From Lachnospiraceae bacterium MD335 (GTDB lineage: Bacteria > Bacillota > Clostridia > Lachnospirales > Lachnospiraceae), in assembly GCA_000403335.2 (NCBI GenBank), contig KE159628.1, forward strand, positions 309,434 through 373,433: DNA of 64,000 nt. Direction: 5' to 3'. The translations under genes were made by a program, and so were the position numbers. Shown piece after piece: positions 1 through 64,000 of the stretch. Below the pieces are notes generated by a model. That model was not told where the DNA came from, made no database searches, and saw only the letters and a program-made list of their open reading frames with translations. Position 1 is the stretch's first letter, and the number at the start of each line of letters is the position of its first letter.

Positions 1-565
1 GACGCAAAAAAGACAGAGGACAACCCGAAAGGACTTGGCTGTTATCTTGTGATGACGGGCAGAGGGTGTGATGATATTTTTCAAATCCTCGACAGCAGAA
101 ATGCAACTGCGTGATGATAAGGCTCATGCCTTTGCCATGACATTTAAGGACAGACCGCTGGAACTTGGAGCATTGGCTTTCGGTTTGCTGGCGGATAATC
201 TACGCTTTGTTGTGCCAAATAAAAATGAAAGCAATAAAAGCAGATGGAAAACGTGTCGGTTTTGGGAAAGGTTTTTAGGGGCTGTGGAAGTCTTGAAACT
301 GTGTATGCCAAAACCACATAATTCCCTTGAAGAAACACAGCAGTGGCTTACAGAGGGTGGCGTGATTTCGGCAGTGAAAAGTTTTTACTTCTTGGAAGAA
401 CATGACGCATTAGGCGGATTGGAACGGGTGGAAACCATGCTGGATAAAGCAAGATACAGCAATTCTCTTTCCAGCAAACTGACCGCCCATTTACAGAGGA
501 TAGACCGCACTGACCTTATCCCCTATATTCAGTTTGACACGAAACACGGGAAAGGGGGTATCTGA
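1..565 (+). pseudogene. Remnant of Tn916-type replication initiation factor (Rep_trans, Orf20-like), 5' end outside window
   Basis: Two reading frames together look like one conjugative-element Rep protein. Frame 1 is open from the window edge to a stop near base 109 and contains LGCYLVMTGRGCDD, which resembles the N-terminal third of Orf20-type Rep proteins. From about base 95 the match moves to the next frame, which runs to 565 with QLRDDKAHAFAM and LADNLRFVVPN, typical of the C-terminal part. Roughly the central domain is missing, so the gene carries an internal deletion with a frameshift and is very probably inactive. It overlaps the next gene by one base (TGATG), the usual packing at this end of such elements. 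The family assignment is from recall of motifs. The deletion is inferred because the two halves abut at a point where a full-length Rep would have well over 100 more residues. Confidence 0.6.
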
Positions 566-768
566 TGAATAACAAGGATATTCCCGTATGGGAGAAATAC
601 ACCCTTACCATTGAAGAAGCGTCAAAATATTTCCGTATTGGAGAAAACAAGCTGAGAAGATTGGCAGAGGAAAATAAGGACGCTGGCTGGCTCATTATGA
701 ATGGCAACCGCATACAGATTAAACGCCGACAGTTTGAACGTGTCATTGACAAATTAGACGCAATCTAA
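565..768 (+). CDS. xis: Excisionase (Tn916 Xis family)
   Basis: A 67-residue protein of the length of Tn916 Xis, placed directly before the integrase. It has a winged-helix excisionase layout: [20 protein letters not shown] near residues 14-33 is the DNA-binding helix pair, and the C-terminal half is basic ([10 protein letters not shown]). Xis proteins bend DNA at the element ends and drive the integrase towards excision. The start overlaps the stop of the Rep remnant. The gene appears intact, so the element may still be able to excise if the rest of its conjugation machinery, to the left of the window, is present. Confidence 0.88.
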
Positions 769-775
769 TGCAAAT

Positions 776-819
776 GAGCCTTGTATGTGTTATGATGAAC
801 ACAAGTCATATCAAGGCTC
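776..819 (+). other. Stem-loop between xis and int
   Basis: GAGCCTTG at 776-783 pairs exactly with CAAGGCTC at 812-819, and inside it TGTGTT pairs with AACACA. No clear U tract follows, so it may be a weak terminator or an RNA structure that lowers integrase expression relative to xis. That role is inferred. Confidence 0.55.
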
Positions 820-846
820 TTTCCAACAAGGAAAGGAGCAGACACC

Positions 847-2040
847 ATGAAAGAAAAAAGGCGGGATAACAAAGGACGTATCTTGCACACTGGAGAGAGC
901 CAACGAACAGACGGAAAATACTTATATAAATATGTAGACGCATTTGGAAACACAAGATATGTGTATGCTTGGAGATTGACACCAGCAGACCCGACACCAA
1001 AGGGAAAACGGGAAAAGCCCTCACTTCGTGAAATGGAACAGCAGATACGACGTGATATGGAAGATGGTATTGACAGCAAGGGGAAGAAAATGACGCTTTG
1101 CCAACTGTACGCCAAACAGAACGCACAGAGGGCAAATGTGAAGAAAAGCACACAGAAACAAAGGGAACAACTTATGCGGTTATTAAAAGAGGATAAGTTA
1201 GGTGCAAGGAGCATTGACACCATTAAGCCCTCTGACGCTAAGGAATGGGCGTTACGCATGAAAGAGAAAGGTTTTTCCTACAATACTATCAACAACCATA
1301 AACGCTCGTTAAAAGCGTCATTCTACATCGCCATACAAGATGATTATGTGAGGAAGAACCCCTTTGATTTCAAACTAAGTGAAGTCATAGAAAATGATAC
1401 GAAAGAGAAAGTTGCATTGACAGAGGAAGAAGAACAAGCCTTACTGTCATTCATCAAGACAGACAATGTGTATCATAAGCATTATGATGAAGTGCTGATA
1501 CTGTTGAAAACGGGACTTCGTATTTCTGAATTATGTGGGCTGACAATGGCAGACATTGATTTCAAGAATGAGGTTGTCGTAGTCAGCCACCAGCTATTGA
1601 AAAGCAAGGAACAGGGCTACTACATTGAAACGCCTAAGACCAAAAGCGGAGTAAGGAACGTGCCATTGAGCGAGGAAACCATTCAGGCATTTCACAGAGT
1701 GATGAAGAAACGCCCAAAGATAAGGTCAATGGAAATAGACGGACATAAGGATTTCTTGTTTGTCAATTCCAAAGGCAAACCAAAGGTGGCGATTGATTAC
1801 ACAACATTATTTGTCCGTATGGTAAAGAAATATAACAAGCACCACAAGGACAAGCCCTTGCCACATATCACACCGCATACGCTACGCCATACGTTCTGCA
1901 CAAGGCTGGCAAGCAAGAATATGAACCCAAAGGATTTACAGTATATCATGGGGCATTCAAACATCAGTATCACGATGAACTGGTATGCTCATGCGTCCAT
2001 AGATACGGCAAAATCAGAGGTTCAGCGTCTAATCGCATAA
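847..2040 (+). CDS. int: Tyrosine integrase of Tn916/Tn1545 family
   Basis: A 397-residue site-specific tyrosine recombinase that would integrate and excise the element. The N-terminal ~70 residues, starting KEKRRDNKGRIL and rich in basic and aromatic residues, match the arm-type DNA-binding domain of Tn916 integrase. A SAM-like core-binding domain follows (about 85-175), then the catalytic domain. Catalytic residues can be seen: Arg in TGLRISELCG, the His-x-x-Arg box in HTLRHTFCT, His in MGHSNISIT and the nucleophile Tyr in NWYAHAS near the C-terminus. Length matches the family (about 400-405). A ribosome binding site (AAGGAG) lies 7 bases before the ATG. The gene is complete and sits at the element's right end. 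Confidence 0.96.
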   Translation: MKEKRRDNKGRILHTGESQRTDGKYLYKYVDAFGNTRYVYAWRLTPADPTPKGKREKPSLREMEQQIRRDMEDGIDSKGKKMTLCQLYAKQNAQRANVKKSTQKQREQLMRLLKEDKLGARSIDTIKPSDAKEWALRMKEKGFSYNTINNHKRSLKASFYIAIQDDYVRKNPFDFKLSEVIENDTKEKVALTEEEEQALLSFIKTDNVYHKHYDEVLILLKTGLRISELCGLTMADIDFKNEVVVVSHQLLKSKEQGYYIETPKTKSGVRNVPLSEETIQAFHRVMKKRPKIRSMEIDGHKDFLFVNSKGKPKVAIDYTTLFVRMVKKYNKHHKDKPLPHITPHTLRHTFCTRLASKNMNPKDLQYIMGHSNISITMNWYAHASIDTAKSEVQRLIA

Positions 2041-2127
2041 AAGTATTTACCACGATTTTAACCACGTTTGATAGGAAAAATATAAGAAGTTAGACCTTGA
2101 TATGTGAGGTTTACCACTAATACAAAA

Positions 2128-2163
2128 TGCCCGAATAGCTGATAAAATGGGGCTATTCGGACA
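2128..2163. terminator. Hairpin after integrase
   Basis: TGCCCGAATAGC and GCTATTCGGACA form an 11/12 stem with a 12-base loop, 88 bases after the integrase stop. It is probably a terminator or a structure at the element end. The following sequence is not strongly U-rich. Confidence 0.5.
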
Positions 2164-2249
2164 TTTGAGAAGATATAAAAAGATAGTCAAAAAGACATAT
2201 ATAATTTCGTATAATTTTAGCACGCATCTTTTCATTTCGAAAGCCGTTT

Positions 2250-2289
2250 GGTACCATTTGCATGTTTTAGGGTACCATTTGCATGTTTT
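2250..2289. repeat. Two direct repeats at element end (integrase arm-site candidates)
   Basis: GGTACCATTTGCATGTTTT occurs at 2250-2268 and again at 2271-2289, a 21-base period. Tn916-family elements carry short direct repeats near each end that the integrase N-terminal domain binds. Position (210-250 bases after int) and spacing fit that role. The element boundary is therefore probably shortly after 2290, but the exact end and target duplication cannot be fixed without the left end. Confidence 0.6.
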
Positions 2290-2386
2290 TATGTGTTTTT
2301 TCATAAATGCGTATTACGTGGCAGGTAAATATTCCTCTAAACGCGGCAGCGTTTCCACAAAAATTGGCGGAAGCCTCCTAATATCA

Positions 2387-2432
2387 GAAATACCGGAAAC
2401 CGGCATATTCTGCCCTCGTTTTCCGGTATTTC
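2387..2432. terminator. Inverted-repeat hairpin downstream of coiled-coil gene
   Basis: GAAATACCGGAAA (2387-2399) pairs perfectly with TTTCCGGTATTTC (2420-2432). It lies just after the stop of the minus-strand gene ending at 2449 and probably terminates it. The U tract is weak. Confidence 0.5.
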
Positions 2433-2448
2433 TATGGCAATTTGTATT

Positions 2449-2994
2449 TCAGCCTGTAACAGAGGCATTCTGCCGCCTGTAGGTGTCGTTATCTTTTTGG
2501 CTTAACTCATTTTCCACCTGCGCCAGTTTTTTCTGCAATTCCCTGACTTTTGCGTCGTCGCCGCGGGCGGACTGGATTTGCTGCGCAATCTGTTGTTTCT
2601 TTGCCTTTAATTTCTCAATTTCCCTGTCAACGTTGCCTGTGTCTGTTGTACATTGTTGTGAAGGCTCTGCGGGATTGTCCGACTTGACTTTAGGCTGTTC
2701 CTTTTCTTTTGCAGAATTATCATTTTGCACTTTCTTTGGGTCTTCAAAAACAATTTTTTTGTTTCCGTTTTCGTCCTGTTCCATACGGTACAAGCCGCTT
2801 GGCTTTTCGCCTGACTTTTCGCTGCTGATATATTCGTCTTTTGGGGCGTTTACTTGTTCGTGCCCTTTCTCCTTCTCCTCCTTTGCTTTTTCTGCCTCTT
2901 CTGCCTTTTCCTCACGAAGCGCCTGCTGCGCTCGTCGTTGCTCGGCGTAATCGGTCTGCGTGCGGTTGTGAGTCGCATTGATTTCCATTGACAT
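2449..2994 (-). CDS. Charged coiled-coil protein of unknown function
   Basis: A 181-residue protein with no signal peptide and no membrane segment. Residues about 18-50 are almost entirely Glu, Lys, Ala and Arg (EEKAEEAEKAKEEKEKG), followed by EYISSEKSGEKPSGLYR. A second predicted coiled coil covers about 120-170 (EKLKAKKQQIAQQI, ELQKKLAQVENELSQ). I recall similar hypothetical proteins in Lachnospiraceae but know no function. It begins ATGTCAATG after a good ribosome binding site (GAGGAGG) and lies about 95 bases after the histidine kinase gene on the same strand. A different but equally charged coiled-coil protein follows the second two-component system at 12468, which hints at a linked role. 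Confidence 0.7.
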   Translation of the reverse strand: MSMEINATHNRTQTDYAEQRRAQQALREEKAEEAEKAKEEKEKGHEQVNAPKDEYISSEKSGEKPSGLYRMEQDENGNKKIVFEDPKKVQNDNSAKEKEQPKVKSDNPAEPSQQCTTDTGNVDREIEKLKAKKQQIAQQIQSARGDDAKVRELQKKLAQVENELSQKDNDTYRRQNASVTG

Positions 2995-3089
2995 ATGATT
3001 TACCTCCTCGTATTGAATATTTTATTGGTACACTAAATTTTTCGGCGGTCGAATTTGGTGCCTGAACCAGTTTGCCGTGAGATGTAATC

Positions 3090-4382
3090 TCAATGCTGTG
3101 GAATGATAAGGAGCACACTGAGGAGGAATGTTGTGCCTTGTGTTTTCACGCTCATTGCACCGTGATATTTTTCTGCCACGGTCTTTATATTTGACAAACC
3201 TGTCCCTTTTTGAAATAAAGTGTTTCCCGGAAAACTGTTTTCAATTTCAAGCAAAAGGAAATCACCCTGTATGCGTCCTGTCACATGGATATATTTGGGG
3301 GTGTGGTCTTTTATTTTTTTGCAGGCGTGAACTGCATTGTCTAACGCGTTTGAGAGAATTACGCAAAAATCAATGTCCCGTATGAAACAGGGATAGGGCA
3401 GCTGCAGCGTACAACATACGTCAATTCCCACACTTTTTGCCAAACCCAGTTTATTTCCGATTAAAATATCCGCAACGGGATTATTGGTGCTGCAGGGAAA
3501 CGACAGTTCTTCTGTTATGTCTGCCATATCCTTGATATAATTCAGCGCCTGCTTTGGTTTTTCGTTTTGCAAAAGTTCTTTCAGCACGGTAATGTGGTTT
3601 TTGATGTCATGGCGGAAGGACTTTGTTTCCTCATAGTGTGCTTTTGCTTCCTCCACGTATTGGTTCAGGGAATGCTCCTCCTGCTCTAGCAATGTTAGTT
3701 CTGTAGTTAGCCGGAAATTTTGCAATAGCTTTTTGTAGGCAGACATGATGCAGAACAGGCTAGCCATTCCTAAAAGCTGTATCACGAATATCTGATAATG
3801 GTTTGTATGGACAATTCTGCCGCTGCTGTCCGTGACGCTGGTGTTTCCGTAGATGACGGAGCTGATGTAGTCACTCATGAAAAAGATGAGGAGAATTGGT
3901 ATCAACACCATAAGCAGTGACTGTTCTTGAATGGTTTCATAATAGGAAAAGCTGCGGCAAACGATGCGGTAGCAAAGTACGGCGGGCAAAAGCGCAGTGT
4001 GCCCTAATACCATAAAAGCTATACCGACGGCTTTCTGATTGAGGTCAGCGGTAAACGGATAGAGCATCAGCAGGAGTGAATTTACAATGCCGTAGCTAAG
4101 CTGCATGACTTCGACGGTCAGAGCGGCGTACAGTAACGCGGATTTTGGGTCCGCATGGCATAAGAAAATTCCGCTTGCGGTCAGCAGAAAAATATATATT
4201 AAAAATTCTGCCATGCCGCCTGCCGGAATGAGATATGTGATACATAACCAAAGTGCTGCTATCAGAATATAAACGTATGTTCTTACGCTTTTTTGCAGCA
4301 GTTTTATATAGAAGTGAAAGCCTACAAGTACCTGAATATTTGCCATAATATGTGTGGAAAAAAACTCAAAATACGCCGGCAT
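3090..4382 (-). CDS. Sensor histidine kinase, GHKL/AgrC type
   Basis: A 430-residue membrane kinase. The N-terminal half is a string of about six hydrophobic segments (for example ILIAALWLCITYLI and FLIYIFLLTASGIFL), the sensor layout of peptide-sensing AgrC-like kinases. A coiled linker (TLLEQEEHSLNQYVEEAKAH) leads to the phosphoacceptor box SFRHDIKNH, and the C-terminal ATPase has the N box SNALDNAVHAC and the G box GTGLSNIKTV. It lies 37 bases after the response regulator on the same strand, so the pair is one transcription unit. No pheromone precursor gene was seen next to it, so the signal is unknown. Confidence 0.9.
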   Translation of the reverse strand: MPAYFEFFSTHIMANIQVLVGFHFYIKLLQKSVRTYVYILIAALWLCITYLIPAGGMAEFLIYIFLLTASGIFLCHADPKSALLYAALTVEVMQLSYGIVNSLLLMLYPFTADLNQKAVGIAFMVLGHTALLPAVLCYRIVCRSFSYYETIQEQSLLMVLIPILLIFFMSDYISSVIYGNTSVTDSSGRIVHTNHYQIFVIQLLGMASLFCIMSAYKKLLQNFRLTTELTLLEQEEHSLNQYVEEAKAHYEETKSFRHDIKNHITVLKELLQNEKPKQALNYIKDMADITEELSFPCSTNNPVADILIGNKLGLAKSVGIDVCCTLQLPYPCFIRDIDFCVILSNALDNAVHACKKIKDHTPKYIHVTGRIQGDFLLLEIENSFPGNTLFQKGTGLSNIKTVAEKYHGAMSVKTQGTTFLLSVLLIIPQH

Positions 4383-4419
4383 TTTTTGCCCTCCTGTCCG
4401 TAACCGGAAACTGGATCGA

Positions 4420-5127
4420 TTAAATTCCAGTCTTCATATACTGTAAAATCACATTGGAAAACTCCTTGCTCCGCAGTCTTGATACGGGGATTTGCCTGCC
4501 GTCTTCCATGTAGGCGGTGCCGTTTTTGTAGCTTTTTAAGTGCCTTAGGTTGATTAAAAAGCTTCTGTGGCACCGAAAAAAGCTGCTGCCGAGTTTCCGT
4601 TCGAGATTTTCAATGCGTTCATAATAGTCAACGACTTCCGAAGATGTTAAATGCAGATAGACTTTTCTGTCAATAATTTCACAAAAGATGATTTTGTCGA
4701 ATGGAATAATGCTGCTTTCGCAGCCTTTTTGTACCAGCAAATTTGTTTCATTGGCATTTTGTATGGAGACGAAAAGGCGTTCCATTGTTTTTTGAAAATG
4801 GCTTTCCTTGATTGGTTTGACCAAATAGTCGTATGCCTGTACACCGAAGGCTTCAAAAACCATTTCTTTGAGGATTGTCATGAAAATGAGAAACCCCTGA
4901 AAGCCGCTTTCCCGCAAGATTCTTGCGGTTTCCATACCGTTTATGGTCTTCATTTGTATATCCAAAAATAGAATGTCTATTTGTCTGCCGTAGTTTAGCA
5001 GTTCCTCGCCGCAGGAAAACTGCACGATTGCGATTTGCATATTTTTGCCGCAAAAAAAGTCGGATACCATTGTTTTGATGTTGTCCGACATCGTTTTTTC
5101 ATCGTCGCAGATTGCAATGCGTATCAT
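4420..5127 (-). CDS. Response regulator, LytTR family (AgrA-like)
   Basis: The start is set at MIRIAICDDE (5127). It follows a G-rich ribosome binding site, and the receiver domain begins there; the longer upstream reading frame is not needed. The receiver domain has the acidic pair CDDE, phosphoacceptor Asp in ILFLDIQMKT and Lys in YLVKPIK. The C-terminal LytTR DNA-binding domain includes FFRCHRSFLINL and the final VSRLRSKEFSNVI. The partner kinase is encoded directly downstream. A MITE-like element ends 35 bases upstream of the start codon, so any native promoter must lie inside or beyond it. Confidence 0.93.
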   Translation of the reverse strand: MIRIAICDDEKTMSDNIKTMVSDFFCGKNMQIAIVQFSCGEELLNYGRQIDILFLDIQMKTINGMETARILRESGFQGFLIFMTILKEMVFEAFGVQAYDYLVKPIKESHFQKTMERLFVSIQNANETNLLVQKGCESSIIPFDKIIFCEIIDRKVYLHLTSSEVVDYYERIENLERKLGSSFFRCHRSFLINLRHLKSYKNGTAYMEDGRQIPVSRLRSKEFSNVILQYMKTGI

Positions 5128-5162
5128 GTAATGCCCCCCCCTTTGCCTTGATATATAATATT

Positions 5163-5285
5163 TGTTACTATTCACGGCTCGGAAGCCGCTCATAGCAACG
5201 ATTCGGGGCGATATGCTCCTCACATACGAATCATGTTCTCACGCAACGCGCAGTAAATGCGCATTCCTGAACCGTGAAAAGTAAC
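5163..5285 (-). mobile_element. MITE-like palindromic element, copy 1
   Basis: A 123-bp non-coding element with terminal inverted repeats TGTTACTATTCACGG and CCGTGAAAAGTAAC (13 of 14 in the paired core). It is flanked by a perfect 7-bp direct repeat TAATATT at 5156-5162 and 5286-5292, the expected mark of a transposition target duplication. It is about 90% alike to a 146-bp copy at 9870-10015 when one is reverse-complemented. It has no reading frame, so it would depend on a transposase encoded elsewhere. It lies immediately upstream of a LytTR response regulator. Confidence 0.8.
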
Positions 5286-5476
5286 TAATATTCTACCATT
5301 TCTTTTTGGAGGATACAATGGAAATGTCTTGAAATGCGGGCTCGCTGTTGCAGAATGTCTTACGGTATGTTTATATTGCATTTTTTATGATATACATATA
5401 TACTAATCCGTGGATAACACCGCAAACGCGGCAGAATGGAACTTTTGAACGATTAGGAAAGGCTTGGGATTGTGAA

Positions 5477-7030
5477 ATGAGTATTTTGAATGTGGAAAAT
5501 CTTTCTCACGGGTTTGGCGACCGGACAATTTTTACAGATGTTTCGTTTCGGCTTTTAAAGGGCGAGCATATTGGGCTAGTCGGGGCGAACGGCGAGGGAA
5601 AGTCTACTTTTATGAATATTATTACCGGAAAGTTAATGCCGGATGAGGGTAAGGTAGAATGGTCAAAAAATGTGCGTGTGGGGTATTTGGATCAGCATAC
5701 GGCGCTTGAGAAGGGCATGACGGTGCGCGACGTTTTGGCGTCGGCGTTTGACTTTTTATATGAAATGGAACGGCGCATGAATGAGATTTGCGATAAGATG
5801 GGTGATGCGTCGGAAGCAGAACTTGAGGCATATATGGAGGAGCTTGGTACGATTCAGGAGCTTTTGGACCATCATGATTTTTATATGATTGACGCGAAGG
5901 TGGAGGAGGTTGCGCGGGCGCTTGGCATTCTTGAGGTCGGGCTTGAGACGGATGTCACGGATTTGAGCGGCGGACAGCGCACAAAGCTGATGCTTGGAAA
6001 GCTTTTGTTGGAAAAACCGGACATTTTGCTGTTGGACGAGCCGACGAATTATCTTGACGAAAATCATATCGAATGGCTGAAGCGGTATCTTCAGGAATAC
6101 GAGAATGCGTTTATTTTGATTTCACATGATATTCCGTTTTTGAATAGTGTGGTGAATCTGATTTATCATATGAATAATGCGGAGTTGAACCGCTATGTAG
6201 GCGATTACGACAAGTTTCAGGAGGTCTATGCGATGAAAAAGTCGCAGCTTGAGGCGGCTTATAATAAGCAGCAGAAGGAAATTGCCGACTTGAAGGATTT
6301 TGTGGCGCGCAATAAGGCGCGTGTGGCGACGCGGAATATGGCGATGTCGCGGCAGAAAAAGCTGGATAAAATGGATGTGATTGAACTTGCGTCGGAAAAA
6401 CCAAAGCCTGTATTTCATTTTCAGGAAGCTCGCACGAGCGGACGGTATATTTTTACTTCTAAGGACCTCGTGATTGGGTATGACGAAGCGCTTTCGAAAC
6501 CGCTTGACTTGTCGATGGAACGCGGGCAGAAGGTGGTGCTTACGGGTGCGAACGGAATTGGAAAAACGACGCTTTTGAAAAGCATTTTGGGGCTGATTGC
6601 ACCGCTTTCAGGCAGTGTGGAGCTTGGGGACTATCTTGAGATTGGGTATTTTGAGCAGGAAATGGACCAGTCAGTGGATACGACTTGTATTGAAGAGATT
6701 TGGAATACATTTCCTTCGTATACACAGTATGAGGTGCGTTCGGCGCTTGCAAAGTGCGGGCTTACAACAAAGCATATAGAAAGCAAGGTAAAGGTGCTTA
6801 GCGGCGGCGAGCAGGCGAAGGTGCGGCTTTGTAAGCTGATTAACCGTCCGACGAATATTCTGCTGTTGGACGAGCCGACCAATCATTTGGATGTGGATGC
6901 GAAGGCGGAGCTGAAACGGGCGTTGCAGGCGTACAAGGGCAGTATCTTAATGGTTTGCCATGAGCCAGAGTTTTATGACGGACTGGCTACGGATGTGTGG
7001 GATTGTTCGGAGTGGAGTTTACGGATTTAA
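5477..7030 (+). CDS. ABC-F family ATPase (ribosome-associated type)
   Basis: The start is set at MSILNVENLSHGFGD (5477), where the first nucleotide-binding domain begins. The upstream 43 codons of the open frame look unrelated. The protein has 517 residues and two ABC domains with no membrane segments. Domain 1 has Walker A GANGEGKSTF, signature LSGGQRTKL and Walker B ILLLDEPTNYLD; domain 2 has GANGIGKTTL, LSGGEQAKV and ILLLDEPTNHLD. The linker after domain 1 (SQLEAAYNKQQKEIADL through RQKKLDKMD) is the charged P-site tRNA interaction motif region of ABC-F proteins. Such factors act on the ribosome in translation or antibiotic protection. Which subgroup this is cannot be decided by eye, though it reads more like a housekeeping YkpA/YbiT type than a known resistance protein. 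Confidence 0.9.
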   Translation: MSILNVENLSHGFGDRTIFTDVSFRLLKGEHIGLVGANGEGKSTFMNIITGKLMPDEGKVEWSKNVRVGYLDQHTALEKGMTVRDVLASAFDFLYEMERRMNEICDKMGDASEAELEAYMEELGTIQELLDHHDFYMIDAKVEEVARALGILEVGLETDVTDLSGGQRTKLMLGKLLLEKPDILLLDEPTNYLDENHIEWLKRYLQEYENAFILISHDIPFLNSVVNLIYHMNNAELNRYVGDYDKFQEVYAMKKSQLEAAYNKQQKEIADLKDFVARNKARVATRNMAMSRQKKLDKMDVIELASEKPKPVFHFQEARTSGRYIFTSKDLVIGYDEALSKPLDLSMERGQKVVLTGANGIGKTTLLKSILGLIAPLSGSVELGDYLEIGYFEQEMDQSVDTTCIEEIWNTFPSYTQYEVRSALAKCGLTTKHIESKVKVLSGGEQAKVRLCKLINRPTNILLLDEPTNHLDVDAKAELKRALQAYKGSILMVCHEPEFYDGLATDVWDCSEWSLRI

Positions 7031-7037
7031 TGCTATT

Positions 7038-7063
7038 GGGACGCCTGTTTTTACAGACGTCCC
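7038..7063. terminator. Hairpin between convergent genes
   Basis: GGGACGCCTGT and ACAGACGTCCC form an 11-base stem with one mismatch around a short T loop. It lies 8 bases after the ABC-F stop and 15 bases past the stop of the opposing PAS gene, so it could serve both. The U tract is poor. Confidence 0.5.
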
Positions 7064-7078
7064 GTATTATGATGACTC

Positions 7079-7456
7079 TTAAATATCAAAATCATACATC
7101 TTCGCCGTTTCCGCGTTTCTGTATTCGTGCTTTTCGTAATATCCGATTAGCGTACCGTCCTCGTCCCGCAGCGCGACCATATAGACGTCTTTATTTTCTT
7201 TTTCATTATATGACGTGTAGACGATGTTGTTTTCTTTGCTCTTGGCAAACCATAGGACTACTTTTTTAATCATTTTTGAAGAGTTCGGATTGTGACAGTC
7301 CAAGAGGCTTTTCCCTATGAGCGCTGCACCTCCCCATTTCTGATAACGGGCAATCGCTGTCGGATTCATATAGATAATCTCATTTTCTAAGTTGCAGATT
7401 ACGACTGCGCATCTGTCCTGTTCGATAATGCTTTTAAAATATTTTGATATTTCCAT
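7079..7456 (-). CDS. Single PAS-domain protein
   Basis: A 125-residue soluble protein consisting of one PAS fold: CAVVICNLENEIIYMNPTA at about 17-35, then GKSLLDCHNP and a C-terminal sheet (DVYMVALRDEDGTLIGYYE). It has no attached output domain. Stand-alone PAS proteins of this size occur widely in Clostridia and may bind a small ligand or cofactor. No function is known to me. It is transcribed alone, convergent to the ABC-F gene. Confidence 0.8.
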   Translation of the reverse strand: MEISKYFKSIIEQDRCAVVICNLENEIIYMNPTAIARYQKWGGAALIGKSLLDCHNPNSSKMIKKVVLWFAKSKENNIVYTSYNEKENKDVYMVALRDEDGTLIGYYEKHEYRNAETAKMYDFDI

Positions 7457-7583
7457 TTGTGTTTCTCCTCGCTTTAAATGACAGAGGTGTCATTTTTTAT
7501 ATTGTGTGATTTATGGATTTATGTTCATAGTTTACACTATATTGTGTGTTTTTCCAAGCCAAATTTATATAAAGCTTTTCCTG

Positions 7584-8150
7584 TTATCTGACGACTCTGA
7601 TTTCAAACGCCGTTGTCTGCGGCGGAATGCTGGCGGTCATGAAGGCTGCATGGCGCACGCGGACACGCAGTCCGGGAACTAAGCCTGAGAAGTTCATCGG
7701 TCTTCCGAAGGCATTGAATATTTGTGCGTCGTCTGCTACGTTAAAGCGAATGACGGTTGACAGGTTTGCGTCGCTGATGGTTGTGAAGCTTCTGTTTTGT
7801 CTGTCGATGTCGACGATTCTGCCGATTGTTACGTTGTCATTTCGCGGTCTTCCTATCACTTGTATGACAAATGCTGCGGACTGCGGCGGGATACTTCTTG
7901 TTGTGGCATTGGAGAAGGCGGCGTTTACGGTCATTCCGACTCTTAAGTCCGTTATCGGTATCCGGTTGCTGTTTTCGTCCAAAATTACGGTGTTTCCGGT
8001 GACATTAAGGCGGATTTGCTGATTGTCGCGGCTGCAGGTTGGACAATCCGAATACGAAACCAGTACAAAAGAACCGCCTCTGCCTGTTTCTACGGCATCA
8101 ATTGTGCCGTTTGTGATTTGTGTTAAAAAATTATTGTCCATAAAGGTCAT
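7584..8150 (-). CDS. Conserved hypothetical protein with internal duplication
   Basis: A 188-residue protein without signal peptide or membrane segments. It contains two related beta-rich halves: the first ends RSIPPQSAAFVIQVIGR (about 98-114) and the second ends ASIPPQTTAFEIRVVR at the C-terminus. Each is preceded by a matching IRLNVTGN / IRFNVADD strand. An early CPTC pair (SYSDCPTCSRD) could bind metal or form a disulphide. The fold looks like repeated small beta barrels. I recall similar proteins in Lachnospiraceae but no function. The start could be either ATG of MTFMDNN. Confidence 0.65.
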   Translation of the reverse strand: MTFMDNNFLTQITNGTIDAVETGRGGSFVLVSYSDCPTCSRDNQQIRLNVTGNTVILDENSNRIPITDLRVGMTVNAAFSNATTRSIPPQSAAFVIQVIGRPRNDNVTIGRIVDIDRQNRSFTTISDANLSTVIRFNVADDAQIFNAFGRPMNFSGLVPGLRVRVRHAAFMTASIPPQTTAFEIRVVR

Positions 8151-8212
8151 CCTCGTGTTTTCTTTTAGTATATGCGGGGGTGACTTTTTTTGACAAAATC
8201 AGTCGCTATCAA

Positions 8213-8749
8213 TCATTTCAAGTCTACCGTATATAGTTCTTCTACGGGAACTGTAATTTTAACCAATCCAATCTCAACGAATTTGCCGCTGATTTTCCGA
8301 AATTCGCGGAGCACTAAATCGCTTGCCTGAAAAAAAGCCTCCTCGTTATCCTCACCTGTAAGCGCTATTGTACAATGCGGCACCCAACGGTCCGGATGAT
8401 ACCATTCCCAGCCTTTTGTATCAAATTCAGTCAGGCTTTCAAATAGCTCCCTTTGAAACTGATACATAGCGCTATTCATGATAGGTGATACAAAGATTGT
8501 TTTTGTATCATTAAACATGCCGACGGAGCCAATGTAGGCGGGCATTCTTTTGTGGCTTTGGGCAAAATCCTTTAGGCTCTCGATGCAGCGGTTCTCATCC
8601 ACATCATTGTAGCATGCCAACGTAAGATGCGGTCTTGTTTTCCACTCAAGAAATTTTGTACTGATTTTTGCATCTGCTATTTTTTGAGACAGTTGATTGA
8701 GTTTTTGTTCGGTTTCTTTGTCGAAATATAATTCGATTGCATATTTCAT
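8213..8749 (-). CDS. 2H phosphoesterase superfamily protein (2'-5' RNA ligase-like)
   Basis: The start is chosen at MKYAIELYFD (8749), preceded by AGAGGGGG. The 178-residue protein carries the two signature motifs of the 2H superfamily: PHLTLACY near residue 42 and PHCTIALT near 126. These supply the paired catalytic histidines. Family members hydrolyse or ligate 2'-5' phosphodiester or cyclic nucleotide bonds; the exact substrate here is unknown. It follows the broken Rpn-like gene by about 20 bases on the same strand and could be co-transcribed with it. Confidence 0.85.
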   Translation of the reverse strand: MKYAIELYFDKETEQKLNQLSQKIADAKISTKFLEWKTRPHLTLACYNDVDENRCIESLKDFAQSHKRMPAYIGSVGMFNDTKTIFVSPIMNSAMYQFQRELFESLTEFDTKGWEWYHPDRWVPHCTIALTGEDNEEAFFQASDLVLREFRKISGKFVEIGLVKITVPVEELYTVDLK

Positions 8750-8768
8750 AATAGTCCCCCTCTTTTTT

Positions 8769-9698
8769 CTATTGAGGCTTTTCCTGCGCCTCCTCGTGGC
8801 TGAGGTCAAATGCTTCCATAAGCTCTGTTACGATTTGTTCATCTGTATAGTTGTTTTTGCGCAATGCTTTTATCAGTTTTTCCATTCCTTGACTGATACC
8901 TGCTTTTCTGCCTTGTTCAAACACAAATTCGTCCTCTGCCCGGCGGTCGCGTTTGAATTTCAGTCGCATTTCGTGCTCTAATCGTATTCTGTCGGTCAGG
9001 CTTACTTCCCGCAACTCTTTAATTGCTTCCATAATTCCGTGGTTTTTTGTTTTTGATTTCAGCATATCTATTCTCCATTCTTACCAAAGTCTGCGAATTT
9101 GGGCGTCAGCACAAATTTGCCGATTGAAAAATCTTTGATTTTTCAATCTATCCTCCTCTGTCTTTGCATTAAACAGGCTGTGCCATTCATTGAGCGGACA
9201 TGGTTTTTCTTTGTTTGGGTTCTTTTTCAATTCTATTGTGTGCAGTTCCAATACGTCCAAATACAACTTTCCATGTTTGTCGCGCAGTGCGTATATGTTA
9301 TGATAGTCCGCGCGTTCGTCAATATTAAAGTCCAATATGGATATCGCAATACATTTTTTTGCCTTTTTATAAGCTTCCCCACGCCTTAAATCGGCAGTAT
9401 ACATTTTTGCAGGATAAAAAATGCTTCTTTTTTCCCAATGCGACTGTTGTTTTATTTGCAATTCAATATTAATATTTGTGTCATTATTGAGTTCCAGTTG
9501 GATATCCAAAATGCCCTGTTTCCGTCGTTTATAGCGTTTCCAAAAGAACGGGTTCATAATCCGCACGGATTTGATGTCCGCAAGCGGAATATTCAGTACA
9601 TCGCTGATAAAGTGTTTTCGGACAATTTCGTTGTCCGCGCCGAATATCGGCGTATTTCACTTAATACAAAAATCGTATTTCAATGATGTTATTTTCAT
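8769..9698 (-). pseudogene. Broken Rpn/PD-(D/E)XK-type nuclease gene
   Basis: Read on the minus strand, the gene starts MKITSLKYDFCIK at 9698 and meets a TGA at 9659-9657. The family sequence resumes in another frame (GADNEIVRKHFISDVLNIPL) and then continues from RIMNPFFWKRYKRRKQG through LELNNDTNINIELQIKQQ, which holds the D-x(n)-E-x-Q nuclease signature. It stops at a TAA near 9081. The same frame then continues with MLKSKTKNHGIMEAIKEL to 8769. There are therefore three pieces: a frameshift with a small deletion near 9655, and an inserted ~80-base palindromic sequence with a stop near 9080-9150. Rpn/PDDEXK_2 proteins are recombination-promoting nucleases often encoded in many copies. This copy is almost certainly dead unless the last two pieces are read through. 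Confidence 0.75.
9072..9151 (-). repeat. Palindrome-bearing insertion inside the Rpn-like gene
   Basis: This segment contains a perfect hairpin at 9122-9148 (GATTGAAAAATC / GATTTTTCAATC around TTT). A unique stretch follows on the minus strand, encoding ICADAQIRRLW and then TAA. ATCTAT stands at both borders (9066-9071 and 9146-9151), giving an 80-base period. It interrupts a conserved part of the nuclease family (EED...DMLKSK) without changing frame. It resembles palindromic elements known to insert in frame within genes, such as those in Rickettsia, but that parallel is an inference. Confidence 0.55.
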
Positions 9699-9869
9699 TA
9701 TAGCCTCTCCTTACTGTTGTTTCAATTGATTTTCTTTCGAAATTAAATTCATTTTTTGGAATTTATGGCGATATGCCATGATTTTTGTATATAATATTTT
9801 TGAGTATAGCATACTTGTGTTATGTAAACAAGTCTTTTCTGAGAATTATCTGAAATTGCGGTAACAGTT

Positions 9870-10015
9870 TGTTACTTTTCACGGGTCAGGAATGCGCATT
9901 TACTGCGCGTTCCGTGAGAACATGATTCATATGTGAGGGGCGATTTTTGCGAAGCAAAATTTGCATATCGCCCCGAATCGTTGCTATGAGCGGCTCCCGA
10001 TCCGTGAATAGTAAC
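9870..10015 (+). mobile_element. MITE-like palindromic element, copy 2
   Basis: A 146-bp non-coding element with ends TGTTACTTTTCACGG and CCGTGAATAGTAAC, flanked by the perfect 7-bp direct repeat AACAGTT (9863-9869 and 10016-10022). It matches copy 1 (5163-5285) in inverted orientation. The main difference is about 24 extra bases forming an inner hairpin (GGGGCGAT ... ATCGCCCC). It lies 195 bases upstream of the second LytTR regulator, in the same orientation relative to that gene as copy 1 is to its own. Confidence 0.8.
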
Positions 10016-10210
10016 AACAGTTCAGCCTTCGGCTTCCTGTTACAAATTACGCAAGTCAAACGCCTTTCGGAAAGCAGATTTGTTAGCAAAAACTTGTATT
10101 GATAATCCGTTTAAAACATCTAAACGCCCGTTTATGACATTCGCAAAGCTCCTATAACATTTATGTCGATATATGTAATACATAATCTATTCGCAAAGCA
10201 GGTGGTTTCT

Positions 10211-10927
10211 ATGCTGTCCATCGCAGTATGTGATGATGAAATTATTGAATGCTGCAATATCGCAGGAGCAATCAAGGAAATATTAGATGAAATGAAAGTC
10301 CCCTGCACGATACGGCAGTTTTACAGCGGGCGGGAGTTTGTGCGGTCCGCAGGCAATTTTGACATTATTTTTCTTGATATTATCATGCATGATTTGGACG
10401 GACTGCGGACTGCACAGATTTTTCGGGAAAATGCATTTGACAAAATCCTTATTTTTATCTCTTCCAGCAGGGATTATGTATTTGATGCCTATGACGTAGA
10501 GGCGTTTCAATATTTACTAAAGCCGATTGATAACCAAAAATTAAAAAGAGTGCTGCAAAAGGCTGTTTGGAAAATAGAAACGCCTTCGCAGGAATTTATA
10601 GTCGTCAACAAAGAGAGACAGACAACAAAGTGGTTTTTGAATGATATTTACTATTTTGAAATCAGAGGAAGAATGGTTGAAATTCATGGGGCAAACGGTG
10701 TTTTTAGCTATTATGAACAGATTCATGTTTTGGAACAGAACCTGCGGGATAAAGGATTTTTCCGCTGCCACAAAAGTTATCTCATCAATCTAAAATATGT
10801 TGATGTCTATAATAAGCAGGAAGTAATCCTTGATAATGGGGAACAAATTACAATCGCGAAACGAAGATACGCGGAATTTTGCAGGGAAATCCTCGCATAT
10901 ATGCGCAAAAACGGAGGCATTCTATGA
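10211..10927 (+). CDS. Response regulator, LytTR family (AgrA-like), second system
   Basis: The start is set at MLSIAVCDDE (10211), seven bases after an AGGTGG site; the longer frame upstream lacks domain similarity. Receiver domain: CDDEIIEC, phosphoacceptor Asp in IIFLDIIMHD and Lys in YLLKPID. The LytTR domain includes FFRCHKSYLINL and ends ITIAKRRYAEFCREI, parallel to the regulator at 4420-5127. The two proteins are clearly related but only moderately alike, so they are paralogues and not a recent copy. Its stop overlaps the kinase start (ATGA), giving translational coupling. Confidence 0.93.
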   Translation: MLSIAVCDDEIIECCNIAGAIKEILDEMKVPCTIRQFYSGREFVRSAGNFDIIFLDIIMHDLDGLRTAQIFRENAFDKILIFISSSRDYVFDAYDVEAFQYLLKPIDNQKLKRVLQKAVWKIETPSQEFIVVNKERQTTKWFLNDIYYFEIRGRMVEIHGANGVFSYYEQIHVLEQNLRDKGFFRCHKSYLINLKYVDVYNKQEVILDNGEQITIAKRRYAEFCREILAYMRKNGGIL

Positions 10928-12321
10928 ATCAGTTTTTTGATTATTTTGATAGTATCCTGAAAGTGTCTTACTATTTCGTTTATCTATGGACAGCAGATAT
11001 ATTTTGCAGAAAGCATTTAGAAGCTTCAAAGAAACATAAACATTTGTTCTTTATTTCCTGTTTTATTGCATGGCTTTTGCTATACATTGCAGTAATGCGA
11101 TATGCCGTTCCATACTTTTTTTATGCAATATTTCATCATCTGATTTTAATTGCATGTGTGATATTGTTTTTTCGTGCGGACTTGGAGAAAAAAATTTTGG
11201 CGGCAGCGATATTAATAATGATTCCAACATTAATGGGGACTTTTTGCGATTCTTTTTTGTCATGTCTTGTACTGTTTTTATTGCACATGGTAAAAAATAT
11301 CTCTGAACCGTTTTTAAGTGCGGGACAAATGTATGTAATTGAAGGCATCAGTTCTGTTACGACAATATTGATTCTATGGCGAATGTCAAAGTATCTTGTT
11401 CCTGTCTTTTATGGTAAAACACGAAAATGGTATGCCGCGTTGGCGCTTCCGCTGCTTAGCATTATCGCCGTAACGGAAGTGGCAAACTGGGGCGCGAGCA
11501 ACGGCATTATGGTCAAAAGCGGGGGAACGATGGGATTCTATTATGACCAGCTCTTCAGTCATATCCAGTTTTGCATTTTGGCGCTTTTGTGTCTGTCAGC
11601 GGCAGGATTTTATATTTTTGGAATGGAGCGCATTTCCTTAGAACAGAAAAAGAACAATCAGTATTCGCTTCAAATTGCAGCATACAAAGCGTTGGAGAAA
11701 CAATACAGAGAGTCGGAGCGGTTAAGGCATGACCTGAAAAACCATATGAATGTTTTACTGGAATTGTCAGAAAAGAAGGAATGGGAAAAGCTTGAGGACT
11801 ATCTGAGAACCATGTTAAACCGGGCGGATTTGGAGCATGGGGAAGAAGTTACCGGTAACCGTGTAATTGACGTTCTTTTGTCCCAAAACAGGAAGCGGGC
11901 GGTAGAGAAAGATATTTTATGGAAATGTGATGTGCGGGTGCCGAAAATAAATTCTATTAGCTCTTTTGATTTATGTGTGTTATTTGGAAATATTTTGGAT
12001 AATGCAGTTGAGTCATGTGAACGATTGCAATGCAGGGAACCGCATTGTACCGTGCAGCCATTTATTGATGTTCAAGCCAATGTTGTGAAGAAATGTTTTC
12101 TTTTAGAAGTGAAAAACAGTTCTGATGCTTCAGATTGCAGCGAATTAAAATGCACAGGTAAAAAAAAACCCCATGGGCATGGAATCGGGTTATTAAATAT
12201 TCGTGATGTGGTGCATCGGTATAATGGCGTCATGGATATGGAGCTTCAGGACAATGTGTTTGTGATTTCGGTCTTAATTCCATTAAACATTCCCGTACAT
12301 GACATCAAACAGGTCATTTAA
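10924..12321 (+). CDS. Sensor histidine kinase, GHKL/AgrC type, second system
   Basis: The start is at MNQFFDYFDSILK (10924), overlapping the regulator stop. It has about 465 residues: six or so N-terminal membrane segments (LFFISCFIAWLLLYIAV, FCILALLCLSAAGFYIF), the phosphoacceptor box RLRHDLKNHMN near 275, N box NILDNAVESC and G box GHGIGLLNIRDVV. It pairs with the LytTR regulator in front of it. As with the first system, no peptide signal gene is visible nearby. A charged coiled-coil protein follows, as in the first system. Confidence 0.9.
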   Translation: MNQFFDYFDSILKVSYYFVYLWTADIFCRKHLEASKKHKHLFFISCFIAWLLLYIAVMRYAVPYFFYAIFHHLILIACVILFFRADLEKKILAAAILIMIPTLMGTFCDSFLSCLVLFLLHMVKNISEPFLSAGQMYVIEGISSVTTILILWRMSKYLVPVFYGKTRKWYAALALPLLSIIAVTEVANWGASNGIMVKSGGTMGFYYDQLFSHIQFCILALLCLSAAGFYIFGMERISLEQKKNNQYSLQIAAYKALEKQYRESERLRHDLKNHMNVLLELSEKKEWEKLEDYLRTMLNRADLEHGEEVTGNRVIDVLLSQNRKRAVEKDILWKCDVRVPKINSISSFDLCVLFGNILDNAVESCERLQCREPHCTVQPFIDVQANVVKKCFLLEVKNSSDASDCSELKCTGKKKPHGHGIGLLNIRDVVHRYNGVMDMELQDNVFVISVLIPLNIPVHDIKQVI

Positions 12322-12467
12322 AACAAGAATATAACAGTCTTTTGCGAAATAGCCGAAACAAGAAGTGAACCGTTCAGACGGATTATAAAAGGCATTACAT
12401 AACATTTGCACAGACTGCTTTTGGTTATCAAATATTTAGAGGCTTTGGAAGGAATGGAGGATGAAGT

Positions 12468-12998
12468 ATGAATACAAAGACAATGGAAGGACTTGTGGGC
12501 GCAAGGACAAATATAGAATTGCTGAATACGCCGTTTCGGGTTTTTAAAGAGGCACGGCGTAAGGGCGATACAGAAACCATGAAACGGGCAATGGGATATG
12601 TCAACGACTTTTCTGACAAGGCGCAGGAGTATAAAGAAGAAGCCGATGTCGGAATGGAGGAAGACGCAAAGGCAGCGAGGGAACGCGAGAAATTAGAACG
12701 CGAAAAGGCAATCGAACAGCGCAGGAAAGAGCGCGAGGAGCTTGAGGCAAGAACGGAAGAAAGCAAGGATACGGATAATAACGCGGAGAAATCTGCAAAT
12801 AAGGAGGCGGACACGGTAGAGGTAAGTAAGGACGGTAAGGTGTTATTAAAGCAAACTGTTGACGCGCAACATACGGATTTTGAGCAAAGCACTTCTGTAA
12901 ATCCACAAAACGTCACTGGCAGCGAGCCTGTTACCTATACGGCTGTTGGCGCGGTTTGTCCGCCTGCGCAAACGCCGACGATTTCGGTTTCCGTGTAA
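12468..12998 (+). CDS. Charged coiled-coil protein of unknown function
   Basis: A 176-residue soluble protein starting MNTKTMEGLVGARTNIEL after GGAATGGAGGATGAAGT. Residues about 60-110 are strongly helical and charged (REREKLEREKAIEQRRKER). The C-terminal 50 residues are low in charge and end PTISVSV. I recall homologues in Lachnospiraceae but no function. It follows the second kinase by about 145 bases and so takes the same place as the coiled-coil gene at 2449-2994 in the first module, although the two proteins are not clearly alignable. Confidence 0.7.
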   Translation: MNTKTMEGLVGARTNIELLNTPFRVFKEARRKGDTETMKRAMGYVNDFSDKAQEYKEEADVGMEEDAKAAREREKLEREKAIEQRRKEREELEARTEESKDTDNNAEKSANKEADTVEVSKDGKVLLKQTVDAQHTDFEQSTSVNPQNVTGSEPVTYTAVGAVCPPAQTPTISVSV

Positions 12999-13053
12999 AA
13001 ATCGGGATACTCTCTTACCATCAGCCAGGCGCTGAACCGGCTTGATTTATTAC

Positions 13054-13102
13054 AAAATCAGCAGAGCATGCGAGCTTATAGAACGCGTGTTCTGCTGATT
13101 TT
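13054..13102. terminator. Bidirectional terminator
   Basis: AAAATCAGCAGA (13054-13065) and TCTGCTGATTTT (13091-13102) form a perfect 12-base stem with A and T runs on the two sides. It lies between the convergent coiled-coil and alpha-galactosidase genes and should stop both. Confidence 0.8.
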
Positions 13103-13115
13103 AATACAAGCAGTT

Positions 13116-15311
13116 CTATTCCTGTACTGCACATAACGTATATATTCTTGCCTCGTTATCTGCCTTTATAACCGGCATAGGCAAGCCCGCATACATAAGC
13201 GCCGCACCCGAACAGGTTATTCCTAATTCTTGGATTTCATACATCGCCTCATCCAAAAGCCCTTCCAGTTTCAAATAAATAATCCCTTTATTTGCTCCGG
13301 AAACGAGTTGAATATAACTAAGAACCGCCTCCTTTTGATCTTCCGCCACCGACATAAACGCTGCATATTCTTTCTCTTCTTCCGGATTTGTCAATCTGTA
13401 AAAATCTCCAAATGCCGAAACCATTCCATGTCTGCAATAATACGCAATCTGCTTTCGAACTGCTTCCTGCTCCTCATCCGTCAGCTCATTGGGATCCAGC
13501 TCATATCCAAATGTCCCAAAATATGCCAATGCAGCCCGTGTATCAATGGAAACCGTTCTTCCTGTCTGTTGGTTCGGACATTCTGACACATGGCTTCCCA
13601 TTGTAAAGGGAGGATAAATAAACGATGTCCCATATTGAATGTGAATTCGTTCTATGGCATCCGTGTCATCGGAACACCAAATCTGCGGTGCATAATATAG
13701 CATTCCCATGTCAAATCTTCCGCCTCCGCCACAGCATCCCTCAAGCCTTATCTGCGGAAATGCATCCGTCAGCCGCTGCATTAATTTATAAACACCGAGT
13801 ACATACCTATGGCAGACCTCTCCTTGTCGCTCCGCTGGTAACTGCTGCGAAAAGCGTTCGGTCATGCTTCGATTCATGTCCCATTTCACATAATCAATCT
13901 CTGCGTCTTTAAATTCCGCGTAAAGCTGATTAAAAATTTCATCAATCACTTCATCCCTTGTAAAATCCAAAACAAGCTGATAACGCTGCCTTGTGGGTTT
14001 CCTCCCCGGAATGCAGATACACCAGTCAGGGTGCTCTTCGTAAAGTCTTGAATCTTCATTGACCATCTCCGGTTCAATCCATATCCCGAATTTCATGCCA
14101 AGCTTATGAGTCCGTTTTGACAGTCCTGCAATTCCGCTGGGTATTTTCATCAGGTTGCACTGCCAATCTCCCAAACCTCTATACTCATCTGTTCTCCTGC
14201 CAAACCAACCGTCATCCATAACAAACATTTCTACGCCTAATGCTTTCGCCTTTTCGGCAATCGCTATAAGCTGTTCTTCATTAAAATCAATCATTGTCGC
14301 TTCCCAATTATTAATTAAAACAGGACAGCGCCGGTTGATAAACTGCTTTGGTATCAGGTGATACTTTATAATACGGTGAAAATTGTGGCTCAATGCCGTA
14401 AGTCCCCGAGAGCTATATGTCATCACTGCTTCGGGCGTTTGAAAGCTCTCGCCCGGATTCAGCTTCCAGCAAAGCGTATCAGGATTAATACCTGCTACGA
14501 TTCTAGTCTGTTTAAAATCATTTACTTCCGCTGTTATGGCAAAATTTCCGCTATATACAAGCGCTATCCCATAGCATTCGCCGCTGTGCTCCGTTGCATC
14601 GTGGGAACAAAGAACCGCGGACGGATTATAATAATGGCTTGAAATGCCTCTTGTACTGTCAACCGTGTATTTTCCATGTCTTACCGGCATTCTTTCCATG
14701 TTCCGTTCATGTCCCCAGCTTCCATAAAAGCTTATCATGTCCATTTTATCCGTAGGAAATGCGACACATGCAGAATGTGCCCTATGTACAAAAACTTCCT
14801 GCTCTCCCGTGTTGCAAAGCCTTGCACAGCGTGTAATAATATCATATTCTTCCATAACGCCATATACCAGCGTGACCTCTATTCCGGAGCTGAAATCCCT
14901 AAGCAGCACCTCAAGCGTTGACCACCCGCCTTCATTTTCACGAAGAGACGGCATATCTGTTATCGTATATTTCCCTTCATAAATTTTATGGGATACATAA
15001 CGCAAATCAATACAATCCGAGCCATCACCGTTTTTTACCGCCACAGCAGGCGTTTTGAAGTCCGAAACACCAAACCCCGGATATTCCTGCTCCAGCACAT
15101 CCAGTGAAATTGTCCTGTCCTTCTCAGCCTCATACGGATTTGCCTCATAACCATGACGCAGGCGAACCGGAAGATAATCAGCACAGTCCTGTATCCTCCT
15201 GCCATAATAAAGGTGCTCTAAAAAACCAAACTCCGCTGCGCGAAACTGGTAACTCGTATTTTTTGTATGTAGCAGGAATACTTTCTTTTCCGGTAAATAC
15301 TGAATGCCCAT
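13116..15311 (-). CDS. Alpha-galactosidase, GH36
   Basis: A 731-residue cytoplasmic enzyme (no signal peptide) that hydrolyses terminal alpha-1,6-galactose from melibiose, raffinose or stachyose. It has the N-terminal beta-supersandwich, the central TIM barrel with MFVMDDGWFGRR, the nucleophile Asp in DYVKWDMNRS, and the acid/base Asp in WCSDDTDAIERI. ECPNQQTGR and the C-terminal beta domain follow. Length is typical of clostridial GH36 (about 730). It is the last gene of an operon with two sugar permeases and a binding protein on the same strand, so uptake of the intact oligosaccharide and internal cleavage is the likely scheme. Confidence 0.95.
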   Translation of the reverse strand: MGIQYLPEKKVFLLHTKNTSYQFRAAEFGFLEHLYYGRRIQDCADYLPVRLRHGYEANPYEAEKDRTISLDVLEQEYPGFGVSDFKTPAVAVKNGDGSDCIDLRYVSHKIYEGKYTITDMPSLRENEGGWSTLEVLLRDFSSGIEVTLVYGVMEEYDIITRCARLCNTGEQEVFVHRAHSACVAFPTDKMDMISFYGSWGHERNMERMPVRHGKYTVDSTRGISSHYYNPSAVLCSHDATEHSGECYGIALVYSGNFAITAEVNDFKQTRIVAGINPDTLCWKLNPGESFQTPEAVMTYSSRGLTALSHNFHRIIKYHLIPKQFINRRCPVLINNWEATMIDFNEEQLIAIAEKAKALGVEMFVMDDGWFGRRTDEYRGLGDWQCNLMKIPSGIAGLSKRTHKLGMKFGIWIEPEMVNEDSRLYEEHPDWCICIPGRKPTRQRYQLVLDFTRDEVIDEIFNQLYAEFKDAEIDYVKWDMNRSMTERFSQQLPAERQGEVCHRYVLGVYKLMQRLTDAFPQIRLEGCCGGGGRFDMGMLYYAPQIWCSDDTDAIERIHIQYGTSFIYPPFTMGSHVSECPNQQTGRTVSIDTRAALAYFGTFGYELDPNELTDEEQEAVRKQIAYYCRHGMVSAFGDFYRLTNPEEEKEYAAFMSVAEDQKEAVLSYIQLVSGANKGIIYLKLEGLLDEAMYEIQELGITCSGAALMYAGLPMPVIKADNEARIYTLCAVQE

Positions 15312-15344
15312 GCCAAACCTCTCTTTCCGTTTCCTAAACTTTGT

Positions 15345-16166
15345 TTATTTAATCGCACTATCCACCATTCCCTGAATAAAATATTTTTGTAGAAATAAGA
15401 ATACAATTATTAATGGTAAAATTCCTAAAAATGCGGCGGCAGCAGCTCCGTTGACATTAGACGCGTCCGCGGAGAAGAATCCTGCAATTGCCAAAGTAAC
15501 TGTTTTAATCTTGGGCGATTGCAGCAGGTACAGTGCAAACTGATAATTGTTCCAACAGTTTACACCCGTAATAATAATTACGGATGCCGTAACCGGCTTT
15601 AACTGTGGCATGATAATGCGGAAAAATGTTTGAAAGGGTCCGCATCCGTCAATGGCTGCCGCCTCTTCCAGCGCAACAGGAATACTGCTTATAAAGCTGG
15701 AAAACAGGAAAATACTGGTTGGCAACTGAAAGGTTAAAAGCGTTACAATAATTCCCCAGTAAGAATTGATTCCGCCTATTTTCGCCATATAAGAATATAA
15801 TGGAACAAGGATACTCAATGGGGGTATCATCATTACGCCCATTATAAAGCCTCTTACCACATTATTTAATTTGCTTTTATTCCTTGCTAACGGGTATGCA
15901 GCCATTGCTCCAATCACCACAATCAGGACAACGGCGACAGCACTTATAAGAACCGTATTTTTTAATGCCGAAAGCATTCCTCCCCGTTCCAAAGCCGTTT
16001 GTATATTTTTCAGATAAACATATCCCGGAAATATCCAACGTGAAGAATGATCATATGGAGATTTGAACGCGATGGCTATCACCATATAAATAGGGACAAA
16101 ATGAATCACCATGATAACAAACGCCAGCAGATATTTCCACAATCCTAATATTTTTTTATTTTTCAT
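15345..16166 (-). CDS. Carbohydrate ABC transporter permease, MalG type
   Basis: 273 residues with six membrane segments. The EAA loop that docks to the ATPase is visible as EEAAAIDGCGPFQTFFRIIMPQLKP-like sequence near residues 170-195. The start overlaps the stop of the upstream permease by four bases (ATGA), so the two are translated together. It forms the inner-membrane channel with the MalF-type partner. No ATPase gene is present in the operon; such CUT1 systems commonly share an MsiK/MsmK-type ATPase encoded elsewhere. Confidence 0.93.
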   Translation of the reverse strand: MKNKKILGLWKYLLAFVIMVIHFVPIYMVIAIAFKSPYDHSSRWIFPGYVYLKNIQTALERGGMLSALKNTVLISAVAVVLIVVIGAMAAYPLARNKSKLNNVVRGFIMGVMMIPPLSILVPLYSYMAKIGGINSYWGIIVTLLTFQLPTSIFLFSSFISSIPVALEEAAAIDGCGPFQTFFRIIMPQLKPVTASVIIITGVNCWNNYQFALYLLQSPKIKTVTLAIAGFFSADASNVNGAAAAAFLGILPLIIVFLFLQKYFIQGMVDSAIK

Positions 16167-17038
16167 TGTGTATCAATCTCCTTTTTGTCAAAATATTTGG
16201 TCACTACATTGCTGATAACCATTATCAGCACAAATGAAATAATACCAATCGCTGAAGCATACCCCGCGGACTGTGCCGAAAAATACTGATTTGTAACCAA
16301 AGTGGACAAAGAATGTGTGCTAAATCCGGGACCTCCACTCGTAAGCGCCATGACAAGGTCAAACAGTTTTAAGCCTCCTATTAAGTTCAAAATTGTTGAA
16401 GAGGAAATTGCCGGCATCAGCAGCGGCAATGTGATATGTCGGAACCGGTCCCAAAAAGTTGCTCCGTCCAGCATGGCAGCTTCATAATACATCGCAGGAA
16501 CATTCTGCAGTCCCGCCAAATAGATTACCATTGCAACGCCCACAAACTGCAATGAATTTACAATTACGATAATGCTGATTGCAGCATTGGAATTTACAAG
16601 AAAATCAATCGGTTCTTTGCCCAGCCAAATGAGAATATCATTAATTGCCCCACCATCATACTGGAAAAAGAAATACATGATATATCCCATAATAAGCGGG
16701 GCTATCATAACCGGCATGTAAATAATAGTTCGAACAATTGTTCTGCACTTGAAATTCATATTTAAAAATAGTGCATAAGCAAGTCCTAAAATATTTTGAA
16801 TAATCGTACTCACCACGCCATAAATTAAGGTGTTTACAAACGCCGTTTTTACATTAGCGTCCTGAAACAGTCTTATATAATTCTTTAAGCCCACAAATTT
16901 CATATTCTGTGAATATCCGTTCCAGTTCATAAAGGACAACCGAATACCCTGCAGGAACGGGTAGACCACAAATCCACAAAATAATATAATTGCAGGAATA
17001 TAAAACAAATTAATCATTGTTCCGCGTTGTTTTTTCAT
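16163..17038 (-). CDS. Carbohydrate ABC transporter permease, MalF type
   Basis: 291 residues with six membrane segments, the first being INLFYIPAIILFCGFVVY. The EAA motif is YYEAAMLDGATFWDRFRHI, near residues 187-205. It lies between the binding protein gene and the MalG-type permease in a single transcription unit. Its ribosome binding site (AAGGAGC) comes just after the intergenic hairpin at 17065-17094. Confidence 0.93.
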   Translation of the reverse strand: MKKQRGTMINLFYIPAIILFCGFVVYPFLQGIRLSFMNWNGYSQNMKFVGLKNYIRLFQDANVKTAFVNTLIYGVVSTIIQNILGLAYALFLNMNFKCRTIVRTIIYMPVMIAPLIMGYIMYFFFQYDGGAINDILIWLGKEPIDFLVNSNAAISIIVIVNSLQFVGVAMVIYLAGLQNVPAMYYEAAMLDGATFWDRFRHITLPLLMPAISSSTILNLIGGLKLFDLVMALTSGGPGFSTHSLSTLVTNQYFSAQSAGYASAIGIISFVLIMVISNVVTKYFDKKEIDTQ

Positions 17039-17064
17039 ATTTATAACCCTGCTCCTTTCAGTCT

Positions 17065-17094
17065 GCAGGTTTGGGCAATAAAACCCAAACCTGC
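17065..17094 (-). terminator. Intra-operon stem-loop after binding-protein gene
   Basis: GCAGGTTTGGG and CCCAAACCTGC form a perfect 11-base stem with an 8-base loop, 25 bases after the binding-protein stop. Such structures often protect the upstream message or partly terminate, so that more binding protein than permease is made. There is no strong U tract. Confidence 0.6.
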
Positions 17095-17118
17095 CGGTTA
17101 AAATTTTAATTTACAACC

Positions 17119-18450
17119 CTACTCCTGTGCTTTCTTCTCTTCATAGCTGGTTCTCATTTGCTCAATTACAGTCGCTTTTGCATCTGCCTGATTTGACAAA
17201 AGGGTTCCTCCCGTTACACAAAGATCATTCCACATACCACTTGGAAGATATTTTCTGTCAAAGTACGGGATATTTAAAATAGCGGAATCATTTGCATACT
17301 TATCATAAAACGGAGCCAGTCTTCCCGTATCGCTTGTTACATTGTCCAAGCCAGAGGGCATACCGCACTTTGTTGCCAAATAAGAGCAGATATCCTCTCT
17401 TGCCAAAAATTCCATAAACATCTTTGCTTCTTCCGGATGTTTTGTTGAGTTCGACATTCCTACCGCAAAATGCTCTCCGGTCATCAAAGAACGCCGTAAG
17501 CCTTCTTCTCTTGCAGGCATTGGAATAAATCCCATTTCCGTATCAGGATTCTGTACATAAGTCTCCGTAATACCGCTGGCTGCCGTGAACATAAATGCCG
17601 CCTGCTCTGATGCCAGTGCGCCGATTCCTGTCATAAAATCTGCCGTTACTGCGTCTACATTAAAGTAACCGCTCTGATTCCAAAAATCAATCTTGTCGAC
17701 TACGGCATTCCAATTATCCCAGTCAAAGCTGCCGTCAAGCAGAGCATTCTGATTTGCCTCGTTCTCATTGGTAATCAATGTAGGCGCTACATAATCCATC
17801 ATGTTTCCTAAAGTGTAATTGTCTTTTCCGCCTAACTGTATCGGTGTTTTGCCAAGTGCTTTTACTTTTTCGCAAGCATCTTCGAAATCTGCCCACGTTT
17901 GAATTTCATCTGCATTAACGCCTGCCTCATCCAAAACATTTGCATTATAAACAATCCCTGTTAAATCCACGTCAATCGGCAATGTATAGAGATCCCCGTT
18001 TTCATCCGTTATCTGCCCTTTAATACTGGGTGCAATATGTGAAGCAAACGAAAAATCATTTAAAGGCGCCAAATACTCTGCATATCTTGCAACTGCCCAT
18101 CCGTGTGTGGTCCATACATCGGGAAGCTGATTCGAAGCCATACGCGTTTTCATAATGTCGGAAAAATTACTTCCGGGCATGACAGCCTCCACTTCAATCC
18201 CTGTTTCGTCCGTAAACTTCCTGCACACCTCCTGTACAGCGTCGCTGACTGCCTCTCCGTTCAGATTGTATAAGAATTCCAATGTAACACCTGTTGTAGA
18301 TGTTGCTTGTTTCTGTGCGCTTGTATCCACCGTATTTTCTACGGTATTGTCCGTCGTATTTTCCGTTCCCGGTTCTTCAGGAGCCTGTGAACAGCCTGCT
18401 AATGAAACTGCCATAATACCTGCTAATGTTAATGCTAATAATTTTTTCAT
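17119..18450 (-). CDS. Extracellular sugar-binding lipoprotein
   Basis: 443 residues. The N-terminal signal is followed by the lipobox MAVSLAGCS (lipidated Cys near 20), then a Thr/Asn-rich linker and a type I solute-binding fold (SBP_bac_1): LEFLYNLNGEAV, LPDVWTTHGWAVARYAEYLAPL and AAFMFTAASGITETY. It would capture alpha-galactosides outside the membrane and pass them to the two permeases. It is the first gene of the operon, divergent from the sensor pair that probably controls it. Confidence 0.92.
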   Translation of the reverse strand: MKKLLALTLAGIMAVSLAGCSQAPEEPGTENTTDNTVENTVDTSAQKQATSTTGVTLEFLYNLNGEAVSDAVQEVCRKFTDETGIEVEAVMPGSNFSDIMKTRMASNQLPDVWTTHGWAVARYAEYLAPLNDFSFASHIAPSIKGQITDENGDLYTLPIDVDLTGIVYNANVLDEAGVNADEIQTWADFEDACEKVKALGKTPIQLGGKDNYTLGNMMDYVAPTLITNENEANQNALLDGSFDWDNWNAVVDKIDFWNQSGYFNVDAVTADFMTGIGALASEQAAFMFTAASGITETYVQNPDTEMGFIPMPAREEGLRRSLMTGEHFAVGMSNSTKHPEEAKMFMEFLAREDICSYLATKCGMPSGLDNVTSDTGRLAPFYDKYANDSAILNIPYFDRKYLPSGMWNDLCVTGGTLLSNQADAKATVIEQMRTSYEEKKAQE

Positions 18451-18595
18451 AAATATCCACGCTTCCTTTCTTACTGTTACATTATTCGTTTTCGCCGGCG
18501 TTTGTGTAATTACAGTCTAACATGGGTTATATTCCCATCACAAGGTACCTAAATCTACACTATAAGACTCATTTCTATCATTTTCTCCAAAAAGA

Positions 18596-18624
18596 TTGAA
18601 ATAATATTTTGCGCAATATAAAAT
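18596..18624 (+). promoter_or_regulatory. Promoter of the YesM-type sensor gene
   Basis: TTGAAA at 18596, a 17-base spacer, then TAAAAT at 18619, 24 bases before the ATG, with AAGGAG at 18632. The region between here and 18450 must also hold the promoter for the divergent sugar operon. Confidence 0.6.
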
Positions 18625-18647
18625 GATTTCATAAGGAGTGATTCGAT

Positions 18648-20420
18648 ATGCGAAAACGGCAAACCTTCTACAACAACCTGCTGATTCTTTTTTTGATAAG
18701 TATTGTTTTACCTATTGTAATCATGTCAGTTTGCCTGGCTTACTATTTTCAAAATAAAATATATGAGGCAAATAAAAGGTATTTTTCTACCTCTTTATAC
18801 TCTATTTCCACGAATCTCAGCACTTATTTTTCTGAATTACAGAACCTGGCAATGACCCCGTATGTATATGATGATATTTCCATTTTTTATACTGCCGTAA
18901 AAAAAGGAAATTACACGGAGGAGGGTTCTGCCAATTATACCGTGGAACGTTATCGGCAAAATTATACAACCTGTATCCAGCGTATCCTAATCACCGCCAG
19001 AGAGGATATCCTTGCGATTTCCTTTGCTCCTGCCAATTCCAATAATCAAATTATGATTACTACCACAAAAAAGAAAGACTTTATTGATAATACCGCTTAT
19101 CCTTATTTAAAAGAGGCATGGTATTCGGACAGCTTAGCTTCTTGTGAACCATATTACTACACTACGTCTGATTCCCTGCCGTATTTATCCACCGATACCA
19201 CCGTAATTTCTACAATCCATCCGGTTAAAAATGTTTATACAAAGCATGTGCTGGGCATCATCCGTATTGATGCATCTGATAAAATAATTCAGGACATTTT
19301 TAAAAATGTCGCCTTGAGCAAAAATTCCGGTTTTGTAATCGTCAATCAGGACGGTCAGCCCGTTTACCAGTTTGGCAAAATTGAGCAGGAAATTATACCA
19401 TATCTCCCGACAGCAAAAGCATTGGTTGAAACCTCCAATGACACTTATGATTTATATTGCAGCGATATTTCCGGGATGCCCTGGCGGCTTATTTTTGTAT
19501 CATCACGAAAAGATACTGCAAAGGAGATTGTTGTTGTATGGGGACTTGCTATATTGTTAAGCATTGCTTCCATTTTGATTGCATACGTCATTTTTCGTTC
19601 CAATTCCAAAAAAACGACCTTGGCACTAAATTCTATTTTAAGTACCATGGAAGAAGTTGCGCATGGAAATTTTGACACGAATGTTCCATCGGAGGTTCTT
19701 TTGAAAAATGATTCTTTTACTACGGAAGAGTTTTCTTTGATTGCAGAGAACTTAAATGACATGATTAAAAAACTGCAGCTATACATAGACAAAGCATATA
19801 AATATGAATTGAACCATAAGGAGGCAGAATACCGTGCCCTGCAAAGTCAGGTGAACCCGCATTTCTTATATAATACCCTGAATTGTTTTATATCCATGAA
19901 TCGTTTGGGAATGAAAAAAGAATTAGAAGATGGTATTATACAGCTAACGCGTCTTTTCCGCTATACCTGCAGCAACGAAAAGCTGACTACGGTACAGGAA
20001 GAGCTGAACTGCTGTGTCCAATACTGCAACCTTATGAAAATCCGTTTTGAAAACCGGATTACCTTTTACTGTGATATAGGACAGGATGCCGGTGATGTCA
20101 AAATCCCCCGCCTTCTGTTCCAGCCATTGGTAGAAAATGCCGTAAAGCACGGCATGAGCTCGGATGGGCGTTCCATTTCCATATGGCTGGACGCTTACGT
20201 TGAGAATGGTTTCCTTGTCATGCAGGAAAGAAACAACGGCGTTCCTATCAACTTAAATGAAGTATATGCAGAAGGGAAAGTTGGAATTCAAAATGTAGAA
20301 AGCCGCGTCCGTATTTTTCATCCTGACGCGCAATTTAAAATTGAACTGATTGACGAAATCACATGCATTACAATACAAATTCCATTAGGAGGGACACGAC
20401 ATGAACATACTTTTGGCTGA
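18648..20420 (+). CDS. Sensor histidine kinase, YesM type
   Basis: 590 residues. There is a membrane segment at about 10-32 (LLILFLISIVLPIVIMSV), an extracellular region of about 260 residues, a second membrane segment near 298 (VWGLAILLSIASILIAY), and a HAMP linker. The His_kinase domain with QSQVNPHFLYNTLNC (phosphoacceptor His) follows, then an ATPase with QPLVENAVKHG. YesM-type kinases sense carbohydrates or their bound receptors and act with AraC-type regulators. The downstream regulator starts 20 bases before this stop, so they are translationally coupled. The divergent sugar operon is the obvious target. Confidence 0.93.
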   Translation: MRKRQTFYNNLLILFLISIVLPIVIMSVCLAYYFQNKIYEANKRYFSTSLYSISTNLSTYFSELQNLAMTPYVYDDISIFYTAVKKGNYTEEGSANYTVERYRQNYTTCIQRILITAREDILAISFAPANSNNQIMITTTKKKDFIDNTAYPYLKEAWYSDSLASCEPYYYTTSDSLPYLSTDTTVISTIHPVKNVYTKHVLGIIRIDASDKIIQDIFKNVALSKNSGFVIVNQDGQPVYQFGKIEQEIIPYLPTAKALVETSNDTYDLYCSDISGMPWRLIFVSSRKDTAKEIVVVWGLAILLSIASILIAYVIFRSNSKKTTLALNSILSTMEEVAHGNFDTNVPSEVLLKNDSFTTEEFSLIAENLNDMIKKLQLYIDKAYKYELNHKEAEYRALQSQVNPHFLYNTLNCFISMNRLGMKKELEDGIIQLTRLFRYTCSNEKLTTVQEELNCCVQYCNLMKIRFENRITFYCDIGQDAGDVKIPRLLFQPLVENAVKHGMSSDGRSISIWLDAYVENGFLVMQERNNGVPINLNEVYAEGKVGIQNVESRVRIFHPDAQFKIELIDEITCITIQIPLGGTRHEHTFG

Positions 20421-21822
20421 TGATGAACATCTTACACGGTTAGGATTAAAAAATATGATTGAAGAGCTTTATCCTGACGTTCATGAATTTATGGAAGCGG
20501 CAGACGGAGAAGAACTTCTTCAGCTATTGGACAAGAATACGCCGGATTTTATTTTCCTTGACATCCACATGCCTAAGCTAAGCGGCTTGGAAGCTTATTC
20601 CCAGTTTTCAAAGAGGGGAATTCCGGTAGTCATGCTGACCGGATATGCCGAATTTTCTTATGCAAAGGAAGCGCTTAAACTCGGTGCTTTGGACTACCTA
20701 TTAAAACCTGCAAGCTTAGATGAAATAAAGACCGTTATGGAAAAACTCACTTCTGTGCAATATAAACAAACGCTTATGCGCAAAAAAGACTATGAGCTTG
20801 AATTTAATAAACTGCTTGATTTATATACTTCCATTCAGTTTATCCCCATACCGGAATTTGTAATTCCACCCTACACTGCGTTGCTGGTTTATTTTGATTA
20901 TTCACAAAAGACGCTTTGCAAAAATGATATTGACAATCTGTCGGTCCTGCTTGGCAGCGTATTCGAAAAGCACCATGCTTTGTGGGCCTCATCCTTTTTA
21001 TCATCGGGGGAGTTTTGTTTCATTTCCAGTGCCTCGATACCTGCATCTGAATTCAGCAAAGAGCTTTTCCTTTTTAACCAAAAAAGCAACGGGACGGCAA
21101 CGGCATTTTATTTTTCGGCACAGACGCTTCCTGATTTATTTGACCGCCTTGAGTATATACAGAAAAACCAAAGTCTGCGTTTTTGCCGTCATCTTGGAGA
21201 TATTTTTTCAGAGCAGGATGTGTCTTCTGTCTCTGAACTTCTGCCATTTACAGATTTATTGGAAAAAATAATTTTTTCTCATCGAATCAGTGATACCGTG
21301 AGCTTTCAAAAGCAGCTTGAGTCGCTTGCTTCTTTATTCACAAGCGACCATATGATACAGCGCTGCGACGCCTCTTTAAACCATATACTCACAATTGAGT
21401 TTGAAACGCCTGCTTCGGTTCATACGTTTCAGGAGTTCATAAATTATTTAAAGCAATGCGATGCGAAATATCAGGAGACGGACATTATCGACTCTATTAA
21501 CATCTATGTCGAAAAAAATTATATGAATCAAATCGGTATCAACACGTTATCCGATTTAATCGGAATTTCTCCTAATTATTTAAGTAAAATATATAAAATA
21601 AAAACAGGAGAAAATTTTGTCGATCACTTGACTTCCGTACGTATTAAAAAGGCGATTGAGCTGATACAATCCGGTCAGTTTACTACGATAAAAACAGTCG
21701 CGGAGAAAGTAGGATATTTCAGTTCGCGATATTTTACAAAAGTCTTTCTAAAAAGCACCGGTATTACACCCTCTGAATATATTAAGAAATCTACCATTGG
21801 AAAAATATCCGGGTTGGACTAA
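20401..21822 (+). CDS. Response regulator, YesN type (receiver plus AraC HTH)
   Basis: 473 residues. The receiver domain has DDEH at the start, phosphoacceptor Asp in FIFLDIHMPKLSG and Lys in YLLKPASLDE. A middle region of about 240 residues has no domain I recognise. The C-terminal AraC/XylS DNA-binding domain begins DSINIYVEKNYMNQIGI and includes ISPNYLSKIYK and VGYFSSRYFTKVF. It is the partner of the kinase in front, and the pair likely activates the alpha-galactoside operon on the opposite strand. Confidence 0.93.
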   Translation: MNILLADDEHLTRLGLKNMIEELYPDVHEFMEAADGEELLQLLDKNTPDFIFLDIHMPKLSGLEAYSQFSKRGIPVVMLTGYAEFSYAKEALKLGALDYLLKPASLDEIKTVMEKLTSVQYKQTLMRKKDYELEFNKLLDLYTSIQFIPIPEFVIPPYTALLVYFDYSQKTLCKNDIDNLSVLLGSVFEKHHALWASSFLSSGEFCFISSASIPASEFSKELFLFNQKSNGTATAFYFSAQTLPDLFDRLEYIQKNQSLRFCRHLGDIFSEQDVSSVSELLPFTDLLEKIIFSHRISDTVSFQKQLESLASLFTSDHMIQRCDASLNHILTIEFETPASVHTFQEFINYLKQCDAKYQETDIIDSINIYVEKNYMNQIGINTLSDLIGISPNYLSKIYKIKTGENFVDHLTSVRIKKAIELIQSGQFTTIKTVAEKVGYFSSRYFTKVFLKSTGITPSEYIKKSTIGKISGLD

Positions 21823-21844
21823 GGATGCCGGGTTCTCAGAAATC

Positions 21845-22810
21845 CTACATCACCGTCAGCCAAAGCACTGCCGCCGAAATCATAATCTGAATAATCGCAA
21901 ACTTAAACACTGTCTGCGCGTTTGACCAGTTGCGGTTTTTGCGGACGTGGTCGTGGAGCGGGGTGCGCACCTTGGTGAGGATTTTAATTTTCAAAAACCG
22001 TAAAAGCGATACCTTGACAAGCCCGATGCCGCCATCCACCATCAGCACAAATGCCACAAGCAGATACAGGAACGGACTGCCTGTCTTGATTGCGGATATG
22101 GCAATAAACAGTCCGATTGCACGCGAACCTGCGTCGCCCATCATTAAGCAGCTTGGCGTTGCATTATACCACAGATAGCCTAAAATGCAGGAAACGAACA
22201 ACAGTATGGTGTATGCAAATTCGGGCGCAGTGCCCCTCGCATTCATAATGGCATACATCGTGCCAAGCGTGATTGACGAGAGTGTGCCTGACAGCCCGTC
22301 AACGCCGTCGGCGCAGTTGGTCACATTAATGGACCCCCACACGAGAACGACTGCCAATGCACCGTAAACTAACGGATGAAAGTGGATTGTTTGTCCCGTA
22401 AAAGAAATCAGCACATCGCTGCCGTTAAAATTAACGACGGTAATCGCAGTCATAATCGCAATCACGAGGTCAAGCAAGCCCTTTCGAAGTTCTCCCCAAG
22501 ACACCTTTGCGCAGTCGTCAAGAAAGCCTGTCATCATGGCAGATACTGTCAAAATCAGATAGATGACCATTTCCCTGTCGGGATTACCAAACAACAGCAC
22601 CGCTATCACGAAAACAAGAATAAACACAAAGCCCGCACCGCGCGGTTTTCCGGCGGAAATGGACCCGTCATGGGCATATGCCCTGCCGTGGTCGCGGGGC
22701 AGCTTGTTCATGCCTGTGCCAAGCAGGAAACATGTGCCAAGATAGGAAAATACGACTCCTAAAAATCCTAAAATGCTGTAATTTGAAAGATTTAAAAAAT
22801 TATTTATCAT
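21845..22810 (-). CDS. MraY-like phospho-N-acetylmuramoyl-pentapeptide transferase paralogue
   Basis: About 321 residues from MINNFLNLSNYSI, which has AAGGAG about 13 bases before it; ATGs at 22822 and 22846 are alternatives. It is a polytopic membrane protein with about ten segments. Family marks: the Asp pair in TGFLDDCAKVSW, NCADGVDGLSGTLS, and MMGDAGSRAIG. The C-terminal motif usually written PLHHHFE is PLHDHVRKNRNWS here, so the middle His is Asp. MraY moves phospho-MurNAc-pentapeptide to undecaprenyl phosphate. The location next to an ABC exporter, away from a division and cell wall cluster, suggests a second copy. A role on another lipid-linked sugar is possible. Confidence 0.88.
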   Translation of the reverse strand: MINNFLNLSNYSILGFLGVVFSYLGTCFLLGTGMNKLPRDHGRAYAHDGSISAGKPRGAGFVFILVFVIAVLLFGNPDREMVIYLILTVSAMMTGFLDDCAKVSWGELRKGLLDLVIAIMTAITVVNFNGSDVLISFTGQTIHFHPLVYGALAVVLVWGSINVTNCADGVDGLSGTLSSITLGTMYAIMNARGTAPEFAYTILLFVSCILGYLWYNATPSCLMMGDAGSRAIGLFIAISAIKTGSPFLYLLVAFVLMVDGGIGLVKVSLLRFLKIKILTKVRTPLHDHVRKNRNWSNAQTVFKFAIIQIMISAAVLWLTVM

Positions 22811-22864
22811 TGATCCAACCATGCTCCTTTCCAAAGCACTATTCATTACCCGAACATCTGTATG

Positions 22865-24610
22865 CTACGCCGTAAACTGGCTTGCATACAGGTTTGCGTA
22901 AAATCCGTTTTCCTTTTGCAGCAGCGTTTCGTGATTTCCCTGCTCGATAATATTTCCGTCTTTCATGACAAGGATAATATCCGCCTCTCTGATCGTTGAC
23001 AGGCGGTGCGCCACGATAAAGCTTGTTCTCCCTTTCATCATAGTGTTAAACGCCTTCGAAATCCGTATCTCCGTGCGCGTATCAATCGAAGACGTCGCTT
23101 CGTCAAGAATTAACATCGGCGGCAGACACAGCATCACTCTTGTAATACACAAAAGCTGTTTCTGTCCCTGCGAAAGGCTTCCGCCGTCCTCGGTAATCAC
23201 CGTGTCGTAACCCTTTGGAAGACGTTTGATAAAGCTGTGGGAATGTGCCGCCTTCGCCGCGGCGATAACCTCTTCATCGGTCGCGTCAGGCTTGCCCATC
23301 ACAATATTTTCGCGGATTGTGCCTGCGTGCAGCCATGTGTCCTGTAACACCATTCCGAAACTGTCGCGCAGACTTTTTCTTGTCATTTCTCGAATATCTG
23401 TTCCGTCAATTTTAATACTTCCGCTATTAATATCATAGAACCGCATCAGCAGATTTATGACTGTCGTTTTTCCGCAGCCGGTCGGTCCGACAATCGCTAC
23501 GCGCTGTCCTGACTGTACCTCTAAGTTGAAATTGCGGATAAGTTTTTGGTCGGGATTGTAGGAAAAGCTTACGTTTTCCATTGTGATTTTTCCCTTTGGC
23601 TCACGCAAAACGACCGCGTTTTCGGCATCGGGTATCTGTGGCTCTTCCTCAATAAACTCAAAAATTCTGCCTGCGCACGCAAGCGCCGTCTGCAATTCCG
23701 TCACAACGCCGGAAATCTCGTTAAACGGTTTTGTGTATTGATTTGCGTAGCTCAAGAAGCTGGTGAGCTGACCGACGCTGATGCGCCCTCTTATTGCAAG
23801 AAACGCGCCTAAAATGCCGACGCCCGCATATACAAGGCTGTTTACAAAACGGGTGCACGGGTTTGTAAGTGAGGAGAAAAAGATTGCCTTTACGCTTGCT
23901 TTTTCCAATCTAAGATTGATTTCGTCAAACTGTTCGCTGACTGCGTCCTCATGGTTAAATGCCTTCACGACTTTTTCATTGCCAATCATTTCATCAATTA
24001 ATGCGGTCTGTTCACCTCTCGTTTCCGATTGCAGCTTTGACATGTTGAAGGTGCGCTTTGCAATGAAGCCTGCGACAAAAAATGACAGCGGTGTCAGAAT
24101 TACGACGATAACGGTACTCGTGACATTAATCGAAAGCATGAAAAGCAGTGTGCCGACAATAGTGACAACGCCTGTAAAAAGCTGTGTAAAGCCCATAAGC
24201 AGACCGTCCGAAAACTGGTCAACATCTGCGATAATGCGGCTTACGATGTCGCCGTGCGAATGTCCGTCGATGTATTTGAGCGGCAGGATTTCCAGCTTTT
24301 TAAACGCCTCGTCGCGCACATCGCGCACGACCTGATAGGCAATCTTGTTGTTGCAGGCGTTCATCAGCCATTGCGCCGCTGCCGTGAGGACGATAATTAT
24401 GGTCATTTCCTTTAAAATCTGCAAAATCCCGTCAAAATCCACCGCGCCTGCGCCGACGATGCAGTCCACGGCACGCCCTGTCAAAATCGGGATATATAAT
24501 GTCAGTATGACAGAAATCGCGGCTAATACAATGGAACATAACAGGAAAAATTTGTATTTTCCGATGTAGTTGAGTACTTTTTTTAGAATTCCTTTGTTTT
24601 GGGATTTCAT
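22865..24610 (-). CDS. ABC exporter half-transporter, consensus-site subunit
   Basis: The start is set at MKSQNKGILKKVL (24610) with AAAGGAGC ahead of it; the open frame extends further but overlaps the previous gene. 581 residues: six membrane segments (about 20-310), then a nucleotide-binding domain with Walker A GPTGCGKTTV, signature LSQGQKQLL and Walker B MLILDEATSS with the catalytic Glu. Its partner is the gene directly upstream on the same strand, whose catalytic Glu is replaced. This is the standard pattern of heterodimeric type IV exporters. The substrate is unknown; multidrug or lipid export is likely. Confidence 0.92.
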   Translation of the reverse strand: MKSQNKGILKKVLNYIGKYKFFLLCSIVLAAISVILTLYIPILTGRAVDCIVGAGAVDFDGILQILKEMTIIIVLTAAAQWLMNACNNKIAYQVVRDVRDEAFKKLEILPLKYIDGHSHGDIVSRIIADVDQFSDGLLMGFTQLFTGVVTIVGTLLFMLSINVTSTVIVVILTPLSFFVAGFIAKRTFNMSKLQSETRGEQTALIDEMIGNEKVVKAFNHEDAVSEQFDEINLRLEKASVKAIFFSSLTNPCTRFVNSLVYAGVGILGAFLAIRGRISVGQLTSFLSYANQYTKPFNEISGVVTELQTALACAGRIFEFIEEEPQIPDAENAVVLREPKGKITMENVSFSYNPDQKLIRNFNLEVQSGQRVAIVGPTGCGKTTVINLLMRFYDINSGSIKIDGTDIREMTRKSLRDSFGMVLQDTWLHAGTIRENIVMGKPDATDEEVIAAAKAAHSHSFIKRLPKGYDTVITEDGGSLSQGQKQLLCITRVMLCLPPMLILDEATSSIDTRTEIRISKAFNTMMKGRTSFIVAHRLSTIREADIILVMKDGNIIEQGNHETLLQKENGFYANLYASQFTA

Positions 24611-24665
24611 ATTTGTAAACAGCGCTCCTTTCTGTTTGGTTCTGATTCTATTATTTAAGAAACGC

Positions 24666-26423
24666 TTACGCTTCTTTTTGCTTTTCTTTCGGGAACTGAG
24701 AATAGTATATTTCCTGATAAATCTCATTCTCCGCAAGCAGCTGCTCATGCGTGCCGACACCTGCCATTCTGCCGTCATCCATCACGATAATCTTATCCGC
24801 ATACTGTATGGAAGAGGCACGCTGTGAAACAATTATGACACTCATGTCATTTTTCATGCCTTTGATTGCCTGTCTCAATTTTGCATCTGTTGCAAAATCA
24901 AGTGCGGAGGCGCTGTCATCCAAAATCAAAATCTGCGGGTTTCTGACAATGGCACGGGCAATTGTCAAACGCTGCTTTTGACCGCCGGAAAGGTTTTTCC
25001 CTCCCTGTGCCACCATAAAATCAAGTCTGCCCTCTTTCGTATCGACAAATTCCTTTGCCTGCGAAATTTCAAGCGCTTTTTCCAAGTCTCCCGCCGTCGC
25101 ATTTTCATTTCCCCAAAGAAGATTGTCCTTGATACTTCCCTTGAATAAAACTGCCTTTTGCGGCACAATACCGATTTGTTCGCGCAGTCCCGAAATCTCA
25201 TAATCTTTCACGTTTACGCCGTCAATCAGCACGCGTCCTTTTGTTGCATCGTAAAAGCGCGGAATAAGGTTGATTACAGATGTTTTTCCAGAGCCTGTAC
25301 CGCCAATGATGCCGACCGTTTCCCCCTTCTGCACCGTGAAGTTAATATCTGTAAGCGACTCGTCACCGCCGCCGCTATAAGTAAGGCATACATGGTCAAA
25401 GACAATCGCCGCATTCTTTCCCATGCGCTCTTTATTTATGACACTTGTGTCATTTTTCTTTACTGTTCCGTCACTCATGCTTGAAGTTATCGCAAAAATA
25501 CTTTCGACACGTTTTGCGCAGGCAAGCGCTTTTGTGAGCTGGATAATCAGGTTTGCCATTTTCACAAGCTCAACCAGTATCTGTGACATGTAGTTTACGA
25601 GTGCGACCACCGCGCCTTGTGTGATAATGCCGCTGTCGACACGGATTGCGCCTGTCCATAAAAGGACTACAAGAGCAACGTTTACAATAATATATGTGAC
25701 GGGGTTCATCGCCGCCGAAATTTTTCCGACAAATACCTGCGTGTTTAGGAGAAGTTCGTTTTCCTGCTCAAACTCCGCGATTTCCGCTTCTTCGTTTGTA
25801 AATGCCCTGATAACACGCGCGCCTGCAAGATTTTCGCGTGTTCTGCCGAGAATTTTATCCAGTGCTGCCTGCACTTTTTTGTAAAGCGGCATGCTGACAA
25901 TCATAATACCAAACACGACAATGGAAAGCAACGGGATTGCCACCACGAAAACCAAAGCCGCCTTAACGTCTACCGTAAATGCCATAATCATCGCGCCAAA
26001 TACAATAAACGGTGAGCGCAGCAATAAGCGCAGTGTCAGGTTGACGCCGTTTTGGAGCTGGTTTACGTCGCTTGTCATGCGCGTAATCAGGGTGTTTGTG
26101 CCGACAGTGTCAAGTTCGGTGTAGGATAAGCCTTGAATGTGTGAAAACAGCGCGGACCTTAACTTTGTGGCAAAGCCGACTGCCGCTTTTGCACTGAAAT
26201 ATTGTGCCGTTACCGCACTGATTAAGCCGACTGCTGCCAAAAGGACGAGAATTAGCCCCATTTTAATAATGTAGGAAGTGTCCGCGTTTGCAATACCGCG
26301 GTCAATAATTGATGCCATAACGAGCGGCACCATCAGCTCAAAGGACGCCTCGAGCATTTTAAATAAAGGAGCGAGGACGCTTTCCTTTTTGTAATCTTTT
26401 ATGTATTTTAGCAGGCTTTTCAT
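24666..26423 (-). CDS. ABC exporter half-transporter, degenerate-site subunit
   Basis: 585 residues with six membrane segments and a nucleotide-binding domain: Walker A GGTGSGKTSV, signature LSGGQKQRL and Walker B ILILDDSASA. The residue after the Walker B Asp is Asp instead of Glu, which marks the degenerate ATP site of heterodimeric exporters. It starts MKSLLKYIKDYKK after GGAGG and ends about 55 bases before its partner gene. Both probably share one transcript with the MraY paralogue downstream. Confidence 0.92.
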   Translation of the reverse strand: MKSLLKYIKDYKKESVLAPLFKMLEASFELMVPLVMASIIDRGIANADTSYIIKMGLILVLLAAVGLISAVTAQYFSAKAAVGFATKLRSALFSHIQGLSYTELDTVGTNTLITRMTSDVNQLQNGVNLTLRLLLRSPFIVFGAMIMAFTVDVKAALVFVVAIPLLSIVVFGIMIVSMPLYKKVQAALDKILGRTRENLAGARVIRAFTNEEAEIAEFEQENELLLNTQVFVGKISAAMNPVTYIIVNVALVVLLWTGAIRVDSGIITQGAVVALVNYMSQILVELVKMANLIIQLTKALACAKRVESIFAITSSMSDGTVKKNDTSVINKERMGKNAAIVFDHVCLTYSGGGDESLTDINFTVQKGETVGIIGGTGSGKTSVINLIPRFYDATKGRVLIDGVNVKDYEISGLREQIGIVPQKAVLFKGSIKDNLLWGNENATAGDLEKALEISQAKEFVDTKEGRLDFMVAQGGKNLSGGQKQRLTIARAIVRNPQILILDDSASALDFATDAKLRQAIKGMKNDMSVIIVSQRASSIQYADKIIVMDDGRMAGVGTHEQLLAENEIYQEIYYSQFPKEKQKEA

Positions 26424-26513
26424 TGTAAAATCCTCCGTTTAATGCTGTTCTTTTTTATGATTTTATTTATCATTATGTATTCGTTTTCTTGTCCATAAAA
26501 TACTGAAAAATCA

Positions 26514-27161
26514 TTATTCATACAGTTTTCCCATATACAATATTTTTGCCATTGTTTTATAATCGGGAGTTTCCCAGTCAATATCATTATAATCCGACTC
26601 GGAGAAATCCTCTATCCATGAGGACATTGCCTGTAGAAATTCCCGGATTGTTTTATTTTCCCACTCCGGTGAATTTACTGCATTGTCTTTTTCCAGCAGA
26701 TTAAGAAACTCTATAAAAGAATTTTTATCAGTGACAGTTTCCATTTTTGCAAAAACTGCGTCGGAATATTGTTTATTTACCGTATCCTCTTTTTCAGCCT
26801 CTTTGATTACTTCTTCCAGCTCTTTTTCCGTGTAGAGAAACGGTGCCAGATGGATTTGCGCAAGCTTCCTTTTTTCCTCAGGTGCGGCAGTTTTCCATTC
26901 CCCGCATGTCCGCATCTGGATAATAGCGCGCTGTCTGTAGTCAGTTCTGTTTTTTAGCTGCAGCCAGCTTTCCCACTCCGGGGCTTTTTCGCTCTGAAGG
27001 AGTGCGGAAACGACTTCCTGATAAAGCCCGGCAAGAAAAGGGCTCCCTGATACTTGCGCATTCTCAGGCTTTGGATGAAATTTTGCTTCTAACAATATTT
27101 TATGCAAATTGAGCAGCGAATAATAGTCTTTTGTTTGTAAATTATATGATTTTATATCCAA
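26514..27161 (-). CDS. Hypothetical protein with C-terminal DUF7660-like region
   Basis: 215 residues, soluble, acidic and Trp-rich. The C-terminal third (from SFIEFLNLLEKD through FLQAMSSWIEDF to KILYMGKLYE) resembles the DUF7660 family as I recall it. These are small proteins, some found beside toxins as possible immunity proteins. The N-terminal 140 residues are helical with no match I recognise. No toxin gene is adjacent. It stands alone upstream of the ABC exporter genes. Confidence 0.6.
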   Translation of the reverse strand: MDIKSYNLQTKDYYSLLNLHKILLEAKFHPKPENAQVSGSPFLAGLYQEVVSALLQSEKAPEWESWLQLKNRTDYRQRAIIQMRTCGEWKTAAPEEKRKLAQIHLAPFLYTEKELEEVIKEAEKEDTVNKQYSDAVFAKMETVTDKNSFIEFLNLLEKDNAVNSPEWENKTIREFLQAMSSWIEDFSESDYNDIDWETPDYKTMAKILYMGKLYE

Positions 27162-27326
27162 AACGGTTCTCCAAAACTTTACTTAGACAAGTTCTTACCA
27201 CAAACAAGCAATGGCAATTTTTAGTATACACAAATTGCAGGCAAAATACAACGTATCTTGGACAGATTATGACTCTTTGCTGTTACAATTAAACTTAGGA
27301 CCAGCATAAACATTCATATAACAACA

Positions 27327-27367
27327 AACGGCATTCCCCATGACATCACGCCATAAGGAACGCCGTT
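27327..27367 (-). terminator. Terminator of the patB operon
   Basis: AACGGCATTCC (27327-27337) and GGAACGCCGTT (27357-27367) pair with one mismatch. On the minus strand the stem is followed by TTTGTTGTTAT. It lies just past the end of the C-S lyase gene. Confidence 0.75.
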
Positions 27368-27383
27368 CCAAAAATTCTGCCTG

Positions 27384-28577
27384 CTATTTTGCTTTTAATT
27401 CACTATAAACACTTGCCATCTGCTCATATGCCTGTTTTAACAGGTTTCTTGAACTGGCAATATTCATGCGGATACATCCGCGCCCTTCTTCCCGAAAAAC
27501 AGTTCCCATATACACACCGACATGTGCCTTCTCAATAAACCATTTTTCCAATTCCTCTTCCGTACAGTTTAACCGGGAATAATCCATCCACAGCAAATAA
27601 GTGCCTTCCCGCGGATATATGTGAAATTCCGGCATATGCTCGGCAAAGTAACTGCGTGTATAAGCTTCATTTTCATTGATATAATCCGTTACCGCGTCGT
27701 ACCAGTCGTCGCACTCCGTATATGCCTTCTCCGCAGCCGTTACTGCAAAAATTGTAGGATTGTGCATTCCTATGCGGTCAATATCATCCTGTGTCTTTTT
27801 TCGCAGCTCGCTGTTTGGAATAACCAAATACGATAAAATAACACCCGGAATGTTAAATGTTTTCGTTGGGGACGCTGCCACAACCAAAAGCTGTCTTATT
27901 TCCTCTTTCAGTGAAAGTGTTGAAATAAAATTGACTCCCGGCGCCGTAATGTCCCCGTGTATTTCATCAGCAAATAAAATCAATTGATGCTTTAAACAAA
28001 ATTCACCAATCTCTGTAAGTTCCTCTTTTGTCCATACACGTCCTACCGGATTATGCGGACTGCACAGGATAAGCATTTTTGTATTCGGCGTTATAATTTC
28101 TTCCAAATGGTCCAAATCAATCTGATACCTGTCATTTTCTAAAATTAACCTGCTCTCCAGCACATCCCTGTTGTTTTTTACTATCGCATTATATAAAGGA
28201 CCATATGCCGGTGTGTTAATGATAACGCTGTCCCCCGGCTGTGTGAATGTTTCTACGCACACGCTGGACGAAATGTTAATTCTTGGGCAAAATAAAATCT
28301 CTTCTTTCTTTACAACCGCAGCATGTTTTCTTTTCATCCATGAGATAAAGCCATCATAAAATGCCTCATTTAAGTCCGTGTAGCCGAAAATCCCATGATC
28401 CACGCAATTTTGAAATCCCTCTATAATCGGTTGGGGCGCACGAAAATCCATGTCCGCAACACCAAGATGAATCAATTCATTGCTTCCATACTTTTTATCC
28501 ATCGTATCCCATCTTCCACAATTTGTATTTCTTCTGTCTACAATTGTGTCAAAATCAAATTTGAGGTTTGACATCAC
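27384..28577 (-). CDS. PatB/MalY-type pyridoxal-phosphate C-S lyase
   Basis: 397 residues, the usual length for MalY/PatB aminotransferase-fold enzymes. The PLP lysine is in AASPTKTFNIPGV, with ILCSPHNPVGRVW and LFADEIHGDI before it. GVADMDFRAPQPI near the N-terminus is characteristic of the PatB group. The reaction is beta-elimination of cystathionine, cysteine or S-conjugates to a thiol and 2-aminoacrylate. It is encoded last in an operon after an NhaC-type antiporter and RidA. RidA removes 2-aminoacrylate, so the context supports the lyase call. The start may be the second of two adjacent ATG codons. Confidence 0.9.
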   Translation of the reverse strand: MMSNLKFDFDTIVDRRNTNCGRWDTMDKKYGSNELIHLGVADMDFRAPQPIIEGFQNCVDHGIFGYTDLNEAFYDGFISWMKRKHAAVVKKEEILFCPRINISSSVCVETFTQPGDSVIINTPAYGPLYNAIVKNNRDVLESRLILENDRYQIDLDHLEEIITPNTKMLILCSPHNPVGRVWTKEELTEIGEFCLKHQLILFADEIHGDITAPGVNFISTLSLKEEIRQLLVVAASPTKTFNIPGVILSYLVIPNSELRKKTQDDIDRIGMHNPTIFAVTAAEKAYTECDDWYDAVTDYINENEAYTRSYFAEHMPEFHIYPREGTYLLWMDYSRLNCTEEELEKWFIEKAHVGVYMGTVFREEGRGCIRMNIASSRNLLKQAYEQMASVYSELKAK

Positions 28578-28594
28578 AGCGCCTCCTTCTTTCT

Positions 28595-30088
28595 TTACTC
28601 AGCTCCTTCTACATCTATTCCGTCTGCCTTATTCAGTGCAACATATTCTGCATAATTCTCGCTGCCCTTTTTAATCTTCATAATACCAATTCCGGTAGCT
28701 GCCCAAATCATGGCAAATATGATACCTGTATAATTTAGACATGCCCACGGAAGATAAGAGAGCGTTGAAACACCCAATGTTGTTGCCATGTACACGCCGG
28801 CTGCCGTCCACGGTGTAATTGGTTCAATAACTGTTGCAGCATCTTCCAGTGTACGGGAAAGGTTTCTTGGTTCCAGTCCGCGTTTTACATAGGTACTGTG
28901 GAACATTTCACCCGGAATCAAGATTGATAACTGACCGTTAGATGTTACAAACACTGCTGTAATACAAGATACAATTGTCGCAAAAATCAATCCGAAGGTG
29001 CTCTTTACAGTCTTCATAATCCGGTTCAATACGATGTCCAACGAGCCTGTAACTGCCAATGTTCCTGCAAATCCATATGCACAAAATGCAATCAATACCG
29101 TACTAAGCATAGATAACATTCCGCCTCGCTGAAGAAGTGTCGGAATATCAGAAATCAGGTTTGCTGCATCAAATCCGGCAATATTTATCATATCCATCTT
29201 AAATCCGCCGATTGCCGCATTAAAGCAGTCTGCCAATTTAAATCCCTGAAATACAACGCCGTTAAACATTGCAACCGCACTGGAAATCAGCATTACCGGA
29301 ATAGTCGGTTTCTTGCGGATGGAACCGTACAATACAATAATTACCGGAAGAATGATTAATGGATTAAACGAAAAAATCTGATGCAGCGTATCTAAAATAG
29401 CAGATACTTTTTCCGGTTCTGTTCCTGATAATCCGCTAAGGTTCATTCCTACAACAGTATATACAATACAGCAGATAATAAAGCCGGGACCTGTCGTCCA
29501 TAGCATATGCCCGATATGATCGTACAATTTAGAACCTGCCGCAATGGGGGCTAAATTTGTAGTGTCAGAAAGCGGAGACATTTTATCTCCAAAATACGCA
29601 CCGGATACAACTGCACCCGCTACAATCGGAAGCGGCGCCCCAAGTCCGGAAGCAATTCCCATTAAAGCAACACCAATGGTTCCTGCAGAGCCCCATGATG
29701 TACCGGTACAAATGGATACGATTGCCGTTACAAGGAATGCCGTTACAATTAAGAATGACGGATTTATAATTTTCAAACCATAATATACCATCATTGGAAT
29801 TGTTCCGCCGATCATCCATGTACCGATTAGGAAGCCTACAATAATTAAAATAAAAATGGCAGGCATTGTCTTGGAGAGCTTTTCTACAATGGAATTCATA
29901 ATCTCATCCCATGTATATCCTAAACAGATTGCGATGACTGCCGCCACCGCCGCAGACACCAGCATCAGTACCTCCGCGCTTAATCCCAGCATTGCATAGC
30001 CTATTCCCAACAGCAAAATCATTGCTATCACTGGTAATGCGGCAAGCAGAAAAGTAGGTTGTTTTTTTTCTCGTGTTTTTTTTGTCAT
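28595..30088 (-). CDS. nhaC: NhaC-family Na+/H+ antiporter (possible amino-acid exchanger)
   Basis: The start is set at MTKKTREKKQPTFLL (30088), preceded by GAGGGA. About 497 residues with 11-12 membrane segments. Family features include ATAIVSICTGTSWGSAGTIG, SGAYFGDKMSPLSDTTNL and the late TPWTAAGVYMATTLGV. NhaC proteins exchange Na+ for H+, and some relatives exchange organic substrates such as malate for lactate. Between RidA and a C-S lyase it may carry a sulphur amino acid or the product instead. That last idea is inference from the operon. Confidence 0.88.
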   Translation of the reverse strand: MTKKTREKKQPTFLLAALPVIAMILLLGIGYAMLGLSAEVLMLVSAAVAAVIAICLGYTWDEIMNSIVEKLSKTMPAIFILIIVGFLIGTWMIGGTIPMMVYYGLKIINPSFLIVTAFLVTAIVSICTGTSWGSAGTIGVALMGIASGLGAPLPIVAGAVVSGAYFGDKMSPLSDTTNLAPIAAGSKLYDHIGHMLWTTGPGFIICCIVYTVVGMNLSGLSGTEPEKVSAILDTLHQIFSFNPLIILPVIIVLYGSIRKKPTIPVMLISSAVAMFNGVVFQGFKLADCFNAAIGGFKMDMINIAGFDAANLISDIPTLLQRGGMLSMLSTVLIAFCAYGFAGTLAVTGSLDIVLNRIMKTVKSTFGLIFATIVSCITAVFVTSNGQLSILIPGEMFHSTYVKRGLEPRNLSRTLEDAATVIEPITPWTAAGVYMATTLGVSTLSYLPWACLNYTGIIFAMIWAATGIGIMKIKKGSENYAEYVALNKADGIDVEGAE

Positions 30089-30116
30089 TTTAAGTCCCTC
30101 CTCGTTCGAATGGCAG

Positions 30117-30491
30117 CTACAGCTCTGCAATTACTTCCACTTCACAAAGCACGTTTTTAGGTAATGTTTTTACTGCAACGCAAGATCTTGCCGGCTTATT
30201 TACGAAGTATTTCCCATATACTTCGTTAAATGCCGCAAAATCTTTCATATCCGCAAGAAAACAGGTTGTTTTTATAACATTGCCAAATTCCGTTCCCGCT
30301 TCTTCTAAAATGGCTGAAATATTTTTCATTACCTGTTCTGTCTGTGCATGAATTTCCGTGCCGACAATTTCTCCGGTACCGGCATCTGCCGGAATTTGTC
30401 CCGATGTAAACAAAAGACCTTTACAGGCGATTGCTTGTGAATATGGACCGATTGCCGGCGCAGCTTTTGCAGTTTGAATTGTTTGATACAT
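30117..30491 (-). CDS. ridA: RidA family enamine/imine deaminase
   Basis: 124 residues, full family length. Conserved marks: IGPYSQAIACKGLLFTSGQI, the Arg in KPARSCVAVKTLP that binds the substrate carboxylate, and the C-terminal CEVEVIAEL. RidA hydrolyses 2-aminoacrylate and related imines made by PLP enzymes, preventing damage to other PLP enzymes. It is the first gene of the operon with NhaC and PatB, and its likely source of substrate is the downstream C-S lyase. The divergent YheO-like gene is the probable regulator. Confidence 0.93.
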   Translation of the reverse strand: MYQTIQTAKAAPAIGPYSQAIACKGLLFTSGQIPADAGTGEIVGTEIHAQTEQVMKNISAILEEAGTEFGNVIKTTCFLADMKDFAAFNEVYGKYFVNKPARSCVAVKTLPKNVLCEVEVIAEL

Positions 30492-30543
30492 ACTCTCCCC
30501 CCTTTACGTTATTATTTTTCATTTACTGTAATTTAATAATATC

Positions 30544-30561
30544 ACTAAAATTTATTTTAGT
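30544..30561. promoter_or_regulatory. Palindrome between ridA and regulator (operator candidate)
   Basis: ACTAAAA TTTA TTTTAGT is a perfect 7-base inverted repeat in the divergent intergenic region, about 55 bases from the ridA start. A partial repeat (AAATTTATTTTA) recurs near 30599. It is a plausible site for the YheO-type regulator, not proven. Confidence 0.4.
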
Positions 30562-30616
30562 AAATACAATTTTGTTTGCTGTTTTTTACGAAAAGACAAA
30601 ATTTATTTTATTCAAC

Positions 30617-30645
30617 TTGTACAATCGCTCCATTCCTAATATAAT
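30617..30645 (+). promoter_or_regulatory. Promoter of YheO-like regulator
   Basis: TTGTAC at 30617, a 17-base spacer and a perfect TATAAT at 30640. The ATG is at 30677, preceded by a G-rich ribosome binding site (AGGGGGG). Confidence 0.7.
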
Positions 30646-30676
30646 AAACTTATATACTTTGTTAGGGGGGTTGACT

Positions 30677-31360
30677 ATGACAAATGACAAACCATATCTT
30701 GCGCTGACCGCTGCCGACAAGGCAATTATGGAATCCTACGCGGCAATGGTGCCAAATTTAGGAGAATATCTTGGCGAAGGGTATGAAATCATTTTGCACA
30801 GTTTGGAAAATTTGCACCATTCTGTTATTCAAAATGTCAACGGACATTATTCCGGAAGAGCAAACGGCGCTCCGATTACGGATTTGGCGCTTTCCATGTT
30901 ATCCAAAATTGAACAGGACCAAAGTCATGCCAATATCTGTTATCTGAACCGTTCGAAATCAGGCGTGCCTCTGCGCTCGTCCACTATTCCCATTTTCGGA
31001 GAACATCAGAGAATTATTGGATTACTTTGCATTAATTTTTATACGGATATTCCTTTTTCTTCCGTTTTAAAGAAATTTTCCTTTGATTCTCCTGTTGTAC
31101 CGCCGATTTCTCCAGAAATTCGGGAAAATTTTGCGGAAAGTACGGACGAACTGATCGAAACGGCGCTTATGGAAATAAAAAATGTGATTATGGATGACCG
31201 GACGATTTCTTCGCAAAATAAAAACAAGGAAATAATCCTTGAGCTCTATCATAGGGGGATTTTTAATATTAAGGATTCCGTGATTAAAGTGGCGGCACTT
31301 CTTGGCATTTCAAAAAATACGGTATATATGCATATCCGTAATGTGAAAGCGAAAGAGTAA
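30677..31360 (+). CDS. YheO/DauR-type transcriptional regulator
   Basis: 227 residues from MTNDKPYLALTAADK. The N-terminal YheO-like PAS domain (about 20-130) includes YEIILHSLENLHHSVI and IGLLCINFYTDI. The C-terminal helix-turn-helix is visible in VIKVAALLGISKNTVYMHIRNV. The open frame runs upstream, but the promoter and ribosome binding site fix this start. Relatives control amino-acid catabolic genes (DauR acts on D-arginine use). Here it is divergent from ridA-nhaC-patB and probably responds to an amino acid handled by that operon. Confidence 0.9.
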   Translation: MTNDKPYLALTAADKAIMESYAAMVPNLGEYLGEGYEIILHSLENLHHSVIQNVNGHYSGRANGAPITDLALSMLSKIEQDQSHANICYLNRSKSGVPLRSSTIPIFGEHQRIIGLLCINFYTDIPFSSVLKKFSFDSPVVPPISPEIRENFAESTDELIETALMEIKNVIMDDRTISSQNKNKEIILELYHRGIFNIKDSVIKVAALLGISKNTVYMHIRNVKAKE

Positions 31361-31380
31361 TGCTGCGTATATGTGATTTT

Positions 31381-31413
31381 ACCCCCTCAATATGTTTTGG
31401 CTTTTGAGGGGGT
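31381..31413. terminator. Terminator after YheO-like gene
   Basis: ACCCCCTCAA and TTGAGGGGGT form a perfect 10-base stem with a 13-base loop, 20 bases after the stop. The U tract is short (TGCTTTG). Confidence 0.75.
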
Positions 31414-31479
31414 GCTTTGATGGATAATTATATAGAACAAAGACTTATTTTTGAAAATGCAGCCGTTTTCCTAATCAAA

Positions 31480-31911
31480 TTAATCTGTAAAATTTTTCCG
31501 TATATACTCTATTCCTTTCTCGCTTCGTATTTTTTCTAATAGTTCTCTTTTTTTCTTCTCATCCATCATACCCATATAAATTGTCTCATTTGGCAGCGTA
31601 CGAAACAACTCCCAAATTTCTCTTGCAATATGCTCTTTTTCAATATATTTGTTTTCCAGTTGTATAATATTCGACTTTTCTTCTACTTCAAATATAACAA
31701 TATTCCCGCGAACGCGGATACTTTTGGGAACCGCATATTCTGGGAATACCACACCATATTCCTTTACTGCTTTATCAAGCAGATCATCAAAAATGTCTGT
31801 TTGAAAGGGTCTCTTATACCGAAATGTTTTAAGCTCCAAACCATACTTTTTTAAATATTCTTCATCTACATAAAAATAAACTACTCCATTGTCTGTCCTC
31901 TCTATTTCCAT
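31480..31911 (-). CDS. Hypothetical protein
   Basis: 143 residues, soluble, alternating charged and hydrophobic residues, with a helical C-terminus (DEKKKRELLEKIRSEKG). The start at 31911 has AGGAGG close before it. I do not recognise a family. It stands alone and converges on the YheO-like gene. Base composition is more AT-rich than its neighbours, and the ~650 bases upstream contain a decayed regulator, so the area may have been acquired. Confidence 0.6.
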   Translation of the reverse strand: MEIERTDNGVVYFYVDEEYLKKYGLELKTFRYKRPFQTDIFDDLLDKAVKEYGVVFPEYAVPKSIRVRGNIVIFEVEEKSNIIQLENKYIEKEHIAREIWELFRTLPNETIYMGMMDEKKKRELLEKIRSEKGIEYIRKNFTD

Positions 31912-32078
31912 ATGCCTCCTGTTATTTGTTTGTAATAATATCTATAAGTCTGCCTCTGCTGCCCATTGTCTAAAATATGATATTTTTCTTTCTGACTAGT
32001 AATACGGACAATATTTGTAATACAAATTCCATGCAATAATTATTGATATTATATTGACTGAGCAAAGGAATTATACAA

Positions 32079-32276
32079 ATGAAACAATAAATAAGAAGAG
32101 AGCGAAATATCGGCAGTAATCTCAAAATTCTCTGGAAAAAACACAATATTTCACAAGAAAAACTTTGTGTACTGTTACAAAGCCGCCAAATATCAAAAGT
32201 ATCAATACTGCCCGATTTTTCTTGCAAAACATGTGTTTCTATTATTAATATTATAATATTAGTTGTATATTATTAA
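32079..32276 (+). pseudogene. Decayed Xre-type helix-turn-helix regulator
   Basis: The frame reads MKQ, stop, then IRRERNIGSNLKILWKKH and NISQEKLCVLLQSRQ, followed by SILPDF before unrelated residues and a stop at 32276. This is the start of an Xre/Cro-like domain. The segment between helix 2 and the later helix (normally about SRSTLAKYE...) is missing, and a stop follows the third codon. It is therefore a remnant. It is too short and too broken to be functional. Confidence 0.55.
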
Positions 32277-32553
32277 CTTACTATAACAAGTATGAAGTCA
32301 TAATACAAGAAAAATGATATTTCATAATAGATAAGCATAAAAAATACAAACTATTTACAGCTTAGGAGTTCGGAATCCTTTAACTACACTGTTTATTGGA
32401 TAAATTAGAACGGATCGCATATTTTATTAATCACCAAAAACATTTGTTCCTGCAATTAGTATTCTAATACTTATTTAGGATTACCAAACTTCTATAACAA
32501 CTATAGAATGAAATCATTCAATTGTGAAAGAATACAAACAGCAGAGGTGAGAA

Positions 32554-32784
32554 ATGGAAGATAAATTTGGATATATGGAAATCCGACTCAATGAATTATT
32601 AAAGAAAAAAGGATTAAGTAAAAACAAGTTATCGTACAAAGCAGAAATGAACTGGAAACAAATTGATAATTACTGCACCAACAACATTACCCGCTTAGAT
32701 GTTTTTGTTCTATGTAAGCTTTGTACCGTATTAGACTGTAAGATAGAAGATCTGCTCGTTTTTCATCCTTCCGAAACGAAATAA
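32554..32784 (+). CDS. Small Xre/Cro-type transcriptional regulator
   Basis: 76 residues, nearly all one helix-turn-helix domain: IRLNELLKKKGLSKNKLSYKAEMNWKQI and VFVLCKLCTVLDCKIEDLLVF. Proteins of this size are common in mobile elements and as antitoxin-like or autonomous regulators. No partner gene lies beside it. The start at MEDKFGYMEIRL has AGAGGTGAG in front; the internal ATG is an alternative. About 280 AT-rich bases upstream hold no gene. Confidence 0.8.
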   Translation: MEDKFGYMEIRLNELLKKKGLSKNKLSYKAEMNWKQIDNYCTNNITRLDVFVLCKLCTVLDCKIEDLLVFHPSETK

Positions 32785-33399
32785 CTTTTGCAGAATATTT
32801 CTAAAAACAGCGCAATATAGAAATGAAGAATGATTACATTTGACACAGATTTTTGGAAGCCAACCTGCTAATTGAGTGTACGCAAAAGGAAATAAAACAC
32901 AGTATAAGGAAGACATTTTGATACAAACTGAATTAAAACCGCTTATTGGGGGAGCATATTTATAAATAACTTTTGAAAAAGAAAAATGTATTTACCCCAA
33001 CTACGGAGGTATCACCATGTACGGAATTGATTTATGAATGAAAGAACATCTAAACATTATTGCTTTTACCGAATACCTGAAAAACTGTTGCTACGCTATT
33101 TAAAAGGAAGACGCTGTCTGCTATACCTATGCACAAAGGATGTTTTAAACAATAAGTCTGTTTTTCGCAGACGGCGCAGCGCTTCCGGCTTGGATAACTG
33201 CCTCAATTATTTCTCTTGAAACAGGTCTGTCCTGAAATTTCCGGATTCTTCTTCTAGTGTAAATTACATCTCCATTCATAGTAAATCTCAATAAAGTTCT
33301 TATCCATTCTTGCATCCGTTATTCTGTCATGCTATTATTAAGAAAAAATCCGGATTTTTTAATGGGCAGTATGCCATTGGCAGAAAGGGAAGGCACGCA
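32785..33399. other. 615-bp gap without a supportable gene
   Basis: I see short open stretches in several frames interrupted by stops, and a strong ribosome binding site (GGAGG) before a six-codon open stretch MYGIDL near 33017. This looks like decayed coding sequence, but I cannot assign it. Confidence 0.4.
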
Positions 33400-34731
33400 A
33401 TGAAACTAGACCTAAATTCCACACAGACCACACGGTATCTACAGGTTTACAACTATTATAAGGAATTAATTACGACCGGACGCCTTGTGGGCGGGACGAA
33501 AATGCCCTCCATCCGACGCTGTGCACAGCAATTAGGCTTGAGCCGCACAACGATCGAAACGGCGTATCTTTGCCTTGCGGCGGATGGTTATATTATTTCC
33601 CGCCCGCAGAGCGGATACTATGTCACGGGACGCGCTGTCCATAAAACCGCTGATAGCAGTGCGCATGGCTCCTACGCAAATCCTGCGCAAACTATTCGCT
33701 ACAATTTCACGTCTAATAACGTTGATGCCGATAGTTTTGATTTTAATCTTTGGCGGCGTTACATCAAAAGCACGCTGCGGCAGGACGGGCGGATGCTGAC
33801 ATACGGAGAACCGCAGGGAGAATATGAACTGCGGGAAGTTATCTGCAAATACGTTATTAATAAGCGCAACGCTGTCTGCCGTCCCGAAAATATTGTAATT
33901 GGCGCAGGATCGCAAACGTTGTTGAATATTCTGTGCCCACTTATCAGGCAACGCAGGAACGTATGTTTTCACGATTCGCGTTTTGCCCAGGGCATGGTAA
34001 TCTTTGAGGACTATGGCTTTGCGCTTGTAAAAAACAGGAAAAATGCCGATATTTTGTACATGACGCCCTCACATATGACATCGCTTGGCGACGTCATGAA
34101 CGTGGAAAAACGCCTTGCAATGTTGAAGGAATGCGCGGAACATGACAGACTGATTATTGAGGACGATTATGACAATGAATTTCGATATTTCAGTAAACCT
34201 ATTCCCTGTCTGCAAGGGCTTTCGGGCGGCGATAATGTAGTTTATCTGAGCACATTTTCCAAGCTGCTGCTGCCCTCTATCCGGCTGAGCTTTATGATTC
34301 TGCCCGACGCATTGCTGCCATTGTATGAAGAAAAAAAAGCACTTTATAACCAAACAGCGTCCAAATCAGAACAGCTTGCGCTCTGCCAGTTCTTGCGGGA
34401 CGGACACTTGGAAAGTCAGATTCGGAAACTGAAACGGCTATACACTAATAAGGCAAAAGCATTATCTGCAGAATTAGAACATGCGTTTAGCAAAAATGCA
34501 ACCATCTATATGGGGGAATCCGTATTTTTGGTCCATTTGAAAGTGAAATGCAAAATAAGCAGCATTCAACTGTGTGACAAAGCACGAAGCCGCGGATTGT
34601 CAGCTTTTGCCTTTGGCGGCAAGGAGGAAAAAGGATATGCGCATATCGCTCTGTCCTGCTGCGAAGTTCCGGTAACAGAGTTTCCAAATGCCGCAGCGTT
34701 GTTAAAAGAACTTGTTGAACAGGAATATTAA
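33400..34731 (+). CDS. MocR/GabR-type regulator (GntR HTH plus aminotransferase fold)
   Basis: 443 residues from MKLDLNSTQTTRYLQ, preceded by AAAGGGAAGG. The N-terminal GntR winged helix covers about 10-75 (GTKMPSIRRCAQQLGLSRTTIETAY). A class I aminotransferase-like domain follows with the PLP lysine in LSTFSKLLLPSIRLSF and the Asp/Tyr region IIEDDYDNEFRY. MocR proteins use PLP-bound amino acids as effectors, often to control vitamin B6 or amino-acid genes. No obvious target is adjacent: downstream is a tRNA, and upstream is decayed DNA. Confidence 0.92.
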   Translation: MKLDLNSTQTTRYLQVYNYYKELITTGRLVGGTKMPSIRRCAQQLGLSRTTIETAYLCLAADGYIISRPQSGYYVTGRAVHKTADSSAHGSYANPAQTIRYNFTSNNVDADSFDFNLWRRYIKSTLRQDGRMLTYGEPQGEYELREVICKYVINKRNAVCRPENIVIGAGSQTLLNILCPLIRQRRNVCFHDSRFAQGMVIFEDYGFALVKNRKNADILYMTPSHMTSLGDVMNVEKRLAMLKECAEHDRLIIEDDYDNEFRYFSKPIPCLQGLSGGDNVVYLSTFSKLLLPSIRLSFMILPDALLPLYEEKKALYNQTASKSEQLALCQFLRDGHLESQIRKLKRLYTNKAKALSAELEHAFSKNATIYMGESVFLVHLKVKCKISSIQLCDKARSRGLSAFAFGGKEEKGYAHIALSCCEVPVTEFPNAAALLKELVEQEY

Positions 34732-34949
34732 CGAAAACAGGAACTTTGTTCGAAAGGAATTCCCAGGACAGTGGCGGTGATTTCCAAATTTTGAACCATG
34801 CAACCAAAACATGAGTTTATCTTGAGATTGTGAAGGTTTTGACAAAATGAAATTGTGATTGGGACTGTACGAAAACAATGCGAAAGTGACATTTTTAAAG
34901 CTGATAATAAAAATTTATAAGAAATATTTGGAATATATTAAAAAAATAC

Positions 34950-34977
34950 TTGCAATTTTTCTACAATGCATTATAAT
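34950..34977 (+). promoter_or_regulatory. Promoter upstream of tRNA-Pro locus
   Basis: TTGCAA at 34950, a 16-base spacer and a perfect TATAAT at 34972, followed 17 bases later by the tRNA remnant and then the intact tRNA. Transcripts from here would carry both. Confidence 0.65.
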
Positions 34978-34993
34978 AGATAATGCATTGTAT

Positions 34994-35043
34994 CGTTGCA
35001 TGGCCCAGTTTGGTAGAGCGCTGCGTTCGGAACGCAAAGGCAG
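34994..35043 (+). pseudogene. Truncated tRNA-Pro copy (5' two-thirds only)
   Basis: The sequence from CGTTGCA through GGTAGAGCGCTGCGTTCGG to about 35043 lines up with the 5' part of the intact tRNA-Pro that begins at 35064. It covers the acceptor 5' strand, D arm and anticodon arm with the same CGG anticodon. The T arm and the 3' acceptor strand are missing, and the sequence changes to AT-rich spacer. It cannot form a tRNA. Confidence 0.65.
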
Positions 35044-35063
35044 TTATAAAAAATTTCATACAT

Positions 35064-35137
<74 letters not shown>

Positions 35138-35146
35138 TTTTCCTTG

Positions 35147-35180
35147 AAAATACGGGCTTTTTTGAAAGCTCGTATTTTTT
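35147..35180 (+). terminator. Terminator after tRNA-Pro
   Basis: AAAATACGGGCTTT and AAAGCTCGTATTTTTT form a long stem with a short loop and a run of T, 10 bases after the tRNA. Confidence 0.85.
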
Positions 35181-35668
35181 TGCTGTCATTTTTTGATGAA
35201 GATTTAGACGTGGGGAAGATTTTCCGACTGGAAAAAAGGGAGTGTTCCAAGGATTGAAAAAGGGGGCGTTCCAACAAAGTTCCAACAAAATTTAAGATAA
35301 TGTATGCCAAAGGGTTTTTAAAAGGGGTCCTGGGGAAAAATACTATTTGAAATATTTGGACGTGGTTTAAAGGTAATATAGAGGGTTATAGAGTGTCCAA
35401 CAGTAGACTGGAGTTTAAGATTTATATAAGGCACTGTCAGTCTGTTTCAAATGTTTCAACTTTTTTGTGTTATAAGAATGTCTGTATTGAAATGGATACA
35501 GGCATTTTTATTTTTTAAAGTGCACTTTTAATCATGCTCTAAAAAGAAAAAGGGTAAATGAGATATGTTTCAGGGAGTAAAAACTGCTGCAATTATATGC
35601 TCATATTAAAAGCAACTGGCTTTTAATAAATGCCAGACTTTACTGTCACACTGGATGTTTGCGAAAAT
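35181..35668. other. Gap after tRNA with an orphan terminator
   Basis: No supportable protein gene in about 490 bases. At 35477-35516, AATGTCTGTAT and ATACAGGCATT form a hairpin followed by TTTTATTTTTT, a good rho-independent terminator on the + strand with no gene in front of it. A small RNA ending here is possible, but I see no convincing promoter. Confidence 0.45.
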
Positions 35669-35839
35669 TTACTCAAATGTTATCTTTCCGTACACTTTCT
35701 CAAATTCAATAATATGTTTTTTCATGAGAACTTCCACCTCCTTGTTGGCTGAACGCGCATTGTACTCTGCCACATAGCTGAACTTTTTCAGTATTTCATT
35801 CTCTACGCGAACCGTAAACTTAGATATTTTTCTTGCCAT
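35669..35839 (-). CDS. Arc-like ribbon-helix-helix DNA-binding protein
   Basis: A 56-residue protein starting MARKISKFTVRVEN at 35839, with AAAGGAG ahead, and ending at a TAA at 35669. The beta strand ISKFTVRVE, then helix ENEILKKFSYVAEYNARS, the turn residue region SANKEVEVL and helix MKKHIIEFEKVY give the Arc/MetJ fold. Such proteins bind operators as dimers of dimers. It is divergent from the gene at 36012. The ~170 bases between them contain short inverted AT-rich stretches that could be its operator. It probably represses itself and that neighbour. Confidence 0.8.
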   Translation of the reverse strand: MARKISKFTVRVENEILKKFSYVAEYNARSANKEVEVLMKKHIIEFEKVYGKITFE

Positions 35840-36011
35840 ACAAACCAACTCCTTTAAGGCTTAATGACTTCATTATAACGGCAAAAAGACGGCAAGTTTC
35901 TTATTGACGGCATTTTGACGGCATAATATAATTATGAATAAAATATCAGCAAAATATACCCAACAATCCTATGTTATGAATCCTAAAGGGATATTTACGA
36001 AAAGGAGAATC

Positions 36012-36443
36012 ATGAACAAAAGTGCAGAACGAAGCGAAAAACGGATTTTTATTATGGACGAAGAACGGGAAAAATGCCAAAGAATTGCGGACGCATTTTC
36101 TGACCTTGAGGATATTGGAATACTGGTACTAAATGCAGGAAAATATGGATTTATAAAATTGCTCTATTACCGCTTTCCCGACGGATTTGACAATGCCATT
36201 GCATATACTGACAGCAGGATACTGTTCAATGATTTATGGGAAGACTGGATTTGTTCAAAACTTCATGAAATAGGTGTGCACACATCTGCGATAGCGCTTG
36301 GCTACGAGGAAATATTTCACTCTCTGTCAAAAGAAGAGCAAAACGCGTTAATGGACAAACGGTATTATTTTGCAGAAAAAGCAGGCATTACGGAACCGTT
36401 TGATACTTCCTGCACCGCGCAAAAAGATACAATTATACCGTAA
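36012..36443 (+). CDS. Hypothetical protein, divergent from Arc-like repressor
   Basis: 143 residues from MNKSAERSEKRIFIMD, chosen for the AAAGGAG site five bases ahead; a longer frame begins at 35934. It has no signal peptide or membrane segment. Aromatic and acidic residues are frequent (KYGFIKLLYYRFPDGFD, LFNDLWEDWICSK). I recall similar unassigned proteins in Lachnospiraceae. Its head-to-head placement with a ribbon-helix-helix gene suggests control by that protein. It has no toxin motif that I can name. Confidence 0.65.
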   Translation: MNKSAERSEKRIFIMDEEREKCQRIADAFSDLEDIGILVLNAGKYGFIKLLYYRFPDGFDNAIAYTDSRILFNDLWEDWICSKLHEIGVHTSAIALGYEEIFHSLSKEEQNALMDKRYYFAEKAGITEPFDTSCTAQKDTIIP

Positions 36444-36792
36444 AAATGCGCATATGCGATACCTCTTTTCTATTTGTTTTCCAATGGATAGACCTTGGCT
36501 GGGGAAAACAATCCCTTTGCATAATCCCGACAAATGATAGCAAAACCGCCAATCATCCGCTATATATATATGTAATAACCTGTAAACCGCACACCGCTAT
36601 TTACCAGTTGAAATGAAAAGAGCACACCTATGATTTCACAAGAAGACAAAATATCCTGTTTGCGTGGCTTGGGCTGCTGTGCCTCGTCTCAATCGTATTT
36701 TTGTCCGCTACGTCTGTTCATTCAAAAAATTTTGTACTGCCGCCAATGCAAAGCATATCTCTCCCGCAATGAGCGTGATTGTTAAATTGTTA
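36444..36792. other. 350-bp gap, no supportable gene
   Basis: Short open stretches only. A frame around 36640-36780 reads NILFAWLGLLCLVSIVFL, which resembles a membrane segment but has no start and soon stops. It may be remnant DNA. Confidence 0.35.
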
Positions 36793-36924
36793 TCAACGCC
36801 GGAAAAGAAATAACACCCTGCTTGTTGCAAATTTTAAGCCGCTTTCCTGCATACACTGTTCGCAGCGGAATGTAAACGGAACATCAGCTGTTTCCTTTTT
36901 TGTATGTTTGTAGTGTGTACTCAT
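36793..36924 (-). CDS. Small Cys-motif protein, probably the truncated start of a larger gene
   Basis: 43 residues starting MSTHYKHTKKETADV at 36924, directly after AAAAGGAGA and about 20 bases past the methyltransferase stop on the same strand. FRCEQCMQESG looks like half of a zinc ribbon. It then runs into RVLFLFRR and stops, as if a longer protein had been cut off. No second CxxC is present, so metal binding would be incomplete. Confidence 0.45.
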   Translation of the reverse strand: MSTHYKHTKKETADVPFTFRCEQCMQESGLKFATSRVLFLFRR

Positions 36925-36944
36925 CTTTTTATGTCTCCTTTTTA

Positions 36945-37661
36945 TCACAAAGCTTTTTTCAACCTGACATAAATGCCCACAAAACAAGTATACGGTTTAA
37001 TAATCGATTCAAAATGTTTCTTATCATCGAGAGCAAACTTATTATCTGTTGTAAGCCAATCATTCCATGCTTCGCCAAAGCAGTCCATTTCCCATGTGTC
37101 CACTGTATCAATTCTATCGCTGCTGCCAATGAGTTCTTTCCAAAGCTTTGGACCTTTGAACATATGAGCATCCTCTCCAAGCCAATCGGAAAGAAGCTCT
37201 TTGGCACAGCCTGTATATTCCTCCTTTAAACCGGGAATTCCAATCAAAACCACTCCGTCATCTCTCATAAACGGCAATATTTTTTCCTGAAAAAAGCCTT
37301 TACTTCCTGCAAAATAATGATAAGAGTCGATACTAACCAGCACACGGAACTGCTCTTTTTCAAAATCAAGATTATTCGCATCTTTACAAACAGGCGTTAT
37401 CCGCTCTCCAATACCCCATTCATTAAATCGTTTCGCATTTTCTTCTGCACTGATCCATAAATCATTTGCAAAAACTTTCGCTCCGGTCTCTTTCGCAATG
37501 ATAAGGCTCGTCAGCCCTTTCCCGCAGCCTAAATCGAGGACTCTGTCATCAGGCGCCAGCCGTAAAGGATATTTATCAAGCAGCTCCGCTAATATCCTTA
37601 CGCTGTTTGGTCCCATCATAGTTTCTGCCGAAATATATGTCTTGTAGTTATTAATATTCAT
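36945..37661 (-). CDS. Class I SAM-dependent methyltransferase
   Basis: 238 residues. Motif I VLDLGCGKGLTSL (about 42-54), the acidic loop KVFANDLWI, and FRVLVSIDSYHYFAG show a Rossmann methyltransferase fold. The substrate is unknown; the group includes small-molecule methyltransferases. The C-terminal part (YTCFVGIYVRLKKAL) completes the sheet, so the protein looks full length. It is followed by the small Cys-motif gene and preceded by about 90 bases with no operon partner. Confidence 0.85.
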   Translation of the reverse strand: MNINNYKTYISAETMMGPNSVRILAELLDKYPLRLAPDDRVLDLGCGKGLTSLIIAKETGAKVFANDLWISAEENAKRFNEWGIGERITPVCKDANNLDFEKEQFRVLVSIDSYHYFAGSKGFFQEKILPFMRDDGVVLIGIPGLKEEYTGCAKELLSDWLGEDAHMFKGPKLWKELIGSSDRIDTVDTWEMDCFGEAWNDWLTTDNKFALDDKKHFESIIKPYTCFVGIYVRLKKAL

Positions 37662-37748
37662 ACACTATACCTCCCTGATTAAGTAATCCTCTCCTGTTTC
37701 ACCGCCATACCTTTTATAAGCAAATGCTTATCGTAAATCCTCCGTTTA

Positions 37749-40700
37749 TCAGTTTTCGACAATGGTGCCCTGTTTAAAAATAGGCGTTCTGTCAAACGTA
37801 CAATTAATAAACTTTGCATTTGTCACGGAATAATTTGCAACCTTTCCCTTGAAAGTACAATTTTCCACTGTCAGACGATTTCCATGTATCTCATTTCTTG
37901 CTGTCGATGAACCAAAGGCATACGCTTCGGACTGCGACTGACAGACTTTTTCATTGTCTATGTTTGAATTTTTTATCACAATATCCGTACAGGTATTGTC
38001 CCCCTGATTTTTCTCTATTAATATGCAGGCTCTCGGGGCTTTACCGCCGAACAGACTTCCCGCTCCCGAAATGTTACAGTTGTCTACATAGAGATTATGT
38101 ACGCTTACAATGCCGAGACAGTTTCTGCTGTTATCTTCAATCGTGCAGCCTGTGATGCAGATATTGGTAGAACCATTTCCATTCCCGCCGATATAAATAC
38201 CGTCGCCGCGGCATTCCTTGATTGTCACATCATGGATATATATATTTTTGGCGTACTGTACACGAATACCCATTACGCCTTCCCCGTCCTTTCCTGCCTC
38301 CCGCAGATCTCCGATGATCGTTCCTCCGCTGATTTCTATATTTGAATAATAATCCGGATCATCTTTATGACCAGAGCTACCCACGTTGATAACCTGACAT
38401 TCATTTTTGTCAGTCTTCATAGCCCGCAAAACTGCATCCTTATGCATATAGAGTTTATAATTTCTACGCATAACAATGCCAGTGTGTTTGGTAAGGTCAA
38501 TATCATATACTCCTGCAGGCACATATGCCATATGATTCTTCGAATCATCAAGCGCCCCCTGAATCGCCTCCCAGTCATCCTTACCATCACCTGGCACCGC
38601 TCCACGATCCGTTACATCAGTCCACTCTCCATCTTCCATTTTTCCTTTTACAGCCACCTGACACTGAGCGCTCAATTCAAGCTGTTCTGCCTCTACATTT
38701 GCAGTTGCGCTTGCCATAATCACTGCCATGCCGCTGCCCACCATGCTTACCAAACCTTCGTCCGTAACAGTCGCCACGCTCTGATTTGAAGATTTCCATG
38801 TTATCGTGCTGACCTGTACGCCTGACGGTATGACTGCGTTCAACTGAACGGTTTCTCCCGTCTCTGCTGTTATGAACTCTTTATCCAGTGTCATCGAAAG
38901 CGCCTTGTACTGTACCCCCTTAAACGTCAGACTGCCCTTATAGACACTGCCCGGCACCGCTTTGATTTTCACGGTATATAGCTCCGTCTTTTTGTCCTGT
39001 TTGATTGACACCACCGTGTAATCCTTGTCCTGCTCAAGCGTCTTGCCGTTATACGTCAGCGTGACTTTTTTCTCATCGACGTTTGTAATTGCCATAGAAA
39101 CGACCGCCGTCTTGCTCGCAAGATTGAGCTGGCCAAACTTGATTTGCAAGGTCTTCGTATCCAAAGTATAATTTCCGTATTTTTTAACAGATGATATTGT
39201 AATCCCGTATTTCATGCCAATCTTGATGTTGTCAAACGAGGTTATATCTCCATATCCAATCGTGTAATCCTCTCCATAGGAAAGTACCGTCTTGCCGTCC
39301 TTTACCACAACGGCTTCATTGATGGCATTCTGAATGTCGGAAATCGTGCCAAACTTCGGGAGTGTTCCCTTGATAGACACCGATACTTTGCCAAAGCTCT
39401 TTTGATTGATGGTAAATTCCAACGGTTCGGAAATGCCGTAATAGCCCGCTCCCTTTTTCGTCACGCCGACAACATATGCTTTCGCCGTTTTTGTTCCTGC
39501 GTTGACATTGTTGGTATAAATAACCTTGTAATAGCCGGAAGATACCTTATTGCCGTCCTTATCCGTTACCACAACAGCAGGCTTCTGCGCCTTACCGTTG
39601 TAAGTATATGTCTTTTCCGGGTTTTTCCATTCAACTTTTGCACTGGCAATCGAAACGGCATTTTCTGCATCCGCGCCTAAAATATTAAAAGTTGCTTTCT
39701 TGTTTGCCGTTCCCGTATAATTGCAGTTGCTGCTTTCTACAGCCTTTACGGTCAGCGTTGATACCGTAGTCGCATCTGCCTTACCTTCCGTCCAACTCAC
39801 CGTATAATCCGTGCCATCGACCAGCTCCTTTGTTCCGTCCATAACCGTAACTTTGGGTGTCTCGCCGTACTTAATATCACCTACCGATGAAAGTGTAACT
39901 TTGCTGATGCTCTTTTGTGCAATCATAAATTCTTTCGTAACCGTTCCCTGATACTCGCCGATACCCTTTACGGTCACCGTCGCGGTTTCTCCACCTACCT
40001 CTATGTTATTTCTGTAAGTCACGGTATAGTCCACATTCAGCTTCAAGGTCTGCGTCTTTGACTTGCCATTGCTGTCCTCATAGGTATATTTTACTGTCAT
40101 TGCCGGACAAATTTTCTCTCCTGTATAGACTGCACTATAGCCGTCAGCCTTTTTCCCCGGAAACAGCACACCGCTTGCCGTGATGCTTGGTCTTTCATCA
40201 CGCTCCTGTTCGTCCGCGCTTGTCGGTTCACTTTCGGTTTTTGTATCAGTTACGGGTTCCGTACCAAATTCAGATTCCGTACTAGATTCGGTTTCCGTTT
40301 CGTCTTTGCTTTCTTCGCTGTCCTCGCTGCCGTTATTTGCATCATCAACAATCGCATTTGCCTTTGAAATCGGATATTCCGTCGTAAATTCCTCTGAAGT
40401 ATAAGCCGCTTCTGCCGTATGGCCGCTGAAATTGTCTGATCCATTTAAAAAACAGCTATTACCCGTCTTTTCAGCATCACATGCCGCATCCAAATAATAG
40501 TAGGAGTCTCCATACTTTACAATATTCCATACATGATTTTCGCCGTTTGCGGTTCCGCTTATAATCCTTGCATCTATGCCGCATTCCAAGAGCAGACGAT
40601 ACAGCAGGCTCGCATATCCCTGACATACTGCGGTTTTATTTATTAAAGCCGCATAGGCGGTACTTTTTAACGTATCACCGGCATCGTCCAAATTCCCATT

Positions 40701-41603
40701 ATCGTAATTCGCGCAGATATAATCGTAAATAGTCTTAATTTTTTGGTAGTCGCTGGTATCTTCATTAAATCCAAAACCATCTATAACCTTTTCTACCTCA
40801 CTGTCTAACTCCGATTCCTGTCCGTTTGTCGTATAATAGGTTACTTTATATGTAATCGGCAAATAATATGTCGTCTTTGCAGATGTTTCACTGTTTTCAG
40901 TTTCCGTGGGTGTTGCTACCGTTATATCATAGTCAGGAATCTCAAGGCTTTCGTATTGAAAGAGAATATAATCTCCTTCTGTCGGCTTTCCCGTATGCTC
41001 CAGCGCCGCGTTCCAAATTTCCTTAGCAATTTCACAATCCGGCTCTTCTGTTGTCTGATAATAAACTGTAATTTCCGCTTCCCTGTTTTTCAGCGATTCC
41101 CGCAGCTTTCCCCCCACGGCGTCAACCGTTGTCAAGTATCGCGCAGTGTCTATGTTATCTTCTGCTTTCGTCCCGGGTTCGGTCTCCATCACATCCTCAG
41201 GCTCCGTTACGTCTTCGGTCTCCGTCACGTCTTCGGGTTTAGTCTCCGTAATGTCTTCGGTCTCCGTTTCCGTAATGTCTTCGGTCTCCGTCACATCTTC
41301 GGATTTGGTCTCTGTCGCACCCTCGGTTTCCGTCACGTCTTCAGATTTGGTTTCTATCACATCCTCGGTTTCCGAAAGTAACTCATCTTCCGATTCGATA
41401 CCTACTTCTCCGCTTTCCGTCTCTATCGTATCATAATAACTCTCGGTTTCTGAAAGCGCCTCCCCTTCGGTTTCCTTTTTCGACTCTGTTTCGGCTTCAG
41501 TTACCAATACCGGATTCTCGGTAGAAATGGTACTTGCCGTTGTCTGAAACGATGATAAAGCCAAAACTGCTGCCTGAATACATGCTAAAATACGTACTCT
41601 CAT
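37749..41603 (-). CDS. Giant secreted protein: transglutaminase-like, Ig-like and beta-helix domains
   Basis: 1284 residues from MRVRILACIQAAVLALSS (41603), preceded by AAAAGGAG. There is a signal peptide (about 1-25), then a Glu/Thr/Ser tandem-repeat linker (about 30-155). A transglutaminase/protease-like domain (about 230-400) has the triad Cys in TAVCQGYASLLY, His in GENHVWNIV and Asp in YYYLDAACD. A second acidic linker follows, then several surface beta domains (about 490-900) with repeated DYTVTYRNN / DYTIGYGD / DYTVVS elements. A Big_2 domain has WKSSNQSVATVTDEGLV. The C-terminal right-handed beta-helix (about 1010-1284) begins VTDRGAVPGDGKDDWEAIQGAL, as in pectate-lyase-like proteins. 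No LPxTG anchor is seen. It is probably a cell-surface or secreted modifier of glycans or proteins. Confidence 0.85.
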   Translation of the reverse strand: MRVRILACIQAAVLALSSFQTTASTISTENPVLVTEAETESKKETEGEALSETESYYDTIETESGEVGIESEDELLSETEDVIETKSEDVTETEGATETKSEDVTETEDITETETEDITETKPEDVTETEDVTEPEDVMETEPGTKAEDNIDTARYLTTVDAVGGKLRESLKNREAEITVYYQTTEEPDCEIAKEIWNAALEHTGKPTEGDYILFQYESLEIPDYDITVATPTETENSETSAKTTYYLPITYKVTYYTTNGQESELDSEVEKVIDGFGFNEDTSDYQKIKTIYDYICANYDNGNLDDAGDTLKSTAYAALINKTAVCQGYASLLYRLLLECGIDARIISGTANGENHVWNIVKYGDSYYYLDAACDAEKTGNSCFLNGSDNFSGHTAEAAYTSEEFTTEYPISKANAIVDDANNGSEDSEESKDETETESSTESEFGTEPVTDTKTESEPTSADEQERDERPSITASGVLFPGKKADGYSAVYTGEKICPAMTVKYTYEDSNGKSKTQTLKLNVDYTVTYRNNIEVGGETATVTVKGIGEYQGTVTKEFMIAQKSISKVTLSSVGDIKYGETPKVTVMDGTKELVDGTDYTVSWTEGKADATTVSTLTVKAVESSNCNYTGTANKKATFNILGADAENAVSIASAKVEWKNPEKTYTYNGKAQKPAVVVTDKDGNKVSSGYYKVIYTNNVNAGTKTAKAYVVGVTKKGAGYYGISEPLEFTINQKSFGKVSVSIKGTLPKFGTISDIQNAINEAVVVKDGKTVLSYGEDYTIGYGDITSFDNIKIGMKYGITISSVKKYGNYTLDTKTLQIKFGQLNLASKTAVVSMAITNVDEKKVTLTYNGKTLEQDKDYTVVSIKQDKKTELYTVKIKAVPGSVYKGSLTFKGVQYKALSMTLDKEFITAETGETVQLNAVIPSGVQVSTITWKSSNQSVATVTDEGLVSMVGSGMAVIMASATANVEAEQLELSAQCQVAVKGKMEDGEWTDVTDRGAVPGDGKDDWEAIQGALDDSKNHMAYVPAGVYDIDLTKHTGIVMRRNYKLYMHKDAVLRAMKTDKNECQVINVGSSGHKDDPDYYSNIEISGGTIIGDLREAGKDGEGVMGIRVQYAKNIYIHDVTIKECRGDGIYIGGNGNGSTNICITGCTIEDNSRNCLGIVSVHNLYVDNCNISGAGSLFGGKAPRACILIEKNQGDNTCTDIVIKNSNIDNEKVCQSQSEAYAFGSSTARNEIHGNRLTVENCTFKGKVANYSVTNAKFINCTFDRTPIFKQGTIVEN
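41150..41400 (-). repeat. Coding tandem repeats (acidic Thr/Glu linker)
   Basis: Within the giant secreted protein the DNA repeats units of 15-30 bases built on GTCTTCGGTCTCCGT. They encode ETEDVTE, ETEDITE and ETKSEDVTE. This is a low-complexity stalk prone to length change by slippage, not a CRISPR array. Confidence 0.8.
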
Positions 41604-41813
41604 TCTCTTTCTCCTTTTTAAGTTAAGTGTTTTTCTTAAAATCATGTTGTTCCTAAAATCATGTTGTTTTATTGTTTACTCTCAGATGAATGAGTTACAA
41701 TAATGGATATTTCTCTATATAAGATACGAAAATTTTTAATTACTCGTTTTCTTGTAATTGCTTTCTTATCAAAACACACCTGTTCATAGTTTCACGGAAG
41801 CAATTTTACTAAA

Positions 41814-42134
41814 TTATTTAAAATTTAACTGGTATAATCGAAATGTAACCAAGAAATCATCTGGCTGCCATTGTTCCTCATAGGAATATTGATGTTGCAT
41901 TCCTAATCGTTTCATTACATTACCGCTGCGGACATTCTTAACATCATGCGTGGCTGTTATATATGGAATATTGTCCTTTTTCAGTTGCACCAAAACTGCC
42001 CGTCCTGCCTCGGTTATAATGCCTTTATGCCAATATTCTTTGTAAAGTCCATAACCTAAATCATAACTGTCATCCATGCTGACCTTAATGTATCCGACAG
42101 GGCAGTCTTCTGTTTCAAGTATGGGTGTATTCAT
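41814..42134 (-). CDS. GNAT acetyltransferase, N-terminally shortened
   Basis: 106 residues. PVGYIKVSMDD, YWHKGIITEAGRAV and NVRSGNVMKRLGMQHQYSYEE are the later strands and helix of a RimJ/RimL-like acetyltransferase. The first ~60 residues of the usual 165-180 are absent, although an AGGAG site and ATG stand in front. Without the N-terminal strands the acetyl-CoA fold is unlikely to be complete, and the acetyl-CoA motif is altered (YWHKGIITEAG for R-G-x-G/A). Probably a decayed gene with a chance start. Confidence 0.6.
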   Translation of the reverse strand: MNTPILETEDCPVGYIKVSMDDSYDLGYGLYKEYWHKGIITEAGRAVLVQLKKDNIPYITATHDVKNVRSGNVMKRLGMQHQYSYEEQWQPDDFLVTFRLYQLNFK

Positions 42135-42247
42135 AATTGTTATCTCCTCTTATTTTCGGTATTGATTAAATTAATATGTTAAAATTATAACATATACATA
42201 ATGAAGAAACAATGAATGTTACAATTATTTTAAATTTTTGAACGGAT

Positions 42248-43092
42248 TTATCTTAACTGCAGAGATAATGTCCTGTATGGATAAAATCCCCGCAATATCT
42301 TCCTCTGCAAAAATGCAATCGCTTTCTGCATACGCTCCAATGACGTATAATGAAATTTATCGCCGTTACAGTTATCACTGTTAGCAGTGGCCTTTTCATC
42401 CGAATACTCAAGCTGAAAATCCTGCGCGTCGGACGCGTCAACAAATTTCATTTCTATGATTTCATCAATCCAAGTATCCGAGTCCTCCAAAGGAGTTCCG
42501 CACCGGAGGTATTCCCGAAACGTAAATAGCATATCGCAGTAATCATCATCCCCGTTTATTCCGCCATTGTACATTAGCTCACGCCGAATCTCGCCCGCAA
42601 TGCGGATGGTCTCGCCCTGCGCGGTCTTTGCCCTGCCTCTTTCAGGGACAAGAAGCTGCCAAAGCTCTTCAAAATTGTTTTTATAACTCAAAAAGTCTGT
42701 CACGTGTATTGGAGATTTGCCATCATGGAACGCCTTTTCCGCAAGCATTTCCACGTTGAACAGACTGCAAAGTTTTTCTAATGGCGCCTCTTGGTTTTGC
42801 AACGATTTTGAAACTTTTTTCCCCGCATTATGTCTATGAAAAACCTCTGAAAAGGCAGAAACAAATTGTCGGCAGCGGTCCAACAAAATCCTACTTGCGC
42901 CCCTGCTTTAAGCAGTGTCCGCACTGCTTTTTTGTGCCCGCGCTTCGCCGCAGCATGAAGCGGCGTACACCCGTCAGGTGTTGCAGCATGAATATCCGCC
43001 CCCTGCTCCTTTGCCCAAAAAGCAAGCTCTTTTGGCATGGGCATCAGATCCTTTAGATAAAGTTCTATTTCTTTGGGCAATTTTTCTGACAT
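42248..43092 (-). pseudogene. Ankyrin-repeat protein gene split by a frameshift
   Basis: The 5' part (43092 start, SEKLPKEIELYLKDLM) contains one clear ankyrin repeat, DGCTPLHAAAKRGHKKAVRTLLKAGA. It then reads out of frame and stops at 42778. The 3' part is open in the next frame from about 42905 (RCRQFVSAFSEVF) to 42248 and includes RIAGEIRRELMYNGGIN and DEIIEMKFVDASD. Joining them with one frameshift near 42890-42905 gives a protein of about 280 residues. If instead the two frames are separate genes, the second lacks a ribosome binding site. The function is unknown. Confidence 0.6.
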
Positions 43093-43209
43093 AGTACGCC
43101 TCCGTTCCTGTTAAAATCCTCGGTTCTTAACACCGCAGCGCCTTCATGAATATTTTAACACAACTGTACACAAAGTAAAACATATCTCATGTTTTACCAT
43201 CAAAACCCA

Positions 43210-43794
43210 TCAAAAAACTCCCGTGACAAAAATTTCAATGCCAATCAAAATCAAAATAACACCACCAAGAACTTGTGCTTTATTGGACAATTTTGTACCA
43301 AACCTTTTTCCAATAAGCAAACCTGCTATACAAATGGCAAAAGTAACAACCGCTATAATCAATGCGGCAGCAAGCGCCATAAGCCAGCCATATTCAGCAA
43401 TTGTAAAGCCAACAGACAGCGCATCAATAGAGGTTGCAACTCCTTGAACGAACAGGGCGCCGATTCCTAAATGCTGTTTCTCTTTATCCGTATCTCTGTT
43501 TCGAATTCCTTCATACAACATTTTTCCGCCGATATATGCAAGAAGGATAAGAGCAATCCACGGAATGAACTTCCCAAACGCAGTGAAATATTGAATCACT
43601 GTATGAACACAAATCCACCCAATAACAGGCATCGCAAGCTGAAATCCTGCAAACACGCCTGCAATTACACACATTCTGCCCCTTTTCATTTTCGTATCAT
43701 TTAATCCATTTGCCATTGATACCGAAAACGCATCCATAGCAAGCCCTACACCAAGCAGGACACTGTTGAAAGCAAACATAATACTCCACTCCAT
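43210..43794 (-). CDS. mntP: Manganese efflux pump MntP
   Basis: 194 residues with six membrane segments in two related halves. The signature acidic motifs are GVGLAMDAFSVSMANG near the N-terminus and GVATSIDALSVGFTI near 115; each holds a conserved Asp in the membrane. The start MEWSIMFAFN follows CAGGAGG. MntP exports Mn2+ from the cell. The ~340 bases upstream carry a riboswitch-like leader and two terminators, matching the known control of mntP by Mn2+. Confidence 0.93.
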   Translation of the reverse strand: MEWSIMFAFNSVLLGVGLAMDAFSVSMANGLNDTKMKRGRMCVIAGVFAGFQLAMPVIGWICVHTVIQYFTAFGKFIPWIALILLAYIGGKMLYEGIRNRDTDKEKQHLGIGALFVQGVATSIDALSVGFTIAEYGWLMALAAALIIAVVTFAICIAGLLIGKRFGTKLSNKAQVLGGVILILIGIEIFVTGVF

Positions 43795-43936
43795 TTTGAT
43801 TCCTCCTGTTGTTCGAAAATTAATTCAGAAACCTTTATCTTCCCTTACCCGCGCATCACCGCTGCACCAAAGTAAAAACCGTATCCTGCCAGCTTGCTGA
43901 CACTGTTCATTTGGATACCCGTTTATAAAAACAAAA

Positions 43937-43971
43937 GACTTAAACACAACCATACAGGCTATACCTAAGTC
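43937..43971 (-). terminator. Second leader terminator before mntP
   Basis: On the minus strand, GACTTAGGTATAGCC pairs with GGTTGTGTTTAAGTC (15 pairs, several G-U), followed by TTTTGTTTTT. It lies about 145 bases before the mntP start. Confidence 0.65.
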
Positions 43972-43983
43972 CTTCCACTCACA

Positions 43984-44028
43984 TAATAAAAGACTCTATG
44001 TATAGCTTAACAGTTATACATGAGTCTC
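43984..44028 (-). terminator. First leader terminator before mntP
   Basis: AGACTC(A)TGTATA and TATACAT(A)GAGTCT form a stem of about 13 pairs, followed on the minus strand by TTTTATT. It lies directly after the riboswitch core, so it is the likely expression platform. Confidence 0.7.
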
Positions 44029-44135
44029 GCAATTTAAAACAAGCCAGACCGCAATGCGGTCAGTATGTTGACTTGCTACACAGTCCAATGTGCTTGCTAC
44101 TCCCTCACGGGAACTTCGTTCGACTTATCATACTA
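44029..44135 (-). ncRNA. yybP-ykoY-like manganese riboswitch
   Basis: Read on the minus strand the leader contains GAGGGAGTAGCAAGC, then AGTCAACATACTGACCG, CATTGCGGTCTGG and CTTGTTTT. The GGGAGTAGC box and the later CAACATACTG box are the conserved core of the yybP-ykoY aptamer, which binds Mn2+. A terminator and mntP follow. The exact 5' end is uncertain. The call is from motif recall and context, not a covariance search. Confidence 0.75.
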
Positions 44136-44169
44136 CTTCTTCACATAGATGTCAACAAAAAATGACGAT

Positions 44170-44436
44170 TCACCACGGCATCTTACATTCCACACCTGCA
44201 AGGTAAAGTCCTTGATCGAATCCTTCCCAGGGCTGGAAGGAACGGGATAAGTCAGACATCGCACCCCATATTCCACGAATGTTTCCATTCTCATCTTTCT
44301 TTGCCAAATGCGCAACTTCCCTAAAGTGGGAATTCGCATCATCCCATAGCTTTTGGATAAAGTCTGCTCCGTCCGTTGTTGCCCCTTCTTTTCCTATTAC
44401 AATGAAGGACTCTTTTTTGCATCTATCGATTTTCAT
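44170..44436 (-). pseudogene. GyrI-like (AraC effector-binding) protein, C-terminally truncated, copy 1
   Basis: From MKIDRCKKESFIVI the protein is nearly identical to the first 80 or so residues of the complete 153-residue homologue at 50091-50552. It breaks at GVECKMPW and stops. The homology ends near base 44188, so the last ~70 residues are missing. GyrI-like domains bind small molecules. It follows the EFR1 gene with overlapping codons, as in copy 2. Confidence 0.8.
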
Positions 44437-44447
44437 TGATTTGTTGG

Positions 44448-45215
44448 TCATCTCCTTTTCACATATCTGTCATAGCGGCATTGTTCAATGACAGCGCATC
44501 CCAGTAACGTAATTGCCTTTGCCGGGCATAAACTGATACATCGGTAGCACATAGTGCAGTGTTTTCCGGCTGCTGCTTTGCCGTTTTCCAGGGTAAGATT
44601 TTCCATCGGACAGACCCGGGTACACAGTCCACAGCCTGTACAGGCATTACTGATCTTGAGTTTGTCTGAGTAGTTCTTTGTTTTGCGGCAGTACCATAAG
44701 CGTTGGCCGAGCAATCCTGCAATCCTGTCATAAAAAAACAAACCGTCCTTGGGAAAAATGCCGTTTCGGATTCCTTCAGCGCATTTTTCAATCTTTCTGT
44801 CAGCCGCCCGGATGATTTTCAAGTTCTGTTCAGGAGACCTTTTCAGCAGCTTAACATCACAAATGGAATCGGGCATACTGATATGTAATCCGCCGACGAT
44901 TTCTGCACCATATTTTTTCAACAGCCGTGCCGCACAGCCCGCGCCGTCTCCACTGAACAGTCCCATAGTGGCAACACAGAGTACTTTTTTATGTTTCCAG
45001 AGATTCTGGTGGATTTTGATGAAATCCCTTACCATGACAGGGATATTTGAAAACTGAATAGGATATGCGAAAACAATAAAGTCATGGGGTGACAGCAAAT
45101 GTCCTGCATCTTTCTGCTCCATCGGAACTGCCTGCGCGGTTTTATCCAGTAAAAAAAGCAGCTTTTTGATACAATATTCTGTGTTTCCCGTACCGCTTAA
45201 ATAGATACCTATCAT
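44448..45215 (-). CDS. EFR1-type flavodoxin/ferredoxin fusion
   Basis: 255 residues. The N-terminal flavodoxin-like part starts IGIYLSGTGNTEYC (FMN phosphate loop) and includes IVFAYPIQFSNIPVMV. The C-terminal domain binds two 4Fe-4S clusters: CTGCGLCTRVCP and CTMCYRCISLCP. Such proteins carry electrons in anaerobes; the partner is unknown. This is the intact copy; a deleted copy lies at 50586-51176. It is divergent from a lipoprotein gene, with a 21-base inverted repeat between them. Confidence 0.9.
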   Translation of the reverse strand: MIGIYLSGTGNTEYCIKKLLFLLDKTAQAVPMEQKDAGHLLSPHDFIVFAYPIQFSNIPVMVRDFIKIHQNLWKHKKVLCVATMGLFSGDGAGCAARLLKKYGAEIVGGLHISMPDSICDVKLLKRSPEQNLKIIRAADRKIEKCAEGIRNGIFPKDGLFFYDRIAGLLGQRLWYCRKTKNYSDKLKISNACTGCGLCTRVCPMENLTLENGKAAAGKHCTMCYRCISLCPAKAITLLGCAVIEQCRYDRYVKRR

Positions 45216-45292
45216 ATTTTTTCCCTTTCAAAATTGGAGTAATGACCACGTTCCTGCACCATGGTTTGTGATTTTATCCTCTTCTGTCAATT

Positions 45293-45362
45293 TTACTGCC
45301 ATTGACCGATTTTGGGAAGGGTTGAATACAAACATCTTCTCAAAATCGGTCAATGGCAGTAA
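45293..45362. repeat. Perfect 21-bp inverted repeat in divergent intergenic region, copy 1
   Basis: TTACTGCCATTGACCGATTTT (arm 45293-45313) is matched exactly in reverse complement at 45342-45362, with 28 bases between. A damaged copy is at 51254-51317, and a single arm recurs at 54972-54992. It could be a double operator for the two divergent genes, or the remains of a small mobile element. Confidence 0.7.
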
Positions 45363-45493
45363 TAATAAATTAAGTTCATTCTTTTATTAGATGTTTTAGA
45401 GGTTTTTTAGAGACTGCTCTGATAAAATGGATAAAAAATCCGCAGAAGTACTGGATAAGCTGTGGATTGAATTTTATATGAGAGGAGAACAAC

Positions 45494-46165
45494 ATGAAAA
45501 AGAAAACAGGAAAAATGATCTTATTGACAGGGGTGCTATGCATCCTAAGCCTTGCGGTATGTGCCTGCGGAAAGACGGAGGAAGCATCAGATACCCAGGA
45601 ACCACAGGTGGTTCAGGGCGAGCCGATCCCGGAGGATGATACAGAGGACGATGTTTCTGCTCCAGAACCGGCGGCGTATACAGAAGAAACAGACACCGGG
45701 AATGAACCGGAGTCACCGGAAGCATCACCGGAACCGCAATCCGGTGAAAGTAACAGCCAGGGAACAGACAGCGCACAGAAAGAACAGCCGGAAGCACAAA
45801 GTCAAAGTACATCTGGCACATCTGCAGAATGGGTGGACAGTACTCCCAATCTGGAAGGAGATATCAAAGAGCTGAAGGATGGGCAGCTTACCGTGGTAGA
45901 GGCCATTACAGAAAAATCGGATAATGGAGGTGATATCATAGTATCTCCTAGCAGCGGGGATGATTCTGGGTTTAACAAGATTGAGGTTACATACGATGAA
46001 ACTACCCTGTTTGCTATACAAACGATCTATGATGGAGGGGCCAGAGCTGAAATGTCAGAGGCAACAGCGGCAGACCTGGCATCCGGTCAGTTCATTCGGG
46101 TATGGGGAAGTCCTTCCGGCAGCGGACTGAAAGCAACCCAGATTTGTATTGTAAAAGTGGCCTGA
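45494..46165 (+). CDS. Lipoprotein with acidic linker and small C-terminal domain
   Basis: 223 residues. There is a signal peptide with the lipobox LSLAVCACGK (lipidated Cys near 24), then about 90 residues rich in Glu, Pro, Ser and Gln. A C-terminal beta domain from about 110 (LEGDIKELKDGQLTVVE ... GQFIRVWGSP) follows. The ATG follows GAGGAGA. It comes just before an ECF sigma/anti-sigma pair in the same direction and is probably in that regulon. A deleted copy lies at 51454. The function is unknown; the domain resembles small OB-like DUF5666-type domains, which I cannot confirm. Confidence 0.75.
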   Translation: MKKKTGKMILLTGVLCILSLAVCACGKTEEASDTQEPQVVQGEPIPEDDTEDDVSAPEPAAYTEETDTGNEPESPEASPEPQSGESNSQGTDSAQKEQPEAQSQSTSGTSAEWVDSTPNLEGDIKELKDGQLTVVEAITEKSDNGGDIIVSPSSGDDSGFNKIEVTYDETTLFAIQTIYDGGARAEMSEATAADLASGQFIRVWGSPSGSGLKATQICIVKVA

Positions 46166-46173
46166 GCCATTGC

Positions 46174-46224
46174 CTGCCCTCTTTTGATAAGGAGAAAACC
46201 CTTGTCAAGAGAGGGCAGTTTTTC
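46174..46224 (+). terminator. Terminator after lipoprotein gene, copy 1
   Basis: CTGCCCTCT and AGAGGGCAG pair around a 27-base loop, followed by TTTTTCTT. The same structure is kept at 51686-51736. Confidence 0.8.
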
Positions 46225-46280
46225 TTAAATGAAACCTTTATTTCCTGTATTTCTTTCATGAAAAGGCATGTTTTAAAAAA

Positions 46281-46330
46281 TTTTGCAAAAAGGTCACCTT
46301 TCGTCTTCTGATTGCGTGTCATAAGTATAA
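46281..46330 (+). promoter_or_regulatory. Candidate ECF-type promoter of the sigma gene
   Basis: A 50-base stretch ending in GGTCACCTTTCGTC and GTGTCATAAGTATA is almost unchanged in the second copy (51791-51842), although the sigma gene there is gone. An autoregulated ECF promoter is a reasonable guess; the exact -35 and -10 are not certain. Confidence 0.35.
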
Positions 46331-46453
46331 CAGCATCCAGCCGAAGAATACCCGGAAAGATTTTCGGGCACGGATGTAGTTCGCAGGGCGGGAATTTTTC
46401 CAGGTCGGGGTATTTTGAGTGATGGATGTGAAACAGGAAGGAGATGGAAAGAT

Positions 46454-46921
46454 ATGGACTTGGAAGCGGCAGTAAGGAAACACAGTGAGATGCTGTACCG
46501 GATCTGCATTGTGATACTTGGCAGTGAGCAGGATACCCAGGATGCCATTCAGGAGACCTTCTGCAAATATTTGGAGAAAAAACCGAAATTTGTGGACGGC
46601 GAGCATGAAAAGGCATGGCTGATCAAGGTGGCGACTAACCACTGCAGGGATATACAGCGATTCAGATTCCGGCACCCAAAGGTACCCATTGAGGAACTTG
46701 CAGGCACACTGGTATCCCAACAGGAAGACAGGGAGGCGGTGCGGGAGCTCCTCCAGATGCCCCCAAAGCAGAGGGCCGTGATGGTACTCCACTATGTAGA
46801 AGGATACCAGGTAAAGGAGATTGCCGGTATCCTGGGGATCACGGAGCATGCGGTCAAAAAGAGGCTGCAGCGTGGAAGGGAGCAGTTTCGGACTGCTTGG
46901 AAGGAGGAATATTGCAGATGA
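46454..46921 (+). CDS. ECF-type RNA polymerase sigma factor
   Basis: 155 residues from MDLEAAVRKHSEML; AAGGAGA lies ahead. Region 2 covers about 5-65 (SEQDTQDAIQETFCKYL, KAWLIKVATNHCRDI), and region 4 covers about 95-150 (LPPKQ-like MPPKQRAVMVLHYVEG, then VKEIAGILGITEHAVKKRL). It would direct polymerase to a small set of promoters, probably its own and the lipoprotein genes. Its stop overlaps the start of the next gene, the likely anti-sigma factor. In the second cluster copy this gene has been deleted. Confidence 0.92.
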   Translation: MDLEAAVRKHSEMLYRICIVILGSEQDTQDAIQETFCKYLEKKPKFVDGEHEKAWLIKVATNHCRDIQRFRFRHPKVPIEELAGTLVSQQEDREAVRELLQMPPKQRAVMVLHYVEGYQVKEIAGILGITEHAVKKRLQRGREQFRTAWKEEYCR

Positions 46922-47544
46922 GTGAGATGAATGGCGGACAGCTGAGACATGCTATGAAACAGGTACACATGAAAGAAAATATGCAGGAGGAAATTATCAT
47001 GAATGTAAGAACACAGATGGCAGACGGAACCTACAGACGGAACAGTTTTAAGAGGATGGCAATGTCGGCGGCAGCCTTCATGCTGGTCTTCGGTGCGGTG
47101 TCCATTCCGGTCTATGCGGGATATCAGGGATTCAGAAGCGCAATTACCAGCGACAAAGTGCTGGCAAGGATGCAGGAGATCCCAAAAGACGAGCAGCAGG
47201 ATATTTATAACATGGTTCAGTACGAGCAGCGCAGTCTCCATGCCGACCAGTTTAGCAGAGAGTATACGGAAAAGGAAATGAGCCGTAGGAAAGTGCTGCA
47301 GCAGGAGTATGAGAACGGCAGGTTCCCGGAGAATACGCTGACCATGGTGGAAAATGCAGGACAGATCCAGGATTATGGGGAACTGGTTTATGCCAAAGAT
47401 ACCAGCTGCTTCTACCTTCCGGAGAGGGAACTGACGGACGAGGAGATTCTGCAGATCCTGGACTTCAATTCCATAAGAGAATATGTCCTTGAACAGAATC
47501 CGGAAGTACAGAGGCTAAAAGAAGAAGCTATTCGGGGGGAATAG
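46918..47544 (+). CDS. Probable anti-sigma factor, membrane-anchored
   Basis: 208 residues from MSEMNGGQLRHAMKQV, overlapping the sigma stop (ATGA). The N-terminal ~55 residues are cytoplasmic and helical (MKQVHMKENMQEEIIMNV). One membrane segment follows (MAMSAAAFMLVFGAVSIPVYA), then an outer region of about 130 residues ending in a charged tail. This layout and the coupling to an ECF sigma gene point to an anti-sigma factor. It lacks the ZAS zinc motif. A remnant of the same gene is at 51901. Confidence 0.75.
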   Translation: MSEMNGGQLRHAMKQVHMKENMQEEIIMNVRTQMADGTYRRNSFKRMAMSAAAFMLVFGAVSIPVYAGYQGFRSAITSDKVLARMQEIPKDEQQDIYNMVQYEQRSLHADQFSREYTEKEMSRRKVLQQEYENGRFPENTLTMVENAGQIQDYGELVYAKDTSCFYLPERELTDEEILQILDFNSIREYVLEQNPEVQRLKEEAIRGE

Positions 47545-47709
47545 GGAGACGGACTGTTTCCGTAAATGCACCAATACAAAAGGAAGATATTTTAGCTGGC
47601 ATTGTTTGAGAACAGGCTTACCGGAACAGGGCATCAGGGGCTGTATAAGCCATGGTGCCCTGAAAGGGCGAAATGGAACATATCAGTACATATGGAGGAA
47701 GAAAGGAAC
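47545..47709. other. Spacer after anti-sigma gene, shared with copy 2
   Basis: The part from about 47612 (CTTACCGGAACAGGGCATCAG) to the next start is nearly identical to 52083-52170, so the duplication extends through it. No gene here. Confidence 0.6.
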
Positions 47710-47760
47710 ATGAAAACGCAAAAATACAGGCTGTTGGGTATACTCCAGTCCCTCTCATAA
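47710..47760 (+). pseudogene. First 12 codons of beta-propeller lipoprotein gene, copy 1 remnant
   Basis: MKTQKYRLLGIL matches the start of the intact lipoprotein at 52171. At about 47742 the homology ends, and QSLS then a stop follow. The rest of the gene is missing from this copy. Confidence 0.75.
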
Positions 47761-47852
47761 ATTTCAATCAAAAACAGGTAGATTCTTTCGCAGTCTGCTA
47801 AAATACGAAATGGTCTTTGTGTAATACTCTTCCTACCTTTATGTACATTCAA
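47742..47852 (-). pseudogene. 5' fragment of an unrelated gene cut at the duplication edge
   Basis: On the minus strand MNVHKGRKSITQRPFRIL followed by ADCERIYLFLIEIYERDW looks like a real protein start. It is cut where the lipoprotein remnant begins, so the rearrangement joined two genes tail to tail. It may be the start of an acetyltransferase-like gene; this is uncertain. Confidence 0.45.
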
Positions 47853-48004
47853 AGCCTGCGTCCTCCTTTGCTACTTTATTAAACAAAATTAACCACCCTA
47901 TTAGTTTAGGTGATCGCTTAAAAGGCTATCTTCTTTTTTGCATAATCCCCATCTGTACAAGATTTCAATTTCTTGTTCTGCATAAATTACCGATAAACTA
48001 AAAT

Positions 48005-48463
48005 TTAACGTACTCTCACGGTATTTGTAAGAACAAATCCTACTTTTTTGTACAGCATGAAAGCTTTATCATTCCATTTAGCAACATGTAACAAAATAGG
48101 CTCATTACTGGTTTTGCGAATATGGTTCATTCCCCATAATAAAAGTTGTTTTCCATATCCCCTGTTTTGAAATTCCTTATTGACGATCAAATCGTCTATT
48201 TCGTTTCCATAACAGGCAATAGAACCAATAATTTCTTCCCCACTTACAAGCAAGAAAATATCCTTACTTTTTTCACGAACTTGTTTATAATCATTCAAAA
48301 AATTATACGGCTCAATAGCAAGAAATTTTCGCATTTCATAAAAGCAAGTATTATATATTTTCATGTATTGTTGAAAATACTTTTGCTCAAAAGGAATACA
48401 CAAGATATTGCTTTTTTCAATATCATCTTTTACATATTTCATTTCATATGCTATTATTTCCAT
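48005..48463 (-). CDS. GNAT family N-acetyltransferase
   Basis: 152 residues from MEIIAYEMKYVKDDI. The acetyl-CoA motif is IDDLIVNKEFQNRGYGKQLL (Q-N-R-G-Y-G), and the C-terminal ILLHVAKWNDKAFMLYKKVGF is the usual second motif. The substrate is unknown. It stands alone between remnants and appears complete. A longer start at 48484 is possible. Confidence 0.85.
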   Translation of the reverse strand: MEIIAYEMKYVKDDIEKSNILCIPFEQKYFQQYMKIYNTCFYEMRKFLAIEPYNFLNDYKQVREKSKDIFLLVSGEEIIGSIACYGNEIDDLIVNKEFQNRGYGKQLLLWGMNHIRKTSNEPILLHVAKWNDKAFMLYKKVGFVLTNTVRVR

Positions 48464-48559
48464 GTTGTAATTTCCCTTCTGCAACCCCCGATTTGTCGCC
48501 TTTACCTGATAGCATTAAGACACACTAAATTATTATCCATTATGTAAGCAAATTGCAAA

Positions 48560-49004
48560 TTAGCTTATTAAACCTGTCGCTTTCGCTCCATTGAGGAAAG
48601 TGACAGGATTCCTCTGGAAGTCATGCAAACAAACTTTGAATCCCAAACACAATATGGCGCTCCAATCATATTTATCGAGGGAAGATATGACAACCATGTG
48701 TCCTCTGCTCTTGCGAAGTAATACTTCGACCGGATTGAAACAGATAGAGGTCATTGAGAAAAATGTCAATCGTAACGGGTCCGTCAAATTTATAATAGGA
48801 CTTTCCCGCACCACGCTGCTCCCATATAACAACCGTGAACTGCTGTTCTAACATTTTATTGTACGTCATCACCAAGGGAAACGCAGCGTCTCCGGGGCCA
48901 CCATGCAGATAGATCAGCAAAGGAGCCTTTTCCTTTTCTGCACGTATCGAAACAAACTGCGGCACACCGTTTATATTCAATTTTAACTGTTTGTCTATAT
49001 ACAT
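48560..49004 (-). pseudogene. Truncated alpha/beta hydrolase (prolyl aminopeptidase-like)
   Basis: It starts MYIDKQLKLNINGVPQF at 49004 after GGAGG. LLIYLHGGPGDAAFP (oxyanion region) and FTVVIWEQRGAGKSYY follow, typical of the prolyl iminopeptidase group. After IFLNDLY the frame leaves the family and stops at 48672. Another frame carries on to 48560 without the GxSxG nucleophile motif. The catalytic part is missing, so the gene is dead. Confidence 0.7.
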
Positions 49005-49063
49005 GTTTCCTCCAACTTCTGTCGGTGCGCCTCCATTACCAAGACAGCCCGTTCTCCCAAGAG

Positions 49064-49354
49064 TTAACAACAGTGTAGTTCCATGGCGGCCTGTTTTCTG
49101 AAGAAGACACTTTTATTCCAACGTTTGAATACAATTATTTCCGCATCAGTTCCATAGCTGCTGTACTCAGACACCATGAGATATTTCTCATCAGCGATAA
49201 TTCCATAACATCTGTCGCTGTCCATTTTATGAAGCTGATTCCCTAAATAAATCCTGTTATCATCCCAAAACTTTACGGTATGGCCGTTTGGAAGGGTATA
49301 TTCAATGTTCGCAAAGGAGCCTTTCAGCGCATTCAGCTCTGTTACTTCTTCCAT
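49064..49354 (-). CDS. Hypothetical protein, possibly 5'-truncated
   Basis: 96 residues from MEEVTELNALKGSFANIEY. Upstream the same frame is open with family-like sequence (LSELKENLIAAFNALQIPD) back to the GyrI remnant at 49430, with no start codon. The original start was therefore probably lost when the two were joined. Beta-rich (HTVKFWDDNRIYLGNQLHKMD). No family recognised. Confidence 0.5.
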   Translation of the reverse strand: MEEVTELNALKGSFANIEYTLPNGHTVKFWDDNRIYLGNQLHKMDSDRCYGIIADEKYLMVSEYSSYGTDAEIIVFKRWNKSVFFRKQAAMELHCC

Positions 49355-49427
49355 ATCTGGAATCTGCAGCGCATTGAAGGCCGCAATCAGGTTTTCTTTT
49401 AATTCGCTTAACGCTGTTTTCCCTTTT

Positions 49428-49514
49428 TTACAGCTTCCTTATGGGAAAAAATATATACCCTTTCCCAGTCTTTGGACAGGTAAAATCATGGACGGAACCA
49501 GCCAGAGCAATACT
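49428..49514 (-). pseudogene. C-terminal fragment of a GyrI-like gene (third copy)
   Basis: SIALAGSVHDFTCPKTGKGY followed by IFFPIRKL and a stop matches the last 28 residues of the complete gene at 50091-50552, with a few differences. Copy 1 at 44170 lacks exactly this end. The fragment lies before unrelated DNA on both sides. Confidence 0.75.
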
Positions 49515-49586
49515 ATGCTCCTGTTGAATCATGGCAGGGAACATTCCTTTTCGGAAAAGCGTTCCCAATGCATAAATTTCTCTTTG

Positions 49587-50063
49587 TCATAATATAAACA
49601 ATGCCTGTTCGTAATCTTTGACATAATACTTTATATTTGACCTACCCTTTTGAATTATGGTATGACCCTCTTTTTCAAGTATTTCTTTTTGAGCTTCAAT
49701 TCCACCTGGATATTTGGGGTTTAGCTCCCCATTCGTTTTAAGAGTTCTCCAATAAGGCGTATAATTATCTGTTCTTTGATAACTCGCCCATGCCACGATT
49801 GATACAAATATCCCTGCAGTAATCGGTTCTGTGAAATCCGCTCCATTTTTCTTTGCGAAGTAATCTCTTATTGTTCCTATTGTAAGTAATTTTCCAAAAG
49901 GCACAAGTCGCATTACTTTATCATAATCAATAGGTGGAGCGAAATACATTCTGTCTCCGCCGTATTTTTCGATGCTCTTTACATCTGTAATTATTTGGAA
50001 TTTTGGCATATCCTTGCTGTCATGAAGCATTGTGTTAAAATCTTTTTTATCCTCGTTTGCCAT
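49587..50063 (-). CDS. MGMT-domain (alkyltransferase-like) protein
   Basis: 158 residues from MANEDKKDFNTMLHD. The DNA-binding domain of O6-methylguanine methyltransferases is seen in PFGKLLTIGTIRDYFAKKN and ITAGIFVSIVAWASYQ. The active-site PCHR is replaced by TPYWRTLKTNGE, so there is no acceptor cysteine. Alkyltransferase-like proteins of this kind bind damaged bases without repair, or have taken other roles. GGIEAQKEILEKEGHTI at the end is the family C-terminus. Confidence 0.8.
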   Translation of the reverse strand: MANEDKKDFNTMLHDSKDMPKFQIITDVKSIEKYGGDRMYFAPPIDYDKVMRLVPFGKLLTIGTIRDYFAKKNGADFTEPITAGIFVSIVAWASYQRTDNYTPYWRTLKTNGELNPKYPGGIEAQKEILEKEGHTIIQKGRSNIKYYVKDYEQALFIL

Positions 50064-50090
50064 TTTTGCCACCCCTGCCAATTTTTGTTT

Positions 50091-50552
50091 TTATAATTTT
50101 CTTATCGGAAAAAACATATATCCCTTCCTGGTCTTTGGACAGGTAAAATCATGGACGGCACCAGCCAGAGCAATACCTTTGTCCTTCAGATATTGGATTA
50201 CTTCTGAAAAGGTATTATCATTTTCACGTTCCATATAAATATACTCATAGCCGGGTATCACCCATTTTGTCCAGCCATCGGGAGCCTCTGCATCCTCATT
50301 ACACTCCACCCCTGCAAGGTAAAGTCCTTTCTGAAAGCCTTCCCATGGCTGGAAGGAACGGGAAAAGTCAGACATTGTGCCCCATATTCCGCTGATGTTC
50401 CCATCTTCATCCTTCTTTGCCAGATGCGCGATTTCTCCAAAATGGGAATTCGCCTCATCCCATAACTTCTGAATAAAGCCGGCTCCGTCCGTTGTCGCCC
50501 CTTCTTTTCCGATTACAACAAAAGATTCTTTTTCACATGTTTCGATTTTCAT
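50091..50552 (-). CDS. GyrI-like small-molecule-binding protein, complete copy
   Basis: 153 residues from MKIETCEKESFVVIGKEG, with GGGAAGGGAGC ahead. The Bacterial effector-binding (GyrI-like) fold has two repeats: FVVIGKEGATTDGAG ... GLYLAGVEC and WVIPGYEYIYMEREN ... FTCPKTRKGYMFFPI. Such proteins bind hydrophobic cations, drugs or cofactors. It follows the broken second EFR1 gene on the same strand. This is the only full-length copy of three. Confidence 0.85.
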   Translation of the reverse strand: MKIETCEKESFVVIGKEGATTDGAGFIQKLWDEANSHFGEIAHLAKKDEDGNISGIWGTMSDFSRSFQPWEGFQKGLYLAGVECNEDAEAPDGWTKWVIPGYEYIYMERENDNTFSEVIQYLKDKGIALAGAVHDFTCPKTRKGYMFFPIRKL

Positions 50553-50585
50553 TGATTTGTTGCTCCCTTCCCTTTATGTTTCATT

Positions 50586-51176
50586 TCATTTTAAAGGCTC
50601 GTTCTTTTTCTCGTTTTGGATATATCTATCATAGCGGCACTGCTCAATGACTGTGTGCCCCAGTAATGTAATTGCCCTTGCCGGACAGGAACTGATGCAC
50701 CGGTAACACATCGTACAGTGTTTTCCGGCAGCCGCTTTTCCATTTTTCAGGGTAAGGTTGTCTGCCGGGCAGAGCCGGGTACAAAGCCCGCAGCCTGTAC
50801 AGGCATTACTGATTTTTAATTGATCCGAGTAACTTTTGGTTTTGCTGTAGTACCACAAACGCTGGCAGAGTAATCCGGCGATTTGGCTATAAAGATGCAG
50901 GCCGTTTTTGGGATACCTGCCTTTCCTGATTTCCTCTGCGCATTTCTCAATCTTTCTGTCTGCTTTCCGGATGATTTTTGATAAAATCTTTTACCATGAT
51001 GGGAACGTTTGAAAACTGAACAGGATATGCAAAAACAATAAAGTCATGCTGCGATAATAAATATACCGCGTCTTTCTGCTCCATCGGAACTGCCTGCGCA
51101 GTTTTATCCAGTAAAAAAGCAGCTTTTTGATACAATGTTCTGTGTTTCCCGTACCGCTTAAATAGATACCTGTCAT
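50586..51176 (-). pseudogene. EFR1 flavodoxin/ferredoxin gene, copy 2, deleted
   Basis: It starts TGIYLSGTGNTEHCIKKL at 51176. A six-A run near 51112-51117 (seven A in copy 1) shifts the frame. The next frame reads LLDKTAQAVPMEQKDAVYL to KDFIKNHP. About 200 bases are then missing relative to copy 1, with the join at a short repeat around GATTTT. The last 90 codons (from WYYSKTKSYSDQLKIS) with both 4Fe-4S motifs remain open to 50586. The gene is dead by two independent events. Confidence 0.85.
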
Positions 51177-51253
51177 ATTTTTTCCCTTTTAAAATTGGAG
51201 TAATGACCACGTCCCTGCACCATGGTTTCTGATTTTATCCTCTTCTGTCAATT

Positions 51254-51317
51254 TTACTGCCATAGACCGATTTTGGGAAGGGCCGAAAACAAACGTCTTC
51301 TCAAAATCGGTCAATGG
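51254..51317. repeat. Inverted repeat, copy 2 (imperfect)
   Basis: TTACTGCCATAGACCGATTTT (one change) faces AAAATCGGTCAATGG, whose last six bases have been altered. It occupies the same place between EFR1 and lipoprotein genes as the perfect copy at 45293-45362. Confidence 0.7.
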
Positions 51318-51453
51318 AGCAATAATAAATTAAGTTCATTCTTTTTTAAGATGTTTTAGAGGCTTTTTAGAGACTACTCTAATAGAATAAACAAAAAATC
51401 CGCAGAAATACTGGATAAGCTGTGGATTGAATTTTATATGAGAGGAGAGCAAC

Positions 51454-51677
51454 ATGAAAAAGAAAACAGGAAAAATGATCTTATTGACAGGGGTGCTGTG
51501 CATCCTGAGCCTTGCGGTATGTGCCTGTGGAAAGACGGAGGAAGCATCAGATACCCAGGAACCACAGGTGGTTCAGGGCGATCCGATTCCGGAGGATGAT
51601 ACAGAGGATGATGTTTCTGCTCCGGAACCGGCAGCGGACTAAAAGCAACCCAAATTTGTATTGTAAAAGTGGCCTGA
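51454..51677 (+). pseudogene. Lipoprotein gene, copy 2, internally deleted
   Basis: The first 61 codons match the intact gene at 45494 almost exactly. At CCGGCAGCGGACT the sequence jumps to the last ~35 bases of the gene, deleting about 450 bases between two CCGGC(A/G)GCG repeats. A stop appears at once, so only a signal peptide and a short acidic tail would be made. Confidence 0.88.
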
Positions 51678-51685
51678 ACCATTGC

Positions 51686-51736
51686 CTGCCCTCTTTTGAT
51701 AAGGAGAAAACCCTTGTCAGGAGAGGGCAGTTTTTC
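51686..51736 (+). terminator. Terminator after lipoprotein gene, copy 2
   Basis: CTGCCCTCT and AGAGGGCAG pair, followed by TTTTTCTT, as in copy 1. Confidence 0.8.
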
Positions 51737-51900
51737 TTAAATGAAGCCTTTATTTCCTGTATTTCTTTCATAAAAAAGGCATGTCTTAAAAAATTTTGCA
51801 AAAAGGTCACCTTTCGTCTTCTGATTGCGTGTCATAAGTATAACAGCATCCAACCAAAGAATACCCGGAAAGATTTTCGGGCACGGATGTAGTTCGCAGG

Positions 51901-52055
51901 ACGAAACAGTTTTAAGAGGATGGCAATGTCGGCGGCCACCTTCATGCTGGTCTTCGGTGCGGTGTCCATTCCGTCCTATGCGGCAATCAGCAACCTGGTG
52001 CGGGCAAGGCCGGGGAGGAATAATCGCTGCCAGTTTACAGAAAAATCGGGAATAA
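51901..52055 (+). pseudogene. Remnant of anti-sigma gene, copy 2; sigma gene absent
   Basis: The frame NSFKRMAMSAATFMLVFGAV then SIPSYAA matches the membrane segment of the anti-sigma protein at 46918. The entire sigma gene and the first 37 anti-sigma codons are missing; the leader joins directly here at CGCAGGACG. After the membrane segment the sequence diverges. No product is expected. Confidence 0.8.
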
Positions 52056-52170
52056 GGCCAGTGTCGCCTGAAAGCAGGCTGGCCGGAACAGGGCATCAGG
52101 GCTGTGTAAGCCATGGTGTCCTAAAAAGGCGAAATGGAACATATCAGTACATATGGAGGAAGAATGGAAC

Positions 52171-53325
52171 ATGAAAACGCAAAAATACAGGCTGATGGGT
52201 ATGCTGCTGTTGGCAGGAACCTTATGTCTTACTGGCTGTGGAGGCAGTATAGACCCAAAAGCAGATGTTATGGAAGGAGAGGTACCGCAACCGGTGATGC
52301 AGGAGGATTTAGCAGATTCCACTTATCGTGTGGACGATGACACGGACCCGAAGGAAAGTAGCAAAAGTTCCGTATTGCCCCCATTATCCACTGAAGCGCA
52401 GACAATAGATTATAAGGGGAGCATACCGATTGACTATCTTACGGCATCTGCGGACGTTGTCTATTTAGTAAGCAGGGATCAGGACGGGGGCTCCGGAATC
52501 CTGAAAATGAAGCCAGGGGAGGCTGATGGGGAGGTCCTGCCGGTGACGGCGCCGGATGGGATGGTGTTTTCCGTCATGACCACGGACGAACAGGGGAACC
52601 TGTATGTGGTGGCAGAGGACAGGGATATTGAAGCAGTGATGAGGGATGATGAGTTTGCCTTCCCTACAGAACACTGTGAAATATGGAGGATCAGCCTGTC
52701 CGGTGAGGTGATGGCAAAACTGGACGTTTCCGAATATATCAAGAAGGAGGTCTTCTCCCCCCGTATAATCGCAGTGGCAGGAAATGGGGATATCTACCTT
52801 TCCACACAGAACGATGGAACAGCAGTGCTGGCCTTTGATGCGGAAGGGAACTTCCTGAATAAGATCAGTTATGATTACAAGGTTTATACGCTGCGCACCG
52901 CCATGGGAAGAGGACGGGACGGAAAGGTATACGCCGTACTTGGAGACAATATTGCAAATGATGGCACTTCCGTGATCGTTGAACTGGACGGGCGCAATGG
53001 TAGTATAGGGGATGTCACTTCTTTTCTTCTCCACAGTGACGGCAGCTTCTATAGCTGTGTATGTCCGGGGAGGGATTGTGACCTTGTAATTTTCGGCGGA
53101 CAGGGAATCCTCGGCTATGACCTGGGGAGTGCCAGTATCAAATGGAAGGTTCCCGCAGGTGAGCTGCCTTTCAGCACAGAGGGATATTTCCCGATGGCAA
53201 CACTGCCAGATGGAAGGGCGCTGTTTCTAGACAAAAATTACAAATGGGATGAGGATGATCCAACGAATATGTGGTTGGTAGCAGAAGGAACAAAATTCCA
53301 TTATGTTCCGGCGGCGCGGCAGTAG
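52171..53325 (+). CDS. Lipoprotein with beta-propeller-like repeats
   Basis: 384 residues from MKTQKYRLMGMLLLAG. The lipobox is LCLTGCGG (Cys near 22). After an acidic linker, repeated blades of about 45 residues can be seen: DVVYLVSRDQDGGSGILKM, GNLYVVAEDRDIE, GDIYLSTQNDGTAVLAFDAEG and GKVYAVLGDNIAND. This suggests a six- or seven-bladed propeller outside the membrane. It lies after the sigma/anti-sigma position of copy 2 and would be the third gene of the ancestral operon. Only its first 12 codons remain in copy 1. Confidence 0.8.
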   Translation: MKTQKYRLMGMLLLAGTLCLTGCGGSIDPKADVMEGEVPQPVMQEDLADSTYRVDDDTDPKESSKSSVLPPLSTEAQTIDYKGSIPIDYLTASADVVYLVSRDQDGGSGILKMKPGEADGEVLPVTAPDGMVFSVMTTDEQGNLYVVAEDRDIEAVMRDDEFAFPTEHCEIWRISLSGEVMAKLDVSEYIKKEVFSPRIIAVAGNGDIYLSTQNDGTAVLAFDAEGNFLNKISYDYKVYTLRTAMGRGRDGKVYAVLGDNIANDGTSVIVELDGRNGSIGDVTSFLLHSDGSFYSCVCPGRDCDLVIFGGQGILGYDLGSASIKWKVPAGELPFSTEGYFPMATLPDGRALFLDKNYKWDEDDPTNMWLVAEGTKFHYVPAARQ

Positions 53326-53490
53326 GTCAGTATCTTTCGGCTGCAGGAAAATAATTTAATATATCCTCAATATGTCAGGTAAGCATGTCAGGAACCAGTA
53401 AGCTGTGGTTCGTGGCATGCTTGGTTGGCAGTTTTTTGTAGTTTGTATATTGTTAATACCCTAGAGGAACAGAATGCAGGAGTAAGTATA

Positions 53491-53805
53491 GTGCAAAAGA
53501 GAAGACAGCCAGCCTGGAAGACAGAGAAGCAGAGAAAAAGAAGCAAGAAGATTGCCAGACAGAGACGTAGGGTCATAGCCTATATTGTCCGGGGAATCAT
53601 GGTGGCTGTCCTGACAGTTATGATTCTGCTGATGATCTGTGGGTGTTTGTATATCCGGGATTTTTTCCGCAGGAATGAGAATGAGCGTAGCACCCAAAAG
53701 GCGGATGCTGTTCGGGAAACAATATCCGGTGTAGAGGAAGATGAATTGGACGCAGACCTTTCGTGGGAAGAAAACCATATGGTTGTCCTGGATGCCGGAC
53801 ACTGA
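53491..53805 (+). pseudogene. N-terminal part of N-acetylmuramoyl-L-alanine amidase
   Basis: It begins at GTG 53491 (QKRRQPAWKTEKQRKRSKK) with AGGAG eight bases before. A basic N-terminus, a membrane segment (GIMVAVLTVMILLMICGCLY) and a linker lead to NHMVVLDAGH, the zinc-binding start of Amidase_3. Directly after GH comes a stop, and the end of the amidase domain follows in another frame at about 53800-53950 (LKNTTVPAVLVEIGYLSN). About 130-150 residues of the catalytic domain are deleted. Confidence 0.8.
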
Positions 53806-54758
53806 ATGTAAAACCTGCCGATTACTATATTCTGAAGAATACAACAGTTCCTGCTGTATTGGTAGAAATAGGTTATCTTTCCAATTATAATGAAAGGAAT
53901 CAGCTGATGTCGGAAGAATATCAGGAGAAGCTGTTATTTTTGGCTGTGGCAGGCGTTCTGTTTGCCGTGTTTCTTTACAAAAATGATAAAGGCGGAAATA
54001 TCCTTGTTGGGGCAAGCCCGGATACAAGTGCTTTCCAACTGTATTATTATGACGGGGAAACGGTCATGGTCAGGACGCTGTATGACAGCAGTACGGAGAA
54101 GGAAGTGGTTAAAAGAATCAATGATATTCCCCTCCAGGCGGCAGATGAACAGGTCCTCTCACAGATGGAGACTCCCTTTTTTGGAATTTGGATCAGCAGC
54201 AGGGAGGGGCGTGACATTTCCGTGACGGCATCCAGCGGGGTTTGGCTTAGGAATGACGGGGCGGTTTATTATGGGGATACGGACCTCTCCTTTCTATGGA
54301 AAGAGATGGAAGGCAGTGATGAGGATACCCTGAATGTCCTTAACTTTCCCAATGCAGGTCATTTGTCCGTATATCACAGCTGTTTCCTGCTGAAAGCGGA
54401 TGAGCTGTGCGCAGAGGACACAGAGGGGGTGTCCATGACCGTCGAGGACATTGGGACAAGCGAGATTACGGTATTAATTGCCAATAACAGCGGAGAAGAG
54501 TTCACTTATGGGGAATACTTTTCTCTCCAGAAGCAGATATACGGCCAGTGGTACACAATGCCTGTCAGGGCGGATAATGTTGGCTTTCAGGATATTGCCC
54601 ATATCCTTCCGGACGGGGAGAGTGCCAGCGAGACATATAATTTGGATATTTATGGCACGCTGGAACCAGGGATGTACAGGCTTGTGGTGGAAACACTGAG
54701 CGCCGAGTTTCTAGTGGGGCATGGGAGGATGGCAGGAACAGAAGGGGAAGAAAAATAG
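53763..54758 (+). CDS. Fusion frame: amidase C-terminus, membrane segment and Ig-like domain
   Basis: 331 residues if read from 53763; the true start is unclear. Residues 15-60 are the end of Amidase_3 (ADYYILKNTTVPAVLVEIGY, QLMSEEYQEKL). Without a break follows a hydrophobic stretch LLFLAVAGVLFAVFLYKND and an outer region of about 250 residues. Its C-terminal part (ITVLIANNSGEEFTYGEYFSL, QIYGQWYTMP, ETYNLDIYGTLEPGMYRLV) is a bacterial Ig-like fold often seen in lipoproteins. The deletion that killed the amidase probably fused it to a second gene of the cluster. The second part could still be made if started internally. Confidence 0.5.
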   Translation: MGRKPYGCPGCRTLNVKPADYYILKNTTVPAVLVEIGYLSNYNERNQLMSEEYQEKLLFLAVAGVLFAVFLYKNDKGGNILVGASPDTSAFQLYYYDGETVMVRTLYDSSTEKEVVKRINDIPLQAADEQVLSQMETPFFGIWISSREGRDISVTASSGVWLRNDGAVYYGDTDLSFLWKEMEGSDEDTLNVLNFPNAGHLSVYHSCFLLKADELCAEDTEGVSMTVEDIGTSEITVLIANNSGEEFTYGEYFSLQKQIYGQWYTMPVRADNVGFQDIAHILPDGESASETYNLDIYGTLEPGMYRLVVETLSAEFLVGHGRMAGTEGEEK

Positions 54759-55160
54759 ATTTTCACAGCTGAGATCGTGACCATGATTCAAAAGTGAAAT
54801 TAAGAATAGAGCAGAGCAAAGAGCGTTTTTCGCAAAAGACCAGTAAATGCTCCTTAATTATTTAAAATGGACAAAAAGCCGAGACCATCTTCCGGCATGA
54901 TGTTATACTGCTAAGACCAGAGCGAAGGTCAGAAGGAAGAATGTCATGCCAAATTAGAATCATATCTTCACGAAATCGGTCAATGGCGGTAAAATGAACA
55001 AAAAAGCGGTAAGGAAAGCATCCGGACAGAAGTAATCGAACAGGCAGCGTCAGGACTTGATCGAATGAAGGGTTACTGGCGGCACTGCCCAGATAAAAAA
55101 GTGTGTACTGTACAGATGAATTTTTCTCTATTGAAGTGTAAAAACAGGAGGGATTTTAGC
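54759..55160. other. 400-bp gap with a single arm of the 45293 repeat
   Basis: GAAATCGGTCAATGGCGGTAA at 54972-54992 repeats one arm of the inverted repeat seen at 45293 and 51254. The rest contains short broken frames and no supportable gene. Confidence 0.5.
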
Positions 55161-55583
55161 ATGATGAAAAATCCAGAACAGACAGTGGGTAACTTGATTG
55201 ATAAACAGGGTGTTTCTTTTATTGCCTCTGTTTCTGGAGATGGGTTCCCATGTATGAAAGCCATGCTTCCACCCCGGAAGCGGGAAGGAATCAAAGAGTT
55301 TTGGTTTACCACCAATACTTCTTCTATGAGGGTCTCTCAGTATCGGGAAAACCCCAATGCCAGCATTTATTTTTGCGACAGACGTTTTTTCAGGGGAGTT
55401 ATGCTGCTTGGTACAATGGAAGTATTACAAGATGCAGAAAGCAAACAATTAATCTGGCAGGAGGGTGATACGATGTATTATCCTCAAGGCGTAACAGACC
55501 CTGATTACTGTGTGCTGAAATTTACTGCTGTGAGAGGAAGATATTACAGCAATTTCCACTCAGAGGATTTTGATGTTTCATAA
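55161..55583 (+). CDS. Pyridoxamine 5'-phosphate oxidase-like (general stress) protein
   Basis: 140 residues from MMKNPEQTVGNLIDK with CAGGAGGG ahead. The split-barrel flavin-binding fold is seen in VSFIASVSGDGFPCMKAML, EFWFTTNTSSMRV, PNASIYFCDRRFFRGVML and DYCVLKFTAVRGRYY. Members bind FMN or F420 and may reduce or store flavin-linked substrates; the exact reaction is unknown. Transcribed alone. About 310 bases follow without a gene before the TetR-type gene. Confidence 0.88.
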   Translation: MMKNPEQTVGNLIDKQGVSFIASVSGDGFPCMKAMLPPRKREGIKEFWFTTNTSSMRVSQYRENPNASIYFCDRRFFRGVMLLGTMEVLQDAESKQLIWQEGDTMYYPQGVTDPDYCVLKFTAVRGRYYSNFHSEDFDVS

Positions 55584-55893
55584 TTGATGTGAAAGGGCGG
55601 CAGCCAGAAGCGTTGCTGCCTTTTATTATCAAAATCCCTGCTGTTTCATAATTTCTCTAATAAAGAGGTGGGCAATGAGTCTGAAAAAATATGCGCCTGT
55701 TTTGGTCATCCGGATCGTTTCTGTAGTTGATAATCAGTATCACAGTGGGAGGGCTGTAATATAAAAACAGGCTATAAATACCATGCGGGAATGATACCTT
55801 ATATTTTTTGGCAATAATACTTCTATCTAAAATGGTTAACTAAGCAGAATTACGAAATGGATGATTGGCCAATCAAGTGCCGGGAGGACCATA

Positions 55894-56499
55894 ATGAACA
55901 AGAAATTTTTTGAACTGCCATTGGAAAAGCAGGAACGAATCATAAAAGCAGCATACATAGTATTTGCCCATGACAATTACAAAAACGCATCCATGTCCAG
56001 GATTGCGGATGCCGGCGGCATATCAAAGTCCCTGCTGTTCCATTATTTTCAGAATAAAAAAGATCTGTATTTATACCTTTGGGAGAATATCAACAGGATA
56101 TCAAATGAAATAGAGCTGAAGTATTATCACAAAGGAACGTCAGACTTCTTTGAGGCAATGACCCAAAAGGTTCTGGCAAGATGTGAGTTTATGAGAACAG
56201 CTCCCGATGAATATTTATTCTCATTACGGGCCCTTTTTGCGGAGAACCCGGAAATCAGGGAGGCAATCGGGAAGTCCTATGATAAAACATATGAGGATGC
56301 GGCGGACAGGATGCTGGGGGATCTGGATCTTTCCATATTTCGGTCAGGCGTTGACGTAAGGATGCTGTTAGAGGAGATTGACAGCTACCTGATGCGCTGT
56401 GTCTGGCAAATGCTTTCCGCCGAAAAGTTGGACCCAGACGGCCTGGAAAAGGATTTTTTGAAAAGGGTCAGGCAATGGAGGACAGTATATTTGAAGTAA
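55894..56499 (+). CDS. TetR/AcrR family regulator
   Basis: 201 residues from MNKKFFELPLEKQERII with GGGAGG ahead. The helix-turn-helix is ASMSRIADAGGISKSLLFHYFQNKKDLYLYL (about 33-63). The C-terminal ligand domain is helical (FFEAMTQKVLARCEF ... FLKRVRQWRTVYLK). It would repress a nearby efflux or enzyme gene. The downstream neighbour is a broken adenosine deaminase, so the original target may be lost. Confidence 0.9.
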   Translation: MNKKFFELPLEKQERIIKAAYIVFAHDNYKNASMSRIADAGGISKSLLFHYFQNKKDLYLYLWENINRISNEIELKYYHKGTSDFFEAMTQKVLARCEFMRTAPDEYLFSLRALFAENPEIREAIGKSYDKTYEDAADRMLGDLDLSIFRSGVDVRMLLEEIDSYLMRCVWQMLSAEKLDPDGLEKDFLKRVRQWRTVYLK

Positions 56500-56521
56500 G
56501 CTGTGCTGTCCAGTAGAGGAA

Positions 56522-57000
56522 ATGGAGGAACCATGGCAGGAGGATGAATTGGCACAGCCTATTGAAAAATTTATCCCCATATACAGGAGGGCAAAAGAAG
56601 AGGGACTCCGCCTAAAGGCCCACATCGGTGAGTGGGGAACAGCAGAGGACGTTGCCCGCGGCGTGAAGGTATTGCAGCTTGATGAAGTCAGCATGGTATC
56701 GCAGCGGCGGAATCGGAGGAAGCCATACAGTTCCTAAAAAACAGGGGAATACGCCTCAACTTAACACCTAGCAGCAACCTTTTGCCGGGGCGCATAAAGG
56801 AGATGGAGCCCACCCCATCCAAAGATTATACAGGGGCGGGTTAGATGTGACCATAAATTCGGATGATGTGTTGATTTTTGACAGTGATGTGTCAAAAGAA
56901 TATATAAAACTATTTGAAGCAGGTTCCTGAATGCAGAGGAGCTGGATCAAATCCGGTTAAATGGGCTGAGGGAAGTGCAATTGGAAGTATGAACAAGAAC
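56522..57000 (+). pseudogene. Adenosine deaminase fragment with several frameshifts
   Basis: FIPIYRRAKEEGLRLKAHIGEWG matches the zinc-enzyme family around its catalytic His-x-Gly-Glu. VKVLQLDEV follows in frame, then the match changes frame: SEEAIQFLKNRGIRLN, TPSSNLL, and later VTINSDDVLIFD-like and KLFEAG-like sequence to about 57000. The 5' half is missing and at least three frameshifts are present. Confidence 0.75.
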
Positions 57001-57049
57001 CGGGCATATTTTTCTGAAGAAGCATATGTGATAAAAATCTCTAAAACAC

Positions 57050-57080
57050 TTGCTTGTGACGTAACGTAATGAGATATACT
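57050..57080 (+). promoter_or_regulatory. MerR-type promoter with 19-bp spacer
   Basis: TTGCTT at 57050 and TATACT at 57075 are separated by 19 bases holding TGACGTAACGTAA. A 19-base spacer with a dyad between the -35 and -10 is the mark of promoters activated by MerR-family proteins. It lies 21 bases before the MerR gene, so the gene is probably self-activated. Confidence 0.7.
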
Positions 57081-57100
57081 ACGAACAGGAGGTGAGAGAC

Positions 57101-57901
57101 ATGGACAAAAATAAAGCGATACCACAAGGCTATATAACTGTTGGCGAAGCCGCAAAAAAGATGGATGTTACTGTACGGACATTACAGCATTATGACAGGG
57201 AAGGGTTACTTTCCCCGTCTGCCATGAGCGAAGGAGGCCGCAGGCTATACACAGATAAAGATATGGTAAAACTACATCAGATCTTATCGCTCAAACACCT
57301 GGGGTTCTCCCTGGATGATATAAAGAACCGACTGATTTTCCTTGATACACCGGCAGAAATTGCAGCTGTCCTGGCAGAGCAAACCGCAGTTGTCCGGCAA
57401 AAAATAGAAAGCCTGTCCGAATCATTGAGGGAGCTGGAGGGGCTGCGGGAAGAAGTCCTTCAAATGCAGTCGGTCAATTTCAAAAAGTACGCCGACATCA
57501 TTGTGAACCTGCAGATGAAAAATGACTTCTACCGGCTCATCAAACACTTTGATGACCAGACCCTTGACCATATCCGCAGCCGTTTTGATAAAGACAGCGG
57601 GAAAGTATTTATGGGTACACTCATACAGCTTCAAAACGAGGCGATAAGGCTTCAAAATGCAGGCATCCCCGCGGACAGCGATGAGGGGCAGAGCTTTGCA
57701 AAAGCCTATTGGGAAATGATAACGGACTTCACCGGCGGGGATATGAGTATGCTTCCAAAACTCATTGAATTAGGACAGTTTGAGGGTATGGACCCCAAAT
57801 GGAAAGAAAAGCAAAAACTCGCCAAAGAATATGTTGAACAGGCATTGGAGAGTCACTTTTCCCGGTCAGGCGTTGAACCATTTCAGGAGGATGCAGAATG
57901 A
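57101..57901 (+). CDS. MerR-family regulator with TipAS-like ligand domain
   Basis: 266 residues from MDKNKAIPQGYITVG, seven bases after AGGAGG; a GTG at 57092 is an alternative. The MerR helix-turn-helix is ITVGEAAKKMDVTVRTLQHYDREGLL (about 12-37), a coiled dimer helix covers about 80-125, and a helical domain like TipAS (about 140-260: GTLIQLQNEAIRLQN, YWEMITDFTGGD) binds drugs in relatives. Its stop overlaps the ATPase start. It probably switches on the ABC transporter when a compound binds. Confidence 0.9.
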   Translation: MDKNKAIPQGYITVGEAAKKMDVTVRTLQHYDREGLLSPSAMSEGGRRLYTDKDMVKLHQILSLKHLGFSLDDIKNRLIFLDTPAEIAAVLAEQTAVVRQKIESLSESLRELEGLREEVLQMQSVNFKKYADIIVNLQMKNDFYRLIKHFDDQTLDHIRSRFDKDSGKVFMGTLIQLQNEAIRLQNAGIPADSDEGQSFAKAYWEMITDFTGGDMSMLPKLIELGQFEGMDPKWKEKQKLAKEYVEQALESHFSRSGVEPFQEDAE

Positions 57902-58707
57902 ACGAAGCTATAAAAATCAACAACTTAAAGAAAAGTTACGGGGCCCACGTTGTACTGGATGGCTTAGACTTCTGCGTACAGCAGGGGGAAATTTTTGCTC
58001 TGCTTGGTGTAAATGGTGCAGGTAAAACAACGTCCCTGGAATGTATCGAGGGTCTAAGAAAATATGACGGCGGGACCATCGCTATAACCGGCAAAGTGGG
58101 TATCCAGCTGCAGTCGTCTTCTTTGCCGGGTCATATAAAGGCGCTGGAGGCTGTTAAGCTTTTTGCGAAGTGGAATAAAGTTCCGCTTGACCGTGCCATG
58201 CTTGACGTCCTTGGCATCCATGATTTTGCCCGGAAGCAGTATTACCAATTATCGACCGGCCAGAAGCGGCGGCTCCATTTGGCGCTTGCCCTGACACGAA
58301 ATCCGGATATCCTTTTTCTTGATGAACCAACCGCAGGGCTTGACGTTGAGGGGCGGCTGTCCTTACATGAGCAGATCCGGCAACTAAAGGCAGCCGGGAA
58401 GACAATCATATTAACAAGCCACGATATGACCGAGGTTGAGAACCTGTGTGACCGGATTGCCATTCTTTCTGGGGGCAGGATTGCCTTTATTGGAACAGTC
58501 GAACAGCTTGGTGAAACCGTAGGGAAGCATTATAATATCACCATTCAAACGGAAACCGGCACTGGGAAATATGAATCCGATAATATCGGGGAAACTTTAC
58601 TTACGCTGCTGGTGCAGTGCAGGGAAAAAGGGGAGACCCTCTTAGATATCCAAATAGACCGCGGTTCATTGGAGCAGCACTTTATGAAAATTGCAAAGGG
58701 GGGTTGA
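57898..58707 (+). CDS. ABC transporter ATPase (drug-efflux type)
   Basis: 269 residues. Walker A GVNGAGKTTS, Q loop VGIQLQSSSLPG, signature LSTGQKRRL, Walker B ILFLDEPTAGLD and switch His in ILTSHDMTEVE. The C-terminal ~55 residues resemble the extra domain of ABC-2 exporters of the DrrA/CcmA group. It is coupled to the MerR gene (ATGA overlap) and to the permease that follows four bases later. Confidence 0.93.
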   Translation: MNEAIKINNLKKSYGAHVVLDGLDFCVQQGEIFALLGVNGAGKTTSLECIEGLRKYDGGTIAITGKVGIQLQSSSLPGHIKALEAVKLFAKWNKVPLDRAMLDVLGIHDFARKQYYQLSTGQKRRLHLALALTRNPDILFLDEPTAGLDVEGRLSLHEQIRQLKAAGKTIILTSHDMTEVENLCDRIAILSGGRIAFIGTVEQLGETVGKHYNITIQTETGTGKYESDNIGETLLTLLVQCREKGETLLDIQIDRGSLEQHFMKIAKGG

Positions 58708-58710
58708 GAA

Positions 58711-59436
58711 ATGGGCGCTTTTTTATATGGGGTTTCTTTACAATGGAAATTAGATATACGGAGTAAGACGTTGCTTATCACCTGCTATATCGTTCCCCTG
58801 CTGTTCTTTGGGATTATGGGCGGGATATTTACATCGGTTATTCCGGGGGCAGGGGATACACTTATTCAATCCATGACTGTATTTGGCGTGACCATGGGCG
58901 CTCTGATCGGTCTGCCGCCTTCCCTTGTGGAAATTTATGGCAGCGACATTAAGAAGGTTTATCAGGCAAACGGTGTTCCTTTATATCTAGGTATTGCATT
59001 GGCCAATATCTCAGCGTTTATCCACCTGCTTATTATGAGCATTATCCTGTATATTGCCGCTCCGCTTGCCTTTGATGCCAAGATACCAAAAAATCCGGGC
59101 GTATACTTTGCCTCCCTTTCCATTTTTATTGCGGTATCACTCGGCATAGCCAGCATAATTGGCCTGGCGGTAAAAGACCAGACGAAAACCTCCATGTTTT
59201 CCATCATTGTTTTTCTGCCCTCAATCATGCTCTCTGGAATTATGTTCCCGGTTGAGATGCTCCCCCAAATGCTTGAAACAATAGGGAAAGCGTTCCCGGC
59301 TTCATGGGGATACAGACTGATGACAGGAGGGACTTTTGGGCTGGAAAATCTGTTGCCGATGCTGGTAATTTTTGGATTGGCTGTCTGTGCGTGTGCTATA
59401 TTGCTATCAGGAAAGATGATTTGGCGCAACAAATAG
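58711..59436 (+). CDS. ABC-2 type permease
   Basis: 241 residues with six membrane segments (LLITCYIVPLLFFGIMGGIF, FIHLLIMSIILYIAAPLAF, MLVIFGLAVCACAILLSG) and the ABC-2 loop FLPSIMLSGIMFPVEMLP. It is the membrane partner of the ATPase before it. The three-gene MerR-ATPase-permease unit is complete and is the only clearly intact operon in this decayed area. Confidence 0.92.
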   Translation: MGAFLYGVSLQWKLDIRSKTLLITCYIVPLLFFGIMGGIFTSVIPGAGDTLIQSMTVFGVTMGALIGLPPSLVEIYGSDIKKVYQANGVPLYLGIALANISAFIHLLIMSIILYIAAPLAFDAKIPKNPGVYFASLSIFIAVSLGIASIIGLAVKDQTKTSMFSIIVFLPSIMLSGIMFPVEMLPQMLETIGKAFPASWGYRLMTGGTFGLENLLPMLVIFGLAVCACAILLSGKMIWRNK

Positions 59437-59534
59437 AGGGGGTAAGCAGTCATATCAATTTGTTTCAGAAATGCTTAAAGGAATCAGGCAGGAGAAAGCT
59501 GCATTGACAAAAGGATACAGGAGGATACTCATAG

Positions 59535-59672
59535 ATGGAATATGCCTTGGTTTTCATATTGACGGTTTTAACAATCATCTTTTGGAGTGGAAAGGGCAGT
59601 TGGCTAATTGCTGGATATAATACCATGGATGAATGGTTACCGTGTTTAGCGTACAAATGGAGGGGAATATAG
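59535..59672 (+). pseudogene. Truncated DUF3784-like membrane protein
   Basis: MEYALVFILTVLTIIF, then GKGSWLIAGYNTM, is the first membrane helix and signature of DUF3784 proteins (usually about 100 residues with three helices). After MDEW the frame turns into unrelated sequence and stops at 59672, where the DUF6070-like frame has already begun. The rest was deleted. Confidence 0.65.
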
Positions 59673-60267
59673 GTGCGCTGACATTTGTTCATAGAAACGG
59701 AAAAATACAATCTTATTATGCCACGGCAGGCTGGCAGAAAGGCGGCATACCGGAACTGAAAAATTTTGGACTCAATGATCTGGAAGAGATGAGGCTGACA
59801 GAGAAAGGATATTTTATTTATACAAATACAGTAACAATAGAACATGGAAATTTGCGTGAGTATTACAGGGTAAAGCCTTTGTCCGATGAATGCAGGGAGC
59901 TGACAAGAAAGTACATATATGGGCTTAGTTTTGTGAATTACAATATGCCTGTAACGAACTGGGACGCCAGTAATGTGGAGGAAATCTTAATGCCGCGCAT
60001 GTTGAGGATATATATCGGATATACACAGATGAACCTTTTCGGACAGATGGCGGGCTGATACCGGCGGAGATTTATGAGCGTGTCATGACCACCTGCTTCC
60101 CAGTATCCGCAGAACAGGTGAGGGAATGTTGCGGCTACCATGCAGATGCAGACGGTTATGAATATGAGATGATATTTGCAAGACAGTTTCCGCCTTTTGG
60201 GGAAGTGGTAGATTACAAGCAGAATGAAGATGGGACATTCCGGTATCTGTCTAACACGATATTCTGA
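59633..60267 (+). pseudogene. DUF6070-like gene, frameshifted and internally deleted
   Basis: Frame 1 (59633-60058) reads GNIGALTFVHRNGKIQSYY through YGLSFVNYNMPVTNWDASN to MPRML, then leaves the family. The match resumes in another frame from about 60060 (PAEIYERVMTTCFPVSAEQ) to DYKQNEDGTFRYLSNTI. Near the end about 40 residues are missing between two copies of the codons for EDGT. I recall this family (DUF6070) in Lachnospiraceae lipoprotein clusters; its function is unknown. Confidence 0.65.
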
Positions 60268-60540
60268 AATTTTAGTCTGAGTCCCCATTGCATCAATTGT
60301 CACAACCTGACCTTTTATACGAATCTTCTCCAACAATTCTAGGATAGCTGTGATTTCATTGCTTTTTGTGTTCTCTACTTTTTGCCCGAGGCTGAATCCA
60401 TCTTCCCTGCTTCATGCCGTGATGATATGATTTGGCTTCACACAAATCAGTTTTCTTAATGTTTCCTCCTCATTTTTATTCAGCAATTCCTGCCATTTTT
60501 GATAGAGCTGCTGTAAATACCCAAAAAAGAATTTGTTCGC
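60268..60540 (-). pseudogene. ISAs1-family transposase remnant
   Basis: On the minus strand, broken frames give FGYLQQLYQKWQELLNKNEE, RKLICV, KPNHII and then KVENTKSNEITAILELLEKI followed by VVTIDAMGTQTKI. NEITAIPELL and IDAMGTQ are hallmark segments of ISAs1/H-repeat transposases, with the second catalytic Asp in IDAMG. Both ends and several internal parts are missing. No terminal repeats can be seen. Confidence 0.8.
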
Positions 60541-60728
60541 AATTTATTTACTCATGCGTTTGTCGTGACAATTTACTTATATTATATTTCATCTATTCTA
60601 AATGAATTATCGCATTTCCCTACATCTTAATGCCAAACCCACATTCTCCTTCAAATACCGTAAAACACATGTGACGGTAGCAATCTGCCAACCCTTGCCT
60701 TTCATCTTTCTCAATACAGACGTATTTG

Positions 60729-61385
60729 TTATTTCTGTTTTTTGTTTCTAAACACAAAATATGGAGGAAATATCTCTAATTTAGAACCAATCATGTGGAA
60801 AATCGGATAAAATATAAACACCGTCAACACCTGCGTCATGAGCTTTGGTGTTTCTAACGCTAAGTCCTCTGCCAGTACCGCAGTATTCCCCACCATATCT
60901 ACGAAAAAATCCCTGCGCGTGAGCGGATCTCGATACTCGATTTGATTCAAAAACATCTCATCCTGCGTTAAATCATCCCAAACCACACAACCAATCGGCA
61001 GGATGCTGTCCCCGCTATAAATCGAATCTCCCGTGGATTGAACACTCTCGCCATTAATACGCGCGGCTATACGCTCACCGTTTGGCAGTTCCACACTGTA
61101 AAAGGAAAATCCGTCATGAAATCCGGCGCCCTCGTTTTTGTAATGAATGCCGGGCGAAACAATTGTAAACGTGTCATGATTTAATAAATCATCCACGCTC
61201 TGCGCCCGAAAAACGGTTTCATCCGCCCGTCCGCCAACTGTACCGTCTACAGGCTGATGCTCTTCAAGCTCTCGCTCATAAGCTGTTTCCGCCAAGTGTC
61301 CTGCCGCATATCCCGTTCCAAGCGACACTAAAAAAGCCAGCGCCAGGCAAATATATGCATCAATTGGTAAAAAACGTCTTCTCAT
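60729..61385 (-). CDS. Membrane protein of unknown function
   Basis: 218 residues from MRRRFLPIDAYICLAL. One N-terminal membrane segment (ICLALAFLVSLGTGYAAG), an outer region of about 130 residues (SFYSVELPNGERIAARING, PIGCVVWDDLTQDEMFL) and a second membrane segment near the C-terminus (LTVFIFYPIFHMIGSKL). It may belong to a Lachnospiraceae DUF (I think of DUF6709), which I cannot confirm. It stands alone with AAGGGAGC ahead. Confidence 0.65.
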   Translation of the reverse strand: MRRRFLPIDAYICLALAFLVSLGTGYAAGHLAETAYERELEEHQPVDGTVGGRADETVFRAQSVDDLLNHDTFTIVSPGIHYKNEGAGFHDGFSFYSVELPNGERIAARINGESVQSTGDSIYSGDSILPIGCVVWDDLTQDEMFLNQIEYRDPLTRRDFFVDMVGNTAVLAEDLALETPKLMTQVLTVFIFYPIFHMIGSKLEIFPPYFVFRNKKQK

Positions 61386-61621
61386 TTTTATAAACCATGC
61401 TCCCTTCTCAGCTTGCAAGGCTGATAATCAAATATTTCACAAATATCCGGCTTTTAATTTTCATTTCTTTGTATCTGCCATACAACTGTATCCACCGTTC
61501 AATTTAACATCATTGTTATTATTCATAGTTTCTATTCTTTTTCTTTATATAACAAAAAATTACACTGCGAAAAATGTGATAAAGAATTAATATCCTTCAC
61601 TAAAGTTATAATGATTTAAGC

Positions 61622-61987
61622 TTACTGCATTGGTGTCCCTACTTCAATCAAATTGCCGTCCAAATCATAAAAACGGACCACTCGCTGTCCCCAACTGTGC
61701 GTCATCAACTTATTGACAAACGTAACCGGCTCATGATACTGTTCGAGCTTTTTGATAAACCCCTCAATGTCGCGCTCCTCAAAATATAGTTCACAGGCGT
61801 TGTTTTGCGGAATAATTTCTTTTCCGGTAAATGTCTGCCATATCCTGGCATCCTGTAAAACAAGCCCCTCCGTCATAATGACATTCCCGTCATTGTCCAA
61901 AAGAACCTCCAGTCCGAAAAGCTCTCTATAAAATGCTATGGATTTTTCTACATCATTTACAGCAATTAGAACATTTTTCAGTTTCAT
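61622..61987 (-). CDS. VOC (glyoxalase/dioxygenase-like) family protein
   Basis: 121 residues from MKLKNVLIAVNDVEKSIAFY with CGAGGA ahead. Two beta-alpha-beta-beta-beta units: VEKSIAFYRELFGLEVLLD and the second ending VVRFYDLDGNLIEVGTPM. Usual metal ligands in this fold are His or Glu on four strands; here Glu in CELYFEERD and in LIEVGTP are visible. The first-strand His is replaced (VLIAVNDV), so it may not be an enzyme. It overlaps or abuts the NifX-like gene upstream. Confidence 0.88.
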   Translation of the reverse strand: MKLKNVLIAVNDVEKSIAFYRELFGLEVLLDNDGNVIMTEGLVLQDARIWQTFTGKEIIPQNNACELYFEERDIEGFIKKLEQYHEPVTFVNKLMTHSWGQRVVRFYDLDGNLIEVGTPMQ

Positions 61988-62031
61988 ACAAATCCTCGTT
62001 TCATGATTTTTAATAAAAAAACTGCCCCTAA

Positions 62032-62451
62032 TCAATGATCTCCATTCTTAACACAGCCGCGTTTGTCCGCGTTGCAGGAATGGCCTTCTCCGCACTGATG
62101 TTCTGTATCGTGATTTTCATGGTGGTTGCAATGCACATCGGGATTAAACGCAAGGGTTCCTGCAAGCAGCGCATTTACCGCTGCGTCAGCATCTCCTGTA
62201 ACACCGCCGTAAAGCCGAATTCCCGCCTGTGCCAATGCCGCCTGCGCACCTGTACCAATGCCGCCGCAAATCAACACTTCAGCGCCCAATGATGAGAGCA
62301 ACCCTGCCAACGCACCGTGCCCGCTGCCTTGTGTACTCACGACTTGTACATTTGTAACCTTTCCGTCCGCAGCATCATAAACCTTAAACTGCTGCGTATG
62401 CCCAAAATGCTGAAATACTGTTCCATTTTCATATGTTACTGCGATTCTCAT
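62032..62451 (-). CDS. NifX/NifB-type dinitrogenase iron-molybdenum cofactor domain protein
   Basis: 139 residues from MRIAVTYENGTVFQHFG. The fold is seen in FKVYDAADGKV, GHGALAGLLSSLGAEVLICGGIG and ALAQAGIRLYGGVTGDAD. The C-terminus is rich in His and Cys (CNHHENHDTEHQCGEGHSC), which suggests binding of iron, an Fe-S cluster or another metal. Proteins of this group outside nitrogen fixers are common in anaerobes, with unknown cluster partners. It is followed by the VOC gene on the same strand. Confidence 0.9.
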   Translation of the reverse strand: MRIAVTYENGTVFQHFGHTQQFKVYDAADGKVTNVQVVSTQGSGHGALAGLLSSLGAEVLICGGIGTGAQAALAQAGIRLYGGVTGDADAAVNALLAGTLAFNPDVHCNHHENHDTEHQCGEGHSCNADKRGCVKNGDH

Positions 62452-62665
62452 AATGATAACCATACTCCTTTCAAAGTCTTCAGGTTTCCACTATATTCTG
62501 TTTCGCCTACAATGGAAACCTCCGGCATCTGTCGATAACATTATAGTCCAACAGAATGGGAAATTCAAGACACTATCACTTCTTGAGTTTCCGCAGTTCT
62601 ATCCACAGAACCATCAATCGTATGTACTAATTATGTACAACTTAAAAAAATAAGCCAAAAAATAA

Positions 62666-62739
62666 GGAATCCTTCTCCTTTTTGATGTAAAATTTAATCA
62701 CCACAATAAAATCATACTAAACAAAAAGAGGAGGATTCC
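62666..62739. repeat. Inverted repeat upstream of the IS4-type gene
   Basis: GGAATCCTTCTCCTTTTTG (62666-62684) faces CAAAAAGAGGAGGATTCC (62722-62739), with two or three mismatches. The right arm holds an AGGAGG site followed by the five-codon open frame ATGTCATTTAGATAA, so pairing would hide that ribosome binding site. Confidence 0.5.
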
Positions 62740-62768
62740 CTGCAATGTCATTTAGATAAGGACGATGC

Positions 62769-62810
62769 AAAGAACAGTGTATGTAGAAATATGTACCCTG
62801 TTCTTTTTTT
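62769..62810 (+). terminator. Terminator after the five-codon frame
   Basis: AAAGAACAG and CTGTTCTTT pair around a 20-base loop and run into a stretch of eight T. It follows the short MSFR frame by about ten bases. Confidence 0.7.
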
Positions 62811-62852
62811 GTATAATTTCATAAAGCACTTGACAGGATAAACCAAATGTGT

Positions 62853-62894
62853 GGCCGCTCTGACTATCTAAAAAGAAAGATAGTCAGAGCGGCC
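62853..62894 (+). other. 17-bp perfect hairpin in the transposase leader
   Basis: GGCCGCTCTGACTATCT (62853-62869) pairs exactly with AGATAGTCAGAGCGGCC (62878-62894) around AAAAAGAA. It lies 43 bases before the transposase ATG. Such structures in insertion-sequence leaders can block translation from transcripts that read in from outside. The IS end itself is not identified. Confidence 0.65.
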
Positions 62895-62937
62895 CTTGTA
62901 ATCAAGAAAACATCTTGGTTGCAAGGAGGATTACACA

Positions 62938-64000
62938 ATGAATTATTCTACAGAGGTAAAGCAAAAACTATTATCCATTATTACAGAGATGGATTCTTAC
63001 CGTTGGTTGTTTACAAAGAATCCAGAAACGGATTTTTCACGTAAAAAGAAATGGTCATTTGAAGAGATAATGAAGTTTATGCTTACAATGGAGGGCAAAG
63101 CATTAAGAGATGAATTGTTGGAATATTTTGATTTTGACAGTTCCACGCCATCGGATTCAGCATTTAACCAGCGCAGGGCACAGATATTGCCAGAAGCATT
63201 TGAGTTCTTATTTCAAGAATTCACTAAATCTTTTAATGATAATGCTGCATATAAAGGACTTAGATTAATTGCCTGTGATGGTTCGGATTTATGCATTGCC
63301 TGCAATCCTAAAGATGAAACAACCTATTTTCAACCGCTTCCTGACAGCAAAGGCTTCAACCAGCTGCATTTAAACGCTTTTTATGATTTATGCAGCAGAA
63401 GATACACAGATGCAATTATCCAACCTGCCCGATTGAAAAATGAAAATAGTGCTATGTGTGAATTGATTGACAGATACCGTGGCCAGCCTGCTGTTTTTAT
63501 CGCAGACAGGGGTTATGAGAACTACAATATATTTGCTCATGCGGAACATAAAGGAATGTATTACTTAATACGCGTCAAAGATGTAACAAGTAATGGAATA
63601 GCTTCGAAACTAACAATGCTGCCAGAGAGTGATGAATTTGACGAATGGGTTAATCTTACACTCACAAAAAAGCAGACAAATGAAGTAAAAGCAAATCCCC
63701 AAAAATACAGAATTATTATGAAAAAAACACCTTTTGATTATCTTGACCTGCATTTTAATAAGTTTTACGAAATAAAAATGAGAGTAGTGCGTTTTCCAAT
63801 CTCGCAAGACTCTTATGAATGTATTATTACAAATCTGCCACAAGAAAAATTTAGTTCTGGTGAAATCAAACAGTTATATGCGAAACGCTGGGGAATAGAA
63901 ACCTCTTTTCGCGAGTTAAAATATGCATTAGGATTAACACGGTTTCATGCAAAGAAACCAGAATATATTGTGCAGGAAATATGGTCAAGAATGACTCTGT
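62938..64000 (+). CDS. IS4-family transposase, 3' end beyond the window
   Basis: At least 354 residues, open to the window edge. It starts MNYSTEVKQKLLSIIT after AAGGAGG. DDE catalytic residues: Asp in LIACDGSDLC, Asp in AVFIADRGYENY, and Glu in RWGIETSFRELKYALGL, the Y-(2)-R-(3)-E-(6)-K motif of IS4. The N-terminal part (FEEIMKFMLTMEGKALRDEL) is also typical. The frame is uninterrupted, so the insertion sequence may be active. Its right end is not visible. Confidence 0.93.
   Translation, partial: MNYSTEVKQKLLSIITEMDSYRWLFTKNPETDFSRKKKWSFEEIMKFMLTMEGKALRDELLEYFDFDSSTPSDSAFNQRRAQILPEAFEFLFQEFTKSFNDNAAYKGLRLIACDGSDLCIACNPKDETTYFQPLPDSKGFNQLHLNAFYDLCSRRYTDAIIQPARLKNENSAMCELIDRYRGQPAVFIADRGYENYNIFAHAEHKGMYYLIRVKDVTSNGIASKLTMLPESDEFDEWVNLTLTKKQTNEVKANPQKYRIIMKKTPFDYLDLHFNKFYEIKMRVVRFPISQDSYECIITNLPQEKFSSGEIKQLYAKRWGIETSFRELKYALGLTRFHAKKPEYIVQEIWSRMTL

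Follow-up and report, generated by a model that had tools for sequence, protein, structure and literature searches.

Introduction

REP sequences with their RAYT proteins are dispersed short palindromes that produce no target duplication and depend on a single-strand transposase. In the parts of the published account that deal with them, the pneumococcal repeats BOX, RUP and SPRITE are found between convergent genes more often than expected, with 61-63% of them on the leading strand, and BOX and RUP are presumed to be moved in trans by insertion sequences (PMC3049150). Among the Bacillus cereus repeats bcr1-bcr18, the sections available describe bcr1-bcr3 as MITE-like and often located in untranslated regions or between the genes of an operon, and bcr10 and bcr18 as possessing conserved secondary structures (PMC3446304). 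For the insertion sequences of the IS66 family, the portions of two sources considered here give a target duplication of 8 bp (PMC3281130; PMC12898284), and ISDge4 (IS66/ISBst12) is described (PMC12898284) as having an 8-bp repeat and the ends GTGACTACTCAGCA/GTAACTGCTCAGCA.

The window analysed here, a stretch of 64,000 nucleotides from Lachnospiraceae bacterium MD335, contains two elements, E1 and E2, of a MITE family which is tied to ISBst12-type IS66 elements through its ends and its duplications, and for which a direct transposition test is possible. As far as the partial description of ISDge4 goes, its end GTAACTGCTCAGCA compares with GTAACTGTTCAGCAGG in one subfamily found here, and the duplication is likewise of 8 bp. 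Like BOX, RUP and SPRITE, the members of the family are short, structured, non-coding and present in many copies; judged from the published portions describing those repeats, they are set apart by the scarcity of convergent sites (16/143 in the first site set, see below) and, outside the subfamily of E1 and E2, by a strong sense bias. The MITE-like bcr1-bcr3 and the structured bcr10 and bcr18 are similar by description only, and belong to another host group. The dispersed short palindromes of the REP/RAYT system have a counterpart in solitary micro-elements of 27-32 bp, consisting of hairpin H3 only, but the 8-bp target duplications and IS66-type ends of the present elements distinguish them from that system. 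Among the papers listed in literature searches, none describes the family in its title.

Results and discussion

Our best explanation, which we consider highly probable, is that E1 and E2 are non-autonomous MITEs moved by an IS66-type transposase; two further steps are proposed, the use of an H3 palindrome as the target of E2 and, more tentatively, selection at the RNA level. The MITE/IS66 reading is adopted because of the shared terminal repeats, the 8-bp duplications, one empty-site allele and the IS66 elements of sister genomes. According to the proposed mechanism, the transposase would act in trans on the MITE ends, and copies inserted behind a gene would be retained mainly in sense orientation, often a short way past the stop codon; there the folded RNA would either do no harm or protect the upstream message.

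Table 1. Features of the two loci in the window, with the partner elements of sister genomes
Feature	Position	Strand	Remarks
LytTR response regulator downstream of E1	4420..5127	-	Response_reg + LytTR domains
E1 target duplication, copy 1	5156..5163	.	TAATATTT; 7/8 vs copy 2
E1, MITE copy	5164..5285	-	H1-first strand is minus; model R1 48.4 bits, E 4.8e-10
E1 target duplication, copy 2	5286..5293	.	TAATATTC
Solo-H3 micro-element (30 bp), split by E2	9861..10043	-	flanks AAATTGCG (9853-9860) / AAATTACG (10044-10051), 7/8
E2 target duplication, copy 1	9863..9870	.	AACAGTTT
E2, full MITE copy	9871..10015	+	model R1 83.9 bits, E 1.1e-18
Hairpin H1 of E2	9889..9913	+	loop ATTTACT, then GTGAGAA
Hairpin H2 of E2	9937..9974	+	inner GAA triloop
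Hairpin H3 of E2	9980..10015	+	right terminal repeat forms the 3' arm
E2 target duplication, copy 2	10016..10023	.	AACAGTTC
LytTR response regulator downstream of E2	10211..10927	+	ORF from 10163, ATG 10211
Partner element L164/L166			ends GTTACTTTTCACGGGT; duplication TATCAATA, 8/8; DDE_Tnp_IS66
Partner element L168			ends GTTACTGTTCAC..; duplication GCTGCTTT, 8/8; DDE_Tnp_IS66
Partner element L169			ends GTTACTTTTCACACCC; duplication AAGAATAG, 8/8; DDE_Tnp_IS66

The two elements and their family

The common ends of E1 and E2, TGTTACTNTTCACGG / CCGTGAANAGTAAC, were found where the original prediction had placed them: the end scan returned three exact matches and one with a single mismatch, and, when up to 3 mismatches were allowed, 11 matches against 4.8 expected from shuffled sequence. 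E1 is an internal-deletion form which lacks the inner part of hairpin H2. Both elements sit within divergent gene pairs. The direct repeats, earlier read as perfect and 7 bp long, are in fact 8-bp duplications matching at 7/8 positions, one base being altered in each pair; as they differ between E1 and E2, the proposal of two separate insertions holds.

The search for further copies suggested at the outset gave 49 matches at E <= 0.001 in the MD335 genome, not two, by means of a covariance model; of 1662 first-look candidates, 150 went into this scoring. At least 6 of the 8 bases of the duplication agree in 37/49 of these own copies; the ends were set here by the model and not by the duplication, on which an earlier end assignment had partly leaned, and 37/49 is therefore the unbiased count. 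Where the first 7 bp match perfectly, the eighth base agrees in 37/41 copies. A duplication of 7 bp with one extra polar base was considered and dropped, the extra base being the base that follows the other copy in the same 37/41.

One clear empty-site allele was recognized among 120 joined flanks: the flanks of the copy in locus L065 match an uninterrupted 116-bp sequence of the MD335 genome at 78%. Self-matches within tandem arrays (L022, L073 and L127) were excluded from this search. Among the loci compared, there was no empty site for E1 or E2. The match of the joined E2 flank to L315 was not counted, as it is of 76.5% with gaps and runs largely across H3.

The family is large in one genus of gut-type bacteria, with hits in 32/38 genomes, and other genera carry it as well; of 118 stretches, the 80 that were listed mostly have Lachnospiraceae titles. 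No match to the H1 pattern was present in viral_contigs. Rfam 15, run on five loci with E allowed up to 10, gave 11 matches, all of them short of the gathering score; the sole match inside an element was sR39, with 14.8 of the 50 bits needed. Short, non-coding, multicopy, bounded by terminal inverted repeats and flanked by target duplications, the elements are well described as MITEs, and the earlier MITE call can be extended by naming the mobilizing family from the matching ends and the duplication length.

The probable partner transposase

A search for a transposase gene bounded by the same ends had been suggested as a check. Three sister genomes each yielded an IS66-family element whose ends are identical or closely related and whose duplication matches at 8/8 (Table 1), and all three carry the IS66 transposase domain above the Pfam cut-off, which is a further likeness to the ISBst12 group. 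Unlike that group, the MITEs have no gene, and both of the partner proteins scanned against NCBIfam, those of L164 and L169, score below its IS66 equivalog cut-off (150.7 and 130 vs 180). A fourth candidate, L185, has a duplication of only 2/8, and an apparent 5.2-kb element of L165, with these ends on either side, is actually two separate MITEs. For the 11 IS66 hits of MD335 itself, no matching ends were found in the stretches compared, although several of the hits are at the edge of a contig and may have had an end cut off. On these sequence comparisons we infer that an IS66-type transposase would move the family, acting in trans on the shared ends, and, because no IS66 element with such ends was found in MD335, the copies there may be dormant.

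The three-hairpin body

The foldback of the elements exceeds that of shuffled sequences (z -4.1 to -8.6), and the conserved body consists of three hairpins with covarying stems and a steady H1 loop. In H1, the loop is ATTTACT in 137/148 copies and is followed by the GTGAGAA tail in 142/148, both figures being partly fixed by the search pattern; Watson-Crick cells in the stem number 230/280 against 117 after shuffling. H2 has a GNA triloop in 113/148, the hairpin having been picked with a bonus for G..A. Its 296/365 paired cells, against 125 shuffled, are inflated since the hairpin was chosen by pairing, a bias from which the alignment-based counts of the whole fold are free: over 27 copies, the fold is 90.3% paired, with a score of 0.367 against 0.123 shuffled. 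H3 arises from pairing of the right end with a third, internal copy of the terminal repeat. In a few copies, but not in others, the linker joining H1 and H2 was seen by eye to allow a pseudoknot with H2.

The right end thus has two possible partners. Pairing reaches 98.1% in the arms of H3 and 89.8% between the terminal repeats. The alignments were selected in part for how well the terminal repeats agree, a choice that works in favour of the end-to-end stem. At the position N of the ends, 8/15 aligned copies are unpaired end to end and 1/15 in the H3 pair, so that there the right end tracks its internal partner and not the left end.

Palindromic DNA can be corrected from arm to arm, and if template-switch (quasipalindrome) repair is all that keeps the arms matched, covariation of this kind carries no information on function. 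The better match of the H3 arms than of the terminal repeats agrees with such passive maintenance, which nevertheless leaves unexplained the steady H1 loop with its GTGAGAA tail, as well as the sense bias described below, and which we regard as unlikely. G-U pairs initially seemed to identify the folded strand: on the H1-first strand, distinct stem types with G-U number 35 against 15 with A-C, H2 being located by pairing in that count. This excess was not confirmed when the fixed alignments A2 and A3 were counted: there G-U and A-C stand at 41 to 26 cells and at 20 to 16 distinct types (p 0.62), and H2 leans the opposite way (11 G-U vs 21 A-C cells); we therefore do not take it as proof. Its loss lowers the standing of the RNA reading, of the cassette version given below and, slightly, of the explanation as a whole, and raises that of passive maintenance and of recognition as single-stranded DNA.

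Orientation with respect to genes and replication

Gene calls for the following counts come from a crude ORF scan. The first set derives from 209 hits, reduced to 148 copies by de-duplication and flank limits; 2 lay at edges, and merging of the remaining 146 gave 143 sites, of which the regions of the second set contain 24. The second set, partly overlapping, draws on 87 hits, 84 of them with both neighbours and 74 independent; one own copy, lacking a right neighbour, was excluded.

At tandem sites, the H1-first strand runs in sense with the neighbouring genes in 69/89 cases (69 to 20) in the first set and in 75/91 (75 to 16) in the second; the 119 first-set sites absent from the second give 56 sense against 15. 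The subfamily of E1 and E2 has no such bias, with 9 sense and 8 antisense copies. At tandem sites orientation follows replication and transcription alike, with only 3/91 discordant, two of which go with the fork and one with the genes.

The hairpins might instead be recognized as single-stranded DNA on the lagging-strand template during replication, in which case orientation would track the fork and not transcription. For leading-strand genes, the H1-first strand is the coding one and hence also the lagging-strand template; 41/49 own copies agree with GC skew, and convergent sites of the second set follow the fork in 9/10. GNA triloops, frequent in H2 within the limits of the hairpin choice given above, are highly stable in DNA. 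At divergent sites of the same set, however, where no gene reads into the element, only 12/21 follow the fork, which is no bias and has a probability of 0.006 at the 82% sense rate of tandem sites. In a set of smaller loci GC skew is positive in 24/38 divergent and 10/16 convergent sites. Moreover, duplications of 8 bp suggest a DDE transposase that works on duplex DNA, and the exact H1 loop motif is missing from the IS66 loci scanned (one tail 8-mer occurs inside the L168 gene). On balance, recognition as single-stranded DNA appears somewhat unlikely. Replication as the sole cause of orientation finds little favour in the divergent sites or in the symmetric contexts, which give 26 to 21 for distal genes and positive GC skew in 34/54, but it keeps some probability.

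Selection on RNA transcribed from the H1-first strand is a tentative but real possibility, to which we give a little under even weight; if true, dozens of messages per genome would end in a common mobile structure. A more specific version, rather doubtful as a whole, is that of a mobile untranslated-region cassette: driven by IS66, lying mostly in sense behind stop codons, its three-hairpin RNA would act in cis on messages, for example as a 3' stabilizer or a processing site, and might switch between H3 and the end-to-end stem, a switch suggested by the choice of two pairing partners open to the right end.

The LytTR neighbours

Both regulators have Response_reg and LytTR domains and an adjacent GHKL kinase. 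The distances first reported from the elements to their start codons, 35 and about 195 nt, are correct, as is the like relative orientation, both being sense. The original prediction drew attention to this arrangement and suggested that the elements may serve as mobile promoters, leader RNAs or insulators. Recruitment as LytTR control elements would suit the fact that E1, E2 and a third copy, C1:1303946, precede LytTR genes in sense, and that 4/28 LytTR hits of MD335 adjoin a copy where about 0.6 would be expected, a comparison made after the fact and an excess that is unexplained. Across the family, though, LytTR genes fill only 1/285 neighbour slots in the wider set, that one being E2 itself, against 2/965 non-neighbour ORFs, on an ORF scan which overlooked at least one small LytTR gene in our own stretches; and 44/49 own copies do not adjoin a LytTR hit. 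Association with LytTR is thus not a property of the family, and such recruitment is very improbable.

Consensus scans of the E1 and E2 regions, themselves weak evidence, gave no intrinsic terminator or sigma-70 promoter inside the elements, the one promoter-like and one terminator-like site found both being outside; the idea of a mobile promoter is accordingly unsupported. For a leader RNA or insulator the picture is mixed: conservation of the hairpins, together with the family's sense bias, fits an RNA role in general, but the E1/E2 subfamily is evenly oriented (9 vs 8), and both elements lie in divergent pairs, where the family has no bias relative to the replication fork (12/21).

The probable target of E2

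What best accounts for the position of E2 is not the LytTR gene but insertion into an older H3 micro-element of 30 bp. The sequence of this micro-element, which E2 splits, is that of the H3 of the main MD335 subfamily in reverse complement. Duplications of 8 bp flank the H3-only units of 27-32 bp as well, and these units, if moved as such, would be very small transposed units; at least 3/12 of the "solo" palindromes of our own stretches are H3s of full copies missed by the filter. One subfamily seems to use H3 palindromes as a landing site: GTAAC[AT]NTT occurs at the left end in 6/40 E-type ends and in 0/89 others.

Distribution of the element family

Both elements of the original prediction, E1 and E2, were confirmed directly in the window sequence. 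They precede genes for LytTR response regulators, at 35 nt (E1) and about 195 nt (E2), and GHKL kinases adjoin both regulators. On either strand, their foldback energy is far below that of shuffled sequences (z -4.1 to -8.6). The gene next to E1 encodes a protein that we take to be of the ABC-F type; because it and the E1-side regulator gene diverge, E1 lies in the upstream region of both.

Elements E1 and E2 and nearby genes in the window
Feature	Position	Strand	Description
E1	5164-5285	minus	122 bp, H1-first orientation
ABC_tran gene	5348-7030		protein with two ABC_tran domains, divergent from E1-side regulator
ORF	8769-9065		98 aa, behind the transposase gene, without Pfam match
Transposase gene	9081-9566	minus	PD-(D/E)XK nuclease family transposase (PDDEXK_2); may be split
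E2	9871-10015	plus	145 bp, H1-first orientation

The whole-genome search proposed for these elements gave 5 places when E2 was used as BLASTN query, and 49 copies with R1, a covariance model built from 27 copies of sister subfamilies, leaving out E1 and E2 (which score 48.4 and 83.9 bits, respectively). R1 also found copies in at least 32 of 38 genomes of the genus. The most conserved part of the element, used as the pattern GCATTTACTGC-N5-CCGTGAGAA, matched at least 118 stretches in public bacterial genomes; among the 80 matches listed, most belong to Lachnospiraceae or its genera, judged from their titles. A version with both stem arms matched 18 of the 38 genus genomes (0 for the reversed control) and, in a family-wide draw, 9 of 397 genomes and 8 of 334 genera.

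No open-licence paper describing the family by its title was found (IS66, MITE, Lachnospiraceae, Roseburia, intergenic repeats), and the main text of a 2024 review of prokaryotic MITEs mentions none of IS66, bcr1, Lachnospir or Clostridi (PMC10969869). Among known repeats, BOX/RUP/SPRITE (PMC3049150) and the bcr repeats (PMC3446304) come closest in kind.

Hairpin structure

Three hairpins, H1 to H3, are supported by alignments of 27 copies outside the E type (the subfamily of E1 and E2) and of 15 E-type copies. In structures drawn from the same alignments used to score them, 90.3% of cells pair in the former set (98.1% in H3), with a covariation score of 0.367 vs 0.123 for shuffled alignments; in the E-type set 96.3% pair and the score is 0.125 vs 0.100, a small margin because this set is closer-knit. 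With H1 located by a pattern in which its stem stays free, the five free pairs were Watson-Crick in 230 of 280 cells, with 56 distinct stems, as compared with 117 (sd 8) after shuffling. Of 148 copies, 137 have the H1 loop ATTTACT and 142 have GTGAGAA, a constancy that comes partly from the choice of sample, since both motifs are in the search pattern; looser loops, e.g. ACTTGCT, are found among the own-genome copies detected by R1. The right terminal repeat, which is the 3' arm of H3, could pair either with the left repeat or with the other H3 arm; at one position, pairing with the H3 arm is seen in 14 of the 15 E-type copies, and pairing with the left repeat in 7.

G-U pairs give no more than a hint of which strand folds. 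Read on the H1-first strand, distinct stem types showed G-U 19 vs A-C 7 in the inner five pairs of H1 and 16 vs 8 in H2, and 35 vs 15 for H1 and H2 combined (p 0.007); in the outer two pairs of H1, whose 3' base is set by the pattern, the figures are 3 vs 12. In the fixed alignments A2 and A3, the excess stands at 41 vs 26 in cells (H1 10/1, H2 11/21, H3 20/4) but shrinks to 20 vs 16 among distinct types (p 0.62).

Target duplication and candidate IS66 partners

The elements are flanked by target duplications as predicted, but not of 7 bp. That length leaves an odd extra base, which in 37 of 41 cases equals the base after the other copy, and therefore the duplication is 8 bp. With ends set by R1 alone, at least 6 of 8 bases match in 37 of 49 own copies. 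Two tandem arrays in the same genome, of three (C1:890586-891009) and two copies (C13:420325-420615), have their copies linked by a single 8-bp target sequence (GAACTTGA, GTTGATTT). Joining the flanks in 120 cases revealed a single empty site, that of the copy at locus L065, whose flanks align, ungapped and with 78% identity, to 116 bp of the own genome.

A transposase gene bounded by the same or closely related ends, which the original prediction had proposed to look for, was found in a sister genome. A pattern search for the ends gave two facing ends 2.3 kb apart in 1 of seven such genomes; this element, L164, carries TATCAATA as a duplication on either side of its ends, which are 19 bp long and identical, and encodes a 580-aa protein with an IS66 transposase domain. 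This protein has matches in 11 of 38 genus genomes, and none in the own genome, whose 11 IS66 gene hits showed no such ends in the stretches examined, some of which end at contig ends. Perfect 8-bp duplications also flank two other full elements, L168 and L169, whose ends are related (GTTACTNTTCAC); a fourth, L185, has ends but shows no duplication (2/8). In the IS66 loci scanned, the exact motif of the H1 loop was not found; single H1-tail 8-mers occur in L168 (within the gene) and in locus L177. ISDge4, an IS66 element of the ISBst12 group, ends in GTGACTACTCAGCA/GTAACTGCTCAGCA and has a repeat of 8 bp (PMC12898284), the same length as the duplication of the present family.

LytTR neighbours

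The predicted association with LytTR genes is limited to a local excess in the own genome. Element copies adjoin 4 of the 28 LytTR hits in the own genome, vs about 0.6 expected (p 0.003, assuming 4,700 genes): E1 and E2 adjoin two, the copies at C1:1303946 and C1:1304564 flank, one on each side, a 117-aa protein (L297:10296-10649) consisting of little beyond the LytTR domain, and C1:712944 adjoins the fourth. In the wider set, LytTR occurs in 1 of 285 neighbour slots (that of E2) vs 2 of 965 non-neighbour ORFs, although small LytTR genes may be under-counted there because the ORF scan missed the 117-aa protein. Association with LytTR genes therefore does not characterise the family as a whole.

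Orientation relative to genes

Orientation is a stronger sign of the strand than the G-U excess. Of a first set of 143 sites, 38 are divergent and 16 convergent; at the others, both neighbouring genes read in the direction of the H1-first strand in 69 cases and in the opposite direction in 20. The bias lies in copies outside the E type (60 sense vs 12 antisense, including 18 vs 4 unclassified); the E type, including E1 and E2, gave 9 vs 8. A second set, which combines 74 genus sites, taken from 20-kb regions, with 48 own sites, gave 75 vs 16; 24 sites of the first set are also found in the 20-kb regions, and the remaining 119 give 56 vs 15. Of the 75 tandem sense sites of the second set, 27 have the element starting no more than 15 nt past the upstream stop, and 7 have it ending no more than 15 nt before the next start. 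We read this pattern as selection tied to transcription from the upstream gene into the element. Orientation may instead follow the replication fork, along which 9 of 10 convergent sites of the second set are indeed aligned; however, divergent sites of that set show no such bias (12/21).

Insertion sites

E2 interrupts a 30-bp palindrome that is the reverse complement of H3 of the own genome's main subfamily, and whose flanks match at 7 of 8 positions. A duplication of at least 7/8 was found for 4 of 22 solo palindromes in other genomes and for 1 of 12 in the own stretches (expected, 0.15 and 0.05). Such solo H3 units may have moved as such, or may be what is left after a deletion between two direct repeats, the left end and the H3 arm. 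The motif GTAAC[AT]NTT, which occurs in the ends and H3 of sister elements, holds 6 of 40 E-type left ends (0.007 expected from its frequency) and 0 of 89 other copies. Palindromes of 27-28 bp composed of two IS66-type ends only, with perfect 8-bp duplications, were seen at L059:6775, L083:4602 and L132:2529.

The nrdD-nrdG spacer (sites L002:1501-1646 and L035:1488-1619) holds an antisense E-type copy in the own genome and, judged by the codons flanking it, a sense copy of a different subfamily in another species; these are two separate insertions into the same operon spacer.
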